Assembly: GCA_024281055.1 (NCBI GenBank)
Contig: JAMXLF010000018.1
Span: 1-64,000 of the forward strand
Source of the DNA: Geobacteraceae bacterium
GTDB lineage: Bacteria; Desulfobacterota; Desulfuromonadia; Geobacterales; Geobacteraceae
Length of the DNA: 64,000 nt
Direction: 5' to 3'
Part shown: in pieces, positions 1-64,000 of the stretch
How the letters are laid out: every line of letters begins with the position of its first letter
How positions within the stretch are numbered: the first letter of the stretch is position 1
Notes under the pieces: model-generated
The model's database searches: none
The model's input: only the letters and a program-made list of their open reading frames with translations
Told to the model about the DNA's origin: nothing
Made by a program: the position numbers and the translations under genes

Positions 1-223
1 GCCTGTATTTTGCAGGAAAAACCAAATGGTACAGCAACACCGTTACGTTGTGGCTTTTATGGATGTACTCGCTCATCCAAACATTTTACGCCGCAAGCGG
101 CGGGGAATTCAACCCGAAGAGATTAAATAGCTTGACTTTGCTCGGCCAAAGCTGTTACGGTGGTTTGTATCTGGATGCAAAACCGGATTAAACTAACACG
201 AAGGTTCAGGAGAAAGTAAGCAC
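1..223. other. Region upstream of the cold-shock gene; no certain gene
   Basis: All three forward frames are open from the window edge (stops at 124-126, 127-129 and 192-194), so the tail of an upstream gene may be here, but none of the three peptides is recognisable and I do not call one. A possible sigma70 promoter for the cold-shock gene is TTGACT at 132-137 with TACGGT at 156-161 (18-base spacer), which would give an mRNA leader of about 55 bases. The start at 224 has a ribosome site, AGGAGA, at about 208-213. Confidence 0.35.
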
Positions 224-424
224 ATGGTAAATGGAACAGTAAAGTGGTTCAACGACAGCAAGGGTTTTGGTTTTCTCGAGCAGGAAAATGGCGAGGATGT
301 TTTTTGTCATTTCTCAGCCATCACCGGTGAAGGATTCAAATCCCTTGCTGAAGGTGATAGAGTGACATTCGAGGTCACCAAGGGGCCGAAAGGGCTTCAG
401 GCTGCGAACGTGAGAAGAGTCTAG
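224..424 (+). CDS. Cold-shock domain protein (CspA family)
   Basis: A 66-residue single cold-shock domain, the full usual length of the family. It opens with the typical NGTVKWFN strand, then RNP1 (KGFGFL, about residues 13-18) and an RNP2-like DVFCHFSAI (about 27-35); RNP2 is usually VFVHF, so the Cys is a small departure. Members bind single-stranded RNA or DNA and act in the cytoplasm as RNA chaperones or antiterminators. The gene stands alone between a candidate promoter and a strong intrinsic terminator. It lies near an RRM protein and ribosomal protein S21, so this end of the window is a small RNA-handling neighbourhood. Whether it is cold-induced cannot be told from the sequence. Confidence 0.95.
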
Positions 425-442
425 ATAAACCTCCAGTTGACC

Positions 443-472
443 AAAGCCCCGGAGAAATCCGGGGCTTTTTTT
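443..472 (+). terminator. Intrinsic terminator after the cold-shock gene
   Basis: Perfect 10-base stem AAGCCCCGGA / TCCGGGGCTT (444-453 with 458-467), GAAA tetraloop, then a T-run to 472. It begins 20 bases after the stop codon. Confidence 0.93.
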
Positions 473-504
473 ATTGCTGAACAGAGAAATGTCGGAGGCA
501 GTTA

Positions 505-777
505 ATGGCAGGCAGCACTATGATCAGATCCACAAACCGCGTGGAAATTTCCGAGAAGGCACGGCTCAGGGCAAAGCGTGGCCGGATCACCTGGATCGTG
601 TGGGAGAAAGATGGCGTCTCCTATGCGGACCAGGAGAGCGCCACGTCCCTCATTCTGGCCATGGAAGCGAGCGGGAGCGGGAAATTTTACGGTCTGGAAG
701 CCTCGACCGGGAACGGGTTCGTCATCAGGCCGGAGATCGCACAGGCAATGCTAAGCAATTGCAGGTGCGATTTCTGA
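505..777 (+). CDS. Hypothetical protein, 90 residues
   Basis: I do not recognise this protein. It is soluble, with a basic N-terminal third (residues 7-28 rich in Arg/Lys) and an acidic or neutral remainder; no signal peptide or membrane segment. The start is set by a good ribosome site, GGAGG at 494-498, six bases before the ATG. A longer overlapping frame starting at 474 lacks such a site and looks like a shadow. The gene is followed after 43 bases by a 50-residue basic protein, so the two may be cotranscribed. No function is proposed. Confidence 0.6.
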   Translation: MAGSTMIRSTNRVEISEKARLRAKRGRITWIVWEKDGVSYADQESATSLILAMEASGSGKFYGLEASTGNGFVIRPEIAQAMLSNCRCDF

Positions 778-820
778 GACGAATCCCGGCGCGATAACGT
801 TCCAAAAGGAGAGTGAATAG

Positions 821-973
821 ATGGCGAAACCCAACTTTAAGTTTCAAAAGCGGCAGAAAGAATTGGAAAGGAAGAAAAAGAACGAAGAAAAATTACAGCG
901 GAAGATGACTAAAAACAGTGGCGATCAGCAGGAAAATCCCGATCAGTCTCCTACTGACGAAGGGACGCTCTAA
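821..973 (+). CDS. Small basic protein, 50 residues
   Basis: A 50-residue, strongly charged protein beginning MAKPNFKFQKRQKELERKKK, with a run of Lys/Glu/Arg that should form a long amphipathic helix (residues 8-35) and a polar acidic tail. The ribosome site AAGGAGAG at about 806-813 precedes the ATG. From memory, short proteins of this sort occur close to cold-shock or RNA-binding genes in Geobacter-type genomes, and its composition suits nucleic-acid or ribosome binding; that role is inference. It sits between a hypothetical gene and the leader of the RRM gene. Confidence 0.6.
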   Translation: MAKPNFKFQKRQKELERKKKNEEKLQRKMTKNSGDQQENPDQSPTDEGTL

Positions 974-1276
974 GGAAGAAAATGCATTCGTAGCCCTCGT
1001 TCTTTTCTTTTCTGTTCTGACCCGATTGTCCCCTTGGTTCCAGGAGGAGAATAAGGGATGTTGTTTAATTGTTTACTATTCCCAGACTTAACAGACAAAT
1101 AAACAACGTCCCCGGAAGCTCCTTCGGAGTGAAGTAGTTAACCGGATTACAGTATTTTGCATACAAGGCGGAATAAATGTGGTATCGTCTGGATACCTTC
1201 TAAAGCTAAGAAGCCCGGGGCCGTCGAGAGCACCCCGGGTTTTTTTATTTCCAACAGGGATCGGGAGGAACGCGTT
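974..1276 (+). promoter_or_regulatory. Structured leader of the RRM gene with hairpin, terminator-like stem-loop and possible uORF
   Basis: This gap of about 300 bases is not empty. A tiny frame (1058-1102, 14 codons, peptide MLFNCLLFPDLTDK) follows AGGAGG at 1042-1047. A small stem CTCC-TTC-GGAG lies at about 1120-1130. A hairpin GGTATC-GTCTG-GATACC occupies 1181-1197. A terminator-like stem CCCGGGG / CCCCGGG (1214-1220 with 1233-1239) with a seven-T run (1240-1246) ends only 30 bases before the RRM start codon. Either the stem-loop ends the upstream transcript and the RRM promoter is very close, or it is an attenuator inside the RRM leader. The sequence alone does not decide. Confidence 0.5.
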
Positions 1277-1633
1277 ATGGGTGCAAAACTGTATGTTGGC
1301 AATCTTCCGTTCAAGGCAACGGAGGACGACGTTCGAGAGCTCTTTGCGAAAGTAGGCGAGGTTGCGTCGGTGCACCTGATAACCGATCCTCACACCGGCC
1401 AGCTGAAAGGGTTCGGTTTTGTGGAGATGGCTTCCGAAGCGGACGCCGTCAAGTCGATCGAGGCGCTGAACGGAACGGTTTTCATGGAAAGGTCGCTGAC
1501 CGTCAACGAGGCGAAACCCCAGAAGCCGAGGGAACCGAGGGGCTTTGGCGGCGGCCGGGGCGGTCACGGCGGTGGCGGTGGAGGCCGGGGGGGCTTTGGT
1601 GGTGGCGGCCGGTCTGGACGGGGAGGCAGGTAA
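1277..1633 (+). CDS. RNA-binding protein: one RRM plus Gly/Arg-rich tail
   Basis: 118 residues. The first ~80 form one RNA recognition motif with RNP2 (LYVGNLPF, about residues 5-12) and RNP1 (KGFGFVEM, about 44-51). The last ~35 residues are a Gly-rich, Arg-dotted tail (GGRGG-like repeats), as in bacterial and cyanobacterial Rbp proteins and eukaryotic hnRNP/GRP proteins. Such proteins bind single-stranded RNA in the cytoplasm. I place the start at 1277 because GGGAGGA (1263-1269) precedes it and the RRM begins there; an in-frame start at 1157 would read through the terminator-like leader hairpin. The S21 gene follows after 3 bases and takes its ribosome site from the end of this gene, so the two are translationally linked. 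Confidence 0.92.
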   Translation: MGAKLYVGNLPFKATEDDVRELFAKVGEVASVHLITDPHTGQLKGFGFVEMASEADAVKSIEALNGTVFMERSLTVNEAKPQKPREPRGFGGGRGGHGGGGGGRGGFGGGGRSGRGGR

Positions 1634-1636
1634 CCA

Positions 1637-1840
1637 TTGACGATTACAGTTCATGGCAATGACATAGAAAAGGCGTTGCGGGACCTGAAGCGGACGCTCC
1701 AGCGCGACGGGCTTTTCAGGGAACTCAAGAGGAGACGGTTTTATGAAAAGCCGTCGGTGAAGAGAAAGCGCAAGCAGTTGGATGCTGAGCGGAGGAGAAG
1801 GAAGGCCCTGAAAAGGGTCAGGCGGAACGAGCGGGACTAA
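1637..1840 (+). CDS. rpsU: 30S ribosomal protein bS21
   Basis: 67 residues with the bS21 pattern: a short N-terminal segment (VHGNDIEKALRDLKR), the conserved LFRELKRRRFYEKPS block (about residues 27-41) and a highly basic tail of Arg/Lys clusters. bS21 is a late-assembling small-subunit protein near the anti-Shine-Dalgarno end of 16S rRNA. The start codon is TTG at 1637, with GGAGG at 1622-1626 ten bases upstream, inside the end of the RRM gene. Pairing of an RRM protein with S21 in one transcript fits a role in translation or cold adaptation. Confidence 0.93.
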   Translation: MTITVHGNDIEKALRDLKRTLQRDGLFRELKRRRFYEKPSVKRKRKQLDAERRRRKALKRVRRNERD

Positions 1841-1986
1841 TTCTTTAGCCGGTTGTTGAAAAACTACTGCGAAGGCGGTCTGCGGTCGTGCTGTTCGTGA
1901 GAGAATCAAAAGGGTTGGCCCGTAAATATTGAAAGTTTTTTACCTTCACTCCAAGATCAAATTCAACTTTCATGGGCGACCCTTAG

Positions 1987-2109
1987 TCTTCTCCCTGCAC
2001 CATTCAGACCCTGCTCGGCCACGCGAGCCTGAAGACCACCATGATCTATACCCACTGCGTACCGGTGCGCACGGTGAAGGAGCCGAAGAGCCCGCTGGAC
2101 CTGGAGTGA
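1987..2109 (+). pseudogene. C-terminal remnant of a tyrosine recombinase / integrase
   Basis: A short frame ending at the TGA of 2107-2109 reads IQTLLGHASLKTTMIYTH followed by a tail ending KSPLDLE. This is the last part of a tyrosine recombinase: the LLGH motif carrying the second catalytic His, the TTMIYTH segment with the catalytic Tyr, and a tail like that of integron- or phage-type integrases. The catalytic domain upstream is missing: the frame is closed by a stop at 1984-1986, and no start codon serves it. I infer a scar of an old mobile element, next to the decayed toxin-antitoxin pair. Confidence 0.8.
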
Positions 2110-2189
2110 GGGTAGAGCCCGGCTCACCCGGCTTCAACTCGCATAACAATTCCAGATTTTTACGCATGCTCCCCTCCAAGACGCACAAA

Positions 2190-2223
2190 GCCGCTCTATC
2201 AGTCCAAAGCTGATCCGAGCGGC
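2190..2223. repeat. Long imperfect hairpin beyond the toxin-antitoxin remnant
   Basis: Arms GCCGCTC (2190-2196) and GAGCGGC (2217-2223) enclose an inner stem ATCAG / CTGAT. There is no clear T-run on either strand. It lies beyond the 3' end of the minus-strand hepT remnant and may have been its transcription terminator. Confidence 0.5.
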
Positions 2224-2260
2224 TCCCTTGAAATCGGAAATGGCCTCCCCAAAAAACGTC

Positions 2261-2600
2261 TTACCCTGTGCCCACCTCTTCAAGCAATGCCTTCAGTTCA
2301 GGTAGCCTTTCTTTTGCGACTCTTCCAAACCGTTTTGAGATCGACCCCCATATAGTCATGGATCAATAGTCGCGCATGCCGGCCATCTTGCTCCAGGGGA
2401 CATCGGGATGTTTTCTTCTGAATGTTGCAGGAACCCCTTTTGTAGCCTCGCCAAGAACTTCGAGGCTCCTGATGACAGCATTGACGGTCTTCTTGTCCGC
2501 TGCAAACGCCTCAAAGGTCATGCCGCGGGTAAACTCCTCCACCTCTGCGATCGCATTGCGGATGTCATCGAAGTAGTCGGCAATCTCGCCCCTTATACAT
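2261..2600 (-). pseudogene. hepT: HEPN-domain toxin (HepT / DUF86 family), frameshifted
   Basis: The minus strand encodes a HEPN protein with characteristic blocks (EIADYFDDIRNAI, EFTRGMTFEAF, VIRSLEVLGEA, then KMAGMRDY and IHDYMGVDL), the active-site R-x4-H being split. Three reading-frame breaks are needed: an extra G just after the start (MYKG in a GGGG run), a one-base loss directly after MRDY so that IHDY lies in another frame, and a compensating shift before RVAKERLPELKALLEEV, the true C-terminus. In HepT/MntA systems this protein is an RNase-type toxin. As written it cannot be made intact. The start at 2600 overlaps the end of mntA, the normal arrangement. Decay is the simplest reading; sequencing indels are possible, because the breaks are mostly in short homopolymers. 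Confidence 0.8.
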
Positions 2601-2884
2601 ACTCCACCTCGGAGAGGATGCGTTTGCCGATGGCAGGTTTGAGGGCCTTCTCCATGACGAGGTCGACCTTGTGACGAAGCCGCGCCTCCAGGAACTCCCG
2701 CAGGTCGATGAAATCGAACAGATCGATATCCCGACCAAAGGAGACGAGGATGTCGATGTCGCTCCTTTTTCCGCTGCTGTTCGCGGACGTATGAGCCGAA
2801 CAAGCCCAGCCGCATGACGCCGTAGCGGGCTTCTATCTCCGGTTTGCTGTTCCTGATTATGTTGATGATTTCCTGTTTGCCCAT
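2593..2884 (-). pseudogene. mntA: MNT-domain nucleotidyltransferase antitoxin (MntA family), frameshifted
   Basis: It starts at 2884 with a minimal nucleotidyltransferase fold: EARYGVMRLGLFGSYVR contains the GSx10DxD start of the family. Directly after, an extra base in a GGAAAAAGGAG run shifts the frame; the expected SDIDILVSFG continuation with its two catalytic Asp is present in the next frame and runs to the stop at 2593. In intact pairs MntA inactivates the HEPN toxin by covalent nucleotide addition. Here both partners carry frameshifts, so the module is probably dead. Confidence 0.8.
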
Positions 2885-2942
2885 GGGTATCTAGTATCAC
2901 AAAACGGAAGGCATCGCAACGGGGGAACCGAGGCTTTGCCGT

Positions 2943-5900
2943 TCACCCCCCGATCGCCGCCAGGGCTATCTCCTTTACCCTCTTCAGATCGAGCTTCCCG
3001 GTCCCGAGGATCGGGAGCGCCTCCACTTCGACGTAACAGTCCCGGCCGGGCTTCCAGAGGTTGGGAAGGGAGCTTTCGGTGAGGAGCAGATAAAGGGCCT
3101 CGGCGTCTCCCGCCTCGCGGCTGTAAAGCACTACCAGCCGCTCGCCCCGCTTCTCGTCGGGGACGGCGGTGACCGCCACCACCTGCTGCTTGCCGAGACG
3201 GCCCTGGAGCTCGTCCTCGATGGCGCCGTGGGGAATCATCTCCCCGCCGATCTTGCTGAAGCGGGAGAGGCGGTCGGTGATGTGGAGAAAGCCGCTGTCG
3301 TCGAGGCGGCCGATGTCGCCGGTGACGTACCAGCCGTCCCGGACCGCCTCGGCAGTCTTGTCGGGGCGCCCCAGGTAGCCGAGCATGACGTTCGGACCCT
3401 TGACGAGGATGAGCCCTGCTTCCCCCTCGGGGAGGGGAGTGAAGCTGTCCGGGGCGACGATCAGCACCGCTACCCCGGGGACCGGGAGGCCGACGCTTCC
3501 GTCGCGCGAGCCCTCCTGGCGCACGCCGTCGATCTCCACGTCGGGGAGCGACAGGGAGATGACCGGCGAGAGCTCAGTGGCGCCGTACCCCTCCAGGGGG
3601 CGGATGCCGAACCGCTCCTGGAAGGAGTCGGCAAGCTTTGACTTGAGCTTCTCGGCGCCGGTGATGACGAGCCGGAGCGTGGCGAAGTCCTCCGCCTTTG
3701 CCCGCCGCAGGTAGGCCATGAGAAAAGTGGGGGTGGCGATGAGGAGCGTGGAGCGGTGGGCGCGCACGGTGCGGGCGATGGTCTCGCCGTCTAGGGGGTT
3801 GGTGTGGTAGACGGCGGAGAAGCCCGACAGGAGCGGCAGCCAGAGGGTGCCGGTGAAGCCGAGGGAATGGAAGAAGGGGAGGGCCGAGCAGATGTTGTCC
3901 CTCCCCGTCACCCGGAAGACCATGCGGAGCGCCTCAAGGTTGGAGAGGATGTTGTGGTGGGAGAGCATCACCCCCTTCGGCTCGCCGGTGCTGCCTGAGG
4001 AGAAGATGACCGTGGCGAGCCGGTCGGCGTGGAAGTCCCGCGGCCGGGCCAGGGTGCGCAGGGGCTGGAAGCGGGCCCGGAGCCAGGCACGGCGCTTGCC
4101 GCCCGGCGTAAGCCCGGCAAGGAGATCCTCGACGTAGACCGCCCCCGGTAACTCCTGCAGGGAGCCCAACTTTTCCAGGAAGGCACGGGAGGTGACAACC
4201 GTTGCGATGCCGCACTGGGCGATGGCCGAGCGGACGGCCTCGGCTGCGGCGGTATAGTTGAGGTTCACCGGCACGGTGCCGTCGAGGGTGAGGGCCAGGT
4301 TCACCAGCGCCCCGCCGACGGTGGGGGGAAGGCAGACACCGACCATTTCTCGTCCGGCGGTGTGCGGCCGGAGCTTTGCGGCCAGGGCAACGGCGGCCGT
4401 GAGGGCTTGGCCGTAGGTGAGCTGCCGGCCGCCGGTGTCGGCGATTGCAGGACGCCGCCAGTTTTCCCGGGCCGTTTCGGCGAAGAGCTCCCCCAATGGG
4501 CGGCGCCGGGGCTTCCGGGCGTCGAACCAGGCGCAGGAAAGCTCCATCACCGCGCGGCGCACCTCGTGGGCGCTGCTCTCCGCCGGCAGTGGTGCGCCGA
4601 ACAGAACCGTCACCCGGTAGGGGGCCAGGGACGGGAGGCGGGCGAGGAGCTTGCCGTGGGCGTAGGAGAGGATGCTTCCCCAGGCGCCGCCGATGTAGAC
4701 CGGGATGATCGGATGCCGGGTCCCCTTGACGATCCGCTGGAACCCTCCCTTGAATTCGTTGAGCATGCCGTTGCGGGTGATCGCCCCCTCGGCGAAGATG
4801 CAGACCAGGTACCCCTCGTCGAGGGCCGCCCGCGCGGCGGCGATGAACTCGACGAGCCCCTTCCGGCCGTCGGCGGTCGATACGGGGATGACCCCCATCA
4901 GCCGGCAGAGGGGCCTGAGGAGCGGAAAGTCATGGATTCGCCGCTCCATGACGAAGCGGATCCGCCGCTGCTGGGTGGCGATGAGGAGCAGGGCGTCGAG
5001 CCAGGAAACGTGGTTCGCCACGAGGAGCGCTCCTTCCTCGGCCGGGACGTGCCGCTCGCCGACGATGGTGAGGCGGTAGCAGAGGCGCATGGCGACGAGG
5101 CCGAGGAAGCGGAGCAGGAAGTCGGGGAGGATCCGGAGCGTGATGACGGTGAGGAGGAGGGTGACGAGGCCGAGGAGCGTGAAGCAGCCACCGGGGGAGA
5201 CGCCGAGTGGCCCGGTGAGGAGCCAGAGGAGGCCCGAGGCGAGGAGCACCCCGACCCAGCTGAGGAAGCTGGAGGCGGCGAGGATCTCCCCTCGGCGCCC
5301 GGCAGGGCTGCGAAGCTGGATGAAGGCCTGGAGCGGGACGATGAAAAGGCCCGCGGATACCCCGAAGAGAAAGACGAGTATTATGACCGCCGGTACGCTG
5401 GATGGAGCGGCATGAAGGAGGAAGGAGGCGATGGTGAGCCCGGCGGCACCTATGGGGACTACGCCGAATTCCACGGTTCTCCCCGAGAGGCGGCCGGCGA
5501 GGAGCGAGCCGAGCCCGATGCCGAAAGCGGCGGCGAGGAAGAGGTAGCCACTCTGCTCCTGGGGGAGGCCGAGGCGGGCCATGCCGTAGGGGAGGAGGTT
5601 CAGCTGACAGAAGGCGCCCACAAAGAGGAAGTAGGCCGCGCCGAGCACGGCGAGAAGGAGATAACCGTCCTCCCGGAGGCCGGCGAGCGTCCGGACGTAG
5701 GTGGCGGGGGAAAAGGCAAGCCGCCGGGCGGGGTCGGCCGGGACAGTGGCGGGGATGGCGCGGGCGAGGAAAAGGCCGGCGACGGCCACGCCGATTCCGG
5801 CCGAGGCCGCCAGACCGTGGCGACCGCCGCTCGCCTGGACGAGGAAGGGGGCAAGAGCGGTGCCGCCGATGATCGCCATGAAGGAAAACATCTCCAGCCG

Positions 5901-6338
5901 GCTGTTGGCCCGGGAAAGCTCCTCCCGCGGCATGAGCTCCGGGACGATACCGTACTTGGCCGGCGCAAGCACCGCGCTGTGGGTGCCGAGGAGAAAGACC
6001 GTCAGGTAGAGGAGTGGGGAGACGCCGAGGAGGAGGCCGGTACAGGCGAGAAGGGCGATCCCCATTTCCAGGAGCTTCACTCCCACGATTACCCGCTCCT
6101 TGGGGAAGCGGTCGGCCAGGGATCCGGCCAGGGCCGAGAAGAGGAGAAAGGGGAGGACGAAGGCGGCGCTGCCGACCGCGGCGATGGTGCCGGCTGCGGC
6201 TGCCCCCTGGCGCCCCACCAGGAAGAAGACGATGGTGAGCTTCACCAGGTTGTCGTTCAGGGCCCCGAGGGCCTGGGCGAGGTTGAGGCGGGTGAAGGCT
6301 TTGTTTGTCGCGGCGGTGGCTGTTTCGCTGATGTCCAT
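2943..6338 (-). CDS. aas: LplT-PlsC-acyl-ACP synthetase fusion (Aas type)
   Basis: 1131 residues in three parts. Residues ~10-400 form a 12-helix MFS carrier like the lysophospholipid flippase LplT. Residues ~410-600 form a PlsC-type acyltransferase with the H-x4-D motif (NHVSWLD) and FAEGAITRNG. Residues ~610-1125 form an AMP-forming acyl-ACP/CoA synthetase with IFSSGSTGEPKGVML, GYGATELSP and GWYVTGDIG. In E. coli, LplT and the bifunctional Aas are separate proteins that bring lysophosphatidylethanolamine in and re-acylate it; here all steps are in one inner-membrane polypeptide. The start has GAGG about 7 bases upstream. Three-part fusions of this kind exist in other bacteria, so it is not unique. 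The neighbour upstream is a divergent-function amidohydrolase on the same strand, separated by a repeat. Confidence 0.92.
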   Translation of the reverse strand: MDISETATAATNKAFTRLNLAQALGALNDNLVKLTIVFFLVGRQGAAAAGTIAAVGSAAFVLPFLLFSALAGSLADRFPKERVIVGVKLLEMGIALLACTGLLLGVSPLLYLTVFLLGTHSAVLAPAKYGIVPELMPREELSRANSRLEMFSFMAIIGGTALAPFLVQASGGRHGLAASAGIGVAVAGLFLARAIPATVPADPARRLAFSPATYVRTLAGLREDGYLLLAVLGAAYFLFVGAFCQLNLLPYGMARLGLPQEQSGYLFLAAAFGIGLGSLLAGRLSGRTVEFGVVPIGAAGLTIASFLLHAAPSSVPAVIILVFLFGVSAGLFIVPLQAFIQLRSPAGRRGEILAASSFLSWVGVLLASGLLWLLTGPLGVSPGGCFTLLGLVTLLLTVITLRILPDFLLRFLGLVAMRLCYRLTIVGERHVPAEEGALLVANHVSWLDALLLIATQQRRIRFVMERRIHDFPLLRPLCRLMGVIPVSTADGRKGLVEFIAAARAALDEGYLVCIFAEGAITRNGMLNEFKGGFQRIVKGTRHPIIPVYIGGAWGSILSYAHGKLLARLPSLAPYRVTVLFGAPLPAESSAHEVRRAVMELSCAWFDARKPRRRPLGELFAETARENWRRPAIADTGGRQLTYGQALTAAVALAAKLRPHTAGREMVGVCLPPTVGGALVNLALTLDGTVPVNLNYTAAAEAVRSAIAQCGIATVVTSRAFLEKLGSLQELPGAVYVEDLLAGLTPGGKRRAWLRARFQPLRTLARPRDFHADRLATVIFSSGSTGEPKGVMLSHHNILSNLEALRMVFRVTGRDNICSALPFFHSLGFTGTLWLPLLSGFSAVYHTNPLDGETIARTVRAHRSTLLIATPTFLMAYLRRAKAEDFATLRLVITGAEKLKSKLADSFQERFGIRPLEGYGATELSPVISLSLPDVEIDGVRQEGSRDGSVGLPVPGVAVLIVAPDSFTPLPEGEAGLILVKGPNVMLGYLGRPDKTAEAVRDGWYVTGDIGRLDDSGFLHITDRLSRFSKIGGEMIPHGAIEDELQGRLGKQQVVAVTAVPDEKRGERLVVLYSREAGDAEALYLLLTESSLPNLWKPGRDCYVEVEALPILGTGKLDLKRVKEIALAAIGG

Positions 6339-6363
6339 GGTAAACCTCGTTCGGTCATATCTG

Positions 6364-6422
6364 CGTAGGGGCGGTTCTTGCGCCCGCCCTTACATGGGTA
6401 CCCGCAAGGGGTGTCCCTACAT
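6364..6422. repeat. Palindromic intergenic repeat (GTAGGGGCGG...CCCTAC type), copy A
   Basis: A ~59-base imperfect palindrome in the gap between two minus-strand genes: GTAGGGGCGG at 6365-6374, CGCCCGCCCTTAC in the middle, and GTGTCCCTACAT at the far end. Related elements lie at 11404-11430 and 59852-59905. I take them as copies of one short interspersed repeat family. Confidence 0.65.
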
Positions 6423-7406
6423 ACGTCCACCCAGGAGCCGGGCGGCGTTGCCGAGGAGCACCTCGGGCATTCCGAGGGCAAGCTTCAACTCCACGTCCCG
6501 GTCCCAGGGATTTTTCACGGCGGTGATGCGCCGCACCTCGCTGAACGGGAGGCGGAAGAGCTGGAACCAGGGGGAGGTGATGCCGGTGGTGAGAAGCGGC
6601 ATGTCGGTGCCGTAGAGAAGCCGGCCGTGCAGCTCACCGTGGCGCAGCACCAGGGGGAGGTGGCCGAGGCGGTTTGCCTGGGTGAGGGCGGAGATGTCGG
6701 CGTAGAGGTTGGGATAGAGGGGGGCAAGACGGAGGAAGCGGGCGAAGTTCGGCTCCCCGTCGTTCCGGCCGTTGCTGGCGCAGTGGGCGGCGATCACCGT
6801 TACTCCCTCTTCCAGCGGAAGGCGGAGTCGCTCCGGGTCTCCCAGTTCATTCCGCGCCCAGGTGAACGACTCCTCTTCGCCGGTGTGGACGAGGAGGGGA
6901 AGCCCCAGCTCCCGCAGCCGCCGGTAGAACGGGATGTGCCGCCGATCGGCCGGGTCGATGAACTGAATGGAAGGGAGCCACTTCATGAGCACCGCCCCGT
7001 CCGCGGCCTCCTTGTCGAGGCGTTCCAGGGCATCGTGGCGGGAGGGGTTCACGCTCGCGCCGAAAAGGAGGTTGTTGTAGCGGCGGCACTCTTCGGCAAG
7101 GAAGTCGTTGGGGATGTATGCCTCGGTCCGTTCCCGGTCGAGGGCGCCGTCCGGGCCGACGATCCCGTCGAGGGCCAGGACCACGGCGGCCTGGACGCGG
7201 CGGGAGGCGGCGAGCCCTCCGGCGAGACGGCGAAGGATAATGTCGTCACCCTCCCGCTCCAACTCGGTATCGGTCACCCCGAAGGCCCTGAGGTAGAAAC
7301 GGTACTTCCAGCTCCGGCGCATCCGCGGCGAGACGAAGCAGCCGCTTCCGCCAGCGCCGACGCCGGCGGCGTGGCAGTGGATGTCGATGACGGGCGTTTC
7401 GGGCAT
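6417..7406 (-). CDS. Amidohydrolase-family metal-dependent hydrolase
   Basis: 329 residues of a TIM-barrel amidohydrolase (amidohydrolase_2 type). Visible metal-site elements are DIHCHAAG (HxH, residues ~8-12), PLLVHTGEE (about 165-175), VIAAHCAS (about 200) and LYGTDMPLL (about 275-283). No signal peptide, so cytoplasmic. The substrate cannot be told; relatives are decarboxylases or hydrolases of cyclic and aromatic acids. The insert RMRRSWKYRFYL near residue 30 is typical of a subgroup with a helical cap. The 3' end overlaps the palindromic repeat by a few bases. Confidence 0.85.
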   Translation of the reverse strand: MPETPVIDIHCHAAGVGAGGSGCFVSPRMRRSWKYRFYLRAFGVTDTELEREGDDIILRRLAGGLAASRRVQAAVVLALDGIVGPDGALDRERTEAYIPNDFLAEECRRYNNLLFGASVNPSRHDALERLDKEAADGAVLMKWLPSIQFIDPADRRHIPFYRRLRELGLPLLVHTGEEESFTWARNELGDPERLRLPLEEGVTVIAAHCASNGRNDGEPNFARFLRLAPLYPNLYADISALTQANRLGHLPLVLRHGELHGRLLYGTDMPLLTTGITSPWFQLFRLPFSEVRRITAVKNPWDRDVELKLALGMPEVLLGNAARLLGGRM

Positions 7407-7541
7407 CGTGCTCTCCTTGAGTGTAGATGGACCTCTGTCTTTCAGGGACCGTGCCAGGATGGCTCTGCCCGCCCATCATACCGATTTTGCGGGAGAAATA
7501 AAGGCAAAATGAGGAGGGGTTAAAAATATTGCAGCCAGCGC

Positions 7542-7571
7542 TTGACAATAAATGTCCGGGTCGTGTACATA
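7542..7571 (+). promoter_or_regulatory. Sigma70-type promoter for the sigma54 activator gene
   Basis: A perfect -35 TTGACA at 7542-7547 and a -10 TACATA at 7566-7571 (18-base spacer; GTACAT with 17 bases is the alternative). The predicted transcription start falls at about 7577-7579, at the ATG of the next gene, so the mRNA may be leaderless. Confidence 0.65.
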
Positions 7572-7577
7572 TGGTGT

Positions 7578-9068
7578 ATGCGATCGACCCTGAAACTGAC
7601 CCCGGCGGACCGGGACTTCTTCGCCATGGTGGCCGAGGCCGCCTTCACCAATCCCTTCAGCCCGGCCCGGGTGGAACTGGATCGGAAGATTGCCGGGGCG
7701 CCCCCGAGTACGTCCTGGGACCACTTGGTGGAGCTGGCGACCGCCCGGATCGGCGAGCGGCTCGACCGGCTCTCGGCCCGGGGCGGGAGCGATCCGCGCC
7801 GCTACCGGGGGGAGGACCGCGACCTTCTGCGCACGGTTGCCCTGTTCCAGGTCTTCCACCGCTACCGGCTCGCCTTCGACGAGCTCATCCTGAAGCAGCT
7901 CGCGGCCGGCGACACCCCCATCCCGGTTCCCTTTGCCCGGGAGCTCCTCGGCCGGTTCGGCGAGCTCGGCCTCGATGCGAACGCCGCCATGCGCTACCTC
8001 GCCATCTTCTACCAGATCCGGCGCGCCTTCTACTTCATCGAGAACGCCCTCACCGGCCTTGCCCCCTCCATGCACGACCTGCGGCTCCAGCTCTGGAACA
8101 ACATCTTCACCTGCAACATCAGCTGGTACGAGGAGCACCTCTGGGACCGGATGGAGGACTTCTCCACGCTCCTGCTGGGTGAGACCGGTACCGGCAAGGG
8201 GGCGGCAGCCGCGGCCATCGGCCGCTCGGGCTTCATCCCCTTCGACGAGCGCAAGGGGTGCTTTGCCGGAAGCTTTACCCGCAATTTCATCGCCCTCAAC
8301 CTCTCCCAGTATCCCGAGTCGCTCCTGGAGTCGGAGCTGTTCGGCCACCGGAAGGGGGCCTTCACTGGTGCCATCGAGCACCACGAGGGGATATTCAGCC
8401 GCTGCTCCCCCCACGGCTCCATCTTCCTCGACGAGATCGGCGACGTCTCCATCCCGGTGCAGATCAAGCTTCTCCAGGTGATCCAGGAGCGGACCTTCTC
8501 CCCGGTGGGGAGCCATGACCGGCTCCGCTTCCAGGGGAGGGTCATCGCCGCCACCAACCGCCCCCTAGACGAGCTGCGGCAAAAGGGACTCTTCCGCGAC
8601 GACTTTTTCTACCGGCTCTGCTCGGACATCGTCACCGTGCCGCCCCTTCGACGGCGAATCGAGGAGGAGCCCCGCGAGCTGGAGGCCCTGGTTGCGAGCA
8701 TCCTGCGGCGGATGGTCGGCGAGGCGGCCACTCCCTTTGCACGACAGGCATGCGACGTGATCAACCGAGACCTGGGGCTTGGCTACCCTTGGCCGGGGAA
8801 CGTGCGGGAGCTGGAGCAGGCGGTGCGCCGCATCATCATCTCCCGCCACTACCGGGGGGACAGCGCAACCGTGGCGCCGGGGCTGCGGGAACGGCTCATG
8901 GCCGGGATCGACTCCGGTGCGACCGACGCCCAGTCCCTGCTGGCGGGGTATTGCAGTCTTCTCTACCGGCGCCACGGGAGCTACGAGGAGGTCGCCCGCC
9001 GCACGAACCTCGACCGGCGAACGGTCAAGAAATATGTCCAGACGGAGCAGGGGAAGGAGAAACCATAA
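7578..9068 (+). CDS. Sigma54-dependent transcriptional activator with unrecognised N-terminal domain
   Basis: 496 residues. Residues ~1-190 form an unrecognised, mostly helical domain; ~200-435 form the AAA+ activator domain, with GETGTGKG (Walker A), ESELFGHRKGAFTGA (the GAFTGA loop that contacts sigma54), FLDEIG (Walker B) and WPGNVRELEQ. The C-terminus carries a helix-turn-helix (YEEVARRTNLDRRTVKKYV). An insert between Walker A and the ESELFGH motif resembles that of RtcR-type activators. There is no receiver, GAF or PAS domain, so the input signal is unknown. I prefer the ATG at 7578 to TTG at 7542 because 7542 is the -35 box. The gene stands alone and ends in a strong terminator. Confidence 0.9.
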   Translation: MRSTLKLTPADRDFFAMVAEAAFTNPFSPARVELDRKIAGAPPSTSWDHLVELATARIGERLDRLSARGGSDPRRYRGEDRDLLRTVALFQVFHRYRLAFDELILKQLAAGDTPIPVPFARELLGRFGELGLDANAAMRYLAIFYQIRRAFYFIENALTGLAPSMHDLRLQLWNNIFTCNISWYEEHLWDRMEDFSTLLLGETGTGKGAAAAAIGRSGFIPFDERKGCFAGSFTRNFIALNLSQYPESLLESELFGHRKGAFTGAIEHHEGIFSRCSPHGSIFLDEIGDVSIPVQIKLLQVIQERTFSPVGSHDRLRFQGRVIAATNRPLDELRQKGLFRDDFFYRLCSDIVTVPPLRRRIEEEPRELEALVASILRRMVGEAATPFARQACDVINRDLGLGYPWPGNVRELEQAVRRIIISRHYRGDSATVAPGLRERLMAGIDSGATDAQSLLAGYCSLLYRRHGSYEEVARRTNLDRRTVKKYVQTEQGKEKP

Positions 9069-9069
9069 A

Positions 9070-9103
9070 AAAAACCCGTTACCTGGCAGGCAACGGGTTT
9101 TCT
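9070..9103. terminator. Bidirectional intrinsic terminator between convergent genes
   Basis: Stem AAACCCGTT / AACGGGTTT (9072-9080 with 9092-9100), A-run on the left and T-run on the right, so it can serve the + strand activator and the - strand glutaredoxin gene. Confidence 0.9.
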
Positions 9104-9129
9104 GATTCTTGATCGGCCATTCCCGTGCT

Positions 9130-9510
9130 CTATTTCTTCTTTTTCTCCCGGAGTTCCCGGACCGCCCTTTCGAACGCATCCCTGCTGAACCCCTTCAATA
9201 TCTTGTCGTCGTTGCCGAGGACGATGACCGGCACCCCCGTGCTCTTGTACCTGGTCTGCAACAGTTCCATGGCATCGGGGTCGAGCTCCACGTCCCGGTT
9301 GATGAAGGGGATGTTGTTGCGGGTGAAGTATTCCTTGGCCTCTGCGCAGTGCGGACACCAGGAGACCGAGTAGAGGACGATTTTCGGATAGTCGTGCCGG
9401 GGAGGCGGGGCCTGAGAGAGGGGACTCTGCGGTGCATCGGTCCCGGCTGCGCCGAAGGCGGGGACGGCGGCAATGACGAGGAATAGCAGCAGTGAGACGA
9501 GTCGTATCAT
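9130..9510 (-). CDS. Exported glutaredoxin/thioredoxin-fold protein
   Basis: 126 residues with a Sec signal peptide (MIRLVSLLLFLVIAAVPAFG, cleavage after AFG) followed by a Pro-rich linker. The glutaredoxin fold has active site SWCPHCAEA (CPHC, about residues 51-54), a TGVPVIVLG cis-Pro segment and a Lys-rich end. NrdH/UPF-type glutaredoxins with CPHC often act on periplasmic or membrane thiols. The PDZ protein gene upstream on the same strand (34 bases away) is also exported, so the two may form one operon. Confidence 0.88.
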   Translation of the reverse strand: MIRLVSLLLFLVIAAVPAFGAAGTDAPQSPLSQAPPPRHDYPKIVLYSVSWCPHCAEAKEYFTRNNIPFINRDVELDPDAMELLQTRYKSTGVPVIVLGNDDKILKGFSRDAFERAVRELREKKKK

Positions 9511-9544
9511 GGTGGAACCTCCCGGATCGGCGGTCTTGCCGGCG

Positions 9545-9910
9545 TTATTGGCTCTTCGTGACCAGTTGACGCCTGACGAGGGTGAAGTGGAGCGGCTTCT
9601 CTTCGCCGGGACGGCTGATCGTGAGCAGCACCTTCGTCCCTGCCCGGCCCCGGAGCCGGTGCTCGACCATGTCGTTGAAATCGCTCCCCAGGGTCGGCTT
9701 GCCGTCGATGCGGGTGATCACGTCACCGATCTTGATCCCGGCCAGGTGTGCGGGACCGCCGGTCACGAGCTGACGTACCTCGATCTGGCCGTCGGTCCGG
9801 GGCACCCCGTCGATCCCCACGCCGCCGAAGTTGGAGGCGGAGTTGCCTGCGCCGGCCGCGGCGAGGAAGAGCAGGGTTAGGATAAGTGCAAGAAGGAGCG
9901 ATTTCCACAT
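9545..9910 (-). CDS. Exported single-PDZ-domain protein
   Basis: 121 residues from the ATG at 9910. A signal peptide ([20 protein letters not shown]) is followed by one PDZ domain: [20 protein letters not shown], then [18 protein letters not shown], the classic PDZ carboxylate-loop and 'aGlkpGDvI' region as in HtrA and site-2 proteases. There is no protease domain, so it is a stand-alone PDZ adaptor or lipid/peptide-binding protein in the periplasm. An in-frame start at 9949 would put 13 polar residues before the signal peptide and is less likely. Confidence 0.85.
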
Positions 9911-9954
9911 GGCTTCATCAAATATACCGCAGCGCGGCGGCGTGGTCAAAATAT

Positions 9955-9983
9955 TTGTCGGTCCCGGCCCTGTGTGCTAGAAT
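9955..9983 (+). promoter_or_regulatory. Promoter of asnS
   Basis: TTGTCG at 9955-9960 and TAGAAT at 9978-9983, spacer 17 bases. The expected transcript start at about 9990 gives a 23-base leader with GGAGA at 10001-10005. Confidence 0.6.
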
Positions 9984-10012
9984 TCTGGAAAACAGTGCAC
10001 GGAGAATGTCCC

Positions 10013-11395
10013 ATGGAGAGAAGAACGCGCATCAAGGATGCCCTGGCCGGCCAGCCGGGGGCGGAGCTGACGGTAAGGGGATGGGCGCGGACGGTGCGGA
10101 GCGGCAAGGGGGTCACCTTCATCGCCCTCAATGACGGCTCGTGCTTCGCCTCCCTCCAGGTGGTAGCGGAACCGGTGCTGGCCAACTACGAGGAGCTCGC
10201 CCGCCTCGGCACCGGCAGCGCCCTGCGGGTGACCGGCGCGCTGGTGGCGTCCCCCGCTGCCGGTCAGGCCGTGGAACTGGCCGCTCGGGAGGTCGAGATC
10301 GTCGGCCCGGCGGACGAGAGTTATCCCCTCCAGAAAAAGCGCCACAGCTTCGAGTACCTGCGCACCATCGCCCACCTGCGGCCTCGCACCAATACCTTCG
10401 GCGCGGTCTTCCGGGTGCGGTCGATGCTCGCCCAGGCGATCCACCGCTTCTTCGCCGAGCGCGGCTTCCTCTATGTCCACACCCCGATCATCACCGCCAA
10501 CGACTGCGAGGGAGCGGGGGAGCTCTTCCGGGTCACCACCCTCGACATGGCGCGCCCTCCCCTGGCGGACGGGGAGGTGGACTACTCGGGCGACTTCTTC
10601 GGCCAGGCGACCGGGCTCACGGTGAGCGGCCAGCTGGAAGGTGAGTTGTGCGCCCTGGCCTTCGGCGACATCTATACCTTCGGCCCCACGTTCCGGGCGG
10701 AAAACTCCAACACCCCGCGCCACGCGGCGGAGTTCTGGATGGTCGAGCCGGAGATGGCCTTCGCCGACCTCATGGATGACGCGGCCCTCGCCGAGGAGTT
10801 TTTCCGCTATCTCTGCCGGTTCGTGCTGGATAATTGCCGGGAGGACCTGGAGTTCTTCGACAGCCACGTGGAGAAGGGGCTCGTCGAGCGGATCGGCAGG
10901 CTCGCCGACTCAGCGTTCGCCATGATGGAGTACGGCGACGCGATTCGGGAACTGCAAAAGGCGACAGTCACCTTCGAATACCCGGTGGAGTGGGGGCTCG
11001 ACCTGCAGACCGAGCACGAGCGCTACCTCACCGAGCAGGTGACGGGGGGACCGCTCTTCGTGGTCAACTATCCGCGGGAGATCAAGGCATTCTACATGCG
11101 GCAGAACGACGACGGGAAGACCGTCGCGGCCATGGACCTCCTCGTCCCGAAGGTGGGAGAGATCATCGGCGGGAGCCAGCGGGAGGAGCGGCTCGATCTC
11201 ATCACGGCGCGGATGGGGGAGGTGGGGATTGCCCCCGAGGGGCTCTGGTGGTACCTGGATTCGCGCCGCTGGGGGTCGTGTCCCCACGCCGGCTTCGGCC
11301 TTGGGTTCGAGCGGCTCATCATGTACCTGACCGGTATGGAGAATATCCGCGACGTGATCCCCTTCCCGAGAACACCGCGCCACGCCGAGTTCTAA
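10013..11395 (+). CDS. asnS: Asparaginyl-tRNA synthetase
   Basis: 460 residues, close to the ~465 of E. coli AsnRS. The N-terminal OB-fold anticodon domain (about 10-115, [19 protein letters not shown]) is followed by a class II catalytic core with motif 2 ([20 protein letters not shown]), GSQREERLD and motif 3 ([15 protein letters not shown]). The motif 2 sequence is the AsnRS form, not AspRS. The start at 10013 has GGAGA 8-12 bases upstream; a further upstream in-frame start at 9974 overlaps the -10 box. It charges tRNA-Asn directly in the cytoplasm. Confidence 0.96.
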
Positions 11396-11403
11396 GCACG
11401 GCC

Positions 11404-11430
11404 CTGTAGGGGGCGACCTGCCGGTCGCCC
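11404..11430. repeat. Short palindromic repeat, copy B, after asnS
   Basis: TGTAGGGGGCGACC-TGCC-GGTCGCCC: an 8-base perfect stem GGGCGACC / GGTCGCCC (11411-11418 with 11423-11430) with the GTAGGGG head shared with the copies near 6364 and 59852. No T-run, so it is a poor terminator. Confidence 0.6.
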
Positions 11431-11489
11431 GAATCATGTCATTACATCTCATGACGCGGCCCCGGCCGCACTTTTCGAGGAGGACGACG

Positions 11490-11912
11490 ATGGACGACAG
11501 CCTCAGGGAGGCAATTTTCCGGGGGGTCGAGCGGGAGCCGCTGGCGCGGACCCTGGGAATGGAGCTGGTGGAGCTGGCGGAGGGGTTCTCGGCCGTGGAG
11601 ATGACCTACGTGCCGGAGACCATGGACAACCTGTTCGGCCGGGCCCACGGCGGGGCGATCTTTTCCCTCATCGACGAGGCGTTCGAGACGGTCTGCCAGA
11701 CCTGCGGCGGGGTGACCGTGGCGCTCAACGTGAACGTCACGTACGTGGCGAGCCCGGAGAGCGGGGCGCGGCTGCGGGCCGAGGCGCGTGAGATCAGCAG
11801 CACCAAGCGGACCGCCAGCTACGACATTCGCGTGAGCGACCGGGAGGGGCGCCTCGTCGCCACCTGCCAGGCTCTTGCCTATCGCACCGGCAAGCCGCTC
11901 CCGTTTCTCTAA
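11490..11912 (+). CDS. PaaI-type hotdog-fold thioesterase
   Basis: 140 residues. The hotdog fold of the PaaI/4HBT family is seen in DNLFGRAHGGAIFSLIDEAF (the HGG(A/T) nucleotide-binding and catalytic loop with the following helix) and ALNVNVTYVASP. Family members hydrolyse acyl-CoA thioesters, especially aryl-acetyl-CoAs, as tetramers in the cytoplasm. GAGGAGG (11477-11483) six bases before the ATG fixes the start at 11490; an in-frame start at 11436 has no such site. It is the first gene of a short run with a small membrane protein and a cupin. Confidence 0.88.
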   Translation: MDDSLREAIFRGVEREPLARTLGMELVELAEGFSAVEMTYVPETMDNLFGRAHGGAIFSLIDEAFETVCQTCGGVTVALNVNVTYVASPESGARLRAEAREISSTKRTASYDIRVSDREGRLVATCQALAYRTGKPLPFL

Positions 11913-11931
11913 ATCACTAAAAGGAACCGCC

Positions 11932-12210
11932 ATGCCCGAAACCGTGAAACAATTCATCGTCATCTTCGTCTTCTTCATCCTCCCGGGGCTCGTCGGTGCC
12001 TGGCTAGCCGGGACCAAGGGGAGAAGCCGCTTCGGCTGGTTCCTCCTCTGCGGTTTCTTTCCCCCCACCCTGATGGTCGCCATCTTCCAGGGGCCGGTGC
12101 GGGAGGTGCCGGGGCACTACCGGCGCTGCCGCAAGTGCGCCGAGTTCATCAAGTGGCGGGAGGCCGCCTGTAAATACTGCGGCACCCCTATTGACCCGGA
12201 GGGGGCATGA
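11932..12210 (+). CDS. Small membrane protein with C-terminal zinc ribbon
   Basis: 92 residues from the ATG at 11932 (AAAGGAACC just upstream). Two hydrophobic segments (about 5-28 and 35-52) are followed by a cytoplasmic zinc ribbon C-x2-C...C-x2-C (CRKCAEF and CKYCGTP). Similar two-helix proteins with a zinc ribbon are common but functionally undefined. Its last codons overlap the start of the cupin gene by 4 bases (ATGA), so they are translationally coupled. Confidence 0.75.
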   Translation: MPETVKQFIVIFVFFILPGLVGAWLAGTKGRSRFGWFLLCGFFPPTLMVAIFQGPVREVPGHYRRCRKCAEFIKWREAACKYCGTPIDPEGA

Positions 12211-12701
12211 CCCTCCCCGCCGCCCGCCGCCTCATCGACCGCTACGACCTCCAGCCGCACCCCGAGGGGGGATGGTACCGGGAGGTGCACCGTTCGACCC
12301 GTTCCCTCGGGCATCTTCCCGGTTACCCCGGCGAAAGGACGGCCCTCACCGCCATCTATTTTCTCCTCGCTGCCGGCGATTTCTCCGCCTTCCACCGGGT
12401 GCGGAGCGAGGAAGTCTGGGTGCACCTGGCGGGGGATTCCCTCGAACTCGTGCTCCTGGACCAGGAACCCCGTCTGCTCACCCTGGCCGCTCCCGGCGAG
12501 GAGGGTGAGCCGCTTCTTGTCGTTCCCCCCGGCGTCCTCCAGGCGGCCCGGCCCCTGGGAACGTTCACCCTCGTCACCTGCCTCGTCGCCCCCGGCTTCG
12601 ATTTCGCCGACTTCGAGCTTCCGACCCGTGAGGAACTCGAAGGCCTCTTCCCGCGTCACGTCGAGCTGGTGCGCCGCTTCACGCGACCTCTGCTTTCCTA
12701 A
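12207..12701 (+). CDS. Cupin-superfamily protein (DUF985 family)
   Basis: 164 residues of a single cupin barrel of the DUF985 family: LQPHPEGGWYREVHRS at the N-terminus, TAIYFLLAAGDFSAFHRVRS and EVWVHLAGDSLEL in the middle and VPPGVLQAARPLG near the end. The family has a sugar-epimerase-like fold and no firmly assigned activity. The start overlaps the previous stop (ATGA). The downstream gap holds a short stem (ACCCTCTCCC / GGAGAAGGGT at about 12756-12780). Confidence 0.88.
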   Translation: MTLPAARRLIDRYDLQPHPEGGWYREVHRSTRSLGHLPGYPGERTALTAIYFLLAAGDFSAFHRVRSEEVWVHLAGDSLELVLLDQEPRLLTLAAPGEEGEPLLVVPPGVLQAARPLGTFTLVTCLVAPGFDFADFELPTREELEGLFPRHVELVRRFTRPLLS

Positions 12702-12791
12702 TCTTTCCCGCAGAAGCCGATTTGAATTAAATCGTCCCGCTAAGCCGCTAAAGTTACCCTCTCCCTGAGGGAGAAGGGTTAAGTCCCCGCG

Positions 12792-12819
12792 TTGCATTTC
12801 GCCGATGCCGGGATACAAT
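12792..12819 (+). promoter_or_regulatory. Promoter of the GYD-domain gene
   Basis: TTGCAT at 12792-12797 and TACAAT at 12814-12819 with a 16-base spacer, 48 bases before the GYD start codon. Confidence 0.5.
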
Positions 12820-12866
12820 GGACTGTGCCAAAAGCGCCGACATCACGTTAAAAGGAGGAAGTTTAC

Positions 12867-13175
12867 ATGCTCACGTTCGTCATGCTGACCCGCCTCTCCC
12901 CCGATGCGCTCCGCTCACCCGAGACCTTGGAACAGCTGGAGCGTGCCGCCATGGAGCACGTCCGCACCGAATGCCCGCAGGTGGAATGGCTGCACAATTT
13001 CGCCATCCTCGGTCCGTGCGACTACCTGGACATCTTCCGTGCCCCCGACCTGGAGACCGCCATGCACGTGGCGACCATCATCCGCACCTATGGCCACGCA
13101 ACCACGGAGGTCTGGACCGCCACCGAGTGGCAGAAATACAAGGAGGTGCTGCGCAAGATGCCGAAGGCGGCTTAG
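12867..13175 (+). CDS. GYD-domain protein
   Basis: 102 residues of the GYD family: a ferredoxin-like dimeric alpha/beta-barrel fold with FVMLTRLSPDAL at the start, FAILGPCDYLDIFRAPD in the middle (the GxYD-like block, here GPCDYLD) and TIIRTYGHATTEVWTA near the end. Proteins of this family are small cytoplasmic proteins of unknown role. AAAGGAGGAAG just before the ATG is a strong ribosome site. It is monocistronic: own promoter, own terminator. Confidence 0.88.
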   Translation: MLTFVMLTRLSPDALRSPETLEQLERAAMEHVRTECPQVEWLHNFAILGPCDYLDIFRAPDLETAMHVATIIRTYGHATTEVWTATEWQKYKEVLRKMPKAA

Positions 13176-13210
13176 GATTATTCGCTGGGGGGTAGCCGTT
13201 CCCGACAAGC

Positions 13211-13244
13211 AAATGCCGCAACCATGCAAGGTTGCGGCATTTTT
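13211..13244. terminator. Strong bidirectional terminator
   Basis: A 13-base perfect stem AAATGCCGCAACC / GGTTGCGGCATTT (13211-13223 with 13230-13242) and T-run. It serves the GYD gene and, read on the other strand, the glycosyltransferase gene. Confidence 0.93.
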
Positions 13245-13275
13245 GTTTCATCCGGAGATTTATGGGGGGTATCCG

Positions 13276-14340
13276 TCAGCAGGGAGCTGATAATACGCCG
13301 ACGGGTTCCGGTGCGAACCGGTGGTGGTACCCCTGTGGCATGAGCCCCTGGCAGGTTTCTCCCGACAGCAACTGCTCCAGGCAGGGATATATCTCTTCAG
13401 GGGGCTGGGAAGTGAAACAGACCGTGTTGTACGACGGGAACATAGGTCGATACGCAACCGACCCATCGGGGGGATACATGCCGATGGATTTTTTCCTCAG
13501 CAGGTTCGCCATGTGCAACGGCCCCGTGTCATTGCCGATATACCCACGTGAATGCTTCAGCACCTGCAGCGTCTGGTCGAGGGTAAGCTGGCTTCGCAGG
13601 TCTTTCAGATAGCTCTTTTTGGCGATCGGTGGCCGGTTGTTTAGTCCAATGAAAACACTTCCTATCCCATGGTCTTCATGGAGCTTATCTGCCAGGAACA
13701 GGAAGCCTTCTTCGTTCCAGCGTCTGTTGGCCGCATGTTTGCTGTTATAGGCGGCTTCCATGCAGAACACCACGTAATCGGAGGAGAACAAAGGGGCTTC
13801 GCTGGAATACTGCGTGCCGGCCAGCAGACTGGTGTTGTCAAACCTGAATTCATCCATGATGTGGCGATCCGAAAAACCGAATTCGAGGCAGATACCGAAA
13901 TGCCTCGCCGCATAGGTCGATAGGGAGTAATTCGACTGCAGGAAGTGGACCCACTCACCATTGTCAGGCAGTGACGAGTCGGGCTGCATCAGGTTCAGGT
14001 AGGGCAGATTGGCGTCATAATGGACATGCTTTTTGTGGGGCAGTCGGAGGCCGTAAGCGGTCTTTGCACAGTAACCGATGTTGTTGCTGGTGGTCGAAAG
14101 AAAAAACGCTTTGTCGGGCTTTTGGATCCAGGATGCAAATTTGGAGAAAAGGTTGAAGGATTTGAATTCGAATAGATTTAATGCCTGAAAATATCTGTTA
14201 AGAGGGAAATGTGAAAAAACTGTTACTTTAAACTGACCTTGCCTGTGTTTATCCAACAGTTGTTTTAAACAAAGGAGTGCAGGCAATGTCAGAATCGAAT
14301 CACCTAAACGGTTCGGTAAAATGATATGAATTTTAGTCAT
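13276..14340 (-). CDS. Glycosyltransferase family 9 (heptosyltransferase-like)
   Basis: 354 residues of a GT-B fold. The N-terminus HIILPNRLGDSILTLPAL is the family's first strand and loop; near the end GYIGNDTGPLHMANLLRKK is the ADP-sugar binding helix region of WaaC/WaaF-like enzymes. They add heptose or other sugars to lipopolysaccharide core at the inner membrane. The gene is clearly poorer in GC and uses more A/T-ending codons than both neighbours and stands alone, flanked by a terminator and an inverted repeat, so recent acquisition is likely. The acceptor cannot be deduced. Confidence 0.85.
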   Translation of the reverse strand: MTKIHIILPNRLGDSILTLPALLCLKQLLDKHRQGQFKVTVFSHFPLNRYFQALNLFEFKSFNLFSKFASWIQKPDKAFFLSTTSNNIGYCAKTAYGLRLPHKKHVHYDANLPYLNLMQPDSSLPDNGEWVHFLQSNYSLSTYAARHFGICLEFGFSDRHIMDEFRFDNTSLLAGTQYSSEAPLFSSDYVVFCMEAAYNSKHAANRRWNEEGFLFLADKLHEDHGIGSVFIGLNNRPPIAKKSYLKDLRSQLTLDQTLQVLKHSRGYIGNDTGPLHMANLLRKKSIGMYPPDGSVAYRPMFPSYNTVCFTSQPPEEIYPCLEQLLSGETCQGLMPQGYHHRFAPEPVGVLSAPC

Positions 14341-14419
14341 GATCGTAGCAATGGGCTGTTTGTGTTGTTGGTTGTTAATATTTTAATAATCGCAAGCTAA
14401 TGCCGCTCGGCATCATGGT

Positions 14420-14450
14420 ATTTTGACACCAGCTCGTTAAGTTGTCAAAA
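14420..14450 (-). promoter_or_regulatory. Inverted repeat and candidate promoter of the GT9 gene
   Basis: Perfect arms TTTTGACA (14421-14428) and TGTCAAAA (14443-14450). Read on the minus strand, TTGACA is followed after 17 bases by CAAAAT, a plausible -35/-10 pair for the gene starting at 14340. The dyad could equally be an operator. Confidence 0.4.
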
Positions 14451-14484
14451 GAATACTGCCTTACGCCTTTCCAATGAGCAGAGT

Positions 14485-14946
14485 TTATGCTTTGTCGCTA
14501 ATTTTTGATTGCAAGCGAGAGATGGTCGTCCGAAGGACTTCGCCCACCCGGGCGATCTCTGCCTCGTCGCGGTAGCCCAGGCGGGGCCAGAAGAACCCCT
14601 TCAGCCCATCATGCCGTCGTCGTGGCACGATGTGGACGTGGAGATGGGGGATGCTCTGGCTCACCCGGTTGTTCATGGCGACGAAGCTCCCCTCCGCCGC
14701 CATCGCCTCCTCCACGGCCCGGGCGAGGAGCCGGGCGGAACGGAAAAGAGGCTCGACCAGGCGGTCGGGGAGGTCCGCAAGGGTCACGATGTGCTCCCGG
14801 GGAACGAGGAGGAGGTGACCGGGAAACAGGGGGCGCCGGTCGAGGAAGGCGAGGGAGGCGTCATCGGCAAAGACGACGACAGCCGGGACCTCCCCACGGA
14901 TGATTCCGCAGAACCTGCATTCCCTTTCGCCGGTTGCTGTCGTCAA
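14485..14946 (-). CDS. HIT-family hydrolase
   Basis: 153 residues with the histidine triad HLHVHIVPRR (about residues 99-108), the N-terminal CRFCGIIRGEVPA zinc-like pair and FPGHLLLVPREH. HIT proteins hydrolyse nucleoside phosphoramidates or dinucleoside polyphosphates (Ap4A) in the cytoplasm. The start codon is TTG at 14946 with GAGG five bases upstream on the minus strand. It may be cotranscribed with the small protein gene just upstream (41 bases). Confidence 0.88.
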   Translation of the reverse strand: MTTATGERECRFCGIIRGEVPAVVVFADDASLAFLDRRPLFPGHLLLVPREHIVTLADLPDRLVEPLFRSARLLARAVEEAMAAEGSFVAMNNRVSQSIPHLHVHIVPRRRHDGLKGFFWPRLGYRDEAEIARVGEVLRTTISRLQSKISDKA

Positions 14947-14986
14947 TTCTGCCTCACCACCTTCGCCTGAGCTGCCTGGTGCCGCA

Positions 14987-15208
14987 TCAGGTGTGTCCCC
15001 CCGCTTCCATCAGCACCATCTCCCAGGTGTCGCTCTCCAGATCGTGCCTGATGACGTAGATGTTGCCGTCGTCGGCGACGAGCTTGCAGTAGGTGTGGTC
15101 GGACCCCCACCACTGGTCGACCACTTCCCGCACCCGGAAGGTCCGGCCAAGAAGGGTGAAGGCGACCGGTCTCCCGGTACTCTCTATTTCCACGCGGATC
15201 TTTGCCAT
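14987..15208 (-). CDS. Small conserved protein, 73 residues (possibly DUF6504-like)
   Basis: A compact all-beta protein: MAKIRVEIESTGRPVAFTLL, then VREVVDQWWG and DDGNIYVIRHDLESDTWEM. The pattern resembles small 'translesion-associated' DUF6504-type proteins, but that assignment is tentative. It follows the R3H-ATPase gene after 11 bases on the same strand, so it is in the same operon. Confidence 0.65.
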   Translation of the reverse strand: MAKIRVEIESTGRPVAFTLLGRTFRVREVVDQWWGSDHTYCKLVADDGNIYVIRHDLESDTWEMVLMEAGGHT

Positions 15209-15219
15209 GGGTCAGGTAC

Positions 15220-16755
15220 TCATGCCGGCGGATGGACCACCAGGTGGCGCTCCGGCTCCTTTCCCTCGCTCTCTGCGACGAGGTGGCGGCCGGCGATCAT
15301 CCGGTGCTGCATCTTGCGCAGTGCGGGGCGGCGGGGTGCGAGCGCCACAGGCCGCCCTTCTTCGAGCACCAGGCGGATTGCCTCTTCGGTCTCCCTGACC
15401 GTCTCCTGCACCTCGTCCTCGTCGACCCCCTCCATGATGTGGAAAACGTTCTGGAGCAGCCGGCGCAGCTCGTTGGCGGTGTTCCGCTTGATGAGGTGGA
15501 GGGTGGCGCCGCTCTCGTCGAGGATCCGGTGGAGCCGGAAATCATCACTCCTGGCGCGTAGCGCCACCACCAGGTCTGCTTGCTCCGGATTACCGACGGT
15601 GCGGGCGTCGAGACCGAGGCCGCGGATAACCCGCTCCAGCAGGTCGCGGGAGAGCGCATAGGGAAAGATGCGGGCGGGACCTTCCCGGGGGGGACGCTCC
15701 GCGACCCGCGGTGCGGGCTGGGGCTCCCGGACGACCTCAGCGATGTGGACATGGCCGTTGGCTCCCTGCTCGCGCCGCTCGCCGCTGGGTGGAAAGCCGC
15801 GCAGCAGCGTGTCCACTGCCGCTGCCGTGTCGCGGTGGACGATCACCTCGTTGCGGTCCACCATCTCCACCACGATGTCGAAGGTGGGAGGGGATTTTCG
15901 CTCGCTGACGGTCTTGGTAGTGCGGCGGCGGCGCGCCTCCTCGTCGGAGAGGGTCACCACCTGCACCCCTCCCACGAGGTCGGAGAGGGTGGGGTTGATG
16001 ATCAGGTTCTCCAGGGTGTTGCCGTGGGCGGTGCCGATCAGCTGCACCCCCCGCTCGGCGATGGTGCGCGCGGCCCGCGCCTCCGCCTCGGTGCCGATCT
16101 CGTCGACGATGATCACCTCGGGCATGTGGTTTTCCACCGCCTCGATCATCACCGCGTGCTGCCGGTCGGGATGGGGGACCTGCATCCGCCGGGCGTCGCC
16201 GATCCCCGGGTGGGGGATGTCGCCGTCGCCCGCGATCTCGTTGGAGGTATCGATCACGATCACCCGCTTGCGGAAGTCGTCGGCCAGGACCCGCGCCATC
16301 TCCCGCAGCTTGGTGGTCTTTCCCACCCCCGGCCGGCCGAGGATGAGAAGGCTCGCCCCGGTCTCGATCAGGTCGCGCAAGAGCTCGATGGAGCCCATCA
16401 CGGCTCTTCCCGCCCGCAGAGTGAGGCCGATGATCTGCCCCTTGCGGTTGCGGATGCAGGAGATGCGGTGCAGGGTCCGCTCGATCCCGGCCCGGTTGTC
16501 GTCGCTGAATTCTCCCACCAGCGCCAGGACGTGGGCCAGGTCCTCGTGGCTGACCGGGGCTCCCTTCAGCCGGACGACCTGGTCGGGGAAGCGTGCCTCG
16601 GGAGGCCGGCCGAGGTCCATGACCACCTCGACGAGCTGATCGATCGGTAGCTGGTAGATGGCCGCCTGCAGGTCGCCGGGGAGGGTGGCGATCAGGAGGT
16701 GAATATCTTCGCCGGGCAGAATGCCCTTTTTGCGGGAGTCTTTCGTTCCGGGCAT
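15220..16755 (-). CDS. AAA+ ATPase with R3H domain (SpoIIIAA/Ycf45-like)
   Basis: 511 residues. Residues ~20-300 form a RecA/AAA-type ATPase with GRPGVGKTTKLREMAR (Walker A), VIVIDTSNEIAGDGD, VIIVDEIGTEAEARAAR (Walker B) and LIGTAHGNTLENLI, the pattern of SpoIIIAA/Ycf45 proteins. The C-terminus (about 480-511) is a partial R3H single-stranded nucleic-acid binding motif: LRKMQHRMIAGRHLVAESEG. Such proteins are cytoplasmic and of unknown purpose outside Bacillus sporulation. The neighbouring THUMP gene and HIT gene on the same strand suggest an RNA-related role (inference). Confidence 0.88.
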   Translation of the reverse strand: MPGTKDSRKKGILPGEDIHLLIATLPGDLQAAIYQLPIDQLVEVVMDLGRPPEARFPDQVVRLKGAPVSHEDLAHVLALVGEFSDDNRAGIERTLHRISCIRNRKGQIIGLTLRAGRAVMGSIELLRDLIETGASLLILGRPGVGKTTKLREMARVLADDFRKRVIVIDTSNEIAGDGDIPHPGIGDARRMQVPHPDRQHAVMIEAVENHMPEVIIVDEIGTEAEARAARTIAERGVQLIGTAHGNTLENLIINPTLSDLVGGVQVVTLSDEEARRRRTTKTVSERKSPPTFDIVVEMVDRNEVIVHRDTAAAVDTLLRGFPPSGERREQGANGHVHIAEVVREPQPAPRVAERPPREGPARIFPYALSRDLLERVIRGLGLDARTVGNPEQADLVVALRARSDDFRLHRILDESGATLHLIKRNTANELRRLLQNVFHIMEGVDEDEVQETVRETEEAIRLVLEEGRPVALAPRRPALRKMQHRMIAGRHLVAESEGKEPERHLVVHPPA

Positions 16756-16766
16756 GGCGGGGTTCC

Positions 16767-17306
16767 TCAGTCGAGGTGGAGGAGCGGGTAGCGTACAAGC
16801 TCATCGCGGGTCCAGAGGGAGAGCCCGGCGCGCGGACCGATGGTCTCCAGGGCGATGATGGCGTCGGGGTCGGTGAACGAGATGCGTCCCGGGGGACCGG
16901 CCGTTGCCAGGGCGTCCAGGATATAGGTGTCGAGGAAGCGCTCCTCGTCCATGCTGGAGAGCTTCCCCTTGAATCCCCGGCGGTGCATGCGGAGGTGGAA
17001 GCCTTTTCCGGCCAGGGTCGGCAGCCAGGCGCAGACCGCCAGCCGCGCCTTCTCGTCGAACTCCGCCGGCGACTGGAAGGTGAAGGTCTGGTCAACCGGC
17101 AGCACCCGCGCCAGGGAGGCGACGCTCTCCGGTTCCCGGCCGGCCTCCTCCCGCAGCCCTTCCAGGAGGAGGCGCGGATCGGCCACCTGCATCACCAGGA
17201 TGTTGAAGAAATCGGTGCGGTCCACCGGCCCGAAGCGTCCGAGGAGCCTGCGGGCCCGGTTGTATCCCTCTTCACGGACAGTGACCACCACGTTCCAGTC
17301 GTGCAT
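16767..17306 (-). CDS. THUMP-like RNA-binding domain protein
   Basis: 179 residues from the ATG at 17306, which has GGAAGGAGAGG directly upstream. The sequence (WNVVVTVREEGYNRARRLLG, VDRTDFFNILVMQV, VLPVDQTFTF, KGFHLRMHRRGFKG, and FTDPDAIIALETIG) matches free-standing THUMP-domain proteins, which bind tRNA acceptor regions in tRNA-modifying enzymes. No catalytic domain is attached. It is 11 bases upstream of the R3H-ATPase gene and surely in its operon. Confidence 0.82.
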   Translation of the reverse strand: MHDWNVVVTVREEGYNRARRLLGRFGPVDRTDFFNILVMQVADPRLLLEGLREEAGREPESVASLARVLPVDQTFTFQSPAEFDEKARLAVCAWLPTLAGKGFHLRMHRRGFKGKLSSMDEERFLDTYILDALATAGPPGRISFTDPDAIIALETIGPRAGLSLWTRDELVRYPLLHLD

Positions 17307-17417
17307 ATCCTCTCCTTCCGGGGGTAGCGAGCGCCTGTGCTCTCTCGGCACCATGGGCGACATCGGTCTTGATACTAAATTTTAATGGAAAAATCGCGGG
17401 CGTCAATTGGAGCACCG

Positions 17418-17651
17418 TCAGGCGGCGGTGAAATCCCCCGCGATCACGCGGTTGACGGTGCGCAGAGAGGCTAAGGGCGTCATGAACGTGACCGATTCCC
17501 CGTCGGACTTGGCGACGACCCCCAGCCCAAGGGTGCCGCTGCCATGGTTGAGGCCGATGACGATCCCCTCCCGGAGCGGTGTCTCCCGCAGGGTGGTTTG
17601 CCGCCCCCGGACGAAGAAGGCGGCATGGGGACGGCTGGCAGATTTCGCCAA
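17418..17651 (-). CDS. Hypothetical protein, 77 residues
   Basis: A short frame with TTG start at 17651. The region RREGIVIGLNHGSGTLGLGVVAK-like (residues 27-48) looks like a small beta-barrel (KOW/SH3-like) fold and the composition is protein-like, but no clear ribosome site precedes the TTG. I do not recognise a family. Confidence 0.45.
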   Translation of the reverse strand: MAKSASRPHAAFFVRGRQTTLRETPLREGIVIGLNHGSGTLGLGVVAKSDGESVTFMTPLASLRTVNRVIAGDFTAA

Positions 17652-17825
17652 AAACTGCTATTATCCTGATGAGCAATAAAACCCAAAAGAAACTACCCTG
17701 CTTTTGTTTTTTTCAGGATTTTCGACATCGTATCCCTAAGCGTGTCAACGGATTTGCTGAGTATTCGTTTATGATAACAAGTACCCATTCCTGCACCACG
17801 GCCGGGATGGGCTGGGGAGCCACCG

Positions 17826-18608
17826 CTGGAAAACGCTGAGGCCATCAACCGATTCCTGACCGCCATCGAACGGCGGGCCTTCCGGATGGCGGAGTTTGCC
17901 ACCCGCAATGCCGATGATGCCCTTGACCTGGTGCAGGAAGGAATGCTCGGGTTCGCGAAGAACTACGCCGCCCGCCCCGAGGAGGAATGGCCGGTGCTGT
18001 TTTACCGCGTCCTCCAGAGCCGGATCGTCGACTGGCACCGGCGCACCGCGGTGCGCGACCGGTTTTGGGCCTGGTTCGGCCGGGGGAGGGATGACGAGGA
18101 CGATGACGGAAACCCGTTCGACACCTGGCTGGCGGCGCCGGCCTGGGGGGATGGTCCCGGGGTTCCCTGGAACCAGTTGGGCCGGGACGAGCGGCAGGTT
18201 CTGAAACCCTACGCCGGCACGTGGGACCAGCTCCCCCCCGAGCGCCAGGAACGCCTTCGCCGGGGAGCCGAGCGGTGGCAGCAGATGAACCCCGAGGAGC
18301 GGGTCGAGGCCCGGCAGCGCTTCAAGCGGTGGCGAGAGCTGCCGCCGGAGCAGCGGGCCGCCATCCGCGCCAGGTACGAGCAGTTCCGCAAGCTCCCTCC
18401 CGACGAACAAGAGCGGGTCCGCGCCCGGTTCAGGTGGTTCCGGCAGTTGCCGCCGGGTGAGCGGCAGGCGCTACGCGACAGATGGCAGCGGATGACCCCG
18501 GCCGAACGGCAGCAGTTCAGGGAGCAGCTCCACTCCACGCCTCCCGGCGAGCGGCAGGAATTCATACGCGGCAACGGGATGGGGGGAGGGCGACCGGGAG
18601 GGCGGTGA
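17826..18608 (+). CDS. ECF-type sigma region 2 fused to a DUF3106-like domain
   Basis: The open frame shows sigma-70 region 2 (INRFLTAIERRAFRMAEF, then DALDLVQEGMLGFAKNY and VLFYRVLQSRIVDWHRRT) up to about residue 75, then an acidic linker (DDEDDDGNP), then the repeated pattern W..LPPE.R...R.R of a DUF3106 domain (about 115-240). Region 4, needed for -35 recognition in ECF sigmas, is missing. No ATG/GTG/TTG lies before the first sigma helix; the nearest codon is CTG at 17826. An ATG at 17886 would start within that helix, and ATGs at 17771 and 17813 are in another frame. So it is either a fused gene using an atypical start or a broken one. Confidence 0.6.
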   Translation: MENAEAINRFLTAIERRAFRMAEFATRNADDALDLVQEGMLGFAKNYAARPEEEWPVLFYRVLQSRIVDWHRRTAVRDRFWAWFGRGRDDEDDDGNPFDTWLAAPAWGDGPGVPWNQLGRDERQVLKPYAGTWDQLPPERQERLRRGAERWQQMNPEERVEARQRFKRWRELPPEQRAAIRARYEQFRKLPPDEQERVRARFRWFRQLPPGERQALRDRWQRMTPAERQQFREQLHSTPPGERQEFIRGNGMGGGRPGGR

Positions 18609-18676
18609 GCTTGTCCCGCCGTGACCCATGATGCCGAGATCGTCAATTCACTGTTGAAGGAGTTTCCCTCCAATTG

Positions 18677-18716
18677 AAAAGGCCCCGGAAGGTTTCTTCC
18701 GGGGCCTTGTTTTTTC
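18677..18716 (+). terminator. Strong intrinsic terminator
   Basis: A 13-base perfect stem AAGGCCCCGGAAG / CTTCCGGGGCCTT (18679-18691 with 18696-18708), GTTT loop and T-run. It ends the transcript of the sigma/DUF3106 gene. Confidence 0.93.
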
Positions 18717-18887
18717 AAGGGCGGCTTACATATAGCTGCCGCCTGCTGAGGTGTTATTGCCGCCGTTCGTCTCCATGGCATTCCATGTCACGTTGGCGAG
18801 AATGGTTTCTGATGTAAGGGGATGCTCCCGCCTGTTTCCCGTGCGTTGTCATGCTAGAAACCAGGACGATTGCATCCCCGGACGGTT

Positions 18888-20594
18888 CTAATGGATGACC
18901 AGTTGATCATTGCCCGGAATGGCAACATTGTTCAGTATTCCCGCCGGAGCATCAAATCCAGTGGCTTTAGATGTATTTATGGGAATAACCACTATCGATG
19001 AGTTGGTTTGGTCACCGACGACCACGTTTTTCCCATCCAAGGTAATGCCAAGGGTCGTTATATTACCCAGTGTGGCAGTAGTTGACGCTCCAGTAGCATA
19101 CGTAGGCGCGTATGGTGTCGTGCCGACCTGAGTGAGCGTCCCGGTATCCACGCCGGTAAACAGCACGATACCGCTGTCGGTGCCCACGACCGCCAGTTTG
19201 CCGTCCAGGGTTATCGACACGGAATAGACCGTTGCCGCACCCTTCACCGCAACGGGGGTGCTTGCCTTCGGGGTTGTGGTAAGACCTGTCAATAGGACGA
19301 TCGATGGCGAAAAGGTCGTGGGATCGTTGCCAATTACTACGGCACGAGTGGAGTCAGCAGGACTGATGGCCATTCCGTTGCGGCCGTCCTCCCCGCTTGA
19401 CGACGGAAGCGAGCTCAGATCCGCGAGCTGTGTAAGGCTATGGGAGATGGTGGCGCCAAGGGAGCCTGTCTTCGGTGCTATCGCGGCGATCGAATATACG
19501 GTCACACTGCTGCCACCGCGTGCAAGGAGAACCGCGTCATCCTTCGAATTTACCAGACCGTCACGGTAACCTGGAATGGAAATCACCTCTGCCGCTTTCG
19601 GATTGCCTGAGGTAATGCCGGAGATGACGAGAAGCTGTGTAGAGGAGTCGCCGGAAACCACTGCTTCGTCACCATTGGCAAGAATGGCGATGGAATCGCC
19701 GTCTCCACCGTAACTTGAGATATCGACCGTGTTGGTAGATGCCAACGGAACCCCGGTCTGGACATTGGAGAAGAAGCGAACCGTATTCCCGCCATCAACG
19801 AGAACCCCCTGCGAACCATCGGGAGTGAGCGCTTGACCGTCAATGTCGTAGGCGCCGTCGTATGGCAGGTACTTGATCGTGGGCGTGGGAAGCACTTTGC
19901 CATTGGCGTCGTAAATGTTAATCACTTGCAAACCGTTTTTGTACGAACCATCCTTGAAGCCAACCCCATCATCGGCAAGAAGGACGATCCCGAGATTGGA
20001 AACTGTTGTAGACGTGCCCGGGGCTGGCTTGTATACCACATAGATGCCGGGAGTGAGGACACCCGTCAGTGAAGTCGTGGTAAGGGTCTGAGTAAAGGCT
20101 CCATTGGCACCTACCACCAACGTTATCACATCAGTCCAGACACTGTTCGTTGTATCCCATTTTGCGACGTTAAGGGTCGTGCCGCTTGAGATGGCCGTCG
20201 CAACCGACCCGCTTAGTGAAGCCGGTGCGAGAAACTGTGTTACAGTCGACGGATTCGTGGTAATGCTGAACGCCGTGATGTACGTGTTGTTACTGTTCAG
20301 GGAGAATTTTGGCGACTTTCCCGCTTTCAGTGAGTGTGGAAGTCCCGCTTGGGTGACGTTATCAATAGTAACAGTGGTTGGCGAGGTAACGCAGTTAGCC
20401 GGGAAATTGAAATTCACTGTAGAATTGCTGCTGGCATCACTCAGGGAGGCTTGTGCGGATGTGCCGGGAACCAGATTGACTGTCTGCGCTCCCCCGCCAG
20501 TTGATGTTGAAGGAGGTATTGAGGGATTTCCGCCTCCACCACAGGCTGCCAACAGAAAAAGACACAAAATACTTACAACATGTACGATTCTCAT
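18888..20594 (-). CDS. Lipoprotein with predicted beta-propeller repeats
   Basis: 568 residues. The N-terminus has a lipoprotein signal (MRIVHVVSILCLFLLAACGG, lipobox LAAC), then a Ser/Thr/Gly-rich linker. From about 190 on there are repeats of the type 'LTPDGSQGVLVDGGNTVRFF', 'ITLDGKLAVVGTDSGIVLF', 'GITLDGKNVVVGDQTNSSIV', the look of a beta-propeller (YncE/NHL-like). It is likely outer-membrane or periplasmic. It is rich in Thr/Ser/Gly, as are many surface proteins of metal reducers; ligand unknown. AGGAGGG precedes the ATG. Downstream 18717-18887 holds no complete gene; a 35-codon minus-strand open stretch ending at 18727 has no start. Confidence 0.85.
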   Translation of the reverse strand: MRIVHVVSILCLFLLAACGGGGNPSIPPSTSTGGGAQTVNLVPGTSAQASLSDASSNSTVNFNFPANCVTSPTTVTIDNVTQAGLPHSLKAGKSPKFSLNSNNTYITAFSITTNPSTVTQFLAPASLSGSVATAISSGTTLNVAKWDTTNSVWTDVITLVVGANGAFTQTLTTTSLTGVLTPGIYVVYKPAPGTSTTVSNLGIVLLADDGVGFKDGSYKNGLQVINIYDANGKVLPTPTIKYLPYDGAYDIDGQALTPDGSQGVLVDGGNTVRFFSNVQTGVPLASTNTVDISSYGGDGDSIAILANGDEAVVSGDSSTQLLVISGITSGNPKAAEVISIPGYRDGLVNSKDDAVLLARGGSSVTVYSIAAIAPKTGSLGATISHSLTQLADLSSLPSSSGEDGRNGMAISPADSTRAVVIGNDPTTFSPSIVLLTGLTTTPKASTPVAVKGAATVYSVSITLDGKLAVVGTDSGIVLFTGVDTGTLTQVGTTPYAPTYATGASTTATLGNITTLGITLDGKNVVVGDQTNSSIVVIPINTSKATGFDAPAGILNNVAIPGNDQLVIH

Positions 20595-20656
20595 AACACC
20601 CTCCTAAAGTGTATTTGTCAGGTGACACACCACCTGAAACTGCACCATCTTAAACG

Positions 20657-21175
20657 TCACAGCTTTGCAATAACCTTCAGAGCGAGTTTCTTTTCAGCCT
20701 CGGGTACACGTGCCATCTGGGGGGCGGCACCGCCGATGATGATCAGGAACTGACCTTTTACCGCCAAAAGCCCGTGCCCGTCAGCGTACGCTTCATCGCC
20801 AACTCCCGGCAGCGGCCGTGCGTCCTTCATCGCCATCATCGCCCCTTTCTTGGCGGCTTCGATATTAGGTCCCACATTTGTAACCGCCACCATGTAGTTC
20901 TCTATCTTGTCCGCTGCAGCGATCGTGTACTCGTTGCCTCTGGCGCCGGGGGTCAGCATCGCCCCTTTACCGACGATCTCTTCAGCATCCTGCTTGGTCA
21001 GCAGCGTGCCGATGTCGATGTTCCCGCTCGTCTTTGCAGTCGCAGCAGGAGCCGTACTTGCCGGTGTGCTGCCAGTGGAAGCATTGGGCGTCGACGACTT
21101 GGAACATGCCACGAGACCGCAAAGGGCAAACAATACTGCAGCGATAATACAGACTGATTCTTGAATAGTTGCCAT
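20657..21175 (-). CDS. Lipoprotein of unknown function
   Basis: 172 residues. A signal with lipobox LVAC (residues ~21-24, CGLVACSK) is followed by a Ser/Thr/Ala/Pro linker and a domain IDIGTLLTKQDAEEIVGKG ... DARPLPGVGDEAYADGHGLL, which resembles periplasmic 'DUF3558-like' or sponge-type lipoproteins. It probably sits in a membrane leaflet facing the periplasm. AAGGAGA precedes the ATG. It is between the propeller lipoprotein and a Yip1 protein on the same strand, with gaps of 62 and 108 bases. Confidence 0.75.
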   Translation of the reverse strand: MATIQESVCIIAAVLFALCGLVACSKSSTPNASTGSTPASTAPAATAKTSGNIDIGTLLTKQDAEEIVGKGAMLTPGARGNEYTIAAADKIENYMVAVTNVGPNIEAAKKGAMMAMKDARPLPGVGDEAYADGHGLLAVKGQFLIIIGGAAPQMARVPEAEKKLALKVIAKL

Positions 21176-21283
21176 AAATCATTCTCCTTGGTTCAGGTTT
21201 TTCGCGGAGGACTTACTTACGTTTACTGGCTACAAGCAGCAAACATGGAACTGACGTAGCGAGGAAGCGCTCCTTACGTCCAT

Positions 21284-21880
21284 TCAGTTAATCCTGGGTA
21301 TCAGGCTCGGAGCGGGATACGAAATGAACGCGTGTGAAACCATGCCGATAACCATGAAAATGACGACTGCCGCCACAATCACGGCTATCGTGTATCCCAG
21401 CGACTTTTCCTGGGGCGACTTCATCAGGAGGGGAAGCCCGAGGAAAAGGAGGTACAGCCCGTAGAGCCCGAGTATGCCCAGTACGGCGAGTACCGGCACT
21501 ACCGTGAATATGCCGACGAGCCAGCCGGGGATGCAGGAATAGGTCGCCACTTTGAACGCCTGGTTGAGGTTCTTCTCCCCGCCAAAGGTCGGGGCCAGCG
21601 CGTCGATGACGAGGGCGAGGACATACACGCCCCCCAGCGTCAGAGCGTAGTTTACGAGGGCCGAAACAACCGACGTGGTAATGGGGACCCGAAACGATCC
21701 CACGAAGGGCAAGCTCACGCCCACGATGGACATCCCGATAACCGACGCGATGGGGCCGATGGCCGCCAGGATGACGACATAGCTCTTGTAGAGATCCGAG
21801 ACGGTTGCGGTCTCTCCTGAAATGACCTGCCACTCCTGTCTGGGGCTCAGCAAAATACCCTTGATGCGTCCTGCATCCAT
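21284..21880 (-). CDS. Yip1-family membrane protein
   Basis: 198 residues with the Yip1 pattern: GRIKGILLSPRQEWQVISGE (the cytoplasmic 'P..W..I' start), then five hydrophobic helices (about 33-60, 70-100, 120-145, 150-165, 170-195). Bacterial Yip1 proteins are inner-membrane proteins of unknown transport or assembly role. AGGAGGG precedes the ATG on the minus strand. Confidence 0.85.
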   Translation of the reverse strand: MDAGRIKGILLSPRQEWQVISGETATVSDLYKSYVVILAAIGPIASVIGMSIVGVSLPFVGSFRVPITTSVVSALVNYALTLGGVYVLALVIDALAPTFGGEKNLNQAFKVATYSCIPGWLVGIFTVVPVLAVLGILGLYGLYLLFLGLPLLMKSPQEKSLGYTIAVIVAAVVIFMVIGMVSHAFISYPAPSLIPRIN

Positions 21881-21973
21881 TGATTAGTCCCTCCTTCAAA
21901 TAAAATTCCCCTGCGTCGCTTGGCCAGGGGCGTCGCCTCGACCTTCTCCGGAACTCAAAGTCTTTGTCACGAT

Positions 21974-22183
21974 CTACATGCCTTCTTGCCCGATGTCTCG
22001 TCTTTTCTTCCCGGCGCGATTCACCCGACCATCAGCTTTTCCCGGTCCGAGGCCGAGGATTTTTCCCAGTTCATCGAAATCCGTAAACGGGTGCTGTTCG
22101 TCTATATCGACCAGTTCCACGAGCCCGCTGATGTCGCGCGGATTTTCCCCTCGTCGATAGATGCGGATTATGAAACTCTCCAT
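21974..22183 (-). CDS. Small conserved protein (MESFIIRIYRR family)
   Basis: 69 residues, starting MESFIIRIYRRGENPRDISG, then LVELVDIDEQHPFTDFDELG. From memory, short proteins with this opening and an 'F.sfdEL..il' end are frequent in Geobacter and relatives, often beside regulators, and have no known role. The start at 22183 is chosen over a longer frame because the conserved motif begins there; GGCGGGGTGG lies just upstream. The C-terminal Arg/Lys-rich end after residue 48 is unusual. Confidence 0.65.
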   Translation of the reverse strand: MESFIIRIYRRGENPRDISGLVELVDIDEQHPFTDFDELGKILGLGPGKADGRVNRAGKKRRDIGQEGM

Positions 22184-22517
22184 GGCCACCCCGCCGGTCC
22201 GGCTGAATTCCGGCCTGTTGACCTTCTGGCAGTGCGGTTTCTGTGATTGCTGGAAAAGGTGGGTGGGAGATTTCCCACCCGATTCCATGGAGGCATGCAG
22301 CATGACTGCGGGAAAGCCTACCAGCGGGGTACCTACAGATTACCTACAGATTCATTAAAATTGTGGGTGGGGATAAAAATTCGATAATCGGAGAATTTAT
22401 TTACTTGAGCATGGGGGGCTCTTGTTCAGTGCATGATACATGGTGAGGGTTTTTTGCGAGGGTTGAATGCCAAGCCTCCAGGTAATCCGCATCGAGGCTC
22501 GGGAACGGGAAAGCAGG
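22184..22517. other. Intergenic region with hairpin and tandem 11-mer
   Basis: No gene seen. A perfect hairpin GGGTGGGA-GATT-TCCCACCC lies at 22260-22279, and an 11-base unit TACCTACAGAT is repeated twice in tandem at 22331-22352. The rest is AT-richer than the genes around it. Confidence 0.5.
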
Positions 22518-25500
22518 TCATCGGTTCTGCAGGATGGAGCGATAAACCGCTTCAGTCGCAGACGATGGTTTGATTCCGACTTTTGCGGAGAGCACAGAGC
22601 GGCAGCGGTCATATATTTCCAGGGCCTTGGCCTGCCTGCCCGCAGCCAGGTAACACGTCATGAGGTGTCGATAGAATTCTTCGGCGAGATCGTCGATTTC
22701 CACCCCTCTGGAAAAGCACGTTACCGCTTTGTCCCGCAAGCCGATTTTCTCCCAATGGAGGCCGAGCCTTTCGATGCTGTGGGAGAGTCTGTTCCGCAAA
22801 CGCTCCCGCAGGGATAAAACCCAAGGCTGGTTTTCCCGGTCGAGGAAATGGCCCCGATACATATCGAGAGCCTTTTCCGTCAGGCGAGCGGCCTCAGCCA
22901 TTTCCTCATGGTTCTGCTTTTCCCGGGCCGCTTCCCACAGGCTGTCCGCCCTGGTGAAGAGATGCTCCAGTACCCAGGCGTCAACCCGGCAGAGTTGGGG
23001 ATCGAGCGTCAGGCAGCCGTCCTGCAGCCGCAGTACATTCTCCACGCCGAGCAGGCGCCTCAGGCGGAGCAAGGTTATCTCGAACGATTTGTGCGCCTGG
23101 TCTCCGTCCGCATCGGGCCAGAGAAAGTCCGTCAACAGGTCTTCCGGCACATTCTTCCCGCCGGAGGCGGTTAGTGCCTTGAGAAGCAATAGCGGCTTCT
23201 GCTGCACTTTCCCGGAAAAGACGATCTCCTTTCCTCCCCTCGCCAGCCCGAAACTGCCGAGGGTGGAAATTCGAAGCGGCCAGGGCCATTGCTCGAGCAG
23301 CATCCCTTCGTCTGTCGGCCTGAGCTTGCGCAGCAAAATCATCTCCCGGACATACTCCGTCTCGATTCCTGACTCGAGGGCTTTCGAACAGAGACGGGCC
23401 ATGACGGCCGGGTGCCAGCCATCATAGTTCATGAGCTCCGCGTTGCGGCCTATGGTCAGCGCCGTGCGCAGGCTGGCAACTCCAGCCGCCTTATCACCGC
23501 GGTCAAAGGCGAAGAGGGCTTCAAAGAGGTGGGCCGGAAACTCGATAAGTGCGCTGTTCATGGAGTTGCCGATGCTGTGAGCCCGTACCAGATATTCCGC
23601 TGCCCGGTGAGGTTCGGCGCACTGGTGGAGAATATGTGCCAGCGTAAGGGCGCAAATTCCCTCGGCAAAGGGTGATCCGCATTCAATAGCGAGCTCCGTT
23701 GCCTTTTCCGCCTCTGTGCGGGCCCTGACAATATCGCCGCGAAGCAGCGAATACCATGACGCTGCATGGTAATAGTAGGAGATGTCGTTTCGTCTGGCGC
23801 TGCCGAGTACCGGCGCCATTCTTTCCAGGAATTCCCTGGCGGTCGCCAGTTCCCCCTTGCTCAGCGCAGCGCAGACCCCCTGACCGAGCAGAAGGTAATC
23901 CAATAGGCGGATACCCGTTGTTTGCGATAATTCCAATGCTGCCGAAACATGGGCCAGGCATGCCTCGGGCTGGGCCGCAAGCCAGGAGTAAATCGCCTCA
24001 AAGAATCCCAGCAGAATGGACATGACGGGAGGGATTGTTTTGCGGTATCCGGTCGATTCCCTGAGCGATTCGATGAACGTTCTGGCGGCTGTGAGATCCC
24101 CCCGGTAGATGTGGTGCAGGATCAGAAACTGGGCTGTTTTGCCTTGGAGGTGCGGGTCCTGGATTTCGGCGGATAGCTTCAACGCGCGCATCGCCCACTT
24201 TTCTGTCTCCGGCCGGTGCGGCTGTCGAATCGCCAGCGAGAAAAGCATGCCGGTGGATACATACGCCTCGATGACGGGAGAGGGGAAAAGCGGATACTTT
24301 TCCGTGAGTTGATCGATCAGTGCCAGCCAGTGGTCCAGCTGCGCGACGCTGCTCGGGTCAAGGGCAAAGGTGTCGATAGCCAATGACCATGCCGTAAAGG
24401 CACCGATGGAGTCACCATTGGCGTCGAAACAGGTCAGCGCCATTTCGAGGCAGTTTCGCGCGTCGTTCGGGTTAACGGAGAGCCGACAGGCCCCCGTCCA
24501 GTAGAGGAGCCAGGGAGAGTTTTCAAGGACGGAATGCGGCATTCTGTGCAGCCATTTTTCGAGGGTCTGGTTTCTGCCTTGCGACAGGATTACCGGGGCA
24601 TAGCCGGTGATCAGTCCGGCGAGAGCCGCCCAGTCACTGGCGGCACAAAAGAGTTCCGCCGCTTCCTCGTATTGTTCCTCCTTTTCCAGCAGTATGGCCG
24701 TGTTGCGCATTATTTCGCTTCTCTGTTCGGCGCTGAACGCAGCCCGTGCCCTGGCGGCCAGAAATTCCCTGAATAAGGGATGATACCTGTACACGGGCGA
24801 AGAATGCGAATGTTTCTCGGTGAAGTTGTTGTTGCGACTCAGGGAGGACAATATGTGGGCGGCATGGGGGTTGCCGGTGAGCGCCTCGGCCATCTGCACC
24901 GTCATCCCGGGGAGAAATGAGGTCCTGAGCAGGAAATCCTGGATGCCTTTGTCCGCTTTCTTGAAAATTTCGCCGGCAAAATAATCAAAAATCTCTTCCG
25001 GTGTCAGGTCGTTCTGCAAGCCATAATCGATCCCCCTGATCCTGGCGCTCTCGATCATGAGGACCAATCCGGCTACCCATCCCTCTGTCTTCGCGTGCAA
25101 TTGCGCGATGACCTCGTCTGCAGGTGTATTGTTCTTCCGTACACTGACTATTTCTCTTGTCTCTGCCAGAGAGAATTTGAGGTCTTGCCAACCCAGGTAG
25201 TTTATTCTGTCGTTTGCCCGCAAACGGGAAAATTGCGGCGGGGGATCATGACGGCTCAGCACGGCTACGTGGACCCCCGGTGGCGGGACAGCCTCCAGTC
25301 CGCCGACAAATACGTCATGGAGCTGCGAATCCGCCGGTAAGGCATGATAATCATCGAAGACGATCAGGAAGGGGGGGGGGAGCAGGGTGGAGAGCCGTTC
25401 GAAATAGCGTTTCGTGAATACCGGAAGGCCTTGAAGGTATTCGGGGGTGAGGAGGGGCAGCGATTTCCGGGAACGTGGAACAGCCTTTTTTGCCCCCATT

Positions 25501-25760
25501 CCCAGGTAATAAAAAAACGAGGCCACATCCGCATCCCCTTCGTCTATTTGATACCAGATGCAGGGAAGTTTGCGCGCCTCGATATATCCGGCCAGCAGTG
25601 TGGTTTTTCCGGAGCCGCCCGGTCCCGATATCCAGGAAATAGGCCGATTCCTGCCGCTGTCGAGAAGATGGAACAGCTTCTCCCGTTGAATTGTGCCGGC
25701 GACAAACGGTGGGGTAATTTTGGCAGAAGAAATTTTATTATTTCGTGCCGGGGAATTCAT
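22518..25760 (-). CDS. MalT-like ATP-dependent regulator with OmpR-type winged helix and BTAD
   Basis: 1080 residues. The N-terminus is a STAND-type ATPase (ISWISGPGGSGKTTLLAGYI Walker A about residue 45; FLIVFDDYHALP Walker B about 130). A long TPR-like helical region (about 330-800) follows. The C-terminal ~240 residues are an OmpR-type winged helix (LRISTLGSFGLARGG... ENVLRLQDGCLTLD) with a bacterial transcriptional activator domain (about 930-1080), as in SARP-like and MalT-LAL chimeras. It probably oligomerises on DNA when ATP and an inducer bind. The ATG at 25760 has GAGGAA seven bases upstream; a GTG at 25775 has no proper site. No obvious target lies adjacent. Confidence 0.87.
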   Translation of the reverse strand: MNSPARNNKISSAKITPPFVAGTIQREKLFHLLDSGRNRPISWISGPGGSGKTTLLAGYIEARKLPCIWYQIDEGDADVASFFYYLGMGAKKAVPRSRKSLPLLTPEYLQGLPVFTKRYFERLSTLLPPPFLIVFDDYHALPADSQLHDVFVGGLEAVPPPGVHVAVLSRHDPPPQFSRLRANDRINYLGWQDLKFSLAETREIVSVRKNNTPADEVIAQLHAKTEGWVAGLVLMIESARIRGIDYGLQNDLTPEEIFDYFAGEIFKKADKGIQDFLLRTSFLPGMTVQMAEALTGNPHAAHILSSLSRNNNFTEKHSHSSPVYRYHPLFREFLAARARAAFSAEQRSEIMRNTAILLEKEEQYEEAAELFCAASDWAALAGLITGYAPVILSQGRNQTLEKWLHRMPHSVLENSPWLLYWTGACRLSVNPNDARNCLEMALTCFDANGDSIGAFTAWSLAIDTFALDPSSVAQLDHWLALIDQLTEKYPLFPSPVIEAYVSTGMLFSLAIRQPHRPETEKWAMRALKLSAEIQDPHLQGKTAQFLILHHIYRGDLTAARTFIESLRESTGYRKTIPPVMSILLGFFEAIYSWLAAQPEACLAHVSAALELSQTTGIRLLDYLLLGQGVCAALSKGELATAREFLERMAPVLGSARRNDISYYYHAASWYSLLRGDIVRARTEAEKATELAIECGSPFAEGICALTLAHILHQCAEPHRAAEYLVRAHSIGNSMNSALIEFPAHLFEALFAFDRGDKAAGVASLRTALTIGRNAELMNYDGWHPAVMARLCSKALESGIETEYVREMILLRKLRPTDEGMLLEQWPWPLRISTLGSFGLARGGKEIVFSGKVQQKPLLLLKALTASGGKNVPEDLLTDFLWPDADGDQAHKSFEITLLRLRRLLGVENVLRLQDGCLTLDPQLCRVDAWVLEHLFTRADSLWEAAREKQNHEEMAEAARLTEKALDMYRGHFLDRENQPWVLSLRERLRNRLSHSIERLGLHWEKIGLRDKAVTCFSRGVEIDDLAEEFYRHLMTCYLAAGRQAKALEIYDRCRSVLSAKVGIKPSSATEAVYRSILQNR

Positions 25761-26057
25761 CCTGCGGTTCCTCACCTTCCGGATGACTCTTACAGATTTC
25801 GGATAGTAGCTTGTCTCCTATGTAAGGACATTGCGTCCGTCTGAACAATGAGCAGGTTTTTTCAGAAATCGAGGCGTAACATCCCAATTTACAAACAAAT
25901 TGTTGAGCGGTGGGCTACCTTTAACAGACAATCGACTCCATTGCAATATTTTATTGAGTACTCTCTATATTATAAATATCCAATAATTGTTTTCGGTTCC
26001 TTGGATAAATGCACGTCCTTTCAGGGAATTGATGGCGCAGCGTCCGGAGACGAACCG
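25761..26057. other. AT-rich intergenic region
   Basis: Roughly 300 bases between two minus-strand regulator genes, notably AT-rich from 25900 to 26000. I see no gene, no clean terminator and no convincing promoter pair. Confidence 0.5.
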
Positions 26058-26945
26058 TCAGTCCGGCGTTACCTGCATCAGCTGCTCGACAAACGCCGTG
26101 AACAGTTTCGTCCGCTCGGCGCTCTTCCGGACCAGGATCGCGAGAGTCCGCCGCAGGTCCAGGGGGGTGTCAATCCCCACCAGCCATCCCTGCTCGATCT
26201 CCCGCCGGACCGCAAGGCGCGACAGGCAGCTTACGCCGAGCCCCGCCTCGACCGCCTTCTTGATCGCCTCGGTATGTCCCAGTTCCAGCGTGATCGATGT
26301 TGAGTTCACAACCTGCGCCATGGCCGCCTCGAAGACCTCCCGCGTTCCCGAACCCTCCTCCCGCATGATCCATCCCGCGGCTTCGAGCATCGCGGCATCG
26401 GCCCGCTGCTCTCCCGCCCAGGGGTGGTGCGGCCCCGCCACCACGACCAGCTCGTCGTCGCGCCAGGGGATACGATCGAGTCCGAAGGCATGACTCGGCC
26501 CCTCGATCAGCCCCAGGTCCAGTTCTCCGGTCGAGACCGCTTCCTCGATCTGCTTGGTGTTTCCCACCTGCAGCTGGATCTGCGCCTGCCGGTGGCGTGC
26601 CGCGAACTTCGCCACCAGGGAGGGGAGGAGGTAATTGCCGATGGTGGTGCTCGCTCCCACCCGCAGAAGACCGACCGGTTCATCCGATTCCCGCAGCAAT
26701 TCCTCGATTCCGGCAACCCGACGCAGGACATCCCGGGCCTCGGGGAGGAGGAGTCGACCCCGTTCATTGAGGACGAGCCGGCGTCCTACCCGCTCGAAGA
26801 GAGATCCGCCGGTGAGCCGCTCCAGCTCCGCCAGCGCCATGCTGATGGCCGACTGGCTTACGTGGAGCTTTTCGCTCGCCTTGGTCGCGTGTTCCTCGGT
26901 CGCGACCCTGACGAAAATCTCCAATTGTCGCAGGGTGATGGCCAT
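26058..26945 (-). CDS. LysR-family regulator (CysL/YwfK-like)
   Basis: 295 residues. An N-terminal winged HTH (LRQLEIFVRVATEEHATKAS, LHVSQSAISMALAELE) is followed by a LysR substrate domain (VGASTTIGNYLLPSL, DLGLIEGPSH, GSGTREVFEAAM). The sequence resembles the CysL/YwfK/CbbR-like group tied to sulfur or carbon metabolism. It is divergent from the YeiH transporter gene with a 119-base AT-rich gap, the usual layout for a LysR regulator of its neighbour, so YeiH is the probable target (inference). Confidence 0.88.
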   Translation of the reverse strand: MAITLRQLEIFVRVATEEHATKASEKLHVSQSAISMALAELERLTGGSLFERVGRRLVLNERGRLLLPEARDVLRRVAGIEELLRESDEPVGLLRVGASTTIGNYLLPSLVAKFAARHRQAQIQLQVGNTKQIEEAVSTGELDLGLIEGPSHAFGLDRIPWRDDELVVVAGPHHPWAGEQRADAAMLEAAGWIMREEGSGTREVFEAAMAQVVNSTSITLELGHTEAIKKAVEAGLGVSCLSRLAVRREIEQGWLVGIDTPLDLRRTLAILVRKSAERTKLFTAFVEQLMQVTPD

Positions 26946-27064
26946 AGAGAAAAATATATCAAAAAAAATGATAATATAGATAAAAATTTTGTACTTTTAC
27001 TTATGATAGCATTGAGATATGATTACTCTCGTATATTGGAATGCTGATGTACGGGAGGCTGCGG

Positions 27065-27997
27065 ATGACTAAAGAAATGACCAGACGAGTGGGCTTCGTC
27101 CTGCTGGCCGGGCTCTGTCTCCTGCCGTGGGTGGGGACGGCTGCTGCCCTGATTGGGGGAATACTCTTCAGCCTCATCCTGGGGACCCCCTGGCCCCGGG
27201 CTGCGACCCGCATGAGCAAGCGGCTTCTCCAGCTGTCGGTGGTCGGCCTGGGGTTCGGGCTCGGCATCGGCCAGGTCTTTCATGAGGCAAAGCAGTCTCT
27301 CTCTATCACGCTGGTCGGCATTCTGGCCACGGTGCTCACCGGCATCTTCCTCGGCAGGCTCTGCCGGAACCCGCCCCGCACCTCAAGCCTCATTTCCTTC
27401 GGTACCGCCATCTGCGGCGGAAGCGCCATTGCCGCCATGGCGCCGGTCATCGAGGCCGAGAACGACGAGATCGCCATCGCCCTCGTCACGGTCTTCACCC
27501 TCAACTCGGTGGCCCTTCTCCTCTTCCCGGCAATCGGCCACCTGCTCGGCCTGAGCCAGCACGACTTCGGCGTCTGGGCGGGGCTTGCCATCCACGACAC
27601 GAGCAGCGTGGTGGGGGCCACCGCCGCCTACGGCTCTGCCGCCCTTGCGGTCGGGACCACGGTCAAGCTGACCCGGGCGCTCTGGATAACCCCCTGTGTC
27701 ATCGTCGCCGGGATTCTCAGGAGGTCGGGGAAGATGCCGACCATCCCGCTCTTCATCATCGGCTTCATCGCCGCGGCCCTCGTCCGCTCGCTTCTTCCCC
27801 AGTTCGCCGGGACCTGGAACGGCGTCGCCGCAGCGGCGAAGCAGTTCCTGGTGCTTACCCTCTTCCTCATCGGCGCCGGTCTGCACAGGGATTCCCTGCG
27901 CAGGGTCGGCCTCCGTCCCCTGGCCCAGGGCGTAACGCTGTGGGCCCTCGTCAGCTGCGCAACCCTGGCGGTCATTGAGGCCGGCCTCCTCAGGTGA
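27065..27997 (+). CDS. yeiH: YeiH-family (UPF0324) putative sulfate/sulfite exporter
   Basis: 310 residues, ~10 hydrophobic helices. Family blocks: LQLSVVGLGFGLG, FGTAICGGSAIAAMAPVI, ALVTVFTLNSVALLLFPAIG and GLAIHDTSSVVGA. YeiH proteins are inner-membrane carriers, proposed to export sulfate or taurine-derived sulfonates. GGGAGG (27053-27058) six bases before the ATG selects the start at 27065. A weak promoter (TTTACT / TATGAT at 26996 and 27018) lies in the divergent gap. LysR next door is its likely regulator. Confidence 0.9.
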   Translation: MTKEMTRRVGFVLLAGLCLLPWVGTAAALIGGILFSLILGTPWPRAATRMSKRLLQLSVVGLGFGLGIGQVFHEAKQSLSITLVGILATVLTGIFLGRLCRNPPRTSSLISFGTAICGGSAIAAMAPVIEAENDEIAIALVTVFTLNSVALLLFPAIGHLLGLSQHDFGVWAGLAIHDTSSVVGATAAYGSAALAVGTTVKLTRALWITPCVIVAGILRRSGKMPTIPLFIIGFIAAALVRSLLPQFAGTWNGVAAAAKQFLVLTLFLIGAGLHRDSLRRVGLRPLAQGVTLWALVSCATLAVIEAGLLR

Positions 27998-28024
27998 GAA
28001 AAGGTCTCCGCATATACTCCCATC

Positions 28025-28444
28025 TCACCCTTCGGGGGGCTTTCCTTTGCCGATCCTGCAGACGGGGGGCTGTCGCCGGGGGAGGAACTTCCGGATCCGG
28101 GCGAACCCTTTGTACGCCAGCCGGGCGATCGCGCGGACGCCGGGCAGCGTGATGAGGACGCCGAGGAGGCCGTAGAGTGTCGAAGCGGGAAACGCCTGCC
28201 AGATGGCCCAGAACGACTCAGGCCCTTTGTAGACCTTCCCGCGCCGGTCGATAGCGTGCATCTCGTACAGGAACTCCTCCAGGGTAATCCCGTGCTCCTC
28301 GGGGGCGAAGTCGGGGGCGCTGATGTCCACGAGGATGAGGCGGCCGGCGTGGTCCTTTCTGCCGTAACGCTCCACCGCCGTCCCGCAGACGGAACAGGCG
28401 CCGTCGTAGAAGACCTTCAGGGGGAATTCGGGCTTGTCAGGCAT
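28025..28444 (-). CDS. DCC-family thiol-disulfide oxidoreductase (DUF393)
   Basis: 139 residues from the ATG at 28444 (AAAGGAG upstream). The family signature DGACSVC (FYDGACSVCGTAVERY) provides the DxxCxxC motif; HAIDRRGKVYKGPESFWAIW and a hydrophobic C-terminal helix follow. DCC proteins are predicted thiol oxidoreductases, often membrane-associated. It is divergent from the next small gene across a region of repeated ATCCG half-sites. Confidence 0.87.
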   Translation of the reverse strand: MPDKPEFPLKVFYDGACSVCGTAVERYGRKDHAGRLILVDISAPDFAPEEHGITLEEFLYEMHAIDRRGKVYKGPESFWAIWQAFPASTLYGLLGVLITLPGVRAIARLAYKGFARIRKFLPRRQPPVCRIGKGKPPEG

Positions 28445-28496
28445 GGCGGCTCCTTTCCGGTCCAATCCGGCAAAAAACCTTAACGGCAATAGCACG

Positions 28497-28591
28497 CGGA
28501 TTGAAAATCCGATAACCTCGGATAAAAGTCGGAACAACCCCTTCAGTCGGGTTAAATCAGATCTTTATCGGATTCTATCCGAAGTTATCCG
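28497..28591. promoter_or_regulatory. Cluster of TCGGAT/ATCCGA half-sites in a divergent intergenic region
   Basis: Three perfect inverted pairs: CGGATT-GAA-AATCCG (28497-28511), ATCCGA-TAACC-TCGGAT (28507-28523) and TCGGAT-TCT-ATCCGA (28568-28582), with another ATCCG at 28587-28591. They sit between two divergent genes (starts 28444 and 28696). I take them as binding sites of one regulator; which one is unknown. Confidence 0.5.
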
Positions 28592-28695
28592 CGCGAAACG
28601 GTTTTTGGGCTTTGATTTACACCACCCGTTTTGCTCAGAATCGTATAGAATGGAGCTGTAGTGACTATAGCACACAAACGGGGAGGGGCAACGTC

Positions 28696-28962
28696 ATGCT
28701 CATCAGGAACGAGGACATCGACCGGGTGATCGCCGAGATCCCCGCGGGGCACCGGCACCTGCGGACTACGGTGGTGCTGGCCGATGGCACCGAGCTTGTC
28801 TTCCAGGAGGCAGCCATCGCCAACATCGTCCGCGCGTATATCGGGGTGAAGACGCATCCGACAACGACCCGGGTGGCGCTGAAGGGGGAGCGGCTGGTGG
28901 AGCGGAAGGAGGGGTACGCCGAGTGGCAGCTCCTGGAGGAGCCGGAATCCCGGGTTTCATAA
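28696..28962 (+). CDS. Hypothetical protein, 88 residues
   Basis: A small, soluble, mixed alpha/beta protein (MLIRNEDIDRVIAEIPAG, then HLRTTVVLADGTELVF, ending in a basic and acidic helix). GGGAGGGG a few bases upstream of the ATG at 28696 fixes the start. I do not recognise a family. It precedes a 62-residue conserved protein by 49 bases on the same strand. Confidence 0.65.
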   Translation: MLIRNEDIDRVIAEIPAGHRHLRTTVVLADGTELVFQEAAIANIVRAYIGVKTHPTTTRVALKGERLVERKEGYAEWQLLEEPESRVS

Positions 28963-29011
28963 TTCATCCTTCATCATTCAACCTTCGAAAGACAAGAGGA
29001 GAACAATAGCC

Positions 29012-29200
29012 ATGCACGACCTGTTACCGGATGGAGAAGACTTACGCCGCGCCGTGAAATGGGTGTCTGGCCACCTGCAGGAGAATCCGGACCAGCCGTT
29101 CCGGCCGCTCGTCCGGGAAGCGATCTTCAAGTTCGATCTTTCCCCGAAAGATGCCGAGTTCCTGATCGGGTTCTTCAGTGAGAGGAAAGAGGAGCCTTGA
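29012..29200 (+). CDS. Small conserved protein, 62 residues
   Basis: An all-helical 62-residue protein: HDLLPDGEDLRRAVKWVSGH, LQENPDQPFRPLVREAIFKF, then SPKDAEFLIGFF. From memory similar short proteins with this 'W.s..L...P......l..EA...fdLsp.d.eFL..f' layout occur in Geobacter. AAGAGGAGAA precedes the ATG. Function unknown. A terminator follows about 100 bases later. Confidence 0.7.
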   Translation: MHDLLPDGEDLRRAVKWVSGHLQENPDQPFRPLVREAIFKFDLSPKDAEFLIGFFSERKEEP

Positions 29201-29302
29201 CTTCTTTCGGGTAAGGATCGGTACCCCTCTACGCTCCATACGGAATCCCTGATTTATCGCATCTAGCCAGCTTACCGCCCGAAACTACCCTGCTGGAGAA
29301 GA

Positions 29303-29341
29303 AGGCCGGACATGCCTCCGTGGGCATGCCCGGCTTTTTTT
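29303..29341 (+). terminator. Intrinsic terminator
   Basis: Interrupted stem GCCGG-ACATGCC / GGCATG-CCCGGC followed by seven T (about 29335-29341), downstream of the 62-residue gene. The rest of 29201-29390 shows no gene. Confidence 0.85.
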
Positions 29342-29390
29342 CGTATGGTGGACGGCTACTCAGCACCTCTTCGACAGCGGCCCCCCCTTT

Positions 29391-30308
29391 TCAGCGCAAC
29401 AGCCAGAGCGTGAGCGGAAGAGTGAAAAAGGAGAGGCAGGTCTGAACTGTGATAATCACCGCCATGCTGTCATGGTCTCCTCCCATCTGCTTGGAAAGGA
29501 TATAAGCCGTCGGTGCGGTAGGCACGCTAAAGAGGAGGACTGTAACTCCGGCGGCAATCCCGGACAAACCTGTCGCCGCGGCTAAACACGAGGCGACGAC
29601 GGGCTTGCAGAAAAACTGGATCCCGCAACTTGCTAAAAGGGGCCGCCAATGCCGTGCTAAGTTGCCTGCCTGGTATGCGGCCCCAACCGCCAAAAGCCCG
29701 ACGGGAAAGGCGGCTTTGCCGAGGAGAACCAGCGAACCATCGACCGCCACCGGCAGCTTCAGCCCCGACATGTTCAACCCGATGCCTAAGACACACCCCC
29801 AGATCAGCGGGTTCCGCATCAGGTCGCAGGCTACCCGTCTGAGATCAAGCCCGCCATTCCCAACAGCCAGGGAGAAGGCGGTGACGGTCACTATGTTGAC
29901 CATCAGTATCATGAACCCGGCGCCCAGGGAGGCAAGGAACAGTCCCTCCTTACCGAAAAGGTTTTCTGCAAGGGCCAGCGCTACGAAGGTATTGAAGCGG
30001 ACGCCACCCTGAAACAGCGAGGTGAATACCGCCCCCCCCATGCGCCGGTGGGTAAGCCACCCCAGGGTCACAAATAGCACGCTGGCGATTACCGCCCCGC
30101 AGATTGTAAGCAGAATGTTTAACCAGGGGGAGGAGCCGATCCCCTTGCTGGCGAGGCTGTGAATCAGGGTGGCTGGCATCAGGAGATAGTAGGTGAGCTT
30201 CTCCGCAGAAGGCCAGAAAGAGGAGGGGACGAACTCACTGCGCTTGATGAAAAAACCTACAATTATCAGTGCCAGAACAGGCGTGAGGGCATTAATGATG
30301 GCAATCAT
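29391..30308 (-). CDS. AEC-family transporter (auxin efflux carrier type)
   Basis: 305 residues with ten hydrophobic helices in two five-helix halves: IINALTPVLALIIVGFFIKR at the start and FSVPTAPTAYILSKQMGGD in the second half are typical of AEC/MleP-like carriers. Substrates in bacteria are carboxylates such as malate or malonate; the family is inner-membrane. GAGGAGG seven bases before the ATG. A LysR regulator gene lies 93 bases upstream on the same strand and probably controls it. Confidence 0.88.
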   Translation of the reverse strand: MIAIINALTPVLALIIVGFFIKRSEFVPSSFWPSAEKLTYYLLMPATLIHSLASKGIGSSPWLNILLTICGAVIASVLFVTLGWLTHRRMGGAVFTSLFQGGVRFNTFVALALAENLFGKEGLFLASLGAGFMILMVNIVTVTAFSLAVGNGGLDLRRVACDLMRNPLIWGCVLGIGLNMSGLKLPVAVDGSLVLLGKAAFPVGLLAVGAAYQAGNLARHWRPLLASCGIQFFCKPVVASCLAAATGLSGIAAGVTVLLFSVPTAPTAYILSKQMGGDHDSMAVIITVQTCLSFFTLPLTLWLLR

Positions 30309-30401
30309 GCTCGAACCTCCTCATGTTGACTCTGTGAAGAGGATAGCATGGCTATGTATTGAGAAAAAGTTGATAATTTTTATGGTTAACTTGAGTTTTG
30401 C

Positions 30402-31277
30402 TTAAGTTTTAGACTGCCGCAACTCCTCCAGAATCGCCAGTGTCAAGGCTTGACGTGGATGTTGCCGCTTTTGATACATCCCTATGCGTCGGCTTAACTG
30501 CGGCGAGCCGAAAGGGGTGAGGGTGAAGTGGAGTGCGCCATGGTCCTGGCGCGGTTTGCTTAGCGGCACCACAGCTATCCCCAGCCCCTCTTCCACCAGG
30601 GCGAGGGCCGCTTCCAGCGAATCAAATTCCATTACCTCGCGTGGGCGGATTCCTTGCGCCATCAACTCGCGATCTACAATCGCGCCGGCCCAGGCCATCT
30701 TGTCGAAACGCACGAAAGGGAAGCGCTCAAACAGTAGGGTGACGTCATTGATACCGGTAGCCTTGGGGGCAACGACGAAGAAAGGCTCTTCATCATAGGG
30801 AATCCACTCATATTCCGGAGCCACGACGTAAGGCGGCTCCGTCGTCAAGGCGGCGTCGAGATCACCCTCCTCAACTTGACGCACCAGTTCGGTGGAGAGA
30901 CCAGAGACGAGTTTGACATGCATGTCCTGGTAGCGGGTTCGAAGCCGTCCGAGTACGGAGGGAAGCGAGCCAGTGATCACGGTAGGTACCGCTCCCAGCG
31001 TCAACACCCCTTGTACCCCGCAACTTGGGCAGAGCCGAGCTTTTAATTCGTCATAGATAAGGAGGATTTCACGTGCCCGTTCCACGGCGAACCGGCCGTT
31101 CATGTTGAGCCTGGGGCTGCGGCCAGTCCTTTCGAAAAGCTGTACGCCGAGTTCCTCCTCCAGGCTTTTGATCTGCAGGCTTACTGCCGACTGTGTCAGC
31201 CCTAAGAGGTCGGCTGCGGCTGCGAAAGTACCTTTGTTGGCGATGGCAGTAAGGATGCGAAGGCTGCGCAGGGACAC
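30402..31277 (-). CDS. LysR-family transcriptional regulator
   Basis: 291 residues from a GTG start at 31277, which has AAGGAG six bases upstream; in-frame ATGs at 31295 and 31319 lie before that site. HTH: SLRSLRILTAIANKGTFAAA, LLGLTQSAVSLQIKSLEEEL. Substrate domain: LTLGAVPTVITGSLPSVLG, FDSLEAALALVEEGLGIAVV. It belongs to the CbbR/CysB-like general LysR group. Same strand as the AEC transporter gene downstream: likely a regulator-transporter pair. Confidence 0.88.
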   Translation of the reverse strand: MSLRSLRILTAIANKGTFAAAADLLGLTQSAVSLQIKSLEEELGVQLFERTGRSPRLNMNGRFAVERAREILLIYDELKARLCPSCGVQGVLTLGAVPTVITGSLPSVLGRLRTRYQDMHVKLVSGLSTELVRQVEEGDLDAALTTEPPYVVAPEYEWIPYDEEPFFVVAPKATGINDVTLLFERFPFVRFDKMAWAGAIVDRELMAQGIRPREVMEFDSLEAALALVEEGLGIAVVPLSKPRQDHGALHFTLTPFGSPQLSRRIGMYQKRQHPRQALTLAILEELRQSKT

Positions 31278-31845
31278 GGTACACTCCTTATGCATCTGAA
31301 AGTTACACACATATAGCATGAAGAGGTGCTGCGCTGCAACTTCTGGGACCCTATGGCTCCCCCAGTTTCAGGCAAGGATCATTACCCACGGAAATCTCTG
31401 AAGAGCCTCGGGTTTGACCTCTTTTTTGCGATTTTGTCGGGAAACAAAACTCTACAGAAATGTCAACTCCGATGCAACTATCCTTCGCATCTATCCTTTC
31501 TGTCCCCCTTGCAAAAGAACCAAATTTTAATTCATCAGATAATTTTTTTGATAAATTAACAATAAAATTATGTTATAACGCAACTTGTCGGATCGTAGAC
31601 TCAGGTTGGCCAACCGAACGCCTTTATTCCTGACCGAGAAACCCCGCCGCAAGCCGATGTCGTGAAATTCGTCGCTGAATGCAAAGGTAATACGGAATCG
31701 CTGCGTGTTGTCGTTGATGGCTGACAGTAGAGGTAGAGGCATCATCGGGTTGCAGGAGCATCTATAGCTCTGGCGGTGGGTGGGCAATTTATTAAAACGC
31801 TTTTATGTTGGTTCTCGACTGTTATCAATGGGGAAATGAATCTGC
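31278..31845. other. Long intergenic region upstream of the hydrogenase operon
   Basis: About 570 bases without a gene I can support. It contains an AT-rich imperfect palindrome at 31527-31559 (TTAATTCATCA / TGATAAATTAA, 11-base arms with one G-T pair) and patchy low GC. Short frames at about 31590-31730 on both strands look like gene debris and are not recognisable. The operon promoter should lie here, but I see no clean sigma70 or sigma54 site. Confidence 0.45.
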
Positions 31846-32847
31846 ATGGAATGTGATGGCAAGCCCGGAAAGCCGAAACTCGCGGTCTACTGGGGAGGGT
31901 CGTGCGGGGGGTGCGAAATAGCCCTCGTGAATCTCGGGGAACGGCTCCTCGCGCTCGACGAGCGTCTCGACTTCTTCTTCTGTCCCTGCCTCCTCGACCG
32001 GAAGAATAAGGACGTGGAAGAGCTCGATGACGGGGCTATAGCCCTGACGCTCTTCAACGGGGCCGCCAGGACGACCGAAAACCTGGAGATGGCCCGGCTT
32101 CTCCGGAGAAAATCGCGGCTTTTCGTCGCCTACGGGGCGTGCGCCTCCTCCGGGGGAATCCCGGCCCTGGCCAACCTGGATACGCCCGGTTCGCTTTCGA
32201 GAACGGTCTTTCTCGAAAGCCCGACCGTGGAAAACCCCTCGCGTCACGTTCCGGGCTCTTCCAGCCCCTACTGCACCCCGGCACTCTCCCTCCCGAAACT
32301 CACCGGCTCGATCCTCCCGCTCTCCGCCATTGCCAACGTCGACTACCTGATCCCCGGCTGTCCCCCCGAGCCCGAAACCGTCTGGAGCGCCATTGCCATC
32401 CTTACCGGCGCTGACCTGCCCCCGAAGGGGAGCGTGGTGGGAGCGGGGACGGTCCCGGTCTGCGACGAATGCTCCCGGATCAGGGGGGAGAAGAGGCTCC
32501 GGCGCTTCGTCCGCTTCCACGAAGCCGTGCCGCGGGACGGGGAGTGCCTCCTCGACCAGGGGATCGTCTGCATGGGGGGAGCGACCCGGAGCGGCTGCGG
32601 CGCGCTCTGTCCCGGAGCGAACGTTCCGTGCTCCGGGTGCTACGGTCCCCCGGAAGGGGTAGCGGACCAGGGAGCAGCAATGGTGGGCGCCCTCGGGTCG
32701 GTACTCGATCCCGGCGAGCTCGCGGCGCTTCCCGAGGGTGAGATGGCAGCCCGAACCGACGCCCTCTTCGAGGGGATACCTGACGGCGCGGGAACGTTCT
32801 ATCGCTATTCCCTGGCGGGGTCGCTCCTGCGGAGGAGGCGGCCATGA
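31846..32847 (+). CDS. mvhG: [NiFe] hydrogenase small subunit (MvhG type)
   Basis: 333 residues of a group 3 (F420-nonreducing, methyl-viologen type) small subunit. Proximal cluster ligands: WGGSCGGCE (Cys20, Cys23), GACASSGG and GCPPEPE. Later CDECSR, and a C-terminal set GIVCMGGATRSGCGALCPG, then VPCSGCYGPP, bind the medial and distal Fe-S clusters. There is no Tat signal, so it is cytoplasmic. It passes electrons from the NiFe site to MvhD/HdrA. First gene of a tightly overlapping operon (ATGA with mvhA); the ribosome site GGGGA lies about 11 bases before the ATG, rather far. Confidence 0.93.
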   Translation: MECDGKPGKPKLAVYWGGSCGGCEIALVNLGERLLALDERLDFFFCPCLLDRKNKDVEELDDGAIALTLFNGAARTTENLEMARLLRRKSRLFVAYGACASSGGIPALANLDTPGSLSRTVFLESPTVENPSRHVPGSSSPYCTPALSLPKLTGSILPLSAIANVDYLIPGCPPEPETVWSAIAILTGADLPPKGSVVGAGTVPVCDECSRIRGEKRLRRFVRFHEAVPRDGECLLDQGIVCMGGATRSGCGALCPGANVPCSGCYGPPEGVADQGAAMVGALGSVLDPGELAALPEGEMAARTDALFEGIPDGAGTFYRYSLAGSLLRRRRP

Positions 32848-34334
32848 CCCGCAGGATCTCCATCGACCCGATAACCCGGCTGGAAGGGCACGGCAGGATC
32901 GACATCTTCCTCGACGAGAGGGGAAATGTGGCGGATGTCTCCTTTCAGGTTCCCGAACTTCGGGGGTTCGAGAGCTTCTGCGTCGGAAGGCCGGCCGAGG
33001 AGATGCCCCAGATCACCAGCAGGATCTGCGGCGTCTGTCCCGAGGCGCACCACATGGCGTCGGTCAAGGCGCTCGACCGGCTCTTCGCTGTCGAGCCTCC
33101 CCCCGCGGCCCGGAAGATCCGGGAACTGCTCTACATGGCGTTCTTCGTGACCGACCACGCGACCCACTTCTACGCTCTCGGCGGCCCCGATTTCATCGTC
33201 GGTCCCGACGCCCCCCCTGCCGAGCGCAACATTCTCGGCGTTGCCCGCAAGGTGGGCCTGGACATCGCCCGCGACGTCCTGGCATGCCGGGGGCGAAACC
33301 ATGAGGTGATCCGCATCCTCGGGGGACGGAGCATCCATCCGGCAGCGGGGGTTCCCGGCGGCTGGGCGCGGCCGGTGTCGGAAGAGGAGCGGGCCTTCGT
33401 CGAAGAGGCCGCGGAGCTCAACGTCGGCTTCGCCCGGTTCACGCTCGGCCTGTTCGACCGGATCGTCCTCGACAACCCGCTCTACCGGGAGATGCTCACC
33501 TCCGACCTCTACCTCCACCGGACCCACTCCATGGGGACGGTCGACGGGAACAACCGGCTGGCCCTCTACGACGGGGAGATCCGGGTTGTCGATCCCGACG
33601 GGGGGGACGTTGCCCGCTACCGGGCGGAGGAGTACGCGGAGCATATCGCCGAGCGGGTAGAGCCGTGGACCTACCTCAAGTTCCCGTACCTGAAGAAGGT
33701 CGGCTGGAAGGGGTTTGTGGACGGAAAGGATAGCGGGGTCTATGCCGCTACCCCCCTGGCGCGGCTGAACGTTGCGGACGGTATGGCCACTCCCCTTGCC
33801 CAGGAGCACTTCGAGCGCTTCTACGGCTACTTCGGCAGCCGGAAACGGGACGGGCGGTACGAACCGGTCCACTTCCGCCTGGCCACCCACTGGGCGAGGC
33901 TCATCGAGCTCCTCTACGCTGCGGAACGTATGCTGGAGCTCGCCCGCGATCGCGACATCGTCTCGCCCGAGATCAGGAACCTCCCCGATCCTTCTGCCGT
34001 GGCAGGGGTCGGGATCGGGTCGGTGGAAGCCCCCCGCGGGACGCTGATCCACCACTATGAATCCGACGGGCGGGGGATCCTCCGGCGGGTCAACCTGATC
34101 GTCGGCACGACCAACAACCACGCCCCCATCGCCATGTCGATCCGGCGGGCCGCGGAAGGGCTCATAAGGGGAGGGGAACCGGTAGGCGAGGGGATTCTGA
34201 ACCGGATCGAAATGGCCTTCCGCCTCTACGATCCCTGCCTCTCCTGCGCCACCCATCACCTCCCGGGGGAGATGCCGCTGCGGGTGGTGATCCGGGACGC
34301 GGGCGGTGAGATCATGCGGGAGCTCGCCCGATGA
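32844..34334 (+). CDS. mvhA: [NiFe] hydrogenase large subunit (MvhA type)
   Basis: 496 residues. The four Ni ligands are visible: RICGVC (Cys62, Cys65) and DPCLSCATH near the C-terminus. IDPITRLEGHGRI at the N-terminus is the family's conserved start. After the His of DPCxxCxxH a 25-residue tail (beginning HLPGEMPLRVVI) remains, the peptide normally removed by a maturation endopeptidase, whose gene follows. Group 3 cytoplasmic, H2-oxidising or -evolving. Overlaps mvhG and the protease gene by 4 bases each. Confidence 0.95.
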   Translation: MTRRISIDPITRLEGHGRIDIFLDERGNVADVSFQVPELRGFESFCVGRPAEEMPQITSRICGVCPEAHHMASVKALDRLFAVEPPPAARKIRELLYMAFFVTDHATHFYALGGPDFIVGPDAPPAERNILGVARKVGLDIARDVLACRGRNHEVIRILGGRSIHPAAGVPGGWARPVSEEERAFVEEAAELNVGFARFTLGLFDRIVLDNPLYREMLTSDLYLHRTHSMGTVDGNNRLALYDGEIRVVDPDGGDVARYRAEEYAEHIAERVEPWTYLKFPYLKKVGWKGFVDGKDSGVYAATPLARLNVADGMATPLAQEHFERFYGYFGSRKRDGRYEPVHFRLATHWARLIELLYAAERMLELARDRDIVSPEIRNLPDPSAVAGVGIGSVEAPRGTLIHHYESDGRGILRRVNLIVGTTNNHAPIAMSIRRAAEGLIRGGEPVGEGILNRIEMAFRLYDPCLSCATHHLPGEMPLRVVIRDAGGEIMRELAR

Positions 34335-34810
34335 GCGGGGCAACGAAAACCGTGGTCATCGGCCTGGGAAACCCCATCCTTTCCGACGACGGGGTCGGCC
34401 TCCGGGTGGCACGCCGGGTCGCGAGCTCCGTCCGGGGAATGGGAGAAGTCGACACCGTGGAACTCGGGGCAGGGGGGGTGCGGCTCGTGGAAGCGATGGC
34501 GGGGTACGGCCGGGCCTTCCTCGTGGACGCCATGGTGACCGGCGAACCGCCGGGGACGGTGCGAGAATTCTCTCCGGCGGCCTTCGTCACGACCCGCCAT
34601 GGGGGGTGCGGTCACGATACCACCCTCGCGGTTGCCCTGGAAACGGGACGACTCCTCGGTATCCCGCTCCCCCCCGAAATCGCCATCTGGGGAATCGAGG
34701 GTGCCCGGCTGGACGAATTCGGCGAGGAGCTCACCCCCGCCGTGGCGGCCGCGGTGCCGCTGGTCGCCGCACGGATCGTCGCCAGGATACAGGGAGGGAG
34801 CGGGGCATGA
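34331..34810 (+). CDS. Hydrogenase maturation endopeptidase (HyaD/FrhD family)
   Basis: 159 residues with the HyaD/HycI pattern: VVIGLGNPILSDDGVGLRVA (nickel-binding Asp/Glu region), LVDAMVTGEPPG, and RHGGCGHDTTL-like His loop, ending IWGIEG. It would remove the C-terminal peptide of MvhA after Ni insertion. The start overlaps mvhA (ATGA) and its end overlaps hdrA (ATGA), so its dose is tied to that of its substrate. Confidence 0.92.
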   Translation: MSGATKTVVIGLGNPILSDDGVGLRVARRVASSVRGMGEVDTVELGAGGVRLVEAMAGYGRAFLVDAMVTGEPPGTVREFSPAAFVTTRHGGCGHDTTLAVALETGRLLGIPLPPEIAIWGIEGARLDEFGEELTPAVAAAVPLVAARIVARIQGGSGA

Positions 34811-36753
34811 TGATCGGCGTTTTCCTCTGCACCTGCGGGACCGCCATTGCCGAGCGGATCGACGTCGAACGTCTCGCGGCGGCGGTGGGCCGTCTCCCCG
34901 ACGTCGCGTGGTGCCGGACCGTCGGGTTTCTCTGTTCCGAGGCCGAGAAGGAGCGGATGGAGGGCGTGCTCCGGGACGAGGCCCCGGACCGGGTGGTCGT
35001 TGCGGCCTGTTCCCCCCGGGAGCACGAAGCGACCTTCATGGGGGTCATGGAGAAGGCGGGGCTTAACCCCTACCTCCTGCAGATGGTGAACATCCGCGAG
35101 CAGGTCGCCTGGATCACGCCGGAGATATCCCGCGCCACCCGCAAGGCGGAGTCGCTCCTGGCGGGCGCCGTGGCGCGGGTGCGGCGGCACGCGCCCCTGG
35201 AGACGAAAAGGGTAGAGGCCGTCCCCGACGTCCTGGTCGTCGGGGGAGGCCCCGCCGGGATCAAGGCTGCCATCGAGCTCGCGGAGGCGGGGCGCCGGGT
35301 GGTCCTCGTGGAGCGCTCGGCGGTCATCGGCGGGCTCCCCGTCAGGTTCGAGGAGGTGGCGCCGGGGATGGAATGCGGTCCGTGCATGCTGGAGCCGCTC
35401 CTGGGAGAGCTCCTCCATGGCCGGCTCGCCGAGCGGATCGAGATCCTCACCATGGCGGAAGTGACGGGGGCGGTCGGGTACTGCGGGAATTTCACCGTCA
35501 CCATCGGGGTGCGGGGGCGCGGGGTCGATCGCGCCTGCATCGGCTGCGGCGAGTGCGCCGCCGCCTGCCCGGCAACCGCGGCGAACCCGTACGACTACGG
35601 CCTCGGCACGAGAAAGGCGATCGATTTTCCGTTTCCCGGCGCCCTCCCCAATCTTCCCTATCTCGATGCCGCGACCTGCCGCCGCGCCGCCGGGGAGGAG
35701 TGCCGCGCCTGCAAGGACGCCTGCCACCTCGGGGAGGAGACGGTCCGTTTCGACGAGCCGGTCACGACCGTGGAGCGGAGCGTCGGGGCGGTCGTCATCG
35801 CCACGGGGGGAGAGCCGATTGACGCCGTGCGCTTCCCGGCGCTCCGGTACGGGGAGATCCCCGGAGTCTACACCTCCGTCGAGTTCGAGCGCCTCCTCTC
35901 CTCCAGCGGCCCGACCGGCGGGAAGCTCGCCACGGCGGGTGGCAGGGAGCCGGAGTCGGTCGCCATCGTCCACTGCGTCGGGAGCCGCGACCCCGCCCAC
36001 CGCGATTACTGCTCGGGGGTCTGCTGCGCCTACGCCCTGAAGTTCGGCCACATCGTCGCCTCCCGCTTTCCGGGGGCGAGCATGCATCATGTTTACCGGG
36101 AGCTGAACCTCCCCGGGAAGGGGGGGGCGGCGCTCCTGCGGCGCGGGGGAGAGAAATCCTTCTTTCACCGCTACCGGATGCCGGACGGGATTTCCCTCTC
36201 TCCGGGGGCCGGGGGGAGGATCACGGTAACATCCGACACGGGGCAGGACGGGATAACGGCCGACATCGTGGTCCTCTGTCCCGCCATCGTCCCGGCGGAG
36301 GGGACGGCGGGGCTCGCGAAGATCTTCGACACTCCCCTCGATCATCTCGGCTTCTTCGAGGAACTGCACGGGACGACGGACACGGCGCGGGGGAAGGTGA
36401 AGGGGATCTACCTCGCGGGGTCATGCCGGGAACCGGGGGATATCCGCCAGGCGATGCTCGGCGGCTCCGCGGCGGCGGCGGCGATCCACGCGGACATCCC
36501 CGAAGGGAAGGAGCTGGAGATATCACCGGTCTGCGCGGTCACCGACCGGGAACGCTGCGCGGGGTGCGGAATCTGCGTCTCCCTCTGCCCGTACCGTGCG
36601 GCTGCCCTTGTCCCCGACGGCAAAGCCGAGGTGAACCAGCTCCTCTGCCATGGGTGCGGGAGCTGCGCCGCGGGGTGCCCCGGGGGGGCGATCTCCGTCG
36701 GCTATTTCACCAGGGAAGCGATCCTGGCAGAACTGGAAGGAATACTGCGATGA
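34807..36753 (+). CDS. hdrA: HdrA-like FAD/Fe-S electron-bifurcating subunit
   Basis: 648 residues, near the usual HdrA length. An N-terminal domain (GVFLCTCGTAIAERID) is followed by an FAD-binding Rossmann motif (VVGGGPAGIKAAIELAEAG, about 140) and GGLPVRFEEV. A ferredoxin-type cluster motif CIGCGECAAACPA lies about 240, then GVYTSVEFERLL and CVGSRD, and two 4Fe-4S motifs at the end (CAGCGICVSLCP, CHGCGSCAAGCP). In methanogens HdrA bifurcates electrons with HdrBC; no hdrB/hdrC is seen here, so electrons from MvhAGD probably go elsewhere (ferredoxin or another partner). Overlaps: ATGA with the protease gene and again with mvhD. Confidence 0.94.
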   Translation: MMIGVFLCTCGTAIAERIDVERLAAAVGRLPDVAWCRTVGFLCSEAEKERMEGVLRDEAPDRVVVAACSPREHEATFMGVMEKAGLNPYLLQMVNIREQVAWITPEISRATRKAESLLAGAVARVRRHAPLETKRVEAVPDVLVVGGGPAGIKAAIELAEAGRRVVLVERSAVIGGLPVRFEEVAPGMECGPCMLEPLLGELLHGRLAERIEILTMAEVTGAVGYCGNFTVTIGVRGRGVDRACIGCGECAAACPATAANPYDYGLGTRKAIDFPFPGALPNLPYLDAATCRRAAGEECRACKDACHLGEETVRFDEPVTTVERSVGAVVIATGGEPIDAVRFPALRYGEIPGVYTSVEFERLLSSSGPTGGKLATAGGREPESVAIVHCVGSRDPAHRDYCSGVCCAYALKFGHIVASRFPGASMHHVYRELNLPGKGGAALLRRGGEKSFFHRYRMPDGISLSPGAGGRITVTSDTGQDGITADIVVLCPAIVPAEGTAGLAKIFDTPLDHLGFFEELHGTTDTARGKVKGIYLAGSCREPGDIRQAMLGGSAAAAAIHADIPEGKELEISPVCAVTDRERCAGCGICVSLCPYRAAALVPDGKAEVNQLLCHGCGSCAAGCPGGAISVGYFTREAILAELEGILR

Positions 36754-37202
36754 GCGAAACGGCAGCGTTCGAACCGAGGGTGGTCGGGTTTCTCTGCACC
36801 TGGTGCTCGTACGCGGGCGCGGACAAGGCCGGCGCCGCCCAGCTCCCTTCCCCCGACAATTTTCTCCCGATCCGGGTCATGTGCAGCGGGAGGGTCGAGC
36901 CGGAGTTCATCATCAGGGCATACACCGAGGGGGCGGACGGCGTGCTCGTCCTCGCCTGTCATCCCGGAGACTGCCACTATAAGGAGGGGAATTCCCGGGC
37001 GCTCCAGCGCAACCGGCTCCTCCGGAAGCTTCTCGACAGCTTCGGCATAGAGCCGGAACGGTGCCGGCTCGATTACGTCTCGGCCGGAGAGCCTGAAAAG
37101 TTTACGCGGGTCGTGTCGGAGACCGTCGAAGCGGTCCGGCGGCTCGGGCCATTGCGGCTATCTCGCGAAGGAGGTTTGAACGATGGCAGTAACGACGCTT
37201 GA
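36750..37202 (+). CDS. mvhD: MvhD-type [2Fe-2S] linker subunit
   Basis: 150 residues of the MvhD/FlpD family. Conserved Cys: GFLCTWCSYAGADKAG, VMCSGRVEPEF, and ACHPGDCHYKEGN, which hold a 2Fe-2S cluster and connect the hydrogenase to HdrA. The start overlaps hdrA (ATGA). Its last 20 bases overlap the next gene, so the TusA-like protein is translated from inside mvhD. Confidence 0.93.
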   Translation: MSETAAFEPRVVGFLCTWCSYAGADKAGAAQLPSPDNFLPIRVMCSGRVEPEFIIRAYTEGADGVLVLACHPGDCHYKEGNSRALQRNRLLRKLLDSFGIEPERCRLDYVSAGEPEKFTRVVSETVEAVRRLGPLRLSREGGLNDGSNDA

Positions 37203-37404
37203 CGCACGAGGATTGAAGTGTCCCCAGCCGACCCTGAAGATGACCGTGCTGGCGGTGAAGATGCAGCCGGGTGACGTGCTCGACGTCATCGCCGATTGTC
37301 CCACGTTTGAAAAGGATCTGCGGGACTGGTGCGGCCGCGCGAAAAAGGTGCTCCTCTGGATCAGGGACGAGGGTGGCGCGAAGCGATGCCAGATCCAGTT
37401 CTAG
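37183..37404 (+). CDS. TusA/SirA-like sulfur carrier protein
   Basis: 73 residues with the TusA fold: LDARGLKCPQPTLKMTVLAV holds the CPxP motif with the persulfide Cys. Proteins of this family carry sulfane sulfur or redox signals in the cytoplasm. The gene overlaps mvhD by 20 bases, with AAGGAGG (about 37168-37174) nine bases upstream. Its position between the hydrogenase/Hdr genes and the first cheW is unusual; it may join the Hdr complex, as TusA-like proteins sometimes do in sulfur-metabolising organisms (inference). Confidence 0.88.
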   Translation: MAVTTLDARGLKCPQPTLKMTVLAVKMQPGDVLDVIADCPTFEKDLRDWCGRAKKVLLWIRDEGGAKRCQIQF

Positions 37405-37427
37405 AGCCCGGATCTTCGGGGGGGACC

Positions 37428-37937
37428 ATGCCCGGCACGACCAAGAGCGACCGCATTCTCGCCGAGCTGCAGCTCCTCGGGGAACGTGAAGACATCGTCG
37501 ACGTGGAAGAAGCGCGGGTCAAGATCGTTGTCTTCACCCTGGACGAGGTCCATTACGCCTTTTACGGGGAAAAGGTCCGGGAAATCCTCCCGCCGATGGA
37601 GATCTGTCCGGTTCCCGGGACCCCCCCCTTCATAGCGGGACTGGTCAACATCCGGGGGGATGTGGAGTCGGTCGTCGATATCCGCTCTTTTCTCCGGATG
37701 CCGGCAGCGGCCGACATCCAGGGGCTGATCGCGCTGGCGGCGGATGGGGATGTCCGTTCGGGCATCCTCGTTGATGCAGTCCTCGATGTGGTCGACGTTC
37801 CGGAGGGGGCGATCCGGCCACCGCTCCCCACGCTCGACGACGCGGTCAGGGAGTTCGTGGCCGGTTCCGTGGAGTACGGCGACAGGAACGTTACCCTTCT
37901 CGATATCGGCACCATCTTCGGCAAGATAGCGGCATGA
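37428..37937 (+). CDS. cheW: CheW-like coupling protein
   Basis: 169 residues. After an N-terminal extension of about 30 residues (MPGTTKSDRILAELQLLGER) comes the CheW beta-barrel: KIVVFTLDEVHYAFYGEKVR, MEICPVPGTPPFIAGLVNIR (the conserved '.iPg.P.fi.GviNlRG' block), VVDIRSFL, and a typical C-terminal region. It couples the MCP to CheA. It begins 23 bases after the TusA-like gene with GGGGGGGA upstream, so the chemosensory genes run on from the hydrogenase genes. The next cheW overlaps its end by 4 bases. Confidence 0.92.
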   Translation: MPGTTKSDRILAELQLLGEREDIVDVEEARVKIVVFTLDEVHYAFYGEKVREILPPMEICPVPGTPPFIAGLVNIRGDVESVVDIRSFLRMPAAADIQGLIALAADGDVRSGILVDAVLDVVDVPEGAIRPPLPTLDDAVREFVAGSVEYGDRNVTLLDIGTIFGKIAA

Positions 37938-38341
37938 CCGGAGCGGGTACGGACATCCGGGAAGCGGTGTTGCAACTGGTGGTGTTCAGTACAGCGGGGG
38001 TCAGCTTCGGTGCCGATGCGGAGCAGATCGCCGCGATCCGGGAGCACGTGCCGGATGCCGGGGAGGACCCCTCCCGTTTTCTGGACGAGGTGCTCCCATC
38101 CGGCGGGGCGCTTCGCTCGTCCCGGTCGGCAATCCTTGAGGTCAGGGCTGGAGACGCTCTTCACCCCGTTGCCGTCGACCGGATAGAGGAGATCGTGGAG
38201 GTCGGCATCGGCGCGATCCGGCCGCTTCCCCCCCTCGTGGCCCGGTTCGTGCGGGACAAGGGAGTGTGGGGGGTCGTCCCCCGAGGTGGAAAGATGCTCG
38301 TCCTGATCGATTTCGAGAAGGTGCCAGCGGGCGAAATGTAA
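37934..38341 (+). CDS. Second, divergent CheW-like protein
   Basis: 135 residues with a CheW-type barrel: LQLVVFSTAGVSFGADAEQI, SRSAILEVRAGDALHPVAVD, RIEEIVEVG and GVWGVVPRGGKMLVLIDFEK. It lacks the strong 'P..P.f..G..N.RG' block of its neighbour, so it is a divergent coupling or scaffold protein. The ATG overlaps the stop of the first cheW (ATGA). Confidence 0.8.
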   Translation: MTGAGTDIREAVLQLVVFSTAGVSFGADAEQIAAIREHVPDAGEDPSRFLDEVLPSGGALRSSRSAILEVRAGDALHPVAVDRIEEIVEVGIGAIRPLPPLVARFVRDKGVWGVVPRGGKMLVLIDFEKVPAGEM

Positions 38342-38344
38342 TTC

Positions 38345-38452
38345 CCCCCTCCCCTGGTGGGAGGGGGCAAGGGGGAGGGGGATAACCGAAAGAGAAATTG
38401 CCGGAACTTTCACCCCCACCCCCACCCTCCCCCATCGAGGGGGAGGGTGTTT
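38345..38452. repeat. G/C-rich inverted repeat between cheW and the MCP gene
   Basis: Left block with CCCCTCCCC, then GGGAGGGGG, then GGGGGAGGGGG (38346-38381); right block of C-runs (38411-38432) then ATCGAGGGGGAGGG. The two blocks can pair with each other and each can fold alone. The left block has G-runs that fit a G-quadruplex motif. From memory, similar elements occur between genes in many Geobacter genomes. Confidence 0.65.
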
Positions 38453-38522
38453 AGACAATTATGCAAATTACCGGAGTTACCGGAGTGAAGAGGTAACCAG
38501 GTATCCATAAAGGAGAACGACT

Positions 38523-40208
38523 GTGAGAATGTGCATCAAGAAGAAGATAATCGGTCTGTACGTGATCTCGGTACTTGTTGTCGTCTGCGCTCTTTCAGCC
38601 GTTACCATCGTCAACACCCTTTCCCGGGGAGAGGAACGGGTCCGCTCCTACCGGGATACCCTCCTCTCCGAACGGAAAGAGCATCTCAGGAATTACGTCG
38701 GTATGGCGATCAGCGCCATCGACAAGCAATCTCCGGACGAAGCGAAGAAGACCGTCAAGACGCTGAGGTACGGGAAAAACGGCTATATCTGGATCAGCGA
38801 TTTCAACTGTCTCATCCTCTCCCATATCGACCCGAAACTGGAGGGACAGAACCTGACCGACCTCAAGGATCCGAACGGCGTCTATATCCTCAGGGAGGCG
38901 GTCAAAATCTGTCAGGACAAGGGCGAAGGCTTCATCGACTACATGTGGAAATCACCGGGGAGCGAGGTGATGCAGCCGAAGCTCACCTATGCCAAGGCCA
39001 TAAAGAAATGGAACTGGGTCGTCGCCACCGGGGTATACACCGATGATATCGATGCGCAGGTCGCCAGGGAAAGGGTAAGGGTCAGGCAGGAAATCACCTC
39101 GATCATCGGCCAGTTCCTCCTCATTTCCACCGTAATCGCCGCTCTTCTCATAGGCATCACCATCTGGCTCGTCAACAGGTTCGTCAACCGCCCGATCGAA
39201 ACGATCTCCTCTTCACTCCAGAACTTCAACAACGACCTGACTCTCACCATTCCCGTCATGTCCGACGATGAAATCGGCGGCCTGGCCCACTGGCTCAACG
39301 GCCATATCGGCAACCTTCGCCAGATCATCGGCATGGTGTCCGACGTGACCGGGAGGATCAACAGCCATGCGGGAACCATCGCCGGCGCCGTCAACCAGCA
39401 GGCCGGTTTTGCCGCCCAACTCTCCAGCTCGGTGATCGAGATCTCCTCAACCATGGAGGAGTTCTCCTCCACCGCCATCCAGATAGCCAATCACAGCCAG
39501 GGGGTGGTGGAAATCGCGACCAAGACGCTCCAGGATACGAAGGAGGGCGCTACCGGCGTGGAAACCCTGACCATGAAAATGAACGAGATCAGCCGGGACA
39601 ACGAGGCGAACCTGCGCGAGATCGTGGAGCTGGGGAGGAAATCGAAGGAGATCACCAAGATCATGGAGATCATCAACAACATCGCCAACCAGACGAAACT
39701 GATCGCCTTCAACGCCGCCCTGGAGGCGGCGAGCGCCGGGGAAGCGGGGAAGCGGTTCGGGGTGGTGGCGGTGGAGATACGGCGGCTGGCGGACAGCGTG
39801 GTGGAGTCCACCGGCGAGATCGAGGCAAAGGTCACCGAGATGACGGACGCGGTGAACCGCCTGGTGCTCGCCTCGGAGAAGGGGTCCCGGGGAATCCAGG
39901 AGGGGCTCGAATATTCGGCGCAGACGATGACGATGCTGATCGACATGGTGGACGGGGCCGAGTCGACCGCCGATGCGGCGAAGCAGATCTCCCTCTCGAT
40001 CCAGCAGCAGCAGACGGCGAGCAGCCAGGTGGTGACCGCCCTGCGCGACATTCAGGAAGGAACGCGGCATTCCTCGGAGTCGATGCAGCAGATCGGCGCC
40101 ATCAGCCGCGACCTGGCCGAACTCTCCGAGAAACTGGAGCGGCTCATCCGGACGTTCAAGGTCGGAGAAAACGTCTCGACCGCTGCAACGACCTACGCCG
40201 CCTCCTGA
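38523..40208 (+). CDS. Methyl-accepting chemotaxis protein with one Cache domain
   Basis: 561 residues. A TM helix (about 8-28), a periplasmic single-Cache domain (about 40-195, with GYIWISDFNCLILSHIDPKL and KKWNWVVATGVYTDDID), a second TM (about 200-222), HAMP (about 225-275), and the cytoplasmic signalling hairpin with IINNIANQTKLIAFNAALEA at the tip. The start is GTG at 38523 with AGGAG seven bases upstream (ATG at 38529 would be 13 away). No C-terminal CheR-tethering pentapeptide. Ligand unknown; Cache domains of this type bind small carboxylates. The tip differs from the commonest 'EQTNLLALNAAIEAARAGE'. Confidence 0.92.
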   Translation: MRMCIKKKIIGLYVISVLVVVCALSAVTIVNTLSRGEERVRSYRDTLLSERKEHLRNYVGMAISAIDKQSPDEAKKTVKTLRYGKNGYIWISDFNCLILSHIDPKLEGQNLTDLKDPNGVYILREAVKICQDKGEGFIDYMWKSPGSEVMQPKLTYAKAIKKWNWVVATGVYTDDIDAQVARERVRVRQEITSIIGQFLLISTVIAALLIGITIWLVNRFVNRPIETISSSLQNFNNDLTLTIPVMSDDEIGGLAHWLNGHIGNLRQIIGMVSDVTGRINSHAGTIAGAVNQQAGFAAQLSSSVIEISSTMEEFSSTAIQIANHSQGVVEIATKTLQDTKEGATGVETLTMKMNEISRDNEANLREIVELGRKSKEITKIMEIINNIANQTKLIAFNAALEAASAGEAGKRFGVVAVEIRRLADSVVESTGEIEAKVTEMTDAVNRLVLASEKGSRGIQEGLEYSAQTMTMLIDMVDGAESTADAAKQISLSIQQQQTASSQVVTALRDIQEGTRHSSESMQQIGAISRDLAELSEKLERLIRTFKVGENVSTAATTYAAS

Positions 40209-40264
40209 GAACGAGTGGGGCAAAGGGGAATTGAGCGATAGGGGTGCGGGGAGGTGTCTTTAGC

Positions 40265-40885
40265 GTGAGCGTGACGGATGAAAATGCCAGAGGGATTGTC
40301 GCCATCGCGGCCTCGACCGGCGGTCCTTACGTGCTCGCCCGGATTTTCGAGCAACTGCCGGGAGATTATCCCGTGCCGATCGTTGTCGCCCAGCACATCT
40401 CCGACGGCTTTGCCGAGGGAATGGCGGACTGGCTGAACGACAAGACGGCCCTGGAGATCGTTACGCCGGCCCACGGGGTCCCTCTCCGTCCCGGCCGCGT
40501 GTACGTCGCTCCTCCCGAATTCAACATGAGGGTCGGTGCGCGGAAAGTAGCGGAGCTGTTCGAACGGCAACCCCATGAAATCCATCACCCTTCCTGCGAC
40601 ATCCTCCTCTGCTCGGCGGCGGAAGTGTACGGCAGGAGCTGCATCGGCGTCATCCTCACCGGCATGGGGAGCGACGGCGTCGCCGGGATCCGGAAGATAA
40701 GGGAAGCTGGGGGGACCACAATCGCCCAGGATGAGGCCTCCTCCCTGATTTTCGGCATGCCGCGGCTGGCCATCGAAAGCGGCTGCATCGACAGCGCCCT
40801 CTCCCCGGAAGGGATCGCCGCCGAGCTCGTCCGCCTCCGGCATCGCGCCGCGGGGAGAGTGGTCGCCGTCGGGGCCCGGCAATGA
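40265..40885 (+). CDS. cheB: Single-domain CheB methylesterase
   Basis: 206 residues with only the C-terminal methylesterase domain of CheB. Catalytic triad segments: AIAASTGGPYVLAR (Ser), VVAQHISDGFAEGMADWLN (His) and GVILTGMGSDGVAGIRKI (Asp). The N-terminal receiver that normally controls CheB is absent, so its activity is not tuned by phosphorylation. I place the start at GTG 40265 (GGGGAGG ten bases upstream); GTG 40244 is also possible. The end overlaps cheR by 4 bases. Confidence 0.9.
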   Translation: MSVTDENARGIVAIAASTGGPYVLARIFEQLPGDYPVPIVVAQHISDGFAEGMADWLNDKTALEIVTPAHGVPLRPGRVYVAPPEFNMRVGARKVAELFERQPHEIHHPSCDILLCSAAEVYGRSCIGVILTGMGSDGVAGIRKIREAGGTTIAQDEASSLIFGMPRLAIESGCIDSALSPEGIAAELVRLRHRAAGRVVAVGARQ

Positions 40886-42336
40886 TCGACCTCGTCCCCT
40901 TCCAGGACTTTTTCGTCGAAAAGTGCGGCCTGCTGTTCGAGAACGAGCGGCAGAAGGTCCTGACGAGCGGCCTCCGGAGCAGAATGGCTGCGCGGCGGGT
41001 TGCGGCCGCCGCGTACCTCGACCTCCTGATGCGGGACGAGGAGGAGTTCGGTCGCCTCGTGGAGCTCGTGACGGTCAACGAGACCTATTTTTTCCGCGAG
41101 CCGGCTCACCTGGAGATCCTGGCGGCTCGTCTCGTCCCCGAGCTTCTCCGCAAGGGGAGGAACGGTGAAAAGATCAGGATCGTGAGCGCCGGCTGCTCCA
41201 CGGGGGAGGAGGCCTACTCCATCGCCATCGCCCTCTGGGAGAGCTACGGTTCGCTTGCTGCCACCCTCTTCGATGTCGTCGCCGTGGACATCGACGTCGG
41301 GGCCATAACCAGGGGGTGGGCGGGGATTTACGGCAGGGGGTCGTTTCGCGGTTTCGGGGAGGAACTGCTGGCCAGGCATTTCGTTGCGACCGCCAACGGG
41401 CTCTACCGGGTAAAGGAGCACGTACGCGGCCTCGTGACGTTCGCTCCCGTGAACCTCCGCAGCGGGCTGTATCCCGGGGTGATGGAGGGGGCCGACGTCA
41501 TCTTCTACCGCAACGTCTCCATCTACTTTCCCGCACCGGTGCAGCGGGAGATCTTCGCCAACCTCGCCCGGACCCTCAGCGACGGCGGCTATCTCCTCGT
41601 CAGCGCCACGGAAACGATCCACCACGATATCGGGGTCCTCTCCCTGGTGGAGATCGACGGCAGTTTTCTCTACCGGAAAAGGCCCGGCGCGGGCAGGGAG
41701 TATCGGCTTCCCGCTCCGCTTCCTCCCGTTGGTTCGCCGTCGTTACCCCGCACCGCGCCGGTCCGCGGCAAAGAGAAACGCGATCCGGCTAACGTCGGGC
41801 CCCGGTCGCGTTTCGCCGGCACTGCCGCGCTTCCCGAGGCGAGCTTCGAGCGAGCACTGACGCTGGCGAGGGACAAGGAGTACGGCGGGGCCCTCGGGGA
41901 GCTGGAGAGGCTCCTCGCCGCGGATCCCGGCTCTGCCAGGGGGCACACGCTGAAGGGGAGCATCCTCATCAACCTGAACCGGTTCGTCGAGGCGACCGCG
42001 GCCTGCGAGGCGGCCCTGGAGGCTGACCGGTGGTGGCTGGAGGGGCACCTGCTCCTCGGCGTCATCGCCCGGTTCGCCAACCGGGAGGACGATGCGTACT
42101 GCCGCTTCAGGGAGGCGCTCTACATCGAGCCCTCTTGCTGGCTCGCCCATTTCTACCTGGCGGAGATCCACGCCGCCCGGGGAGAGGCGCAGAGCGCCCG
42201 GCGCGAGTACGAGCTGGTCATGAAGATCGTCGGGAAAGGTGAGCGTCTGGATGCGGGGCTGACCTTCTTCCCGCTTGCGTTTCAGGCGGAGCAGATGGTG
42301 AACCTCTGCCGGCATAATCTGGGGAAGCTTGCATAG
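40882..42336 (+). CDS. cheR: CheR methyltransferase with C-terminal TPR
   Basis: 484 residues. CheR N-domain plus SAM domain (about 1-270): TVNETYFFREPAHLEIL, VSAGCSTGEEAYSIAIALWE (SAM motif), and VIFYRNVSIYF, in which the usual CRNVLIYF is altered. A linker (275-330) is followed by TPR-like repeats (about 335-470: LAADPGSARGHTLKGSI, HLLLGVIARFANREDDA). CheR-TPR proteins belong to alternative chemosensory systems (such as type IV pilus or Frz-like). Overlaps cheB (ATGA). Confidence 0.93.
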   Translation: MIDLVPFQDFFVEKCGLLFENERQKVLTSGLRSRMAARRVAAAAYLDLLMRDEEEFGRLVELVTVNETYFFREPAHLEILAARLVPELLRKGRNGEKIRIVSAGCSTGEEAYSIAIALWESYGSLAATLFDVVAVDIDVGAITRGWAGIYGRGSFRGFGEELLARHFVATANGLYRVKEHVRGLVTFAPVNLRSGLYPGVMEGADVIFYRNVSIYFPAPVQREIFANLARTLSDGGYLLVSATETIHHDIGVLSLVEIDGSFLYRKRPGAGREYRLPAPLPPVGSPSLPRTAPVRGKEKRDPANVGPRSRFAGTAALPEASFERALTLARDKEYGGALGELERLLAADPGSARGHTLKGSILINLNRFVEATAACEAALEADRWWLEGHLLLGVIARFANREDDAYCRFREALYIEPSCWLAHFYLAEIHAARGEAQSARREYELVMKIVGKGERLDAGLTFFPLAFQAEQMVNLCRHNLGKLA

Positions 42337-42425
42337 TTAAGCTCCCAGGGGTAGGCGTTCAGGACGGCTAAGGGGGCGTTGGCAGGAAGTACTATTGAAA
42401 AGTCACCACGTGCTGTGGCCATTAG

Positions 42426-42731
42426 CTATGCCGCATTTCTGAAAGGCTTGACTTCGCGTTCGATCCGCTCAGCCAGCCCGATCTCGGCGGTTTCCAGGTC
42501 GTACTGGGCCTGAAGGTTCATCCAGCTTTGCGCATCGGTGCCGAAGAAACGGGCGAAACGCAGAGCGGTGTCGGCAGTGATGGCGCGTTTGCCGGCACAG
42601 ATTTCATCGATGCGGCGCTGGGGGACGCCGATCTCCTTGGCGAGCCGGTAGCGGGTCAGGCCCATCGGTTTCAGGAAGTCTTCGAGAAGGATTTCGCCGG
42701 GATGTACCGGCGGGAGGTCACGCTTGATCAT
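42426..42731 (-). CDS. higA: HigA-type antitoxin (XRE family)
   Basis: 101 residues with PPVHPGEILLEDFLKPMGLT, the family start of HigA/VapI, then the HTH KEIGVPQRRIDEICAGKRA, and ALRFARFFGTDAQSWMNLQ. It binds and neutralises the HigB toxin and represses the operon. It lies 13 bases downstream of higB on the same strand. The start at 42731 (ATGATCAAGCG) is the conserved one. Confidence 0.93.
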   Translation of the reverse strand: MIKRDLPPVHPGEILLEDFLKPMGLTRYRLAKEIGVPQRRIDEICAGKRAITADTALRFARFFGTDAQSWMNLQAQYDLETAEIGLAERIEREVKPFRNAA

Positions 42732-42744
42732 GGTTGCATCTCCT

Positions 42745-43026
42745 TCAATGGTAGTCGACGATCTCGACGTCATGGGCCGTACCGTTCTCCCAACGGAAGC
42801 ATATCCGCCACTGCTCATTGATGCGAATGCTCCATTGGCCGGCCCGATTGCCGGTAAGCTGTTCGAGCCGGTTGCCGGGCGGGACGCGAAGAAAATCGAG
42901 GGTGGCCGCGGCGTTGATCTGCATGAGCTTGCGTTGTGCAACCCGTTGGACATCCTGCGGAAGTTTGGCCGAAAAGCGGCCGTGGAAAAGCTTCTCGGTC
43001 TCTTTGCACAAGAACGATACGATCAT
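42745..43026 (-). CDS. higB: HigB/RelE-type toxin
   Basis: 93 residues of the RelE-fold HigB family: IVSFLCKETEKLFHGRF at the start, then FLRVPPGNRLEQLTG, QWSIRINEQWRICFRWENG and a C-terminal VEIVDYH, the motif with catalytic and tail residues. HigB cuts mRNA on the ribosome. Both genes of this higBA pair are complete. They are minus-strand genes in a 26-kb run of plus-strand genes, between cheR and a broken copy of cheA. Confidence 0.93.
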   Translation of the reverse strand: MIVSFLCKETEKLFHGRFSAKLPQDVQRVAQRKLMQINAAATLDFLRVPPGNRLEQLTGNRAGQWSIRINEQWRICFRWENGTAHDVEIVDYH

Positions 43027-43032
43027 GGTTTA

Positions 43033-43061
43033 ATAGTACCGCTATGCGGTAGTATTGTCAA
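43033..43061 (-). promoter_or_regulatory. higBA promoter with overlapping operator
   Basis: On the minus strand TTGACA (43061-43056) and TACTAT (43038-43033) are 17 bases apart, a near-consensus sigma70 promoter. The spacer holds the palindrome ACCGC-TAT-GCGGT, extending to 10-base arms with one mismatch. HigA-type antitoxins repress such overlapping sites. Confidence 0.8.
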
Positions 43062-43091
43062 GCGATAGTAACGGCATGGAGAAGGTACGCG

Positions 43092-43244
43092 ATGGCGTTT
43101 GATCAGACTAAATTCCAGGTTCGCTTTCTCGAAGAGGCGCGGGAGCATAACAGCGGGCTCCTGGAGAGCGAACGGAACAGCGGTGATGCGGAGACAATGA
43201 TCGCCCTGATCCGTGCCGCCCATTCCCACAAGGATCAACCATGA
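43092..43244 (+). pseudogene. Truncated duplicate of the start of cheA (Hpt domain)
   Basis: A 50-codon frame with its own ribosome site (GAGAAGG) reads MAFDQTKF, RFLEEAREH, SGLLESERNSGDAETM and RAAHSHKDQP. It matches the first ~52 residues of the cheA at 48658 (MAFDQTKFLARFLEEAREHC, NALFRAAHTIKG) with four codons lost in the middle and a divergent end; even the bases before the ATG match. The candidate phospho-His is kept (His44), but the rest of the Hpt fold is gone. The TGA overlaps the ATG of the following sensor gene, so translation of the fragment may feed that gene. I read it as a recombination scar. Confidence 0.85.
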
Positions 43245-45823
43245 TCGACGTCAACAGCCTGCGCTCCATTGGCATTTTTAAAGAGTTCTCCCAGGAAGCG
43301 CTTGCCGGTATCATTCCCTGCCTGACGGAAAAAACCGTTCCGGCCGATACCACCATTATCTACCGTGGTGATCCTGGCTCCTCCATGTTCCTGATTCTGA
43401 ACGGCACGGTTGCGGTCACCCTCATCAACGATGAGGGGATCGAGTATACCCTTACCACACAGGGCAAGGGGGATGTCTTCGGCGAGATGGCTCTCATGAC
43501 CGGCGAGCCGCGATCCGCCAATGTAAAGGCTGTGACCGACGTTCACCTGGCCGAACTGAGCCAGGAGGCGTTTCTCGATCTTGTATCCGCTTTCCCCGTC
43601 CTCAATGAGAGCCTTCTTCGACTGGTGGCGCAACGGCGGGCCCGGAGCACGGTGCGGCAGCAATTCGCCCGGCTTGAGCGGGAAGAAGTGATCGCCAACC
43701 TGTTTGCCCAGCAGGCCCCCGAGATCGACCATTTCATCGGCACCACCAGATGGACGGCGGAAACCAACGCCGCCATCACGAGGCTCGCCGGGGCCGACGG
43801 CAACGTCCTCATCCTCGGCGAAAGGGGAACCGGCAAGGATCTCGCAGCACGGCTCATCCATATGCACGGGAAGGCGGAGAACCGGCCGCTCTATCATCTG
43901 GATTGCGCAAATCCGCCCCCTATCCAGCGCGATGGAGAAAGAGGAAAAGAAGGCGAGAAGGATGCCCTGCACCTGGAGATCGCCCAGGAGTCCGCACTGT
44001 TCGGTCACGGCGCGGGAGCCGGAACCTATGCCATGGGGATCAGGCGAGGGTATCTCGAACTGGCCGACCGGGGATGCGTGATCCTGGAGAATATCGAGGC
44101 CCTCTCCCCCCGCGTGCAGCGGCTGCTTGTCCAGTATCACCGGGAGGGTTCCTTTCTGCCGAAGGGAGGACGGCAGCAGGTGTCCAGCCGGTGCCGGCTG
44201 ATTGCCACCGCATCACGGCCGCTCGTGGAATTGACGGAAGGGGGGAGACTCGATCCCGAGCTCCTGGAGGTGATCAGTGCGCAGACCCTGCACCTCAAAC
44301 CGTTGCGGGAACGGAAAAAAGACATACCGGTCATTGCCGAGCATTTTCTCGACCAGTACAACCGGAAATTCGGCAAAGGGGTGTCAGGCTTCTCCAAAGA
44401 GGCATCGAACCTCCTGATCGACCACGGCTGGCCGCTCAATGTGGATGAGTTGCGCCAGGTGCTCGAACGCGCGGTTGCGATCGCCGAAGAGAGCACCATC
44501 ACCGAGAGGGAAATATTCCTGAATCTTCCCTCCTTCTCCGCCACCGGCAAATTCAATCTGCTGAGGATCCCCTCCGTGCGGGATCTGCTGGGCCATCCCA
44601 TGTTTCCCGCCGGGCTGCAGTACGTTACCATCCCGGTCATCGTCATCCTGATAGCCTATACCCTGGCCGGTCCCCGGGACAACAACCTCGCAAACCTCGT
44701 GGTCTGGGCCGTCTGGTGGCCGATCCTCATCGTTTCGATTTTTTTCACCGGCCGGAGCTGGTGCGCCTATTGCCCGATGCCTTCTCTCGGGGGGTATCTC
44801 AGCCGGTTCCGGAAAAAATTTCTCCCCGTGCCGGGGGTGGTGCTGAAGTACGGTATCTGGCTGGGTATCGTCGGTTTCGTCATCATCTATCAGGCCGAGC
44901 ACCTTTTCCGGATGTTCGAGGATGCGCGCGCCACCGGATTTCTCCTCCTCACCATCCTCTCGGGCGCAACGGTCACCACGCTCCTCTTCGGCAGGCGCTC
45001 CTGGTGCAAGCATGTCTGTCCGCTGGGCAGGATGGTGGCCCAGTTCGCAACCATCTCCCTGCTGGAACTCGGCAGCAACAGCAACGTCTGTTCGAGCCAG
45101 TGTCGCACCCATGACTGCGTGAAGGCGGGTAATTGCCCCATGGGGCTTCACCCTTCCGCCGCGTCGGTCAGCAAAGACTGCATCTTCTGTCTTTCCTGCG
45201 TGAAGAGCTGCGAGCATCGCTCTGTGCGCATCGATGCCCGGTTCCCGTGGCTGGAGCTCCTCCGCAAAGAGAAGTGGGAATTCAGCGGCGCCCTGTTCGC
45301 CGTTTTTCTGACTGCCTGCGTGCTCGCGATCAAACTTCCGGAATGGGGGCCTTTCAGGAGATTCATCCTGCACGAACCGGAACCGACCCGCTCGCTGCTG
45401 GCCGGGTTCAGGGAAGGGTTGCCCGTTCTGTCCGGTTTCGTCGCGTTGCCGCTCCTTGTTTCCGGTTTTCCCGCCAGGAAGGACTGGAGCCGTCATTTCA
45501 GCCTTTCCGGCTATGTCTACCTGTTTGTCGCGTTTTCCGGCTGCTTCGACATTTACCTGCACGAGTTCGTCTACAAAGGCCACAACCTGCTCCCGTGGGC
45601 GGTGCACCTTTTCAGTTTCGGCTCCCTGGAGTTGCCCGATTCGCTGACGCCCAACCTCGGAACGATGAAAGCCCTGTTCCCTATCATTACCCTTGCGGGG
45701 GGGATTCCTTCGCTTCTGATGCTGAGGACGCTCGCGGACAAATACGCGTTCCCCCCGTATCTGTACCGGGGCCATCAGGTAATCCTTTTTGTGTGCATGC
45801 TGCTGTTTCTGCTTATTCTGTAG
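43241..45823 (+). CDS. cNMP-binding / AAA+ (sigma54-like) / membrane polyferredoxin fusion
   Basis: 860 residues in three parts. (1) A cyclic-nucleotide-binding barrel (about 1-130): FKEFSQEAL, GDPGSSMFLILNGTVAVTLI, and the phosphate cassette GDVFGEMALMTGEPRSANV. (2) An AAA+ domain of the sigma54-activator type (about 160-420): GERGTGKDLAARLIH is intact, but GAFTGA is replaced by GAGAGTYAMG and Walker B DEIG by ENIE; no HTH follows. (3) A membrane part (about 465-860) with six or more hydrophobic helices and NapH/CcoG-like cysteine motifs: SWCAYCPMP, SWCKHVCPLG, CSSQCRTHDCVKAGNCP and CIFCLSCVKSC. I infer a membrane redox or electron-transfer receptor controlled by a cyclic nucleotide. Its AAA+ probably cannot activate sigma54. 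Confidence 0.9.
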   Translation: MIDVNSLRSIGIFKEFSQEALAGIIPCLTEKTVPADTTIIYRGDPGSSMFLILNGTVAVTLINDEGIEYTLTTQGKGDVFGEMALMTGEPRSANVKAVTDVHLAELSQEAFLDLVSAFPVLNESLLRLVAQRRARSTVRQQFARLEREEVIANLFAQQAPEIDHFIGTTRWTAETNAAITRLAGADGNVLILGERGTGKDLAARLIHMHGKAENRPLYHLDCANPPPIQRDGERGKEGEKDALHLEIAQESALFGHGAGAGTYAMGIRRGYLELADRGCVILENIEALSPRVQRLLVQYHREGSFLPKGGRQQVSSRCRLIATASRPLVELTEGGRLDPELLEVISAQTLHLKPLRERKKDIPVIAEHFLDQYNRKFGKGVSGFSKEASNLLIDHGWPLNVDELRQVLERAVAIAEESTITEREIFLNLPSFSATGKFNLLRIPSVRDLLGHPMFPAGLQYVTIPVIVILIAYTLAGPRDNNLANLVVWAVWWPILIVSIFFTGRSWCAYCPMPSLGGYLSRFRKKFLPVPGVVLKYGIWLGIVGFVIIYQAEHLFRMFEDARATGFLLLTILSGATVTTLLFGRRSWCKHVCPLGRMVAQFATISLLELGSNSNVCSSQCRTHDCVKAGNCPMGLHPSAASVSKDCIFCLSCVKSCEHRSVRIDARFPWLELLRKEKWEFSGALFAVFLTACVLAIKLPEWGPFRRFILHEPEPTRSLLAGFREGLPVLSGFVALPLLVSGFPARKDWSRHFSLSGYVYLFVAFSGCFDIYLHEFVYKGHNLLPWAVHLFSFGSLELPDSLTPNLGTMKALFPIITLAGGIPSLLMLRTLADKYAFPPYLYRGHQVILFVCMLLFLLIL

Positions 45824-45859
45824 CTTCAGCCCGTTCGACACGAACTTTGGGGTAGAAAC

Positions 45860-46624
45860 GTGATGAAAATAAAGTTTATCGGTGTAGGTTCACAGTTTTC
45901 GGGTCTGGACCAGTATCAGTCCAATATGGTGATTACGGCACCGGGAGGAAGGAAGCTCCTCATCGACTGCGGCAGCGATGCCCGGTTCTCCCTGGCCGAG
46001 AGCGGAATGTGCCCGGCCGACCTGGACGCCGTCTATGTGTCGCACCTGCATGGCGACCACATCGGTGGACTCGAATGGCTGGCGCTCAGTACCTACTTCT
46101 CGCCGCACCCGCGGCGGCTCACCCTCTTCAGTGAGGAGCGGACGATGGCATCGCTGTGGGAACATTCGCTGCGCGGCGGATTGCACTGCATCCGGGCGAA
46201 GGAGATGGAGCTGGAAGATTACTTTCTCCGCCACCCCGTTGCCGCCGGGGGGACGTTCACGTGGCAGGAGATCCGCTTTACCCTCTGCCGGATGCCGCAC
46301 ATCGCCAACAGCGCCGGTTGCCACGACAGCCACGGATTGCTCCTGGAAGCGAAGGATGCCCGGATATTCATAACGACCGACACGCAGTTCGTGCCGGAGT
46401 TCATCGAAAAAACAGCCGAGTGTGCAGATCTCATTTTTCATGACTGTGAGACATCGCCCGTCAAGACCATGGTGCATGCCCACTACGAGCAGTTGCGCAC
46501 GCTCCCTGCAGCGGTCAAAAGCAAGATCTGGCTGTACCATTACCAGGAAGGCCATCCGTACCACCCCGCAGAGGACGGTTTCAGGGGATTTGTCGTCAAG
46601 GGACAGGAATTCCTGGTGCCTTGA
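45860..46624 (+). CDS. Metallo-beta-lactamase-fold hydrolase
   Basis: 254 residues. Family signature VSHLHGDHIGGLEW (HxHxDH, about residues 61-70), then RMPHIANSAG, ITTDTQFVPEF, FHDCETSPVKTMVHAHYEQL, typical of the RNase Z/phosphodiesterase-like branch. GTG at 45860 or ATG at 45863 may be used. It lies 36 bases after the sensor gene and may be a cyclic-dinucleotide or cAMP phosphodiesterase; RNase activity is equally possible (inference). Confidence 0.85.
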   Translation: MMKIKFIGVGSQFSGLDQYQSNMVITAPGGRKLLIDCGSDARFSLAESGMCPADLDAVYVSHLHGDHIGGLEWLALSTYFSPHPRRLTLFSEERTMASLWEHSLRGGLHCIRAKEMELEDYFLRHPVAAGGTFTWQEIRFTLCRMPHIANSAGCHDSHGLLLEAKDARIFITTDTQFVPEFIEKTAECADLIFHDCETSPVKTMVHAHYEQLRTLPAAVKSKIWLYHYQEGHPYHPAEDGFRGFVVKGQEFLVP

Positions 46625-46649
46625 TTTCGATCAACCGGAGAACAGCAAA

Positions 46650-47075
46650 TTGAAACGTACCTGGAAAGAAATCCAGTCAGCCCCCGGAGAGGTGCAACTC
46701 CTTGCGCTGGCCATCTTCCTGATCGGGATGCATAGCCTCATCCTCGGGACCTTTATTTATTTTTTCACCGACTTGTTTTACCGGCTGTTTTTTAGGGCAA
46801 ACGTCGAGAATTTCTTTTTTGTCAAGCAATCGGGACTCTTCCTCTTCTGCATCGGCCTTTTTTACCTCGCGTCTCTTGCCAACCTGAAACGGAGCAAATA
46901 TCAAGTGGTCGCCATAATTCTCACCAAAACCCTGGCTGTGCTGTTTCTCCTTGCCAATGCCCGGCTTGCCGTCCGGCCGGGGATTCTCCTTGTTGCCGCA
47001 TCACTGGACGGCATGATGGCCGCTCTCCTGATCGCATGCCTGCGAAATGCACGGCCGGCATTCGAGTCGAGGTAA
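46650..47075 (+). CDS. Four-helix membrane protein of unknown function
   Basis: 141 residues from a TTG at 46650 (GGAG about 9 bases upstream). Four hydrophobic stretches (about 16-40, 57-78, 85-103, 108-130). No family recognised. It sits between the metallohydrolase and the cyclase gene; the next start is 4 bases after its stop, so it is part of the operon. Confidence 0.65.
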   Translation: MKRTWKEIQSAPGEVQLLALAIFLIGMHSLILGTFIYFFTDLFYRLFFRANVENFFFVKQSGLFLFCIGLFYLASLANLKRSKYQVVAIILTKTLAVLFLLANARLAVRPGILLVAASLDGMMAALLIACLRNARPAFESR

Positions 47076-47079
47076 CAGC

Positions 47080-48570
47080 ATGGAATCCGATACAATAAGG
47101 CTTTTGATAGTCGACGACGACGGTTTGGTGAGGGATATGATCTCATTCATCCTGGAATCCTATGACTATATCGTGGATACCGCCTGTAACGGACAGGAGG
47201 CCTACGAAAAGTATGAGGCGGACCAGGGGTTCAGCCTGATCATTTCAGACATGGAGATGCCGGTCATGTCCGGGCTGGAGATGACCAAGCTGCTTCGGGC
47301 GGAAGGGTTCGATGTCCCGGTTTTGATCCTGACGGGGGTTGTGGATATCTCCGTAGCGATAGAAGCCATGAAGAACGGGGCCTGCGACTACATTCTGAAG
47401 AACGAGGATGTCGAAAGCAGCATAGTCGTGGCAGTGGCCAACGTGCTTGAAAGGCAGCGCCTGAAGGAACGGAACAGGACACTGGAGCAGATGGTGGCGG
47501 AGCGGACGAAAGAGCTGAATGCATCGCTGCTCAAGGTGCAGGCTGCCAACCGGCTCATCCGCCAGACCTTTGGCCGCTACCTCTCCGACGACGTGGTGGC
47601 TGACATCCTCTATTCGCCCGAAGGAGCCGCTCTCGGGGGTGAAAGCCGGCTGATCACGGTCATGATGACCGATCTTCGCGGATTCACCTCCATTGCCGAG
47701 AGGCTGCCGGCCGGTGATGTTCTTGCCATCATCAACATCTACCTCGAAAAGATGACCGACGTCATCATGAAGTACAAGGGCACCATCATCGAGTTCATCG
47801 GAGACGCGATTCTCGCTGTTTTCGGCGCCCCCGTGTTCCGTGAGGACGACGCGAAGCGGGCGCTTGCCTGTGCCATCGAAATGCAGCAGGCCATGGCCGA
47901 AGTAAACGCGCGCTGCCGGGAGCTCGGCTATCCCGAAATCGAGCAGGGGATTGGCATCAACACCGGCGAGTCGGTTGTCGGCAACATCGGCTCCGACAAA
48001 AGAGCCAAGTACGGGATCGTGGGGAGGAACGTGAACCTCACCGGCCGCATCGAATCGTATACCATCGGCGGACAGATTCTGATCTCGGAAAGCACGGCCG
48101 AAGCGTGCGGTCACACCCTTACCTTCCGTGACAAGCTGAAGGTGATGCCCAAAGGCGTCAACAAGCCGATTACCCTTTTCGACGTGACCGGAATCGGGGC
48201 CGGTTTCAACGTATCTCTTCCGCACAGGGAGGTGGACGAACTCGTTGAACTGCCAAAGGAACTGGCGGTCGGATTCTATATCCTTGAAGGGAAGCATGCC
48301 ACGGGCACGGTTTATGAGGGCATCATCAGGAAACTGGGGGTAAAAGAGGCCCTTATTCAGTCGGAAATACCGGTCGCTCGTCTGGCAAACCTGAAGCTCA
48401 GTCTGGCCGGGAGCGACGGCAATGAACTGGCAACGGATCTCTACGCCAAGGTCATCGAATCTCCTTCGTGTTCTCCGTCGTCGTTCAAGGTTCATTTCAC
48501 GTCTCTGCCGCCGGAAGCGAAAGTATTTCTGGAAAATGCCCTGAATAACCGTATCGATTCACCGGCATGA
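47080..48570 (+). CDS. Response-regulator receiver fused to class III nucleotide cyclase
   Basis: 496 residues. Receiver (about 1-125, phospho-acceptor Asp57 in LIISDMEMP), a short coiled coil (RLKERNRTLEQMVAERTKEL), then a class III cyclase (about 185-345: VMMTDLRGFTSIAERL first metal Asp; IIEFIGDAILAVFGAP second metal Asp; GINTGESVVGN; NVNLTGRIES). The C-terminal ~140 residues are PilZ-like in look but not certain. The base-recognition Lys expected before FIGD (DKFIGD) is Glu here (IEFIGD) and the partner residue is Gly (KYGIVG), so cGMP or another product is possible. The receiver resembles that of the PP2C gene at 52615. The next-but-two gene upstream has a cNMP domain, a natural receptor. 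Confidence 0.9.
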   Translation: MESDTIRLLIVDDDGLVRDMISFILESYDYIVDTACNGQEAYEKYEADQGFSLIISDMEMPVMSGLEMTKLLRAEGFDVPVLILTGVVDISVAIEAMKNGACDYILKNEDVESSIVVAVANVLERQRLKERNRTLEQMVAERTKELNASLLKVQAANRLIRQTFGRYLSDDVVADILYSPEGAALGGESRLITVMMTDLRGFTSIAERLPAGDVLAIINIYLEKMTDVIMKYKGTIIEFIGDAILAVFGAPVFREDDAKRALACAIEMQQAMAEVNARCRELGYPEIEQGIGINTGESVVGNIGSDKRAKYGIVGRNVNLTGRIESYTIGGQILISESTAEACGHTLTFRDKLKVMPKGVNKPITLFDVTGIGAGFNVSLPHREVDELVELPKELAVGFYILEGKHATGTVYEGIIRKLGVKEALIQSEIPVARLANLKLSLAGSDGNELATDLYAKVIESPSCSPSSFKVHFTSLPPEAKVFLENALNNRIDSPA

Positions 48571-48657
48571 TGTGGAGAAAGCGCAAAACGGAAGAGCAGG
48601 TGTGCAATGTCGCGGCGTCTTGGGAGAGGCGGGATTTTGATATGAAGAAGGTACCCG

Positions 48658-50889
48658 ATGGCATTTGATCAGACCAAATTCCTGGCCCGGTTCCTCGAAG
48701 AGGCGCGGGAGCACTGCGCCCGGCTGAACAGCGGGCTCCTGGAGATCGAGCGGAACAGCGGCGATGCGGAGACGATGAACGCCCTGTTCCGCGCCGCCCA
48801 TACCATCAAGGGTTCTTCGCGGATGATGAAGCTCCTGGCGGTGACGGAGGTGGCGCACAAACTGGAGGATGTCCTCGATGCCCTGCGGGGCGGGAAAATC
48901 CCCTTTTCCCGCGCCTTGTCCGACACCCTGTTCGGTGGGGTCGACGCCATCACCCGGATGATCGAGGGGATCGCCGCCGGCGACCGGATCGACGAACCAC
49001 CGGCGGCCGTCTGCGAGGAGCTGGAAAAGGCGGCCCGCGGTGAGCTCTCCCCCGGGGAAACCCGGGTTTCCCCTCCGGTTACAGAGGCGCCAGCCCCGGC
49101 CTCTCCTGCACCCTCGGCAGAGGCAGGTTCACAGCCTCCTGTCCAGACTCCTCAACCGGCGGCGGAGGCCGGCGGCAGGCGCGCGGCTGCCGAAACCATC
49201 CGCGTTGATGCGGCCAAGCTGGATGCCCTGATCAAGCTCATGGGGGAGATCGTCTCCGGGCAGAACCGCTGGCGCCGGACCGCAGGGCACATACGGGAGG
49301 CGGAGCAGCTTGCCGCGAAGAGCGCCGAAGCGCTGGCCTGTCTCGTCCGGGACGAAGGTGCGGGGGGGCGGGGCGAAGGGGTGCTGCGGGGGGTGCGGGA
49401 TCTGCAGGCGAAGCTGCACCGCCTGGGAGTGGGCGCACGGGAGGATTTCCCGGCCCAGGAACAGCTGATCGGCCAGCTGCAGGAGATCTCCCTCAAGATG
49501 CGGATGCTGCCGCTGGCGACGGTCTTCGACACCTTTCCGCGCACCGTGCGCGACACGGCACGGGGCCTCGGGAAAGAGATCGATTTTGTCGTCGAGGGGG
49601 GGGAAACCGAGCTCGACAAGAAGATCATCGAGAAGATCGGCGACCCTCTCCTCCACATGATCCGCAACGCCATCGACCATGGCATCGAGGAGCCCGCGGA
49701 GCGACTGGCCGCCGGCAAGAGGGAGCGGGGGACGCTCCGGCTCGCCGCCCGCTACGAAGGGGGAAGCGTCACCGTGACCCTCCAGGACGACGGCCGGGGG
49801 ATTTCCGCGGGCAGGGTCCGCGAGAAGGCCCTCCAGAAAAGGCTCGTTACCGATGACGCCCTGGCCAGGATGTCCGAGACCGAGGTCATCGATTTCATCT
49901 TCCACCCAGGGTTCAGCACCAGCGCGATCATCACCGACCTCTCCGGCCGGGGAGTGGGGATGGACGTGGCGCGGAAGGTCATTGTCGACGAGTTGAAGGG
50001 GGCCATCCAGGTGGAGACGAAAGAGGGGCAGGGGTGCGCCTTCTCTATCAGACTCCCCCTCACCCTGGCCATGTTCCGCCTCCTTCTCGTCACCGCGGGC
50101 TCACGAGTCTTTGCTCTGCCGGCGACGGCGGTCTGCGAGATCGTGACCGTTCCCCGCGCCGAGCTCATCGAGGTGGTGAACCGGTCGGCGGTCAGGCTGC
50201 GGGAGCAGATCATCCCCGTGGAGAAACTGGCCCGGGTCCTTGGCATCGCCGACGGAGGGGAGCGGGAGCCGGACCAGGCGCTCCTCATCATTGTCGCCAC
50301 CGGGAACGAAAAGCTGGGGCTCGTGGTCGATGCTCTCCTCACCGAGGAGGATATGGTCGTAAAACCGCTCCCACCACATCTGGCGAACGTGCGGCTGGTG
50401 TCGGGGGTGGCGGTGGGGAGCGGCAACGGGATCATCAACGTCCTCCGGGTACCGGCGCTCCTGCGGGGGGCGCGGGAACTCAAAGAGGGGGTTGGGGTGA
50501 AACCCGCCGCCGTCGAGCGGCGGGAGATCACCATTCTCGTGGTCGACGACTCCGTCAACACCCGGGAAATCGAGAAAAATATCCTCGAAGCCTACGGCTA
50601 TGCCGTGGTCATGGCGGAGGACGGCATGGAGGCGTACGAAAAGGCGATGGAGCGCCGCTACGATGCCGTGATCACCGATGTGGAGATGCCGCGTCTCGAC
50701 GGGTTCTCTCTGACGGAGCGCCTGCGCCGTGACGAGAACTATCGCGACACCCCGATCATCATCGTCACCTCCCGGGAGAAGGAAGAGGACAAGCGGCGGG
50801 GGATTGCGGTCGGCGCCAATGCCTACATCGTGAAGGGGTCGTTCGAGCAATCGAACCTCCTGGATACGGTGCAGAATCTGGTCGGATGA
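48658..50889 (+). CDS. cheA: CheA-type hybrid histidine kinase with C-terminal receiver
   Basis: 743 residues. Hpt (P1) with phospho-His48 in FRAAHTIKGSS; an Ala/Pro-rich linker; dimerisation and P3 helices (LMGEIVSGQNRW); HATPase (about 320-465: IRNAIDHGIEEPAERL, DDGRGIS, FSTSAIITDLSGRGVGMDV); CheW-like P5 domain; and a receiver (about 620-743, VVDDSVNTREIEKN, VITDVEMPRLDG). As the only CheA in the window it must serve the MCP and CheW genes 10 kb upstream. No P2/CheY-binding domain is clear and no free CheY gene is present. GAAGAAGG precedes the ATG. Confidence 0.94.
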   Translation: MAFDQTKFLARFLEEAREHCARLNSGLLEIERNSGDAETMNALFRAAHTIKGSSRMMKLLAVTEVAHKLEDVLDALRGGKIPFSRALSDTLFGGVDAITRMIEGIAAGDRIDEPPAAVCEELEKAARGELSPGETRVSPPVTEAPAPASPAPSAEAGSQPPVQTPQPAAEAGGRRAAAETIRVDAAKLDALIKLMGEIVSGQNRWRRTAGHIREAEQLAAKSAEALACLVRDEGAGGRGEGVLRGVRDLQAKLHRLGVGAREDFPAQEQLIGQLQEISLKMRMLPLATVFDTFPRTVRDTARGLGKEIDFVVEGGETELDKKIIEKIGDPLLHMIRNAIDHGIEEPAERLAAGKRERGTLRLAARYEGGSVTVTLQDDGRGISAGRVREKALQKRLVTDDALARMSETEVIDFIFHPGFSTSAIITDLSGRGVGMDVARKVIVDELKGAIQVETKEGQGCAFSIRLPLTLAMFRLLLVTAGSRVFALPATAVCEIVTVPRAELIEVVNRSAVRLREQIIPVEKLARVLGIADGGEREPDQALLIIVATGNEKLGLVVDALLTEEDMVVKPLPPHLANVRLVSGVAVGSGNGIINVLRVPALLRGARELKEGVGVKPAAVERREITILVVDDSVNTREIEKNILEAYGYAVVMAEDGMEAYEKAMERRYDAVITDVEMPRLDGFSLTERLRRDENYRDTPIIIVTSREKEEDKRRGIAVGANAYIVKGSFEQSNLLDTVQNLVG

Positions 50890-50937
50890 CGGCGGTGGTC
50901 TGCGGCTGGCGAGAAGCTGATTTCGAGATCGGACGAT

Positions 50938-52581
50938 ATGGGAAATCCCGAGGATAAGCTGGAGAAGTTGCGGGAAGCGTTCGCCCGGCAGTTGCCGGAG
51001 CGGGTCGCGACCATCGTTGCCGCATGGGAAGGTCTGCCCGGAGAAGGGTGGTGCCCGGAACGACTGGGGGACCTTGTGCGCCTTCTCCACAACCTCGCCG
51101 GCACTGCGGCAACGTTCGGTCTCGCCGATGTCGCCGGCGCGGCCAGAAAGGCCGAAAAAGAGGCGCGGCGGATCGTGGAGTCGTGTCTCCCGCCGACGCA
51201 GGAACAGTGCGCCGAAATCCGGACCTTGTTGAGCGCCCTGCCGGCAGCCGGAACGAGCCGGCGCGCCCCAGCTCTTGCACCGGAGGAAAGAGATGGTATC
51301 CTCACGAAGCCCCATTGTGCGGAACAGAGGAAACGGGTCTATCTGGCGGATGACGATCCCGTCCTTTCAAAAAGTCTGGCGTCGCAGATCGGCTGTTTCG
51401 GCTACGATGTCAGAACCTTTACGCGGCTGAGCGAACTTGAGGGCGCGGTGCTGACGGCGCCCCCGGCAGCGATCATCATGGCCACGACCTTCCAGAAGGC
51501 GGAGATGGCGGGCGCCGAGGCCGTCGCCGCCATCAGGGACGAAGGAGGGGCGCCCGTCCCCGTTATCTTCATCTCCCGGCGGACCGACCTCGACTGCCGC
51601 CTCAAAGCCGTCAAGGCGGGAGGATACGCCTACTTCGTGAAACCGGTGCCGATAAGCGACCTCGTCGACAAGCTGGATGCGCTCACCTCCGACAGGCGCG
51701 CCGACCCTTACCGGATCCTGATCGTCGACGACGATCCGGAGCTCGCCGCATTCCACGCCCACCTCCTCGAGCGGCACGGGATGGTGACCGAAACCGTTAC
51801 CGACCCGTTCGGGATCATGAGGCCGCTGGTCGAATTCAACCCGGACCTGATCCTCATGGACATGTACATGCCCGACTGCACCGGCAACGAGCTGGCCCGG
51901 GTGATCCGCCAGATGGAGGCGTACGTCAGTATTCCGATCGTCTTCCTGTCCGCGGAGACGAGGATCGACAAACAGCTTGTCGCCATGAGCATGGGAGGCG
52001 ACGACTTCCTCACCAAGCCGATCGAGCCGGGGCACCTCATCTCGTCCGTCACCTCCAGAGCCGAGCGAATGCGCATTCTCCGGACGTTCATGGAACGGGA
52101 CAGCCTCACCGGCCTCCTCAACCACACCAAGACCAAGGAGGAGCTGGACCTGGCCGCGCTGCGCGCCCGGCGGGAAGGAAAGAGCCTGGCGTTCGCCATG
52201 ATCGATATCGACCATTTCAAAGCGGTCAATGATACCCATGGGCACCCGGTGGGGGATCAGGTGATCGTCATCCTTGCCCGCCTGCTGCAGCAGCGCCTGC
52301 GCAGGACCGACATCATCGGCCGTTACGGGGGCGAGGAATTTGCGGTCATACTCCCGGACACCGACCTGGCTGACTCCCTGGGGATAATGGACGAGATACG
52401 GCAGGTGTTCGAGCGGATCCGCCACCAGGGGAACGATGGGGATTTCTCCGTTACCTTCAGCTGCGGCGTAGCCGGCCTCGCTTCCTGCCGGAGCGGGGCG
52501 GAGCTCAACAGCGCGGCGGACAGGGCGCTCTACGAGGCGAAGCGGAGCGGGAGAAACCGGGTGGCGGCGTTCCGGGGATGA
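50938..52581 (+). CDS. Hpt-REC-REC-GGDEF diguanylate cyclase
   Basis: 547 residues. N-terminal Hpt-like domain (His51 in RLLHNLAGTAATFG); a degenerate receiver (about 130-245) whose phosphate-accepting Asp is replaced (IIMATTF); a normal receiver (about 255-375, LILMDMYMPDC); and a GGDEF domain (about 385-545) with RYGGEEFAVILPDTD, the active GGEEF form. The inhibitory c-di-GMP site RxxD is present as RRTD five residues before GGEEF. It makes c-di-GMP in the cytoplasm, switched by phosphotransfer. Neighbour of CheA and of the MshEN-ATPases that may bind its product. Confidence 0.93.
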   Translation: MGNPEDKLEKLREAFARQLPERVATIVAAWEGLPGEGWCPERLGDLVRLLHNLAGTAATFGLADVAGAARKAEKEARRIVESCLPPTQEQCAEIRTLLSALPAAGTSRRAPALAPEERDGILTKPHCAEQRKRVYLADDDPVLSKSLASQIGCFGYDVRTFTRLSELEGAVLTAPPAAIIMATTFQKAEMAGAEAVAAIRDEGGAPVPVIFISRRTDLDCRLKAVKAGGYAYFVKPVPISDLVDKLDALTSDRRADPYRILIVDDDPELAAFHAHLLERHGMVTETVTDPFGIMRPLVEFNPDLILMDMYMPDCTGNELARVIRQMEAYVSIPIVFLSAETRIDKQLVAMSMGGDDFLTKPIEPGHLISSVTSRAERMRILRTFMERDSLTGLLNHTKTKEELDLAALRARREGKSLAFAMIDIDHFKAVNDTHGHPVGDQVIVILARLLQQRLRRTDIIGRYGGEEFAVILPDTDLADSLGIMDEIRQVFERIRHQGNDGDFSVTFSCGVAGLASCRSGAELNSAADRALYEAKRSGRNRVAAFRG

Positions 52582-52614
52582 GAACAGCGATTGCCCATTC
52601 AAAGGGAGAACCGG

Positions 52615-53763
52615 ATGGACGAAGGTAAGTGCAGAATTCTTGTCGTGGATGACGATCCTTTCGTCGCCGAGATGCTGGCGGTGATTCTCGATGCCGACGG
52701 CTACGCCGTCGAGACGGCGGAAAACGGCCTTCAGGCGCTGGAGCGCATGGCTGCCGCTCCCGATACCGGCCTCGTGGTCTCCGACATGAACATGCCCGGC
52801 ATGAACGGCCTCGAACTCATCGCCAGGGTCCGCGAGCTGAACGCGGATGTCCCGATCATCATCCTCACGGGAAACAACGAAATTTCCGTGGCGATACAGG
52901 CACTGAACGGCGGCGCCAGCGACTACCTCCTCAAGGACGAGAACATCCAGGAGACCATCGTCATCTCGGTGGAAAAAGTCCTCGAAAAGCATCAACTCCG
53001 GATGAAAAACCGTCAGCTCATGGAGGACCTCGCCCGGAAGAACCGCGAGCTGGAAAAGGAGCGGGTACTGGCCCACAAGGTCCAGGAGAGCATCCTTCCC
53101 CAGAACCTTTCCCTGCCCGGTTTCCGGACCGCCACCCGCTACCGTCCCTCCAACCAGATCGGCGGGGATTTCTTCGATGCCTGGGAGAGCGGGGGACATG
53201 TCCATTTCCTCATCGGCGACATCTCGGGACACAGTACCTCGTCGGCACTCCTCATGGCGGTCTGCAAGGGAATGTTCCATTCCCTCGGCCAGACCATGCA
53301 CGACCCCCTCGCGCTGGTCACCGCCGCCAACCGGATGCTCTGCCCGATGCTCGGCGACAGCGGCATGTTCCTCACCCTCGTGTACATGACCTATGCGCGG
53401 GAGAGCGGGACGCTGCGGCTCCTCTCCGCGGGGCATAACCCGGTCTACCTTCTCCGGGGAGAGGAAATCATCTCCTTCGAGTCCACGGGACCGGCCCTCG
53501 GGTGGGATGCGGACGACAGCTGGGACGTGACCGAGGCGGCGCTCACCCTCGGCGACCTGCTGTTTCTCTACACCGACGGGCTGATCGAGGCGAAAAACGA
53601 TGCGGGGGAAGAGTTCGAGGGAAGGCTGTCGGCTACCCTCGCTGCGCTCACCACAATGCCGGAAGAAATGGTCGCGGGGGTATTCGGTGCGTTGACCGAC
53701 TTCTGCGGCGGCCGCTTCGAGGACGACATCACCCTGTTTGCCGTGCTGCGGGAGGAACCGTGA
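52615..53763 (+). CDS. Receiver-PP2C phosphatase (RsbU/SpoIIE type)
   Basis: 382 residues. Receiver (about 1-125; Asp57 in VVSDMNMP), a coiled-coil linker, and a SpoIIE-type PP2C domain (about 180-380): IGGDFFDAW and GDISGHSTSSALLMAV (metal Asp), LSAGHNPVYLL, LYTDGLIEAKN, FEDDITLFAV. It would dephosphorylate the STAS protein two genes downstream. GGGAG precedes the ATG at 52615. The receiver is a close relative of the one on the cyclase at 47080 (both VAI.A...GA.DY.LK.E motifs), so both may be phosphorylated by the same CheA. Confidence 0.92.
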   Translation: MDEGKCRILVVDDDPFVAEMLAVILDADGYAVETAENGLQALERMAAAPDTGLVVSDMNMPGMNGLELIARVRELNADVPIIILTGNNEISVAIQALNGGASDYLLKDENIQETIVISVEKVLEKHQLRMKNRQLMEDLARKNRELEKERVLAHKVQESILPQNLSLPGFRTATRYRPSNQIGGDFFDAWESGGHVHFLIGDISGHSTSSALLMAVCKGMFHSLGQTMHDPLALVTAANRMLCPMLGDSGMFLTLVYMTYARESGTLRLLSAGHNPVYLLRGEEIISFESTGPALGWDADDSWDVTEAALTLGDLLFLYTDGLIEAKNDAGEEFEGRLSATLAALTTMPEEMVAGVFGALTDFCGGRFEDDITLFAVLREEP

Positions 53764-54197
53764 CCGACCGGACGATAACGCTGACGTTCACCCCCGATTT
53801 TCGCACCGTAGACCTGGTGCGGGCCGCCCTCCAGGGAATCTGCCGTGAGCTTTTCGAACCCGATGGGGGCGCATTCACCTTCGAGCTGGCGCTGGCGGCG
53901 ACGGAAGCGATGAACAACGTCGCGGAGCATTCCGGCGCCTCCGTCGCCGAGCTGGAGGTCGCGGCCGACGAGGAGGGGGTCGTCCTGCGCCTTGCGTCCC
54001 CGGGGGAGCGGTTCGATTCCAGCGCTGCCGCCGCCATGCCCGACGACGCCTCGGACCCGGACGGGGCCGAGGGGGGGTACGGGCTCGCCCTGATCCAGGA
54101 ACTGGTCGACCGGCTCGAGTTCGTCTATGAGAACGGAAGGAATGTTCTTACCTTATACAAGCGTTTCAACAATGAAGGGATCACAAAGGAGGGGTAG
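53760..54197 (+). CDS. RsbW-like serine kinase / anti-sigma factor
   Basis: 145 residues of the GHKL-fold HATPase_c_2 family: LALAATEAMNNVAEHSGASV (N-box with the Asn), LRLASPGERFDSS, GAEGGYGLALIQELVDRLEF (G2 box). RsbW/SpoIIAB proteins phosphorylate a STAS antagonist or bind a sigma factor. The start is GTG at 53760, overlapping the phosphatase stop. No sigma-factor gene is near. Confidence 0.9.
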   Translation: MTDRTITLTFTPDFRTVDLVRAALQGICRELFEPDGGAFTFELALAATEAMNNVAEHSGASVAELEVAADEEGVVLRLASPGERFDSSAAAAMPDDASDPDGAEGGYGLALIQELVDRLEFVYENGRNVLTLYKRFNNEGITKEG

Positions 54198-54563
54198 ATG
54201 GAAATCAAGGTCGAAGTCGACAACAACGTGGTGATTCTCAGGCCGGTGGGGAGCCTCGTCGCCAGCACGGCGGAGTTTCTCAAGGCGCAGGTGGCGAAGC
54301 TGGTCGAAAAGAACTACGTCCATGTCCTGCTGGACATGGCGAAGCTCGAATTCATCGACAGCTCGGGGCTCGGGGCGTGCATCGCCGCCAACAAGACCCT
54401 GGCGGGAAGCGAGGGGGGACTGGTCTGCACCGGCGCCAGCGAGCCGGTCCGCAAGATCTTCCGCATCACCAGGGCCGACCAGAAGATCCCCTTTGCCGAT
54501 TCCCGGCTCGACGGCCTCAGGATCCTTCAGGACAAGGCCTTCAAAGGCGGTGGCAAAGGATGA
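54198..54563 (+). CDS. STAS-domain anti-sigma factor antagonist (RsbV-like)
   Basis: 121 residues: MEIKVEVDNNVVILRPVGSL, LLDMAKLEFIDSSGLGACIA (phospho-acceptor Ser55/56), and VRKIFRITRADQKIPF. It begins directly after the RsbW-like gene, with GGAGG just before it. With that kinase and the PP2C phosphatase it forms a complete partner switch. The long C-terminal tail (about 110-121) is unusual. Confidence 0.92.
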   Translation: MEIKVEVDNNVVILRPVGSLVASTAEFLKAQVAKLVEKNYVHVLLDMAKLEFIDSSGLGACIAANKTLAGSEGGLVCTGASEPVRKIFRITRADQKIPFADSRLDGLRILQDKAFKGGGKG

Positions 54564-56290
54564 GTGCCCGGAAACGACTTGGCGAAATCCTCGTCGAACA
54601 GCGGGTGATCACATCCCAGCAGCTCGCCGAGGCACTCAGGAAGCAGAAGGATCTCGAACTCCCGCTCGGCGAGGTCCTGGTCCGGATGAAGGCCGTCACC
54701 GAAAACATGATCCTGGAGATCCTCGGCAAGCATCTGAAGATCGATTATCTCAACATCGCCGAAAACGACTTCCAACTGGTCGACCGTTCCCTCGCCGGTG
54801 TGCTGACGGTGGATGTCTGCCGACGGCTGCGGGTTCTCCCCGTTTTCCAGCTCGTCGACGACGAGACGAGGAGCCTCACCCTGGCCATGGCCGATCCACT
54901 CGACGAGGCGGCGATCAACGAGGTGGAGCACCTCACCGACTGCCATGTGACGCCGATCCTTACCACATCGACCGCGATCATGGGTGGGATCGCCAAGCTG
55001 TTCTCGGTCAAGGTCGCGGTGGCCGAGACGCCGAAGATGGAAGAAGGGCATACGGTCAACATCGTCAACAAGCTCCTGTCGGAGGCGGTCAGTCTCGGAG
55101 CGAGCGATATCCACATCGAGCCCCATGCGAAGCAGGTTCACGTCCGCTACCGGATCGACGGCGTCCTCCAGCTGGTTTCCATGGTGAATTCCGCCTATCT
55201 CCCCTCCGTCGTCTCCCGGCTGAAGATCATGGGGAGCGAGTCCAATGCGCTCATGCGCATCGAAGAAAAACGCCTTCCCCAGGACGGCGCCTTCTCCAGG
55301 GTGATCGGGGGGCATGCCGTCGACTTCCGCGTCTCCAGTCTTCCCACGATCTACGGGGAAAAGTTAGTGATCCGTCTCTTCGACAAGGACCGGGCCGCCC
55401 ACATCGGCCGGATCGCCGACCTCAACATGCCGTTGAGGATCGAACGCCAGTTCCTGCGCTGCATCAACCAGCCGAGCGGCATCACGATCGTGACGGGGCC
55501 GACCGGGAGCGGCAAGACGACCACTCTGAACGCCGTGGTTAACGAGATCAACGATGTGGGGCTCAACATCGTCACCGTGGAGGACCCGGTGGAGTACCAC
55601 GCCGTCGATTACGTCAACCAGAGTTCCCTCATGCCCCAGGCAGGCTATACGTACGCCCGGGCCCTGCGGGCGATCATGCGGCAGGACCCCGACGTGATCC
55701 TCATCGGCGAGGTACGCGACCTGGAAACCGCCGAAATAGCGGTCCAGGCGGCTCTGACCGGGCACCGGGTCTTTACCACCCTCCATACCGAAGACGCGGC
55801 GGGGGCCGTCGTCCGCATGGTCGATATTGGTGTCGAGCAGTTTCTCGTCTCCTCCACGCTGGTATCGGCCATCAATCAGCGGCTGGTCCGGATTGTCTGC
55901 GCGAAGTGCGCGGAGGAATACATCCCGGACCGGGAAGAGCTGATCGAGCTGAACATCGACGAGGACGTGGCCGACGAGATCGTCGGCAACCGCCTGATGT
56001 TCACCATCCGCAAGGGACGCGGCTGCTACGCGTGCCGCAACACGGGCTTCCGCGGACGTCAGGGGGTTTTCGAGATTTTGACGGTCACCCCGGAGGTAAG
56101 GGCGCTCATCCTCCAGAAGCAGAACTCGGATGTGATCGCCCAGAAAGCGCGGGAGGCCGATCCTGCAAATATGATCTTCGAGGAGGGACTGCGCCTGGTG
56201 CTGACCGGGGTAACGAGCCTCGAAGAGTTGAAGCGCATCCCCAGGGGTGACTACAAAATGAAAAGTGCCGCGGAAATCCTGCGGGGGTAG
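54560..56290 (+). CDS. GspE/PilB-type ATPase with N-terminal MshEN domain
   Basis: 576 residues. MshEN c-di-GMP domain (about 1-110: RLGEILVEQRVITSQQLAEA, PLGEVLVRMKAV), then the secretion ATPase: SDIHIEPHAKQVHVRYRIDG, VTGPTGSGKTTTLNAVV (Walker A), QDPDVILIGEVRDLETAEIA (Walker B/Asp box), TGHRVFTTLHTEDAAG (His box), and CAKC...CYACRNTGFRG zinc motif. Members drive T4P or T2SS assembly at the inner membrane. Overlaps the STAS gene by 4 bases (ATGA); no pilin or secretin genes are near. Confidence 0.93.
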   Translation: MSARKRLGEILVEQRVITSQQLAEALRKQKDLELPLGEVLVRMKAVTENMILEILGKHLKIDYLNIAENDFQLVDRSLAGVLTVDVCRRLRVLPVFQLVDDETRSLTLAMADPLDEAAINEVEHLTDCHVTPILTTSTAIMGGIAKLFSVKVAVAETPKMEEGHTVNIVNKLLSEAVSLGASDIHIEPHAKQVHVRYRIDGVLQLVSMVNSAYLPSVVSRLKIMGSESNALMRIEEKRLPQDGAFSRVIGGHAVDFRVSSLPTIYGEKLVIRLFDKDRAAHIGRIADLNMPLRIERQFLRCINQPSGITIVTGPTGSGKTTTLNAVVNEINDVGLNIVTVEDPVEYHAVDYVNQSSLMPQAGYTYARALRAIMRQDPDVILIGEVRDLETAEIAVQAALTGHRVFTTLHTEDAAGAVVRMVDIGVEQFLVSSTLVSAINQRLVRIVCAKCAEEYIPDREELIELNIDEDVADEIVGNRLMFTIRKGRGCYACRNTGFRGRQGVFEILTVTPEVRALILQKQNSDVIAQKAREADPANMIFEEGLRLVLTGVTSLEELKRIPRGDYKMKSAAEILRG

Positions 56291-56337
56291 GGTGGGTCCT
56301 GCCGTCAACCAAAGGTGCTCGCGGAGAAGGGACGACC

Positions 56338-58239
56338 ATGTCAGAGAAACGAATTGGCGAAATCCTCATCGAAAGCGGTCTGTTGACCCGCGAACAGCTC
56401 GACCGGGGGCTGGAAACGCAGAAGGGCAACCCGCGCCAATTGATAGGGCAGATACTCATCAGGCTTGGCTATCTTGACGAATGGCAGCTCCGTCAGATCC
56501 TCGACCGAAGCGGAAAACGCATATCACTCGAGCAGGTGCTCGTCAGGAACAGCCTGGTCACTGCCGAAGATCTGGCGATTGCCCGGGAAATGAGCCGTCA
56601 GGAAAGTCAGCCGCTTTCCCGGGTCCTGCTCAACCTCGATTTCGTCGATCCCGTCGCCCTCCGTAAGGCGATAGCCATCCAGTACGACATGCCGTTTCTG
56701 CAACTGGGGAACCGCTACCTGGACCCGCTGCTGGCGGATGTCATCAAGCCCGGATACGCTCGGACCCAGAAGATCGTGCCGATTTCGAGGCTTGGCGATA
56801 CGCTCACCCTGGCGACAGCCAGACCTTTCAGCTCTTCCGAGCTGAAAGAGCTGGAGGAATCGCTTCGCCTGAAGATTTCGCCGGTCCTGGCCCTGGACAG
56901 GGAGATCGAAGCGGCACAGGCAAGTCTTTACACCGCCGCCTCGGCGGAAGGAGCACCCGGGGCGGCAGGTCTGTTCACCCGGTCCGATGAAGAGGAAGGT
57001 GACCCGGACAGCGACGACGAAGTGAAAAAAGTTACCGAGAAGGACAGCGCCCTCGTCCAGCTCGTCAACAGGATCATTTCCGACGCACACGCCGCCGGGG
57101 CCTCGGATATCCATATCGAGCCATACCCCGGCAAGAAGGAGATCATCGTCAGGGTCCGGGTCGACGGGTGCTGCAGCATCTATCAACGACTTCCCTACAA
57201 GTTCAAATATGCCATCCCATCCCGCATCAAGATCATGGCCGATCTCGACATCGCCGAACGGCGCAAGCCCCAGGACGGCAAGATCGATTTCAGGAAGTTC
57301 GGACCGAACGATGTCGAGCTCCGCGTTGCGACGATGCCGACCGTCGGCAACCTCGAGGACGTGGTCATCAGGCTTCTCAGCACCGGTGGGCCTGTGTCAC
57401 TGGAAATGCTCGGCCTTACGGAGCGGAACAGGGAGCTTTTCGAGGAGGCGCTGACGAAGCCCCACGGTCTGGCGCTGGTTGTAGGCCCCACCGGCTCCGG
57501 CAAGACGACGACCCTCCATTCCGGTGTCGCCCGGATCAATACACCGAAAATCAAGATCTGGACCGCCGAGGACCCCGTAGAGATAACCCAGCAGGGCCTT
57601 CGCCAGGTGCAGGTGCGGCCGAAAATCGGGCTTACCTTTGCCTCGGCCCTCCGCTCGTTTCTCCGTCTCGATCCCGACGTGATCATGGTCGGCGAGATGC
57701 GTGACCTCGAAACCGCTTCCATTGCCGTCGAAGCCTCCCTGACGGGACATCTCGTCCTTTCGACCATCCACACCAACTCGGCGCCGGAGACAGTGACCCG
57801 CCTCCTGGAAATGGGACTCGACCCGTTCAGTTTTTCCGATTCGCTTCTCGTCATCCTCGGCCAGCGTCTGGCGCGCAAACTCTGCCCCGACTGCCGCGCG
57901 ACCTACATTCCCGGCGAGGAGGAACTGGCGGAGATTATCGACGAGTTCGGGCGGGAGGCCTTCACCGCGGCGGGGTACTCGGAGGAGGGGGTCGTGCTGG
58001 CGCGGCCGGTCGGCTGTCCGGAGTGCCTGAACACGGGATATAAAGGCCGGGTGGGGATACACGAACTCATGGCCTGCTCTGAAGCGATCAAGAGGCTGAT
58101 AAAAACGAAGTCGTCCACCGACGTTATTCGGGATCAGGCCGTTGCAGAGGGAATGGTGACCCTGAAGCAGGACGGCATCCTGAAAGTGCTGCAGGGACAT
58201 ACCGATATTCATGAAATACGGCGGGTGTGTACGAGGTAG
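56338..58239 (+). CDS. Second GspE/PilB-type ATPase with doubled MshEN region
   Basis: 633 residues. MshEN-like repeats at 1-70 (RIGEILIESGLLTREQLDRG, LIGQILIRLGYL) and ~75-120 (ISLEQVLVRNSLVTAEDLAI, SRVLLNLDFVDPVALRKAI), then the ATPase: ASDIHIEPYPGKKEIIVRV, VVGPTGSGKTTTLHSGV, DPDVIMVGEMRDLETASIAV, TGHLVLSTIHTNSAPETV, and CPDC...CPECLNTGYKGRVGI. It lies 47 bases after the first ATPase and ends in a terminator. The pair resembles PilB/PilT-like or GspE duplicates, but both have the PilB/GspE form, not PilT. Confidence 0.93.
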   Translation: MSEKRIGEILIESGLLTREQLDRGLETQKGNPRQLIGQILIRLGYLDEWQLRQILDRSGKRISLEQVLVRNSLVTAEDLAIAREMSRQESQPLSRVLLNLDFVDPVALRKAIAIQYDMPFLQLGNRYLDPLLADVIKPGYARTQKIVPISRLGDTLTLATARPFSSSELKELEESLRLKISPVLALDREIEAAQASLYTAASAEGAPGAAGLFTRSDEEEGDPDSDDEVKKVTEKDSALVQLVNRIISDAHAAGASDIHIEPYPGKKEIIVRVRVDGCCSIYQRLPYKFKYAIPSRIKIMADLDIAERRKPQDGKIDFRKFGPNDVELRVATMPTVGNLEDVVIRLLSTGGPVSLEMLGLTERNRELFEEALTKPHGLALVVGPTGSGKTTTLHSGVARINTPKIKIWTAEDPVEITQQGLRQVQVRPKIGLTFASALRSFLRLDPDVIMVGEMRDLETASIAVEASLTGHLVLSTIHTNSAPETVTRLLEMGLDPFSFSDSLLVILGQRLARKLCPDCRATYIPGEEELAEIIDEFGREAFTAAGYSEEGVVLARPVGCPECLNTGYKGRVGIHELMACSEAIKRLIKTKSSTDVIRDQAVAEGMVTLKQDGILKVLQGHTDIHEIRRVCTR

Positions 58240-58267
58240 GAATTGCAGTTGTAACGGTTGCAATAAT

Positions 58268-58305
58268 AAAACGAACCGCTCGATGTGTCGGGCGGTTCGT
58301 TTTTA
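58268..58305 (+). terminator. Operon-end terminator
   Basis: Stem AAAACGAACCGC / GCGGTTCGTTTT (58268-58279 with 58292-58303) and T-run; 28 bases after the second ATPase stop. Confidence 0.92.
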
Positions 58306-58345
58306 TCCTGCTCCTGATGCCTTGTGGCCTTCGCTCGTGTTGTCG

Positions 58346-58582
58346 TTAATGTCTGACAGCGTGCGCTTCACACCAGCGCTCGCGCATCGCCTTGTAGCCG
58401 AAAGCGAAATCACCGATTTCGTACAGCGCGCTCAGACCCACCAACGCATAAATCACTCTGGCACTAGCGGGGACTGCGGCAAAAATGGTGGAAATCAGGT
58501 TGAAATCGAAGAAGCCCACCAAGCCCCAGTTAATGCCACCGATGGCGAGCAATACTGCGCATATGACGTCCAATGTTTTCAT
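58346..58582 (-). CDS. DUF378 two-helix membrane protein
   Basis: 78 residues: MKTLDVICAVLLAIGGINWG, LVGFFDFNLI, then RVIYALVGLSALYEIGDFAF and a basic tail. This is the DUF378 (YuzA) pattern of small inner-membrane proteins. Convergent with the large operon. Confidence 0.88.
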   Translation of the reverse strand: MKTLDVICAVLLAIGGINWGLVGFFDFNLISTIFAAVPASARVIYALVGLSALYEIGDFAFGYKAMRERWCEAHAVRH

Positions 58583-58801
58583 ACAACCACCTCCCTATCG
58601 TTCCGGCGAAGGCTACAGGCATCACGGAGGGAGGACTTTTTTTCTTTCCATCTACCTATATAATACTAGAATCAAATAATAAAATCCAGAGGTCGGGCGA
58701 GCCACCCTATGGCGCGCCGGCTTTGCGAGCCTGCTTCCCCTTGCGTTCGTTGCGAGCTTTGCGGGAACCCGCTTTTCTTACCTGATTTTGGAGAGTATGC
58801 C

Positions 58802-59089
58802 ATGACTACTGCATTGGAGAGATTGAAAACCAGCCTGGAAAACGGAACTATAGACCTGTCGCTTCTGGCTGACGTGGAGAAAGAGCATGGTGAACTGAGC
58901 ACCAGAGCCAACGCGCTCGAAGAGCTCCTGATCATGATCGTGCGGACCGGCTGGCCCTGGGATGACGAGGGGGAGCCTAACGCGATCTTTCACGCCAGCC
59001 GGGACGGCTTTGCCACGGCAATGGCCGAGGCGCGGGAGCTGCTCGGCCTGGAGCGGAGCAGGATCACGAGGACTGAACCGAGGACATGA
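58802..59089 (+). CDS. Hypothetical protein, 95 residues
   Basis: A soluble, acidic, helical protein beginning MTTALERLKTSLENGTIDLS. Start at 58802 chosen because GGAGAG lies just upstream; an in-frame codon at 58709 lies in AT-poor intergenic-looking DNA. The gene overlaps the hydrolase gene by 4 bases (ATGA). No family recognised. Confidence 0.65.
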   Translation: MTTALERLKTSLENGTIDLSLLADVEKEHGELSTRANALEELLIMIVRTGWPWDDEGEPNAIFHASRDGFATAMAEARELLGLERSRITRTEPRT

Positions 59090-59856
59090 ACAAATCTGGC
59101 TCACTGCTCGACCATCCGCTCCTGGCGGCGCGCTACTTCTATCCCTGGCCCAGCCGCTTCGCCGACCCCTTCTTCGTAGAGGGAGACGGCTTCCGACTCG
59201 GCTGTCGCTACCGGCGGGTGAGCGCCGATGCGCCGACCATCGTCCACTTCCACGGTAACGGCGAGACCGTGGCCGATTACGTGGAGGACTTCGAGGAGCG
59301 GATCGCCGTCCTGGGGGCTAACCTCCTGCTGGCCGAGTATCGCGGCTACGGCATGTCGAGCGGGGAGCCGGCGCTGGCCGCCATGCTGGCCGACGTGGCG
59401 CTCATCGTCGATGCCTCGGGTGCGGACCCGGGGCGGATCGTCTTCTTCGGGCGGTCGCTCGGCTCCCTCTACGCCGTCCACGGGGCTTCGCTCTTCCCCC
59501 AAGCAGCCGGCCTGATCCTGGAGAGCGGCATCGCCGACCCGCTGGACCGGATCCTCGTCCGGGTCGAGCCGTGGCAGCTGGATACCGACCACGCCGGGCT
59601 GCGGGAGGTGGTCGACCGTGAGCTGGACCAGCGCGGCAAGCTGGCCGCGTTCGGCGGCAGGACGCTCGTCATGCATACCCGTAACGACGACCTGGTGCCG
59701 GTCTCCCACGCCGAGCGCCTCTACGCCTGGGCCAACGAGCCGAAGGAACTGCTCGTCTTCGAGCGAGGCGACCACAACACCATCCTGCCGGCCAACGAGG
59801 AGGCCTATTTCGACGCTGTGGGGGCTTTTATCCGTCAGCTACAAACCCTGATGTAG
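59086..59856 (+). CDS. Alpha/beta hydrolase
   Basis: 256 residues: oxyanion region HFHGNGETVADYVEDF, nucleophile elbow IVFFGRSLGSLYAVHGASL (GRSLGS), acid VMHTRNDDLVPVSHAERL, and His in ERGDHNTILPAN. Esterase or lipase-like; no signal peptide. Start overlaps the 95-residue gene. The last codons run into a palindromic repeat that supplies the stop codon. Confidence 0.9.
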   Translation: MNKSGSLLDHPLLAARYFYPWPSRFADPFFVEGDGFRLGCRYRRVSADAPTIVHFHGNGETVADYVEDFEERIAVLGANLLLAEYRGYGMSSGEPALAAMLADVALIVDASGADPGRIVFFGRSLGSLYAVHGASLFPQAAGLILESGIADPLDRILVRVEPWQLDTDHAGLREVVDRELDQRGKLAAFGGRTLVMHTRNDDLVPVSHAERLYAWANEPKELLVFERGDHNTILPANEEAYFDAVGAFIRQLQTLM

Positions 59857-59905
59857 GGGCGCTGCTTGCCGCGCCCCGATTGGGCGGAGCAAGCGCCGCC
59901 CCTAC
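59852..59905. repeat. Palindromic intergenic repeat, copy C
   Basis: TGTAGGGGCGCTGCTTGCCG at the left end, then GCGCCCCGAT, and AGCGCCGCCCCTAC at the right: an inverted repeat of about 54 bases. The TAG stop of the hydrolase gene (59854-59856) lies inside its first bases. Confidence 0.65.
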
Positions 59906-59980
59906 CGTTCATATGTTCAGCCACTGAAGCTATACCCCCGATGCATGCAACTGTCGTTAATTGCCGACGTAAATTCATAC

Positions 59981-60008
59981 TTGATTATCATACTGATTTG
60001 ATTAGAAT
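59981..60008 (+). promoter_or_regulatory. Promoter of the VapB-like gene
   Basis: TTGATT (59981-59986) and TAGAAT (60003-60008), 16-base spacer, about 50 bases before the small gene. Confidence 0.5.
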
Positions 60009-60058
60009 AACTGCATAAGGCAATCAAATTGTGATGGTGATCGGTTCGTAGGTGTTAA

Positions 60059-60217
60059 ATGAAGCGTATAATTTCATTGGGGATCGAGAAGAAAAAGCGG
60101 GGCGCAGTTTACGACGACCTGGACCACTTGGCCGGTACCTGGAGTAAAAAGGACGCGGCCGAATTCGAGCGGGCCACCTCCGTTTTCGAGAAAGTGGACG
60201 AGGATATGTGGAAATAA
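60059..60217 (+). CDS. VapB-like antitoxin, 52 residues, no toxin partner
   Basis: 52 residues; the end DDLDHLAGTWSKKDAAEFER, FEKVDEDMWK matches the C-terminal toxin-binding tail of short antitoxins ('LaGtWs.eEa.eF.ka...fe.iDee.Wk'). The N-terminal DNA-binding part is short. The gene ends at a terminator and no PIN-type toxin follows: the next gene is a membrane coiled-coil protein. So it is an orphan antitoxin or remnant. TAGGTG precedes the ATG. Confidence 0.7.
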   Translation: MKRIISLGIEKKKRGAVYDDLDHLAGTWSKKDAAEFERATSVFEKVDEDMWK

Positions 60218-60247
60218 AGAAAGAAGTGGAAGCTTATTGAAATAGAG

Positions 60248-60278
60248 GGGGCCGATTTCATTGGAATCGGCCTTTTTT
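60248..60278 (+). terminator. Intrinsic terminator after the VapB-like gene
   Basis: Stem GGCCGATT / AATCGGCC (60250-60257 with 60265-60272) and six T. Confidence 0.9.
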
Positions 60279-60295
60279 GCGCGCGCAGTTCGGCC

Positions 60296-60323
60296 TTGCT
60301 TATCGGGATTAGCGGCGTATAAT
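60296..60323 (+). promoter_or_regulatory. Promoter upstream of the coiled-coil protein
   Basis: TTGCTT (60296-60301) and TATAAT (60318-60323) with 16-base spacer; the leader would be about 130 bases, AT-rich. Confidence 0.55.
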
Positions 60324-60457
60324 GGGCGGGCGGCTGGATCATAATAATTTATTCTGGATTATCAAGTAGTTTATTAATATGCAAAATATTAAAAAATTTT
60401 TTGTCCCAAGCGGGCAGTTGGCCGGGGACCTACTAATCAGTACTTAGGCGAGGAAAA

Positions 60458-61318
60458 ATGATGGAAGAAATTATAAAAGCATTTTCTGGGCTCCCCGACA
60501 CATCTAAATCCGCGATCATTGCTTCTATTATTACATTCATTGGCGTAATTTTCGCGGCAACCGCAGCATTTGTCGGAGTGTATGTTACTCACTGCGGGCA
60601 CGAGAGGCGATTTAAAGCCCAGCTTGAACATGATAAGTCGCTGAAACGTCTAGAGCGAGAAATGAGTTTAAGAAAAGAAATATACCTTGAAGCAGCGGAA
60701 GCTATCGTTGCTGGTTTAACCGCGGTTACTCGCCATGCAGACTTGAATTTGCCTCATAATGAACTGACAAAAGAATTCAACGAAAAGCGAAGCGCTATTG
60801 CAAAGGTCCATTTAATCGGGAGAGAACAAACAGTTTATGCTGTTTCTGCGTTTACAGACCAGCTAAGCGCGGTTCTCCTTCAACTTTCACTTCAACGACA
60901 ACCTCTGTTACAGATGCTAGCTCGTCAGAAAGCGCTAGCAGATCAAATAGCAGCACATGGAAAAGAGAAAGACCGGATTATTGAGATTATGAAACAACTC
61001 AATTTCGATGGAAACACTGAACAGCATCGTTGGGATTTTGTGCGTAAGGGGTTTGAGTTCGAGGATACTCGAATGCAAGAAGCTCTTGCAGAGCAGCAAG
61101 CATTAGCACCAAAACTTAGATCTGACCACCTGAGGTTTCTACAAACATGCTCCGATCAATCATCAGAGATTACAAAACTCCTGATACCAGCAGTAAAGGA
61201 AGTGAGAACGGAGTTGGATTTGCCCTTCGATGAAGAGAAGTACAGCAAAATGATGGAAGAGAGCCGTAACCAGCAGACTCAAATGATAAGAAAATTTATA
61301 GCGGAACTGAGCGGGTAA
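60458..61318 (+). CDS. Membrane-anchored coiled-coil protein
   Basis: 286 residues. One N-terminal transmembrane helix (about 18-44: SAIIASIITFIGVIFAATAA) and a long helical, charged body with coiled-coil character (RFKAQLEHDKSLKRLEREMS, and 85-270). No family recognised. GC is much lower than that of the core genes, and it stands alone with its own promoter, which suits a recently gained gene. Confidence 0.7.
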   Translation: MMEEIIKAFSGLPDTSKSAIIASIITFIGVIFAATAAFVGVYVTHCGHERRFKAQLEHDKSLKRLEREMSLRKEIYLEAAEAIVAGLTAVTRHADLNLPHNELTKEFNEKRSAIAKVHLIGREQTVYAVSAFTDQLSAVLLQLSLQRQPLLQMLARQKALADQIAAHGKEKDRIIEIMKQLNFDGNTEQHRWDFVRKGFEFEDTRMQEALAEQQALAPKLRSDHLRFLQTCSDQSSEITKLLIPAVKEVRTELDLPFDEEKYSKMMEESRNQQTQMIRKFIAELSG

Positions 61319-61507
61319 TTGCCCTCGGGTGCTGCTGTTTCCGCTTCGCTCCACAACAGACCCTCATGCCGTTGACTGCAGCATCTCAGGGGGTCCCCTT
61401 TAGGTCGAAACGTAAGATGCGACGTTTTCATATCTGGTCCCGAAACACAGGCACCCGCCACCAGGTGACGACGCGGTGTTCCAAAACTAGGCAGTGTGAG
61501 TCTTTAC

Positions 61508-62860
61508 ATGCCCATTGTGAAACAGTTATACAGAATAAAGACCGTATTAGAACGATGTAAAAAATTCCTCATCAGCCTCTCGTTCATCATCGGAGGCGTA
61601 GGTGGTATAATTTTTGGCGTACAGCCGATATTTTCCGTCTCGATGATAGCTATTGGCGTACTTGGTTCCATATATGCCTATCTCGCCTCTGAAACGCAAA
61701 GCGCAGAACTCAAAGATATAATAGATATTCAAGCTGTACTGTTGGCACAAAACGGCCTCGGCAACGTTTACGTACAGATGTTCATGAAGGAGATGCTTAA
61801 AAATGGTTTCGTAAAAGATACCGTCAGCGTTTTAAATAGAGCCCTCCATGCAAACCCGAACGACGTACAAGCTCTCGAATTCCTTGCCATATACTACGCC
61901 ATGCACATGTCGAATCTACAAGTTGACGGCGTCAGAGAAAACGAACTTACACTTAAACAAGAGCTTGCTACGGCCAAACAGATAGTCCAAAAGGGGCTAC
62001 GTCTTGCCCCCCGCAGGCATAGTTTCACCGACGTCCTTGGCATTTGCCTCGACATCGAAGGAAGGCACAAAGAGGCGCGAGAACAATTCCGGAAATCGAG
62101 CAGTCTCCGGCCCGACCCATACTGGCGGCTGCTCATGGCCACCTCCTGGAACATGTCCGGGAATCACAAAGAAGCTATCAAGGAATTGCAACAGGCCAAA
62201 GAGCAAGGCGCTGCCGGATGGGTTTTCAATCTGTACTATGGCAGAGCCTTGGATATGGTCGGCTGCGATACCCAGGCACGGAAGTATTTGGAACTGGCTT
62301 ACGCAGAAAGAAGGAAACACCCCGAAATCTTGAGGCGATTAATCAGTCTGCACACCGGTTCCGGTAGGTTTCTAGTGGCAGCGAAGTATGCCTATCTTCA
62401 ATCCTGGTTCACCGGATTCGCTCACCCCTGGACTGCTATGCGGAAATTGATATCCGCCATAAAGCTCGTAGCCCTTGGCCTCGGCTGTCCCATCTCAAGG
62501 TCATGCTGGAAAGTCACACAGCGCATCCCATTGCTTCGCAAATTGCACTTGAAAACTTTTCCACCCGACAGCTCTGAATTTTCACTTGGTATGATGCATA
62601 TCAGGCGCGGCAACTACATTGAGGCGGAAGGAAAATTTCGACTGTCGTGCGAGATCATTCCTGACAAAGCAGAAAGTCATTCTAATTTAGCACTATCCTT
62701 GGCTTTGCAAGGCCAAAGAGAGAATGCGCTTGAAGAATGCGACATTGCCATCCAACTCAAACCGGACGACATAAGATTCCAAGTTCTGAGAGAACAGATT
62801 ACATCCGGAAACATGAAAAGAGTAATAGACGAACGGGGGAATGAGGTGCGGAAAATCTAA
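61508..62860 (+). CDS. TPR protein with N-terminal membrane helices
   Basis: 450 residues from the ATG at 61508 (GTG at 61496 is an alternative; no strong ribosome site for either). Two hydrophobic segments (about 18-40 and 45-62: FLISLSFIIGGVGGIIFGVQ) are followed by TPR repeats (about 75-275 and 360-435: VSVLNRALHANPNDVQALEF, LKQELATAKQIVQKGLRLAP, HSNLALSLALQGQRENALEE). Low GC like its neighbour. Probably a membrane scaffold; no partner identified. Confidence 0.78.
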   Translation: MPIVKQLYRIKTVLERCKKFLISLSFIIGGVGGIIFGVQPIFSVSMIAIGVLGSIYAYLASETQSAELKDIIDIQAVLLAQNGLGNVYVQMFMKEMLKNGFVKDTVSVLNRALHANPNDVQALEFLAIYYAMHMSNLQVDGVRENELTLKQELATAKQIVQKGLRLAPRRHSFTDVLGICLDIEGRHKEAREQFRKSSSLRPDPYWRLLMATSWNMSGNHKEAIKELQQAKEQGAAGWVFNLYYGRALDMVGCDTQARKYLELAYAERRKHPEILRRLISLHTGSGRFLVAAKYAYLQSWFTGFAHPWTAMRKLISAIKLVALGLGCPISRSCWKVTQRIPLLRKLHLKTFPPDSSEFSLGMMHIRRGNYIEAEGKFRLSCEIIPDKAESHSNLALSLALQGQRENALEECDIAIQLKPDDIRFQVLREQITSGNMKRVIDERGNEVRKI

Positions 62861-63026
62861 ATTCAACCCGGAGGTGTAAAGGAGACAAAGCTTTCCAAAT
62901 TTCCAAAAGATGAAAAAAGGATTTTCCAACTCACGGCTGGACCGGTCCTAATACCGGACTGTCAGCCTTATGTTCCCCCCTCTCAAAGGCAACCATAATA
63001 TTTTTTCACAAGAAGTAATTTTCCTA

Positions 63027-63057
63027 TTGACCCGTCTACCGCTTCATGGTTTAGCGT
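63027..63057 (+). promoter_or_regulatory. MerR-type promoter candidate with long spacer
   Basis: TTGACC (63027-63032) and TAGCGT (63052-63057) are 19 bases apart, the stretched spacing on which MerR activators act. The spacer holds an imperfect dyad, CTACC-GCTTCAT-GGT(T)TAG. It lies about 50 bases before the small gene that precedes merR. Confidence 0.45.
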
Positions 63058-63108
63058 CATGGTTGTCATGGCCGTGACACTATTCCACAAAGCGAAAGGG
63101 GGACGACA

Positions 63109-63303
63109 ATGAAACAAAAGGTAACCGTCGAAGAATGGGTAGCGCGTTTCCGGGCCGTCGGGCTGGATGATGCGGCGATGAAGCGCTGGCACGAGCTGTT
63201 CGAACGGGAGAACCCGGAAGGTCACCAGGACTTTCTGAAGTGGATGGGACTTTCGGACGAACGGATAGCGGAAATACGCGCGAGGCACCAATGTTCCGCA
63301 TAA
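63109..63303 (+). CDS. Small protein resembling the C-terminal domain of the adjacent MerR
   Basis: 64 residues. FRAVGLDDAAMKRWHELFER, then ENPEGHQDFLKWMGL and DERIAEIRARH line up with the last ~50 residues of the next protein (LRAAGMDDNAMRRWHTEFER, then APEAHHRFLVSLGI). So it is a free-standing copy of the regulator's effector or partner domain. GGGGGACG precedes the ATG. Its end overlaps merR by 13 bases. It may compete with or load the MerR protein. Confidence 0.75.
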   Translation: MKQKVTVEEWVARFRAVGLDDAAMKRWHELFERENPEGHQDFLKWMGLSDERIAEIRARHQCSA

Positions 63304-63833
63304 CCACGCTTGCGCGACAGTTCGGGCTGTCGCGCAGCACCCTTCTCTACTATGACCGGATCGGCCTCCTCTCCCCCTCGGTGCGGAGCGGGGCCGACTA
63401 CCGGCTCTACTCCCCGGCCGACCGCGACCGCCTGGAGACGATCTGCGCCTACCGCAGGGCCGGGCTCACCATCGAGGATATCCGGGCTCTTCTGGCCATG
63501 GAGGGGGACGATACCAGCGAGGTGCTGCAAAAGCGGCTCAAGACGCTGGGGGAGGAGATCTGCGACCTCCAGGCCAAGCAGCGCCTGCTGGCCGGGATGC
63601 TCAGGATCACCGCTGCCGGTGGCCCCGGGGCCGGCGTGGACAAGGAGACCTGGATTGCCATGCTGCGCGCCGCGGGTATGGATGATAACGCCATGCGGCG
63701 CTGGCATACGGAGTTCGAGCGACGTGCTCCGGAGGCCCACCATCGCTTCCTGGTCTCCCTCGGCATCACCGAGGCGGAGGCTATGCTGATTCGGAGATTG
63801 TCGGCGGGGACCGACAAGAAGAAGCGAACATGA
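63291..63833 (+). CDS. MerR-family transcriptional regulator
   Basis: 180 residues. Winged HTH at the N-terminus: RITTLARQFGLSRSTLLYYD, GLLSPSVRSGADYRLYSPAD, RLETICAYRRAGLTIEDIRA; a coiled coil (LQKRLKTLGEEICDLQAKQR) and an effector-type C-terminal domain (about 125-180). The start at 63291 lies inside the end of the small gene and matches the family start 'MfrI..lA..fglSrsTLLYYDriGLL'. Ligand unknown. Confidence 0.92.
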   Translation: MFRITTLARQFGLSRSTLLYYDRIGLLSPSVRSGADYRLYSPADRDRLETICAYRRAGLTIEDIRALLAMEGDDTSEVLQKRLKTLGEEICDLQAKQRLLAGMLRITAAGGPGAGVDKETWIAMLRAAGMDDNAMRRWHTEFERRAPEAHHRFLVSLGITEAEAMLIRRLSAGTDKKKRT

Positions 63834-63888
63834 AATCCGTGAAAAGCTGCCTGATCGGCTGCGGATACGAATTTTAAGGAGGGGAACG

Positions 63889-64000
63889 ATGAAAAAGATG
63901 GGACTCGCTGCGGTAATACTCTGCCTGCTCCTGGCAAGCGGATTCGGCTCGCCGATCCATGCCGACGACTACCAGGGAGTGAAGTCGACCAGAATCCTTA
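63889..64000 (+). CDS. Exported protein, partial (runs off the window)
   Basis: The first 37 codons are visible. AAGGAGGGGAACG precedes the ATG. A signal peptide (MKKMGLAAVILCLLLASGFG, cleavage probably after IHA) and the mature start DDYQGVKSTRIL. The mature start is like that of small periplasmic cupin-type proteins, but this is a weak hint. It may be the target of the MerR regulator upstream. Confidence 0.75.
   Translation, partial: MKKMGLAAVILCLLLASGFGSPIHADDYQGVKSTRIL

Follow-up and report, generated by a model that had tools for sequence, protein, structure and literature searches.

A CRP-like domain, a degenerate sigma54-type AAA+ domain and a membrane Fe-S module in one chain, encoded beside a predicted cyclase and phosphodiesterase

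A four-gene cassette within a chemosensory cluster

The stretch of DNA analysed here, 64,000 nucleotides in length and referred to below as the window, carries four neighbouring genes on its forward strand (Table 1). The first, X, is an open reading frame that starts with ATG, contains no internal stop and encodes 860 amino acids, in which a CRP-like cyclic nucleotide (cNMP) domain, a sigma54-type AAA+ domain and a membrane part with Fe-S motifs follow one another. A metallo-beta-lactamase (MBL)-fold gene begins 36 bp downstream of X and is followed by the genes for a small membrane protein and for a nucleotide cyclase with a receiver domain. Two direct repeats of about 158 bp, 88% identical to one another (alignment score 220, against a maximum of 34 for shuffled sequences), bracket exactly these four genes, one being the intact start of cheA and the other a decayed copy of it. 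It looks as if the four genes had entered the chemosensory cluster together.

The cluster itself (37934-52581) encodes a Cache-MCP, CheB, a CheR-TPR protein, CheA with a receiver and an Hpt-receiver-GGDEF protein; through the last of these, a cyclic di-GMP output lies near the predicted cGMP module. On the minus strand (42426-43026), in the interval from cheR to the cassette, there are a HigA-like HTH antitoxin (Pfam HTH_3) and an ORF that is HigB-like in sequence appearance only.

Table 1. Features of the cassette and of protein X, with positions in the window.
Feature	Position	Strand	Basis
Left direct repeat, decayed copy of the cheA 5' end	43076..43233	+	Comparison with right repeat
X, 860-aa cNMP - pseudo-AAA+ - membrane Fe-S protein	43241..45823	+	ORF, Pfam, AlphaFold
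CRP-like cyclic-nucleotide domain and dimer helix, aa 1-146	43241..43678	+	Pfam aa 31-116; structure match
Sigma54-type AAA+ core and lid, aa 160-427; of the catalytic and sigma54-contact motifs, Walker A alone present	43718..44521	+	NtrC1 fit; motif counts
Walker A GERGTGKD, aa 193-200	43817..43840	+	Sequence
GAGTYA, hexapeptide aligned to GAFTGA, aa 259-264	44015..44032	+	NtrC1 alignment
Degenerate Walker B CVILENI, aa 279-285	44075..44095	+	Alignment, motif counts
Membrane half, nine predicted helices, aa 457-859; 12 conserved Cys, predicted cytoplasmic	44609..45817	+	Models, charge bias, Cys counts
C508xxC511, Fer4_5 motif 1	44762..44773	+	Alignment
C589xxxC593, Fer4_5 motif 2	45005..45019	+	Pfam, alignment
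Ferredoxin-like loop, C617 C621 C626 C632 and C647 C650 C653 C657	45089..45211	+	Alignment
Apyc1-like MBL-fold cyclic mononucleotide phosphodiesterase, predicted eraser, HLHGDH	45860..46624	+	PF23023; Apyc1 7u2s
Small membrane protein	46650..47075	+	No Pfam match; start codon uncertain (TTG)
Receiver - class III nucleotide cyclase, predicted writer, guanylate type	47080..48570	+	PF00072, PF00211; Cya2
Right direct repeat, intact start of cheA (cheA 48658-50889)	48642..48811	+	Comparison with left repeat

X is a single gene with many relatives

Pfam matches to cNMP_binding (2.8e-22, aa 31-116), Sigma54_activat (8.9e-25), AAA_lid_14 (6.4e-20, aa 356-427) and Fer4_5 (1.3e-12) all fall on the one open frame, 29 residues separate the AAA+ lid from the first membrane helix, and an AlphaFold model built from 39 family members has a mean pLDDT of 85.4. 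These matches bear out an earlier note on this DNA, which had described the three parts as joined in one 860-residue protein, and every motif that it named is present (Walker A as GERGTGKD, the altered Walker B as VILENI, and SWCAYCPMP, SWCKHVCPLG and CIFCLSCVKSC). The domain search that it proposed finds the parts united in single chains across the family: the AAA lid and Fer4_5 occur in all 39 members, Sigma54_activat in 38 and cNMP in 35, and Pfam detects an HTH neither in X nor in any of the 39, in agreement with the absence claimed before. A frameshift or mis-join, which had been considered around 44500-44600, can be dismissed, since 19 homologues from the same taxonomic family are full-length single chains; as such homologues occur in dozens of genomes, X is a genuine single gene.

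Counting the window's own, 20 genomes of the sampled taxonomic family encode full-length X in one chain, and it is present in 19 of the 19 sampled genomes of genus g7; carriers by name include Geomonas oryzae, G. edaphica, G. propionica and Citrifermentans bremense. The membrane half was found in 37 of 141 genomes at the level of the order (with few exceptions as open frames of some 780-980 residues), in 56 of 277 at that of the class and in 64 of 395 in the phylum sample, the last of which also contained shorter relatives, free-standing and about 450-530 residues long. The X family is thus widespread in Geobacterales-type genomes and extends to other groups of the phylum. Several of the free-standing relatives of the Fe-S half at loci L121-L129 (about 450-480 aa) adjoin a tryptophan-synthase-alpha-like ORF. 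Although free-standing membrane halves do exist, no fused member tested has GAFTGA, and the possibility that the homologues are always separate genes with an intact GAFTGA, raised in the same note, fails.

The front domain

In the model, residues 1-146 of X superpose on GlxR/CRP-cAMP structures (Z 20.8-21.4), and G81, E82, R91 and S92 make up the Gly-Glu and Arg-Ser pocket of the CRP type, which suggests that this domain binds a cyclic mononucleotide. The pocket Arg is retained in 25 of 39 members, some distant members being without it. The pocket of X equals the cAMP/cGMP-binding residues of Clr, a protein that binds both nucleotides (PMC10127613), so X alone does not tell cGMP from cAMP.

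Distant members carry a different front domain, either FHA plus cNMP (L105) or GAF (L113, L117), and retain the AAA+ and Fe-S parts; a shorter relative in genome G151, encoded beside the small membrane protein, has a weak PAS match. Because the front sensor is the part exchanged among members, the input to X would lie at its front, and in bacterial enhancer-binding proteins (bEBPs), too, the front domain governs the AAA+ core (PMC7175178). A signal passing from sensor to AAA+ scaffold to Fe-S membrane output would be the natural reading of this order.

A maintained pseudo-AAA+ domain

The modelled residues 160-430 fit NtrC1 (1ny5) with a Z of 29.2 and an rmsd of 1.8 over 248 residues, and the AAA+ region also superposes on other sigma54 activators (Z up to 29.2). 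In the alignment to NtrC1, the GAFTGA position of X reads GAGTYA, within GHGAGAGTYAMG, and Walker B reads VILENI where LFLDEI is expected. Among the 38 alignable members not one has the Walker B Asp-Glu, the catalytic Glu, the first arginine finger or GAFTGA; the sensor II Arg is left in two and the Walker A Gly-Lys in 20, the Geomonas group having a P-loop that contains Trp (GTWK) and LRN at Walker B. The earlier account of motif degeneration was correct on GAFTGA and Walker B but understated, as the arginine fingers, the sensor II Arg and the switch Asn are replaced as well. Four pairs give dN/dS values of 0.18-0.22 for the AAA+ segment, close to those of the rest of X, and this level of about 0.2 indicates that the domain is under constraint despite its lost motor parts. 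Judged by its sequence, the AAA+ part of X is a maintained pseudo-ATPase. In a tree that is unrooted and has several long branches, the AAA+ domains of X split from those of 12 intact bEBPs at 100/100 support.

The membrane Fe-S half

Fer4_5 scores above its Pfam cut-off in X, and the Fer4_5 motifs are accompanied by two ferredoxin-like cysteine sets. The three Fe-S motifs quoted before are present but form an incomplete list, since this half has 12 conserved cysteines, all of them found in 39 of 39 members. If the front domains are taken as cytoplasmic, all 12 are predicted to face the cytoplasm, and the charge bias agrees (26 Lys and Arg on the cytoplasmic side against 6 on the periplasmic).

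X misses the cut-offs of the NapH family models (TIGR02163, 33.2 bits against 213; NF007013, 28.8 against 234). Among solved structures, Foldseek found nothing resembling the membrane half with an E below 0.001 and VIA-align reached a best Z of 5.9, which does not prove a new fold, and a sequence search of solved structures with this half returned ferredoxin-like stretches only. The view that the membrane part of NapH oxidises quinol is discussed in PMC5928378. The NapH models match X far below their cut-offs, and it is only by analogy that its membrane half would probably move electrons between the quinone pool and a partner. The flanks of about 30 family loci contain no fixed respiratory enzyme beside the X gene.

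A predicted writer and eraser beside X

The MBL protein scores 91.9 bits with PF23023 (Apyc1; cut-off 50), has the HxHxDH motif, and finds its best solved relatives among Apyc1 proteins (PDB 7u2s, 4.5e-26). Apyc1-like enzymes of bacteria are broad in specificity and cleave a variety of cyclic mononucleotides; the paper concerned suggests that they may also have a part in other cNMP signalling (PMC9117128). The cyclase is best matched by Cya2 of Synechocystis (6fht, a Cya2 fusion, 5.9e-74; 2w01, 4.9e-65), a guanylyl cyclase that the single change E488K converts to an adenylate cyclase (PMC5995499). In the window and in genomes G028 and G088 the cyclases read GTIIEFIGD and KYG, that is, Glu...Gly at the Cya2 substrate positions, and these residues make cGMP the most likely signal of the window's subclade. 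The adenylate-type Lys...Thr is found in the cyclases of G225 (CHASE2, by the MBL gene), L042 (by an X fragment) and G345 (by a distant X). As those of L042 and G345 are of this type, cGMP is not the signal of the whole family, and for some members it is probably cAMP. The second-messenger link proposed in the earlier note is thereby strengthened by a writer and an eraser that it had not included.

The subclade of X that has a writer and an eraser is small: X and the MBL gene are linked at five loci in four genomes (the window, G028, G088 and two loci in G145), with the cyclase also linked in the first three. In G028 the cyclase, MBL and X genes stand in a row, and a hybrid histidine kinase gene lies directly upstream of the receiver-cyclase. 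All four genes are together in G088, where identity to the window's proteins is 67% for X, 62% for the small membrane protein, 48% for MBL and 65% for the cyclase, which carries a Cache sensor whereas the cyclases of the window and G028 carry a receiver. In the MAG Ww292 (G145), X, the small membrane protein and MBL occur at two loci on short contigs. An MBL orthologue is present in five of 271 genomes of the class and is beside X in four of the five; the small membrane protein is present in six of 271 and adjoins an X-family gene or its cassette in the window, G088, G145 and G151. The co-occurrence of these two genes has a Fisher p of 3e-7, uncorrected for the relatedness of the genomes. Most X genes (those of Geomonas and Citrifermentans) have neither a cyclase nor an MBL gene within about 8 kb, and no operon is conserved for the whole X family in about 30 loci with flanks of up to 8 kb; only the window's subclade has one.

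Several other arrangements were seen. At L157:9556-12612 (G225) an MBL orthologue and a CHASE2 adenylate-type cyclase form an eraser-writer pair alone, with no X nearby. L042:4315-6572 holds an N-terminally truncated X that adjoins a transposase-like ORF and ATP synthase genes, followed by a CHASE2 cyclase, and at L150:5337-9718 (G345) a distant X of 31% identity has a divergent adenylate-type sensor-cyclase about 0.6 kb away. The G151 relative (L170:1038-3833), a PAS (weak)-AAA+-Fe-S protein without GAFTGA, stands directly before the small membrane protein and is preceded by two ORFs that are STAS-like in appearance. In G112 the small membrane protein sits beside a cNMP-CBS-DUF294 protein.

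A proposed mechanism and its alternatives

The computed architecture of X, its lost and conserved motifs, its linked genes and their families, and the substrate residues of the cyclases prompt a model, to which I give about an even chance, of a writer-eraser-reader module that probably uses cGMP, with a membrane Fe-S protein, governed through a dead AAA+ scaffold, as its reader. From these features I infer the ligand, the assembly switch, the electron transfer and the direction of signalling. The cyclase would make a cyclic mononucleotide, most likely cGMP, which the Apyc1-like phosphodiesterase would remove and the CRP-like N-domain of X would bind. Binding would alter how the sigma54-type AAA+ core assembles or packs; the core would no longer hydrolyse ATP or touch sigma54 and would serve as a scaffold, with ATP perhaps a structural ligand in the window's subclade. 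This change would in turn control the NapH/NosR-like membrane part, whose Fe-S clusters would face the cytoplasm and which would probably link the quinone pool by electron transfer to a partner in the cytoplasm or membrane. The earlier suggestion that a sigma54 fold has become a coupling module is supported in part: a non-transcriptional reuse between a second-messenger sensor and a membrane Fe-S protein fits the family-wide loss of motor residues, the purifying selection, the invariant cysteines and the exchanged front sensor; electron carriage and the relay of a signal through the AAA+ part remain inferred.

What alternatives would account for the same features? The direction could be reversed: the Fe-S part would then sense the redox state of the quinones, and the cNMP and AAA+ parts would pass this on, for instance by serving as a dock for the cyclase or for a transcription factor. 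The Fe-S core is indeed the most conserved part of X, the gene is located in a chemosensory cluster, and proteins of the NosR type were initially regarded as regulators (PMC5928378). However, the chain is without an output domain (HTH, kinase or cyclase), the exchange of the front sensor places the input there, and in bEBPs control runs from the front domain to the AAA+ core (PMC7175178), which makes the reversed direction unlikely. It is more doubtful still that X of the window's subclade works as an ATP-driven remodeller, independent of sigma54, in the assembly or loading of a redox partner: the window protein and those most closely related to it have an intact Walker A, but the catalytic Glu is replaced and the first arginine finger absent in 38 of 38 members, all but two lack the sensor II Arg, and the large Geomonas subclade has the Trp in its P-loop. 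The Fer4_5 motif family also covers maturation and reductase proteins of the CcoG/NosR kind, and the Fe-S half might be such a factor, handling a metal or cofactor under cyclic nucleotide control, and no respiratory carrier. The lack of a fixed respiratory enzyme beside the gene would suit this, but the neighbourhood has no maturation partner either and the weak sequence resemblance points to NapH, so that I consider it similarly improbable.

Two further readings have far less in their favour. A Pycsar-like anti-phage module would comprise a class III cyclase and a membrane effector, with the Apyc1-like enzyme as a brake; PADLOC matches the cyclase to PycC (2.6e-18) and the N-domain of X to PycTIR (5.3e-13), and the HigBA-like pair adjoins the cassette. 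Yet the PADLOC matches reflect shared domains only, the cyclase combines a receiver domain with the purine-type Glu/Gly pair known from Cya2, and the presence of X throughout the sampled g7 genomes is unlike that of a patchy defence gene, all of which makes a role in defence very improbable. That X is a true membrane-bound sigma54 activator can hardly be credited. The fold of its AAA+ core and lid matches these activators closely, but GAFTGA and the Walker B Asp-Glu are absent from all 38 members and there is no HTH, a C-terminal domain found in most, not all, bEBPs.

Relation to known systems

If the module works as proposed, through control of the Fe-S reader via the AAA+ scaffold, cyclic nucleotides would act directly on membrane electron transfer, without transcription, in metal-reducing bacteria and their relatives, and the fold of a transcription motor would have been converted into a signalling scaffold. 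Bacterial cGMP signalling is poorly understood, and a set of writer, eraser and reader as compact as this one lends itself to testing. Members of the X family are also easily mistaken for transcriptional regulators owing to their AAA+ part. I searched family libraries and the open-access literature and found no description of the X architecture, in line with the earlier statement that no characterised protein is known to have it; the effector type appears to be undescribed, its parts being known. X may even represent a new class of effector, in which cGMP acts through a dead sigma54-type AAA+ assembly to gate a membrane Fe-S electron carrier directly and a dedicated writer and eraser are encoded alongside; I put this forward tentatively.

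Functionally, the nearest precedent is the pair XC_0250/XC_0249 of Xanthomonas campestris, a guanylate cyclase with a linked cNMP-GGDEF effector (PMC3770947). There, too, a cGMP-making class III cyclase is encoded beside an effector with a cNMP domain, but the output is a GGDEF diguanylate cyclase, whereas the X module has a pseudo-AAA+ and a membrane Fe-S part and a phosphodiesterase linked as well. With bEBPs (NtrC1, PspF, ZraR) X shares the AAA+ and lid fold (Z up to 29) and a front sensor domain; it differs from them in lacking GAFTGA, the Walker B Asp-Glu, the arginine fingers and an HTH, and in having a membrane Fe-S half. This half resembles NapH, NosR and RdhC in its membrane module, CX2-3CP motifs and ferredoxin-like cysteines, but it scores far below the family cut-offs, has five extra C-terminal helices and no FMN domain, and is fused to a sensor and an AAA+ domain in front. 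CRP, GlxR and Clr have the same cNMP fold, long dimer helix and pocket residues, together with a DNA-binding domain that X is without. The MBL protein next to X resembles Apyc1 and class II phosphodiesterases in its HxHxDH motif and in a score above the Pfam cut-off, although, unlike Apyc1, it is chromosomal and cyclase-linked, not phage-carried. Finally, the X-linked cyclases have the same substrate residues as Cya2 of Synechocystis, with a receiver or Cache sensor in place of CHASE2.
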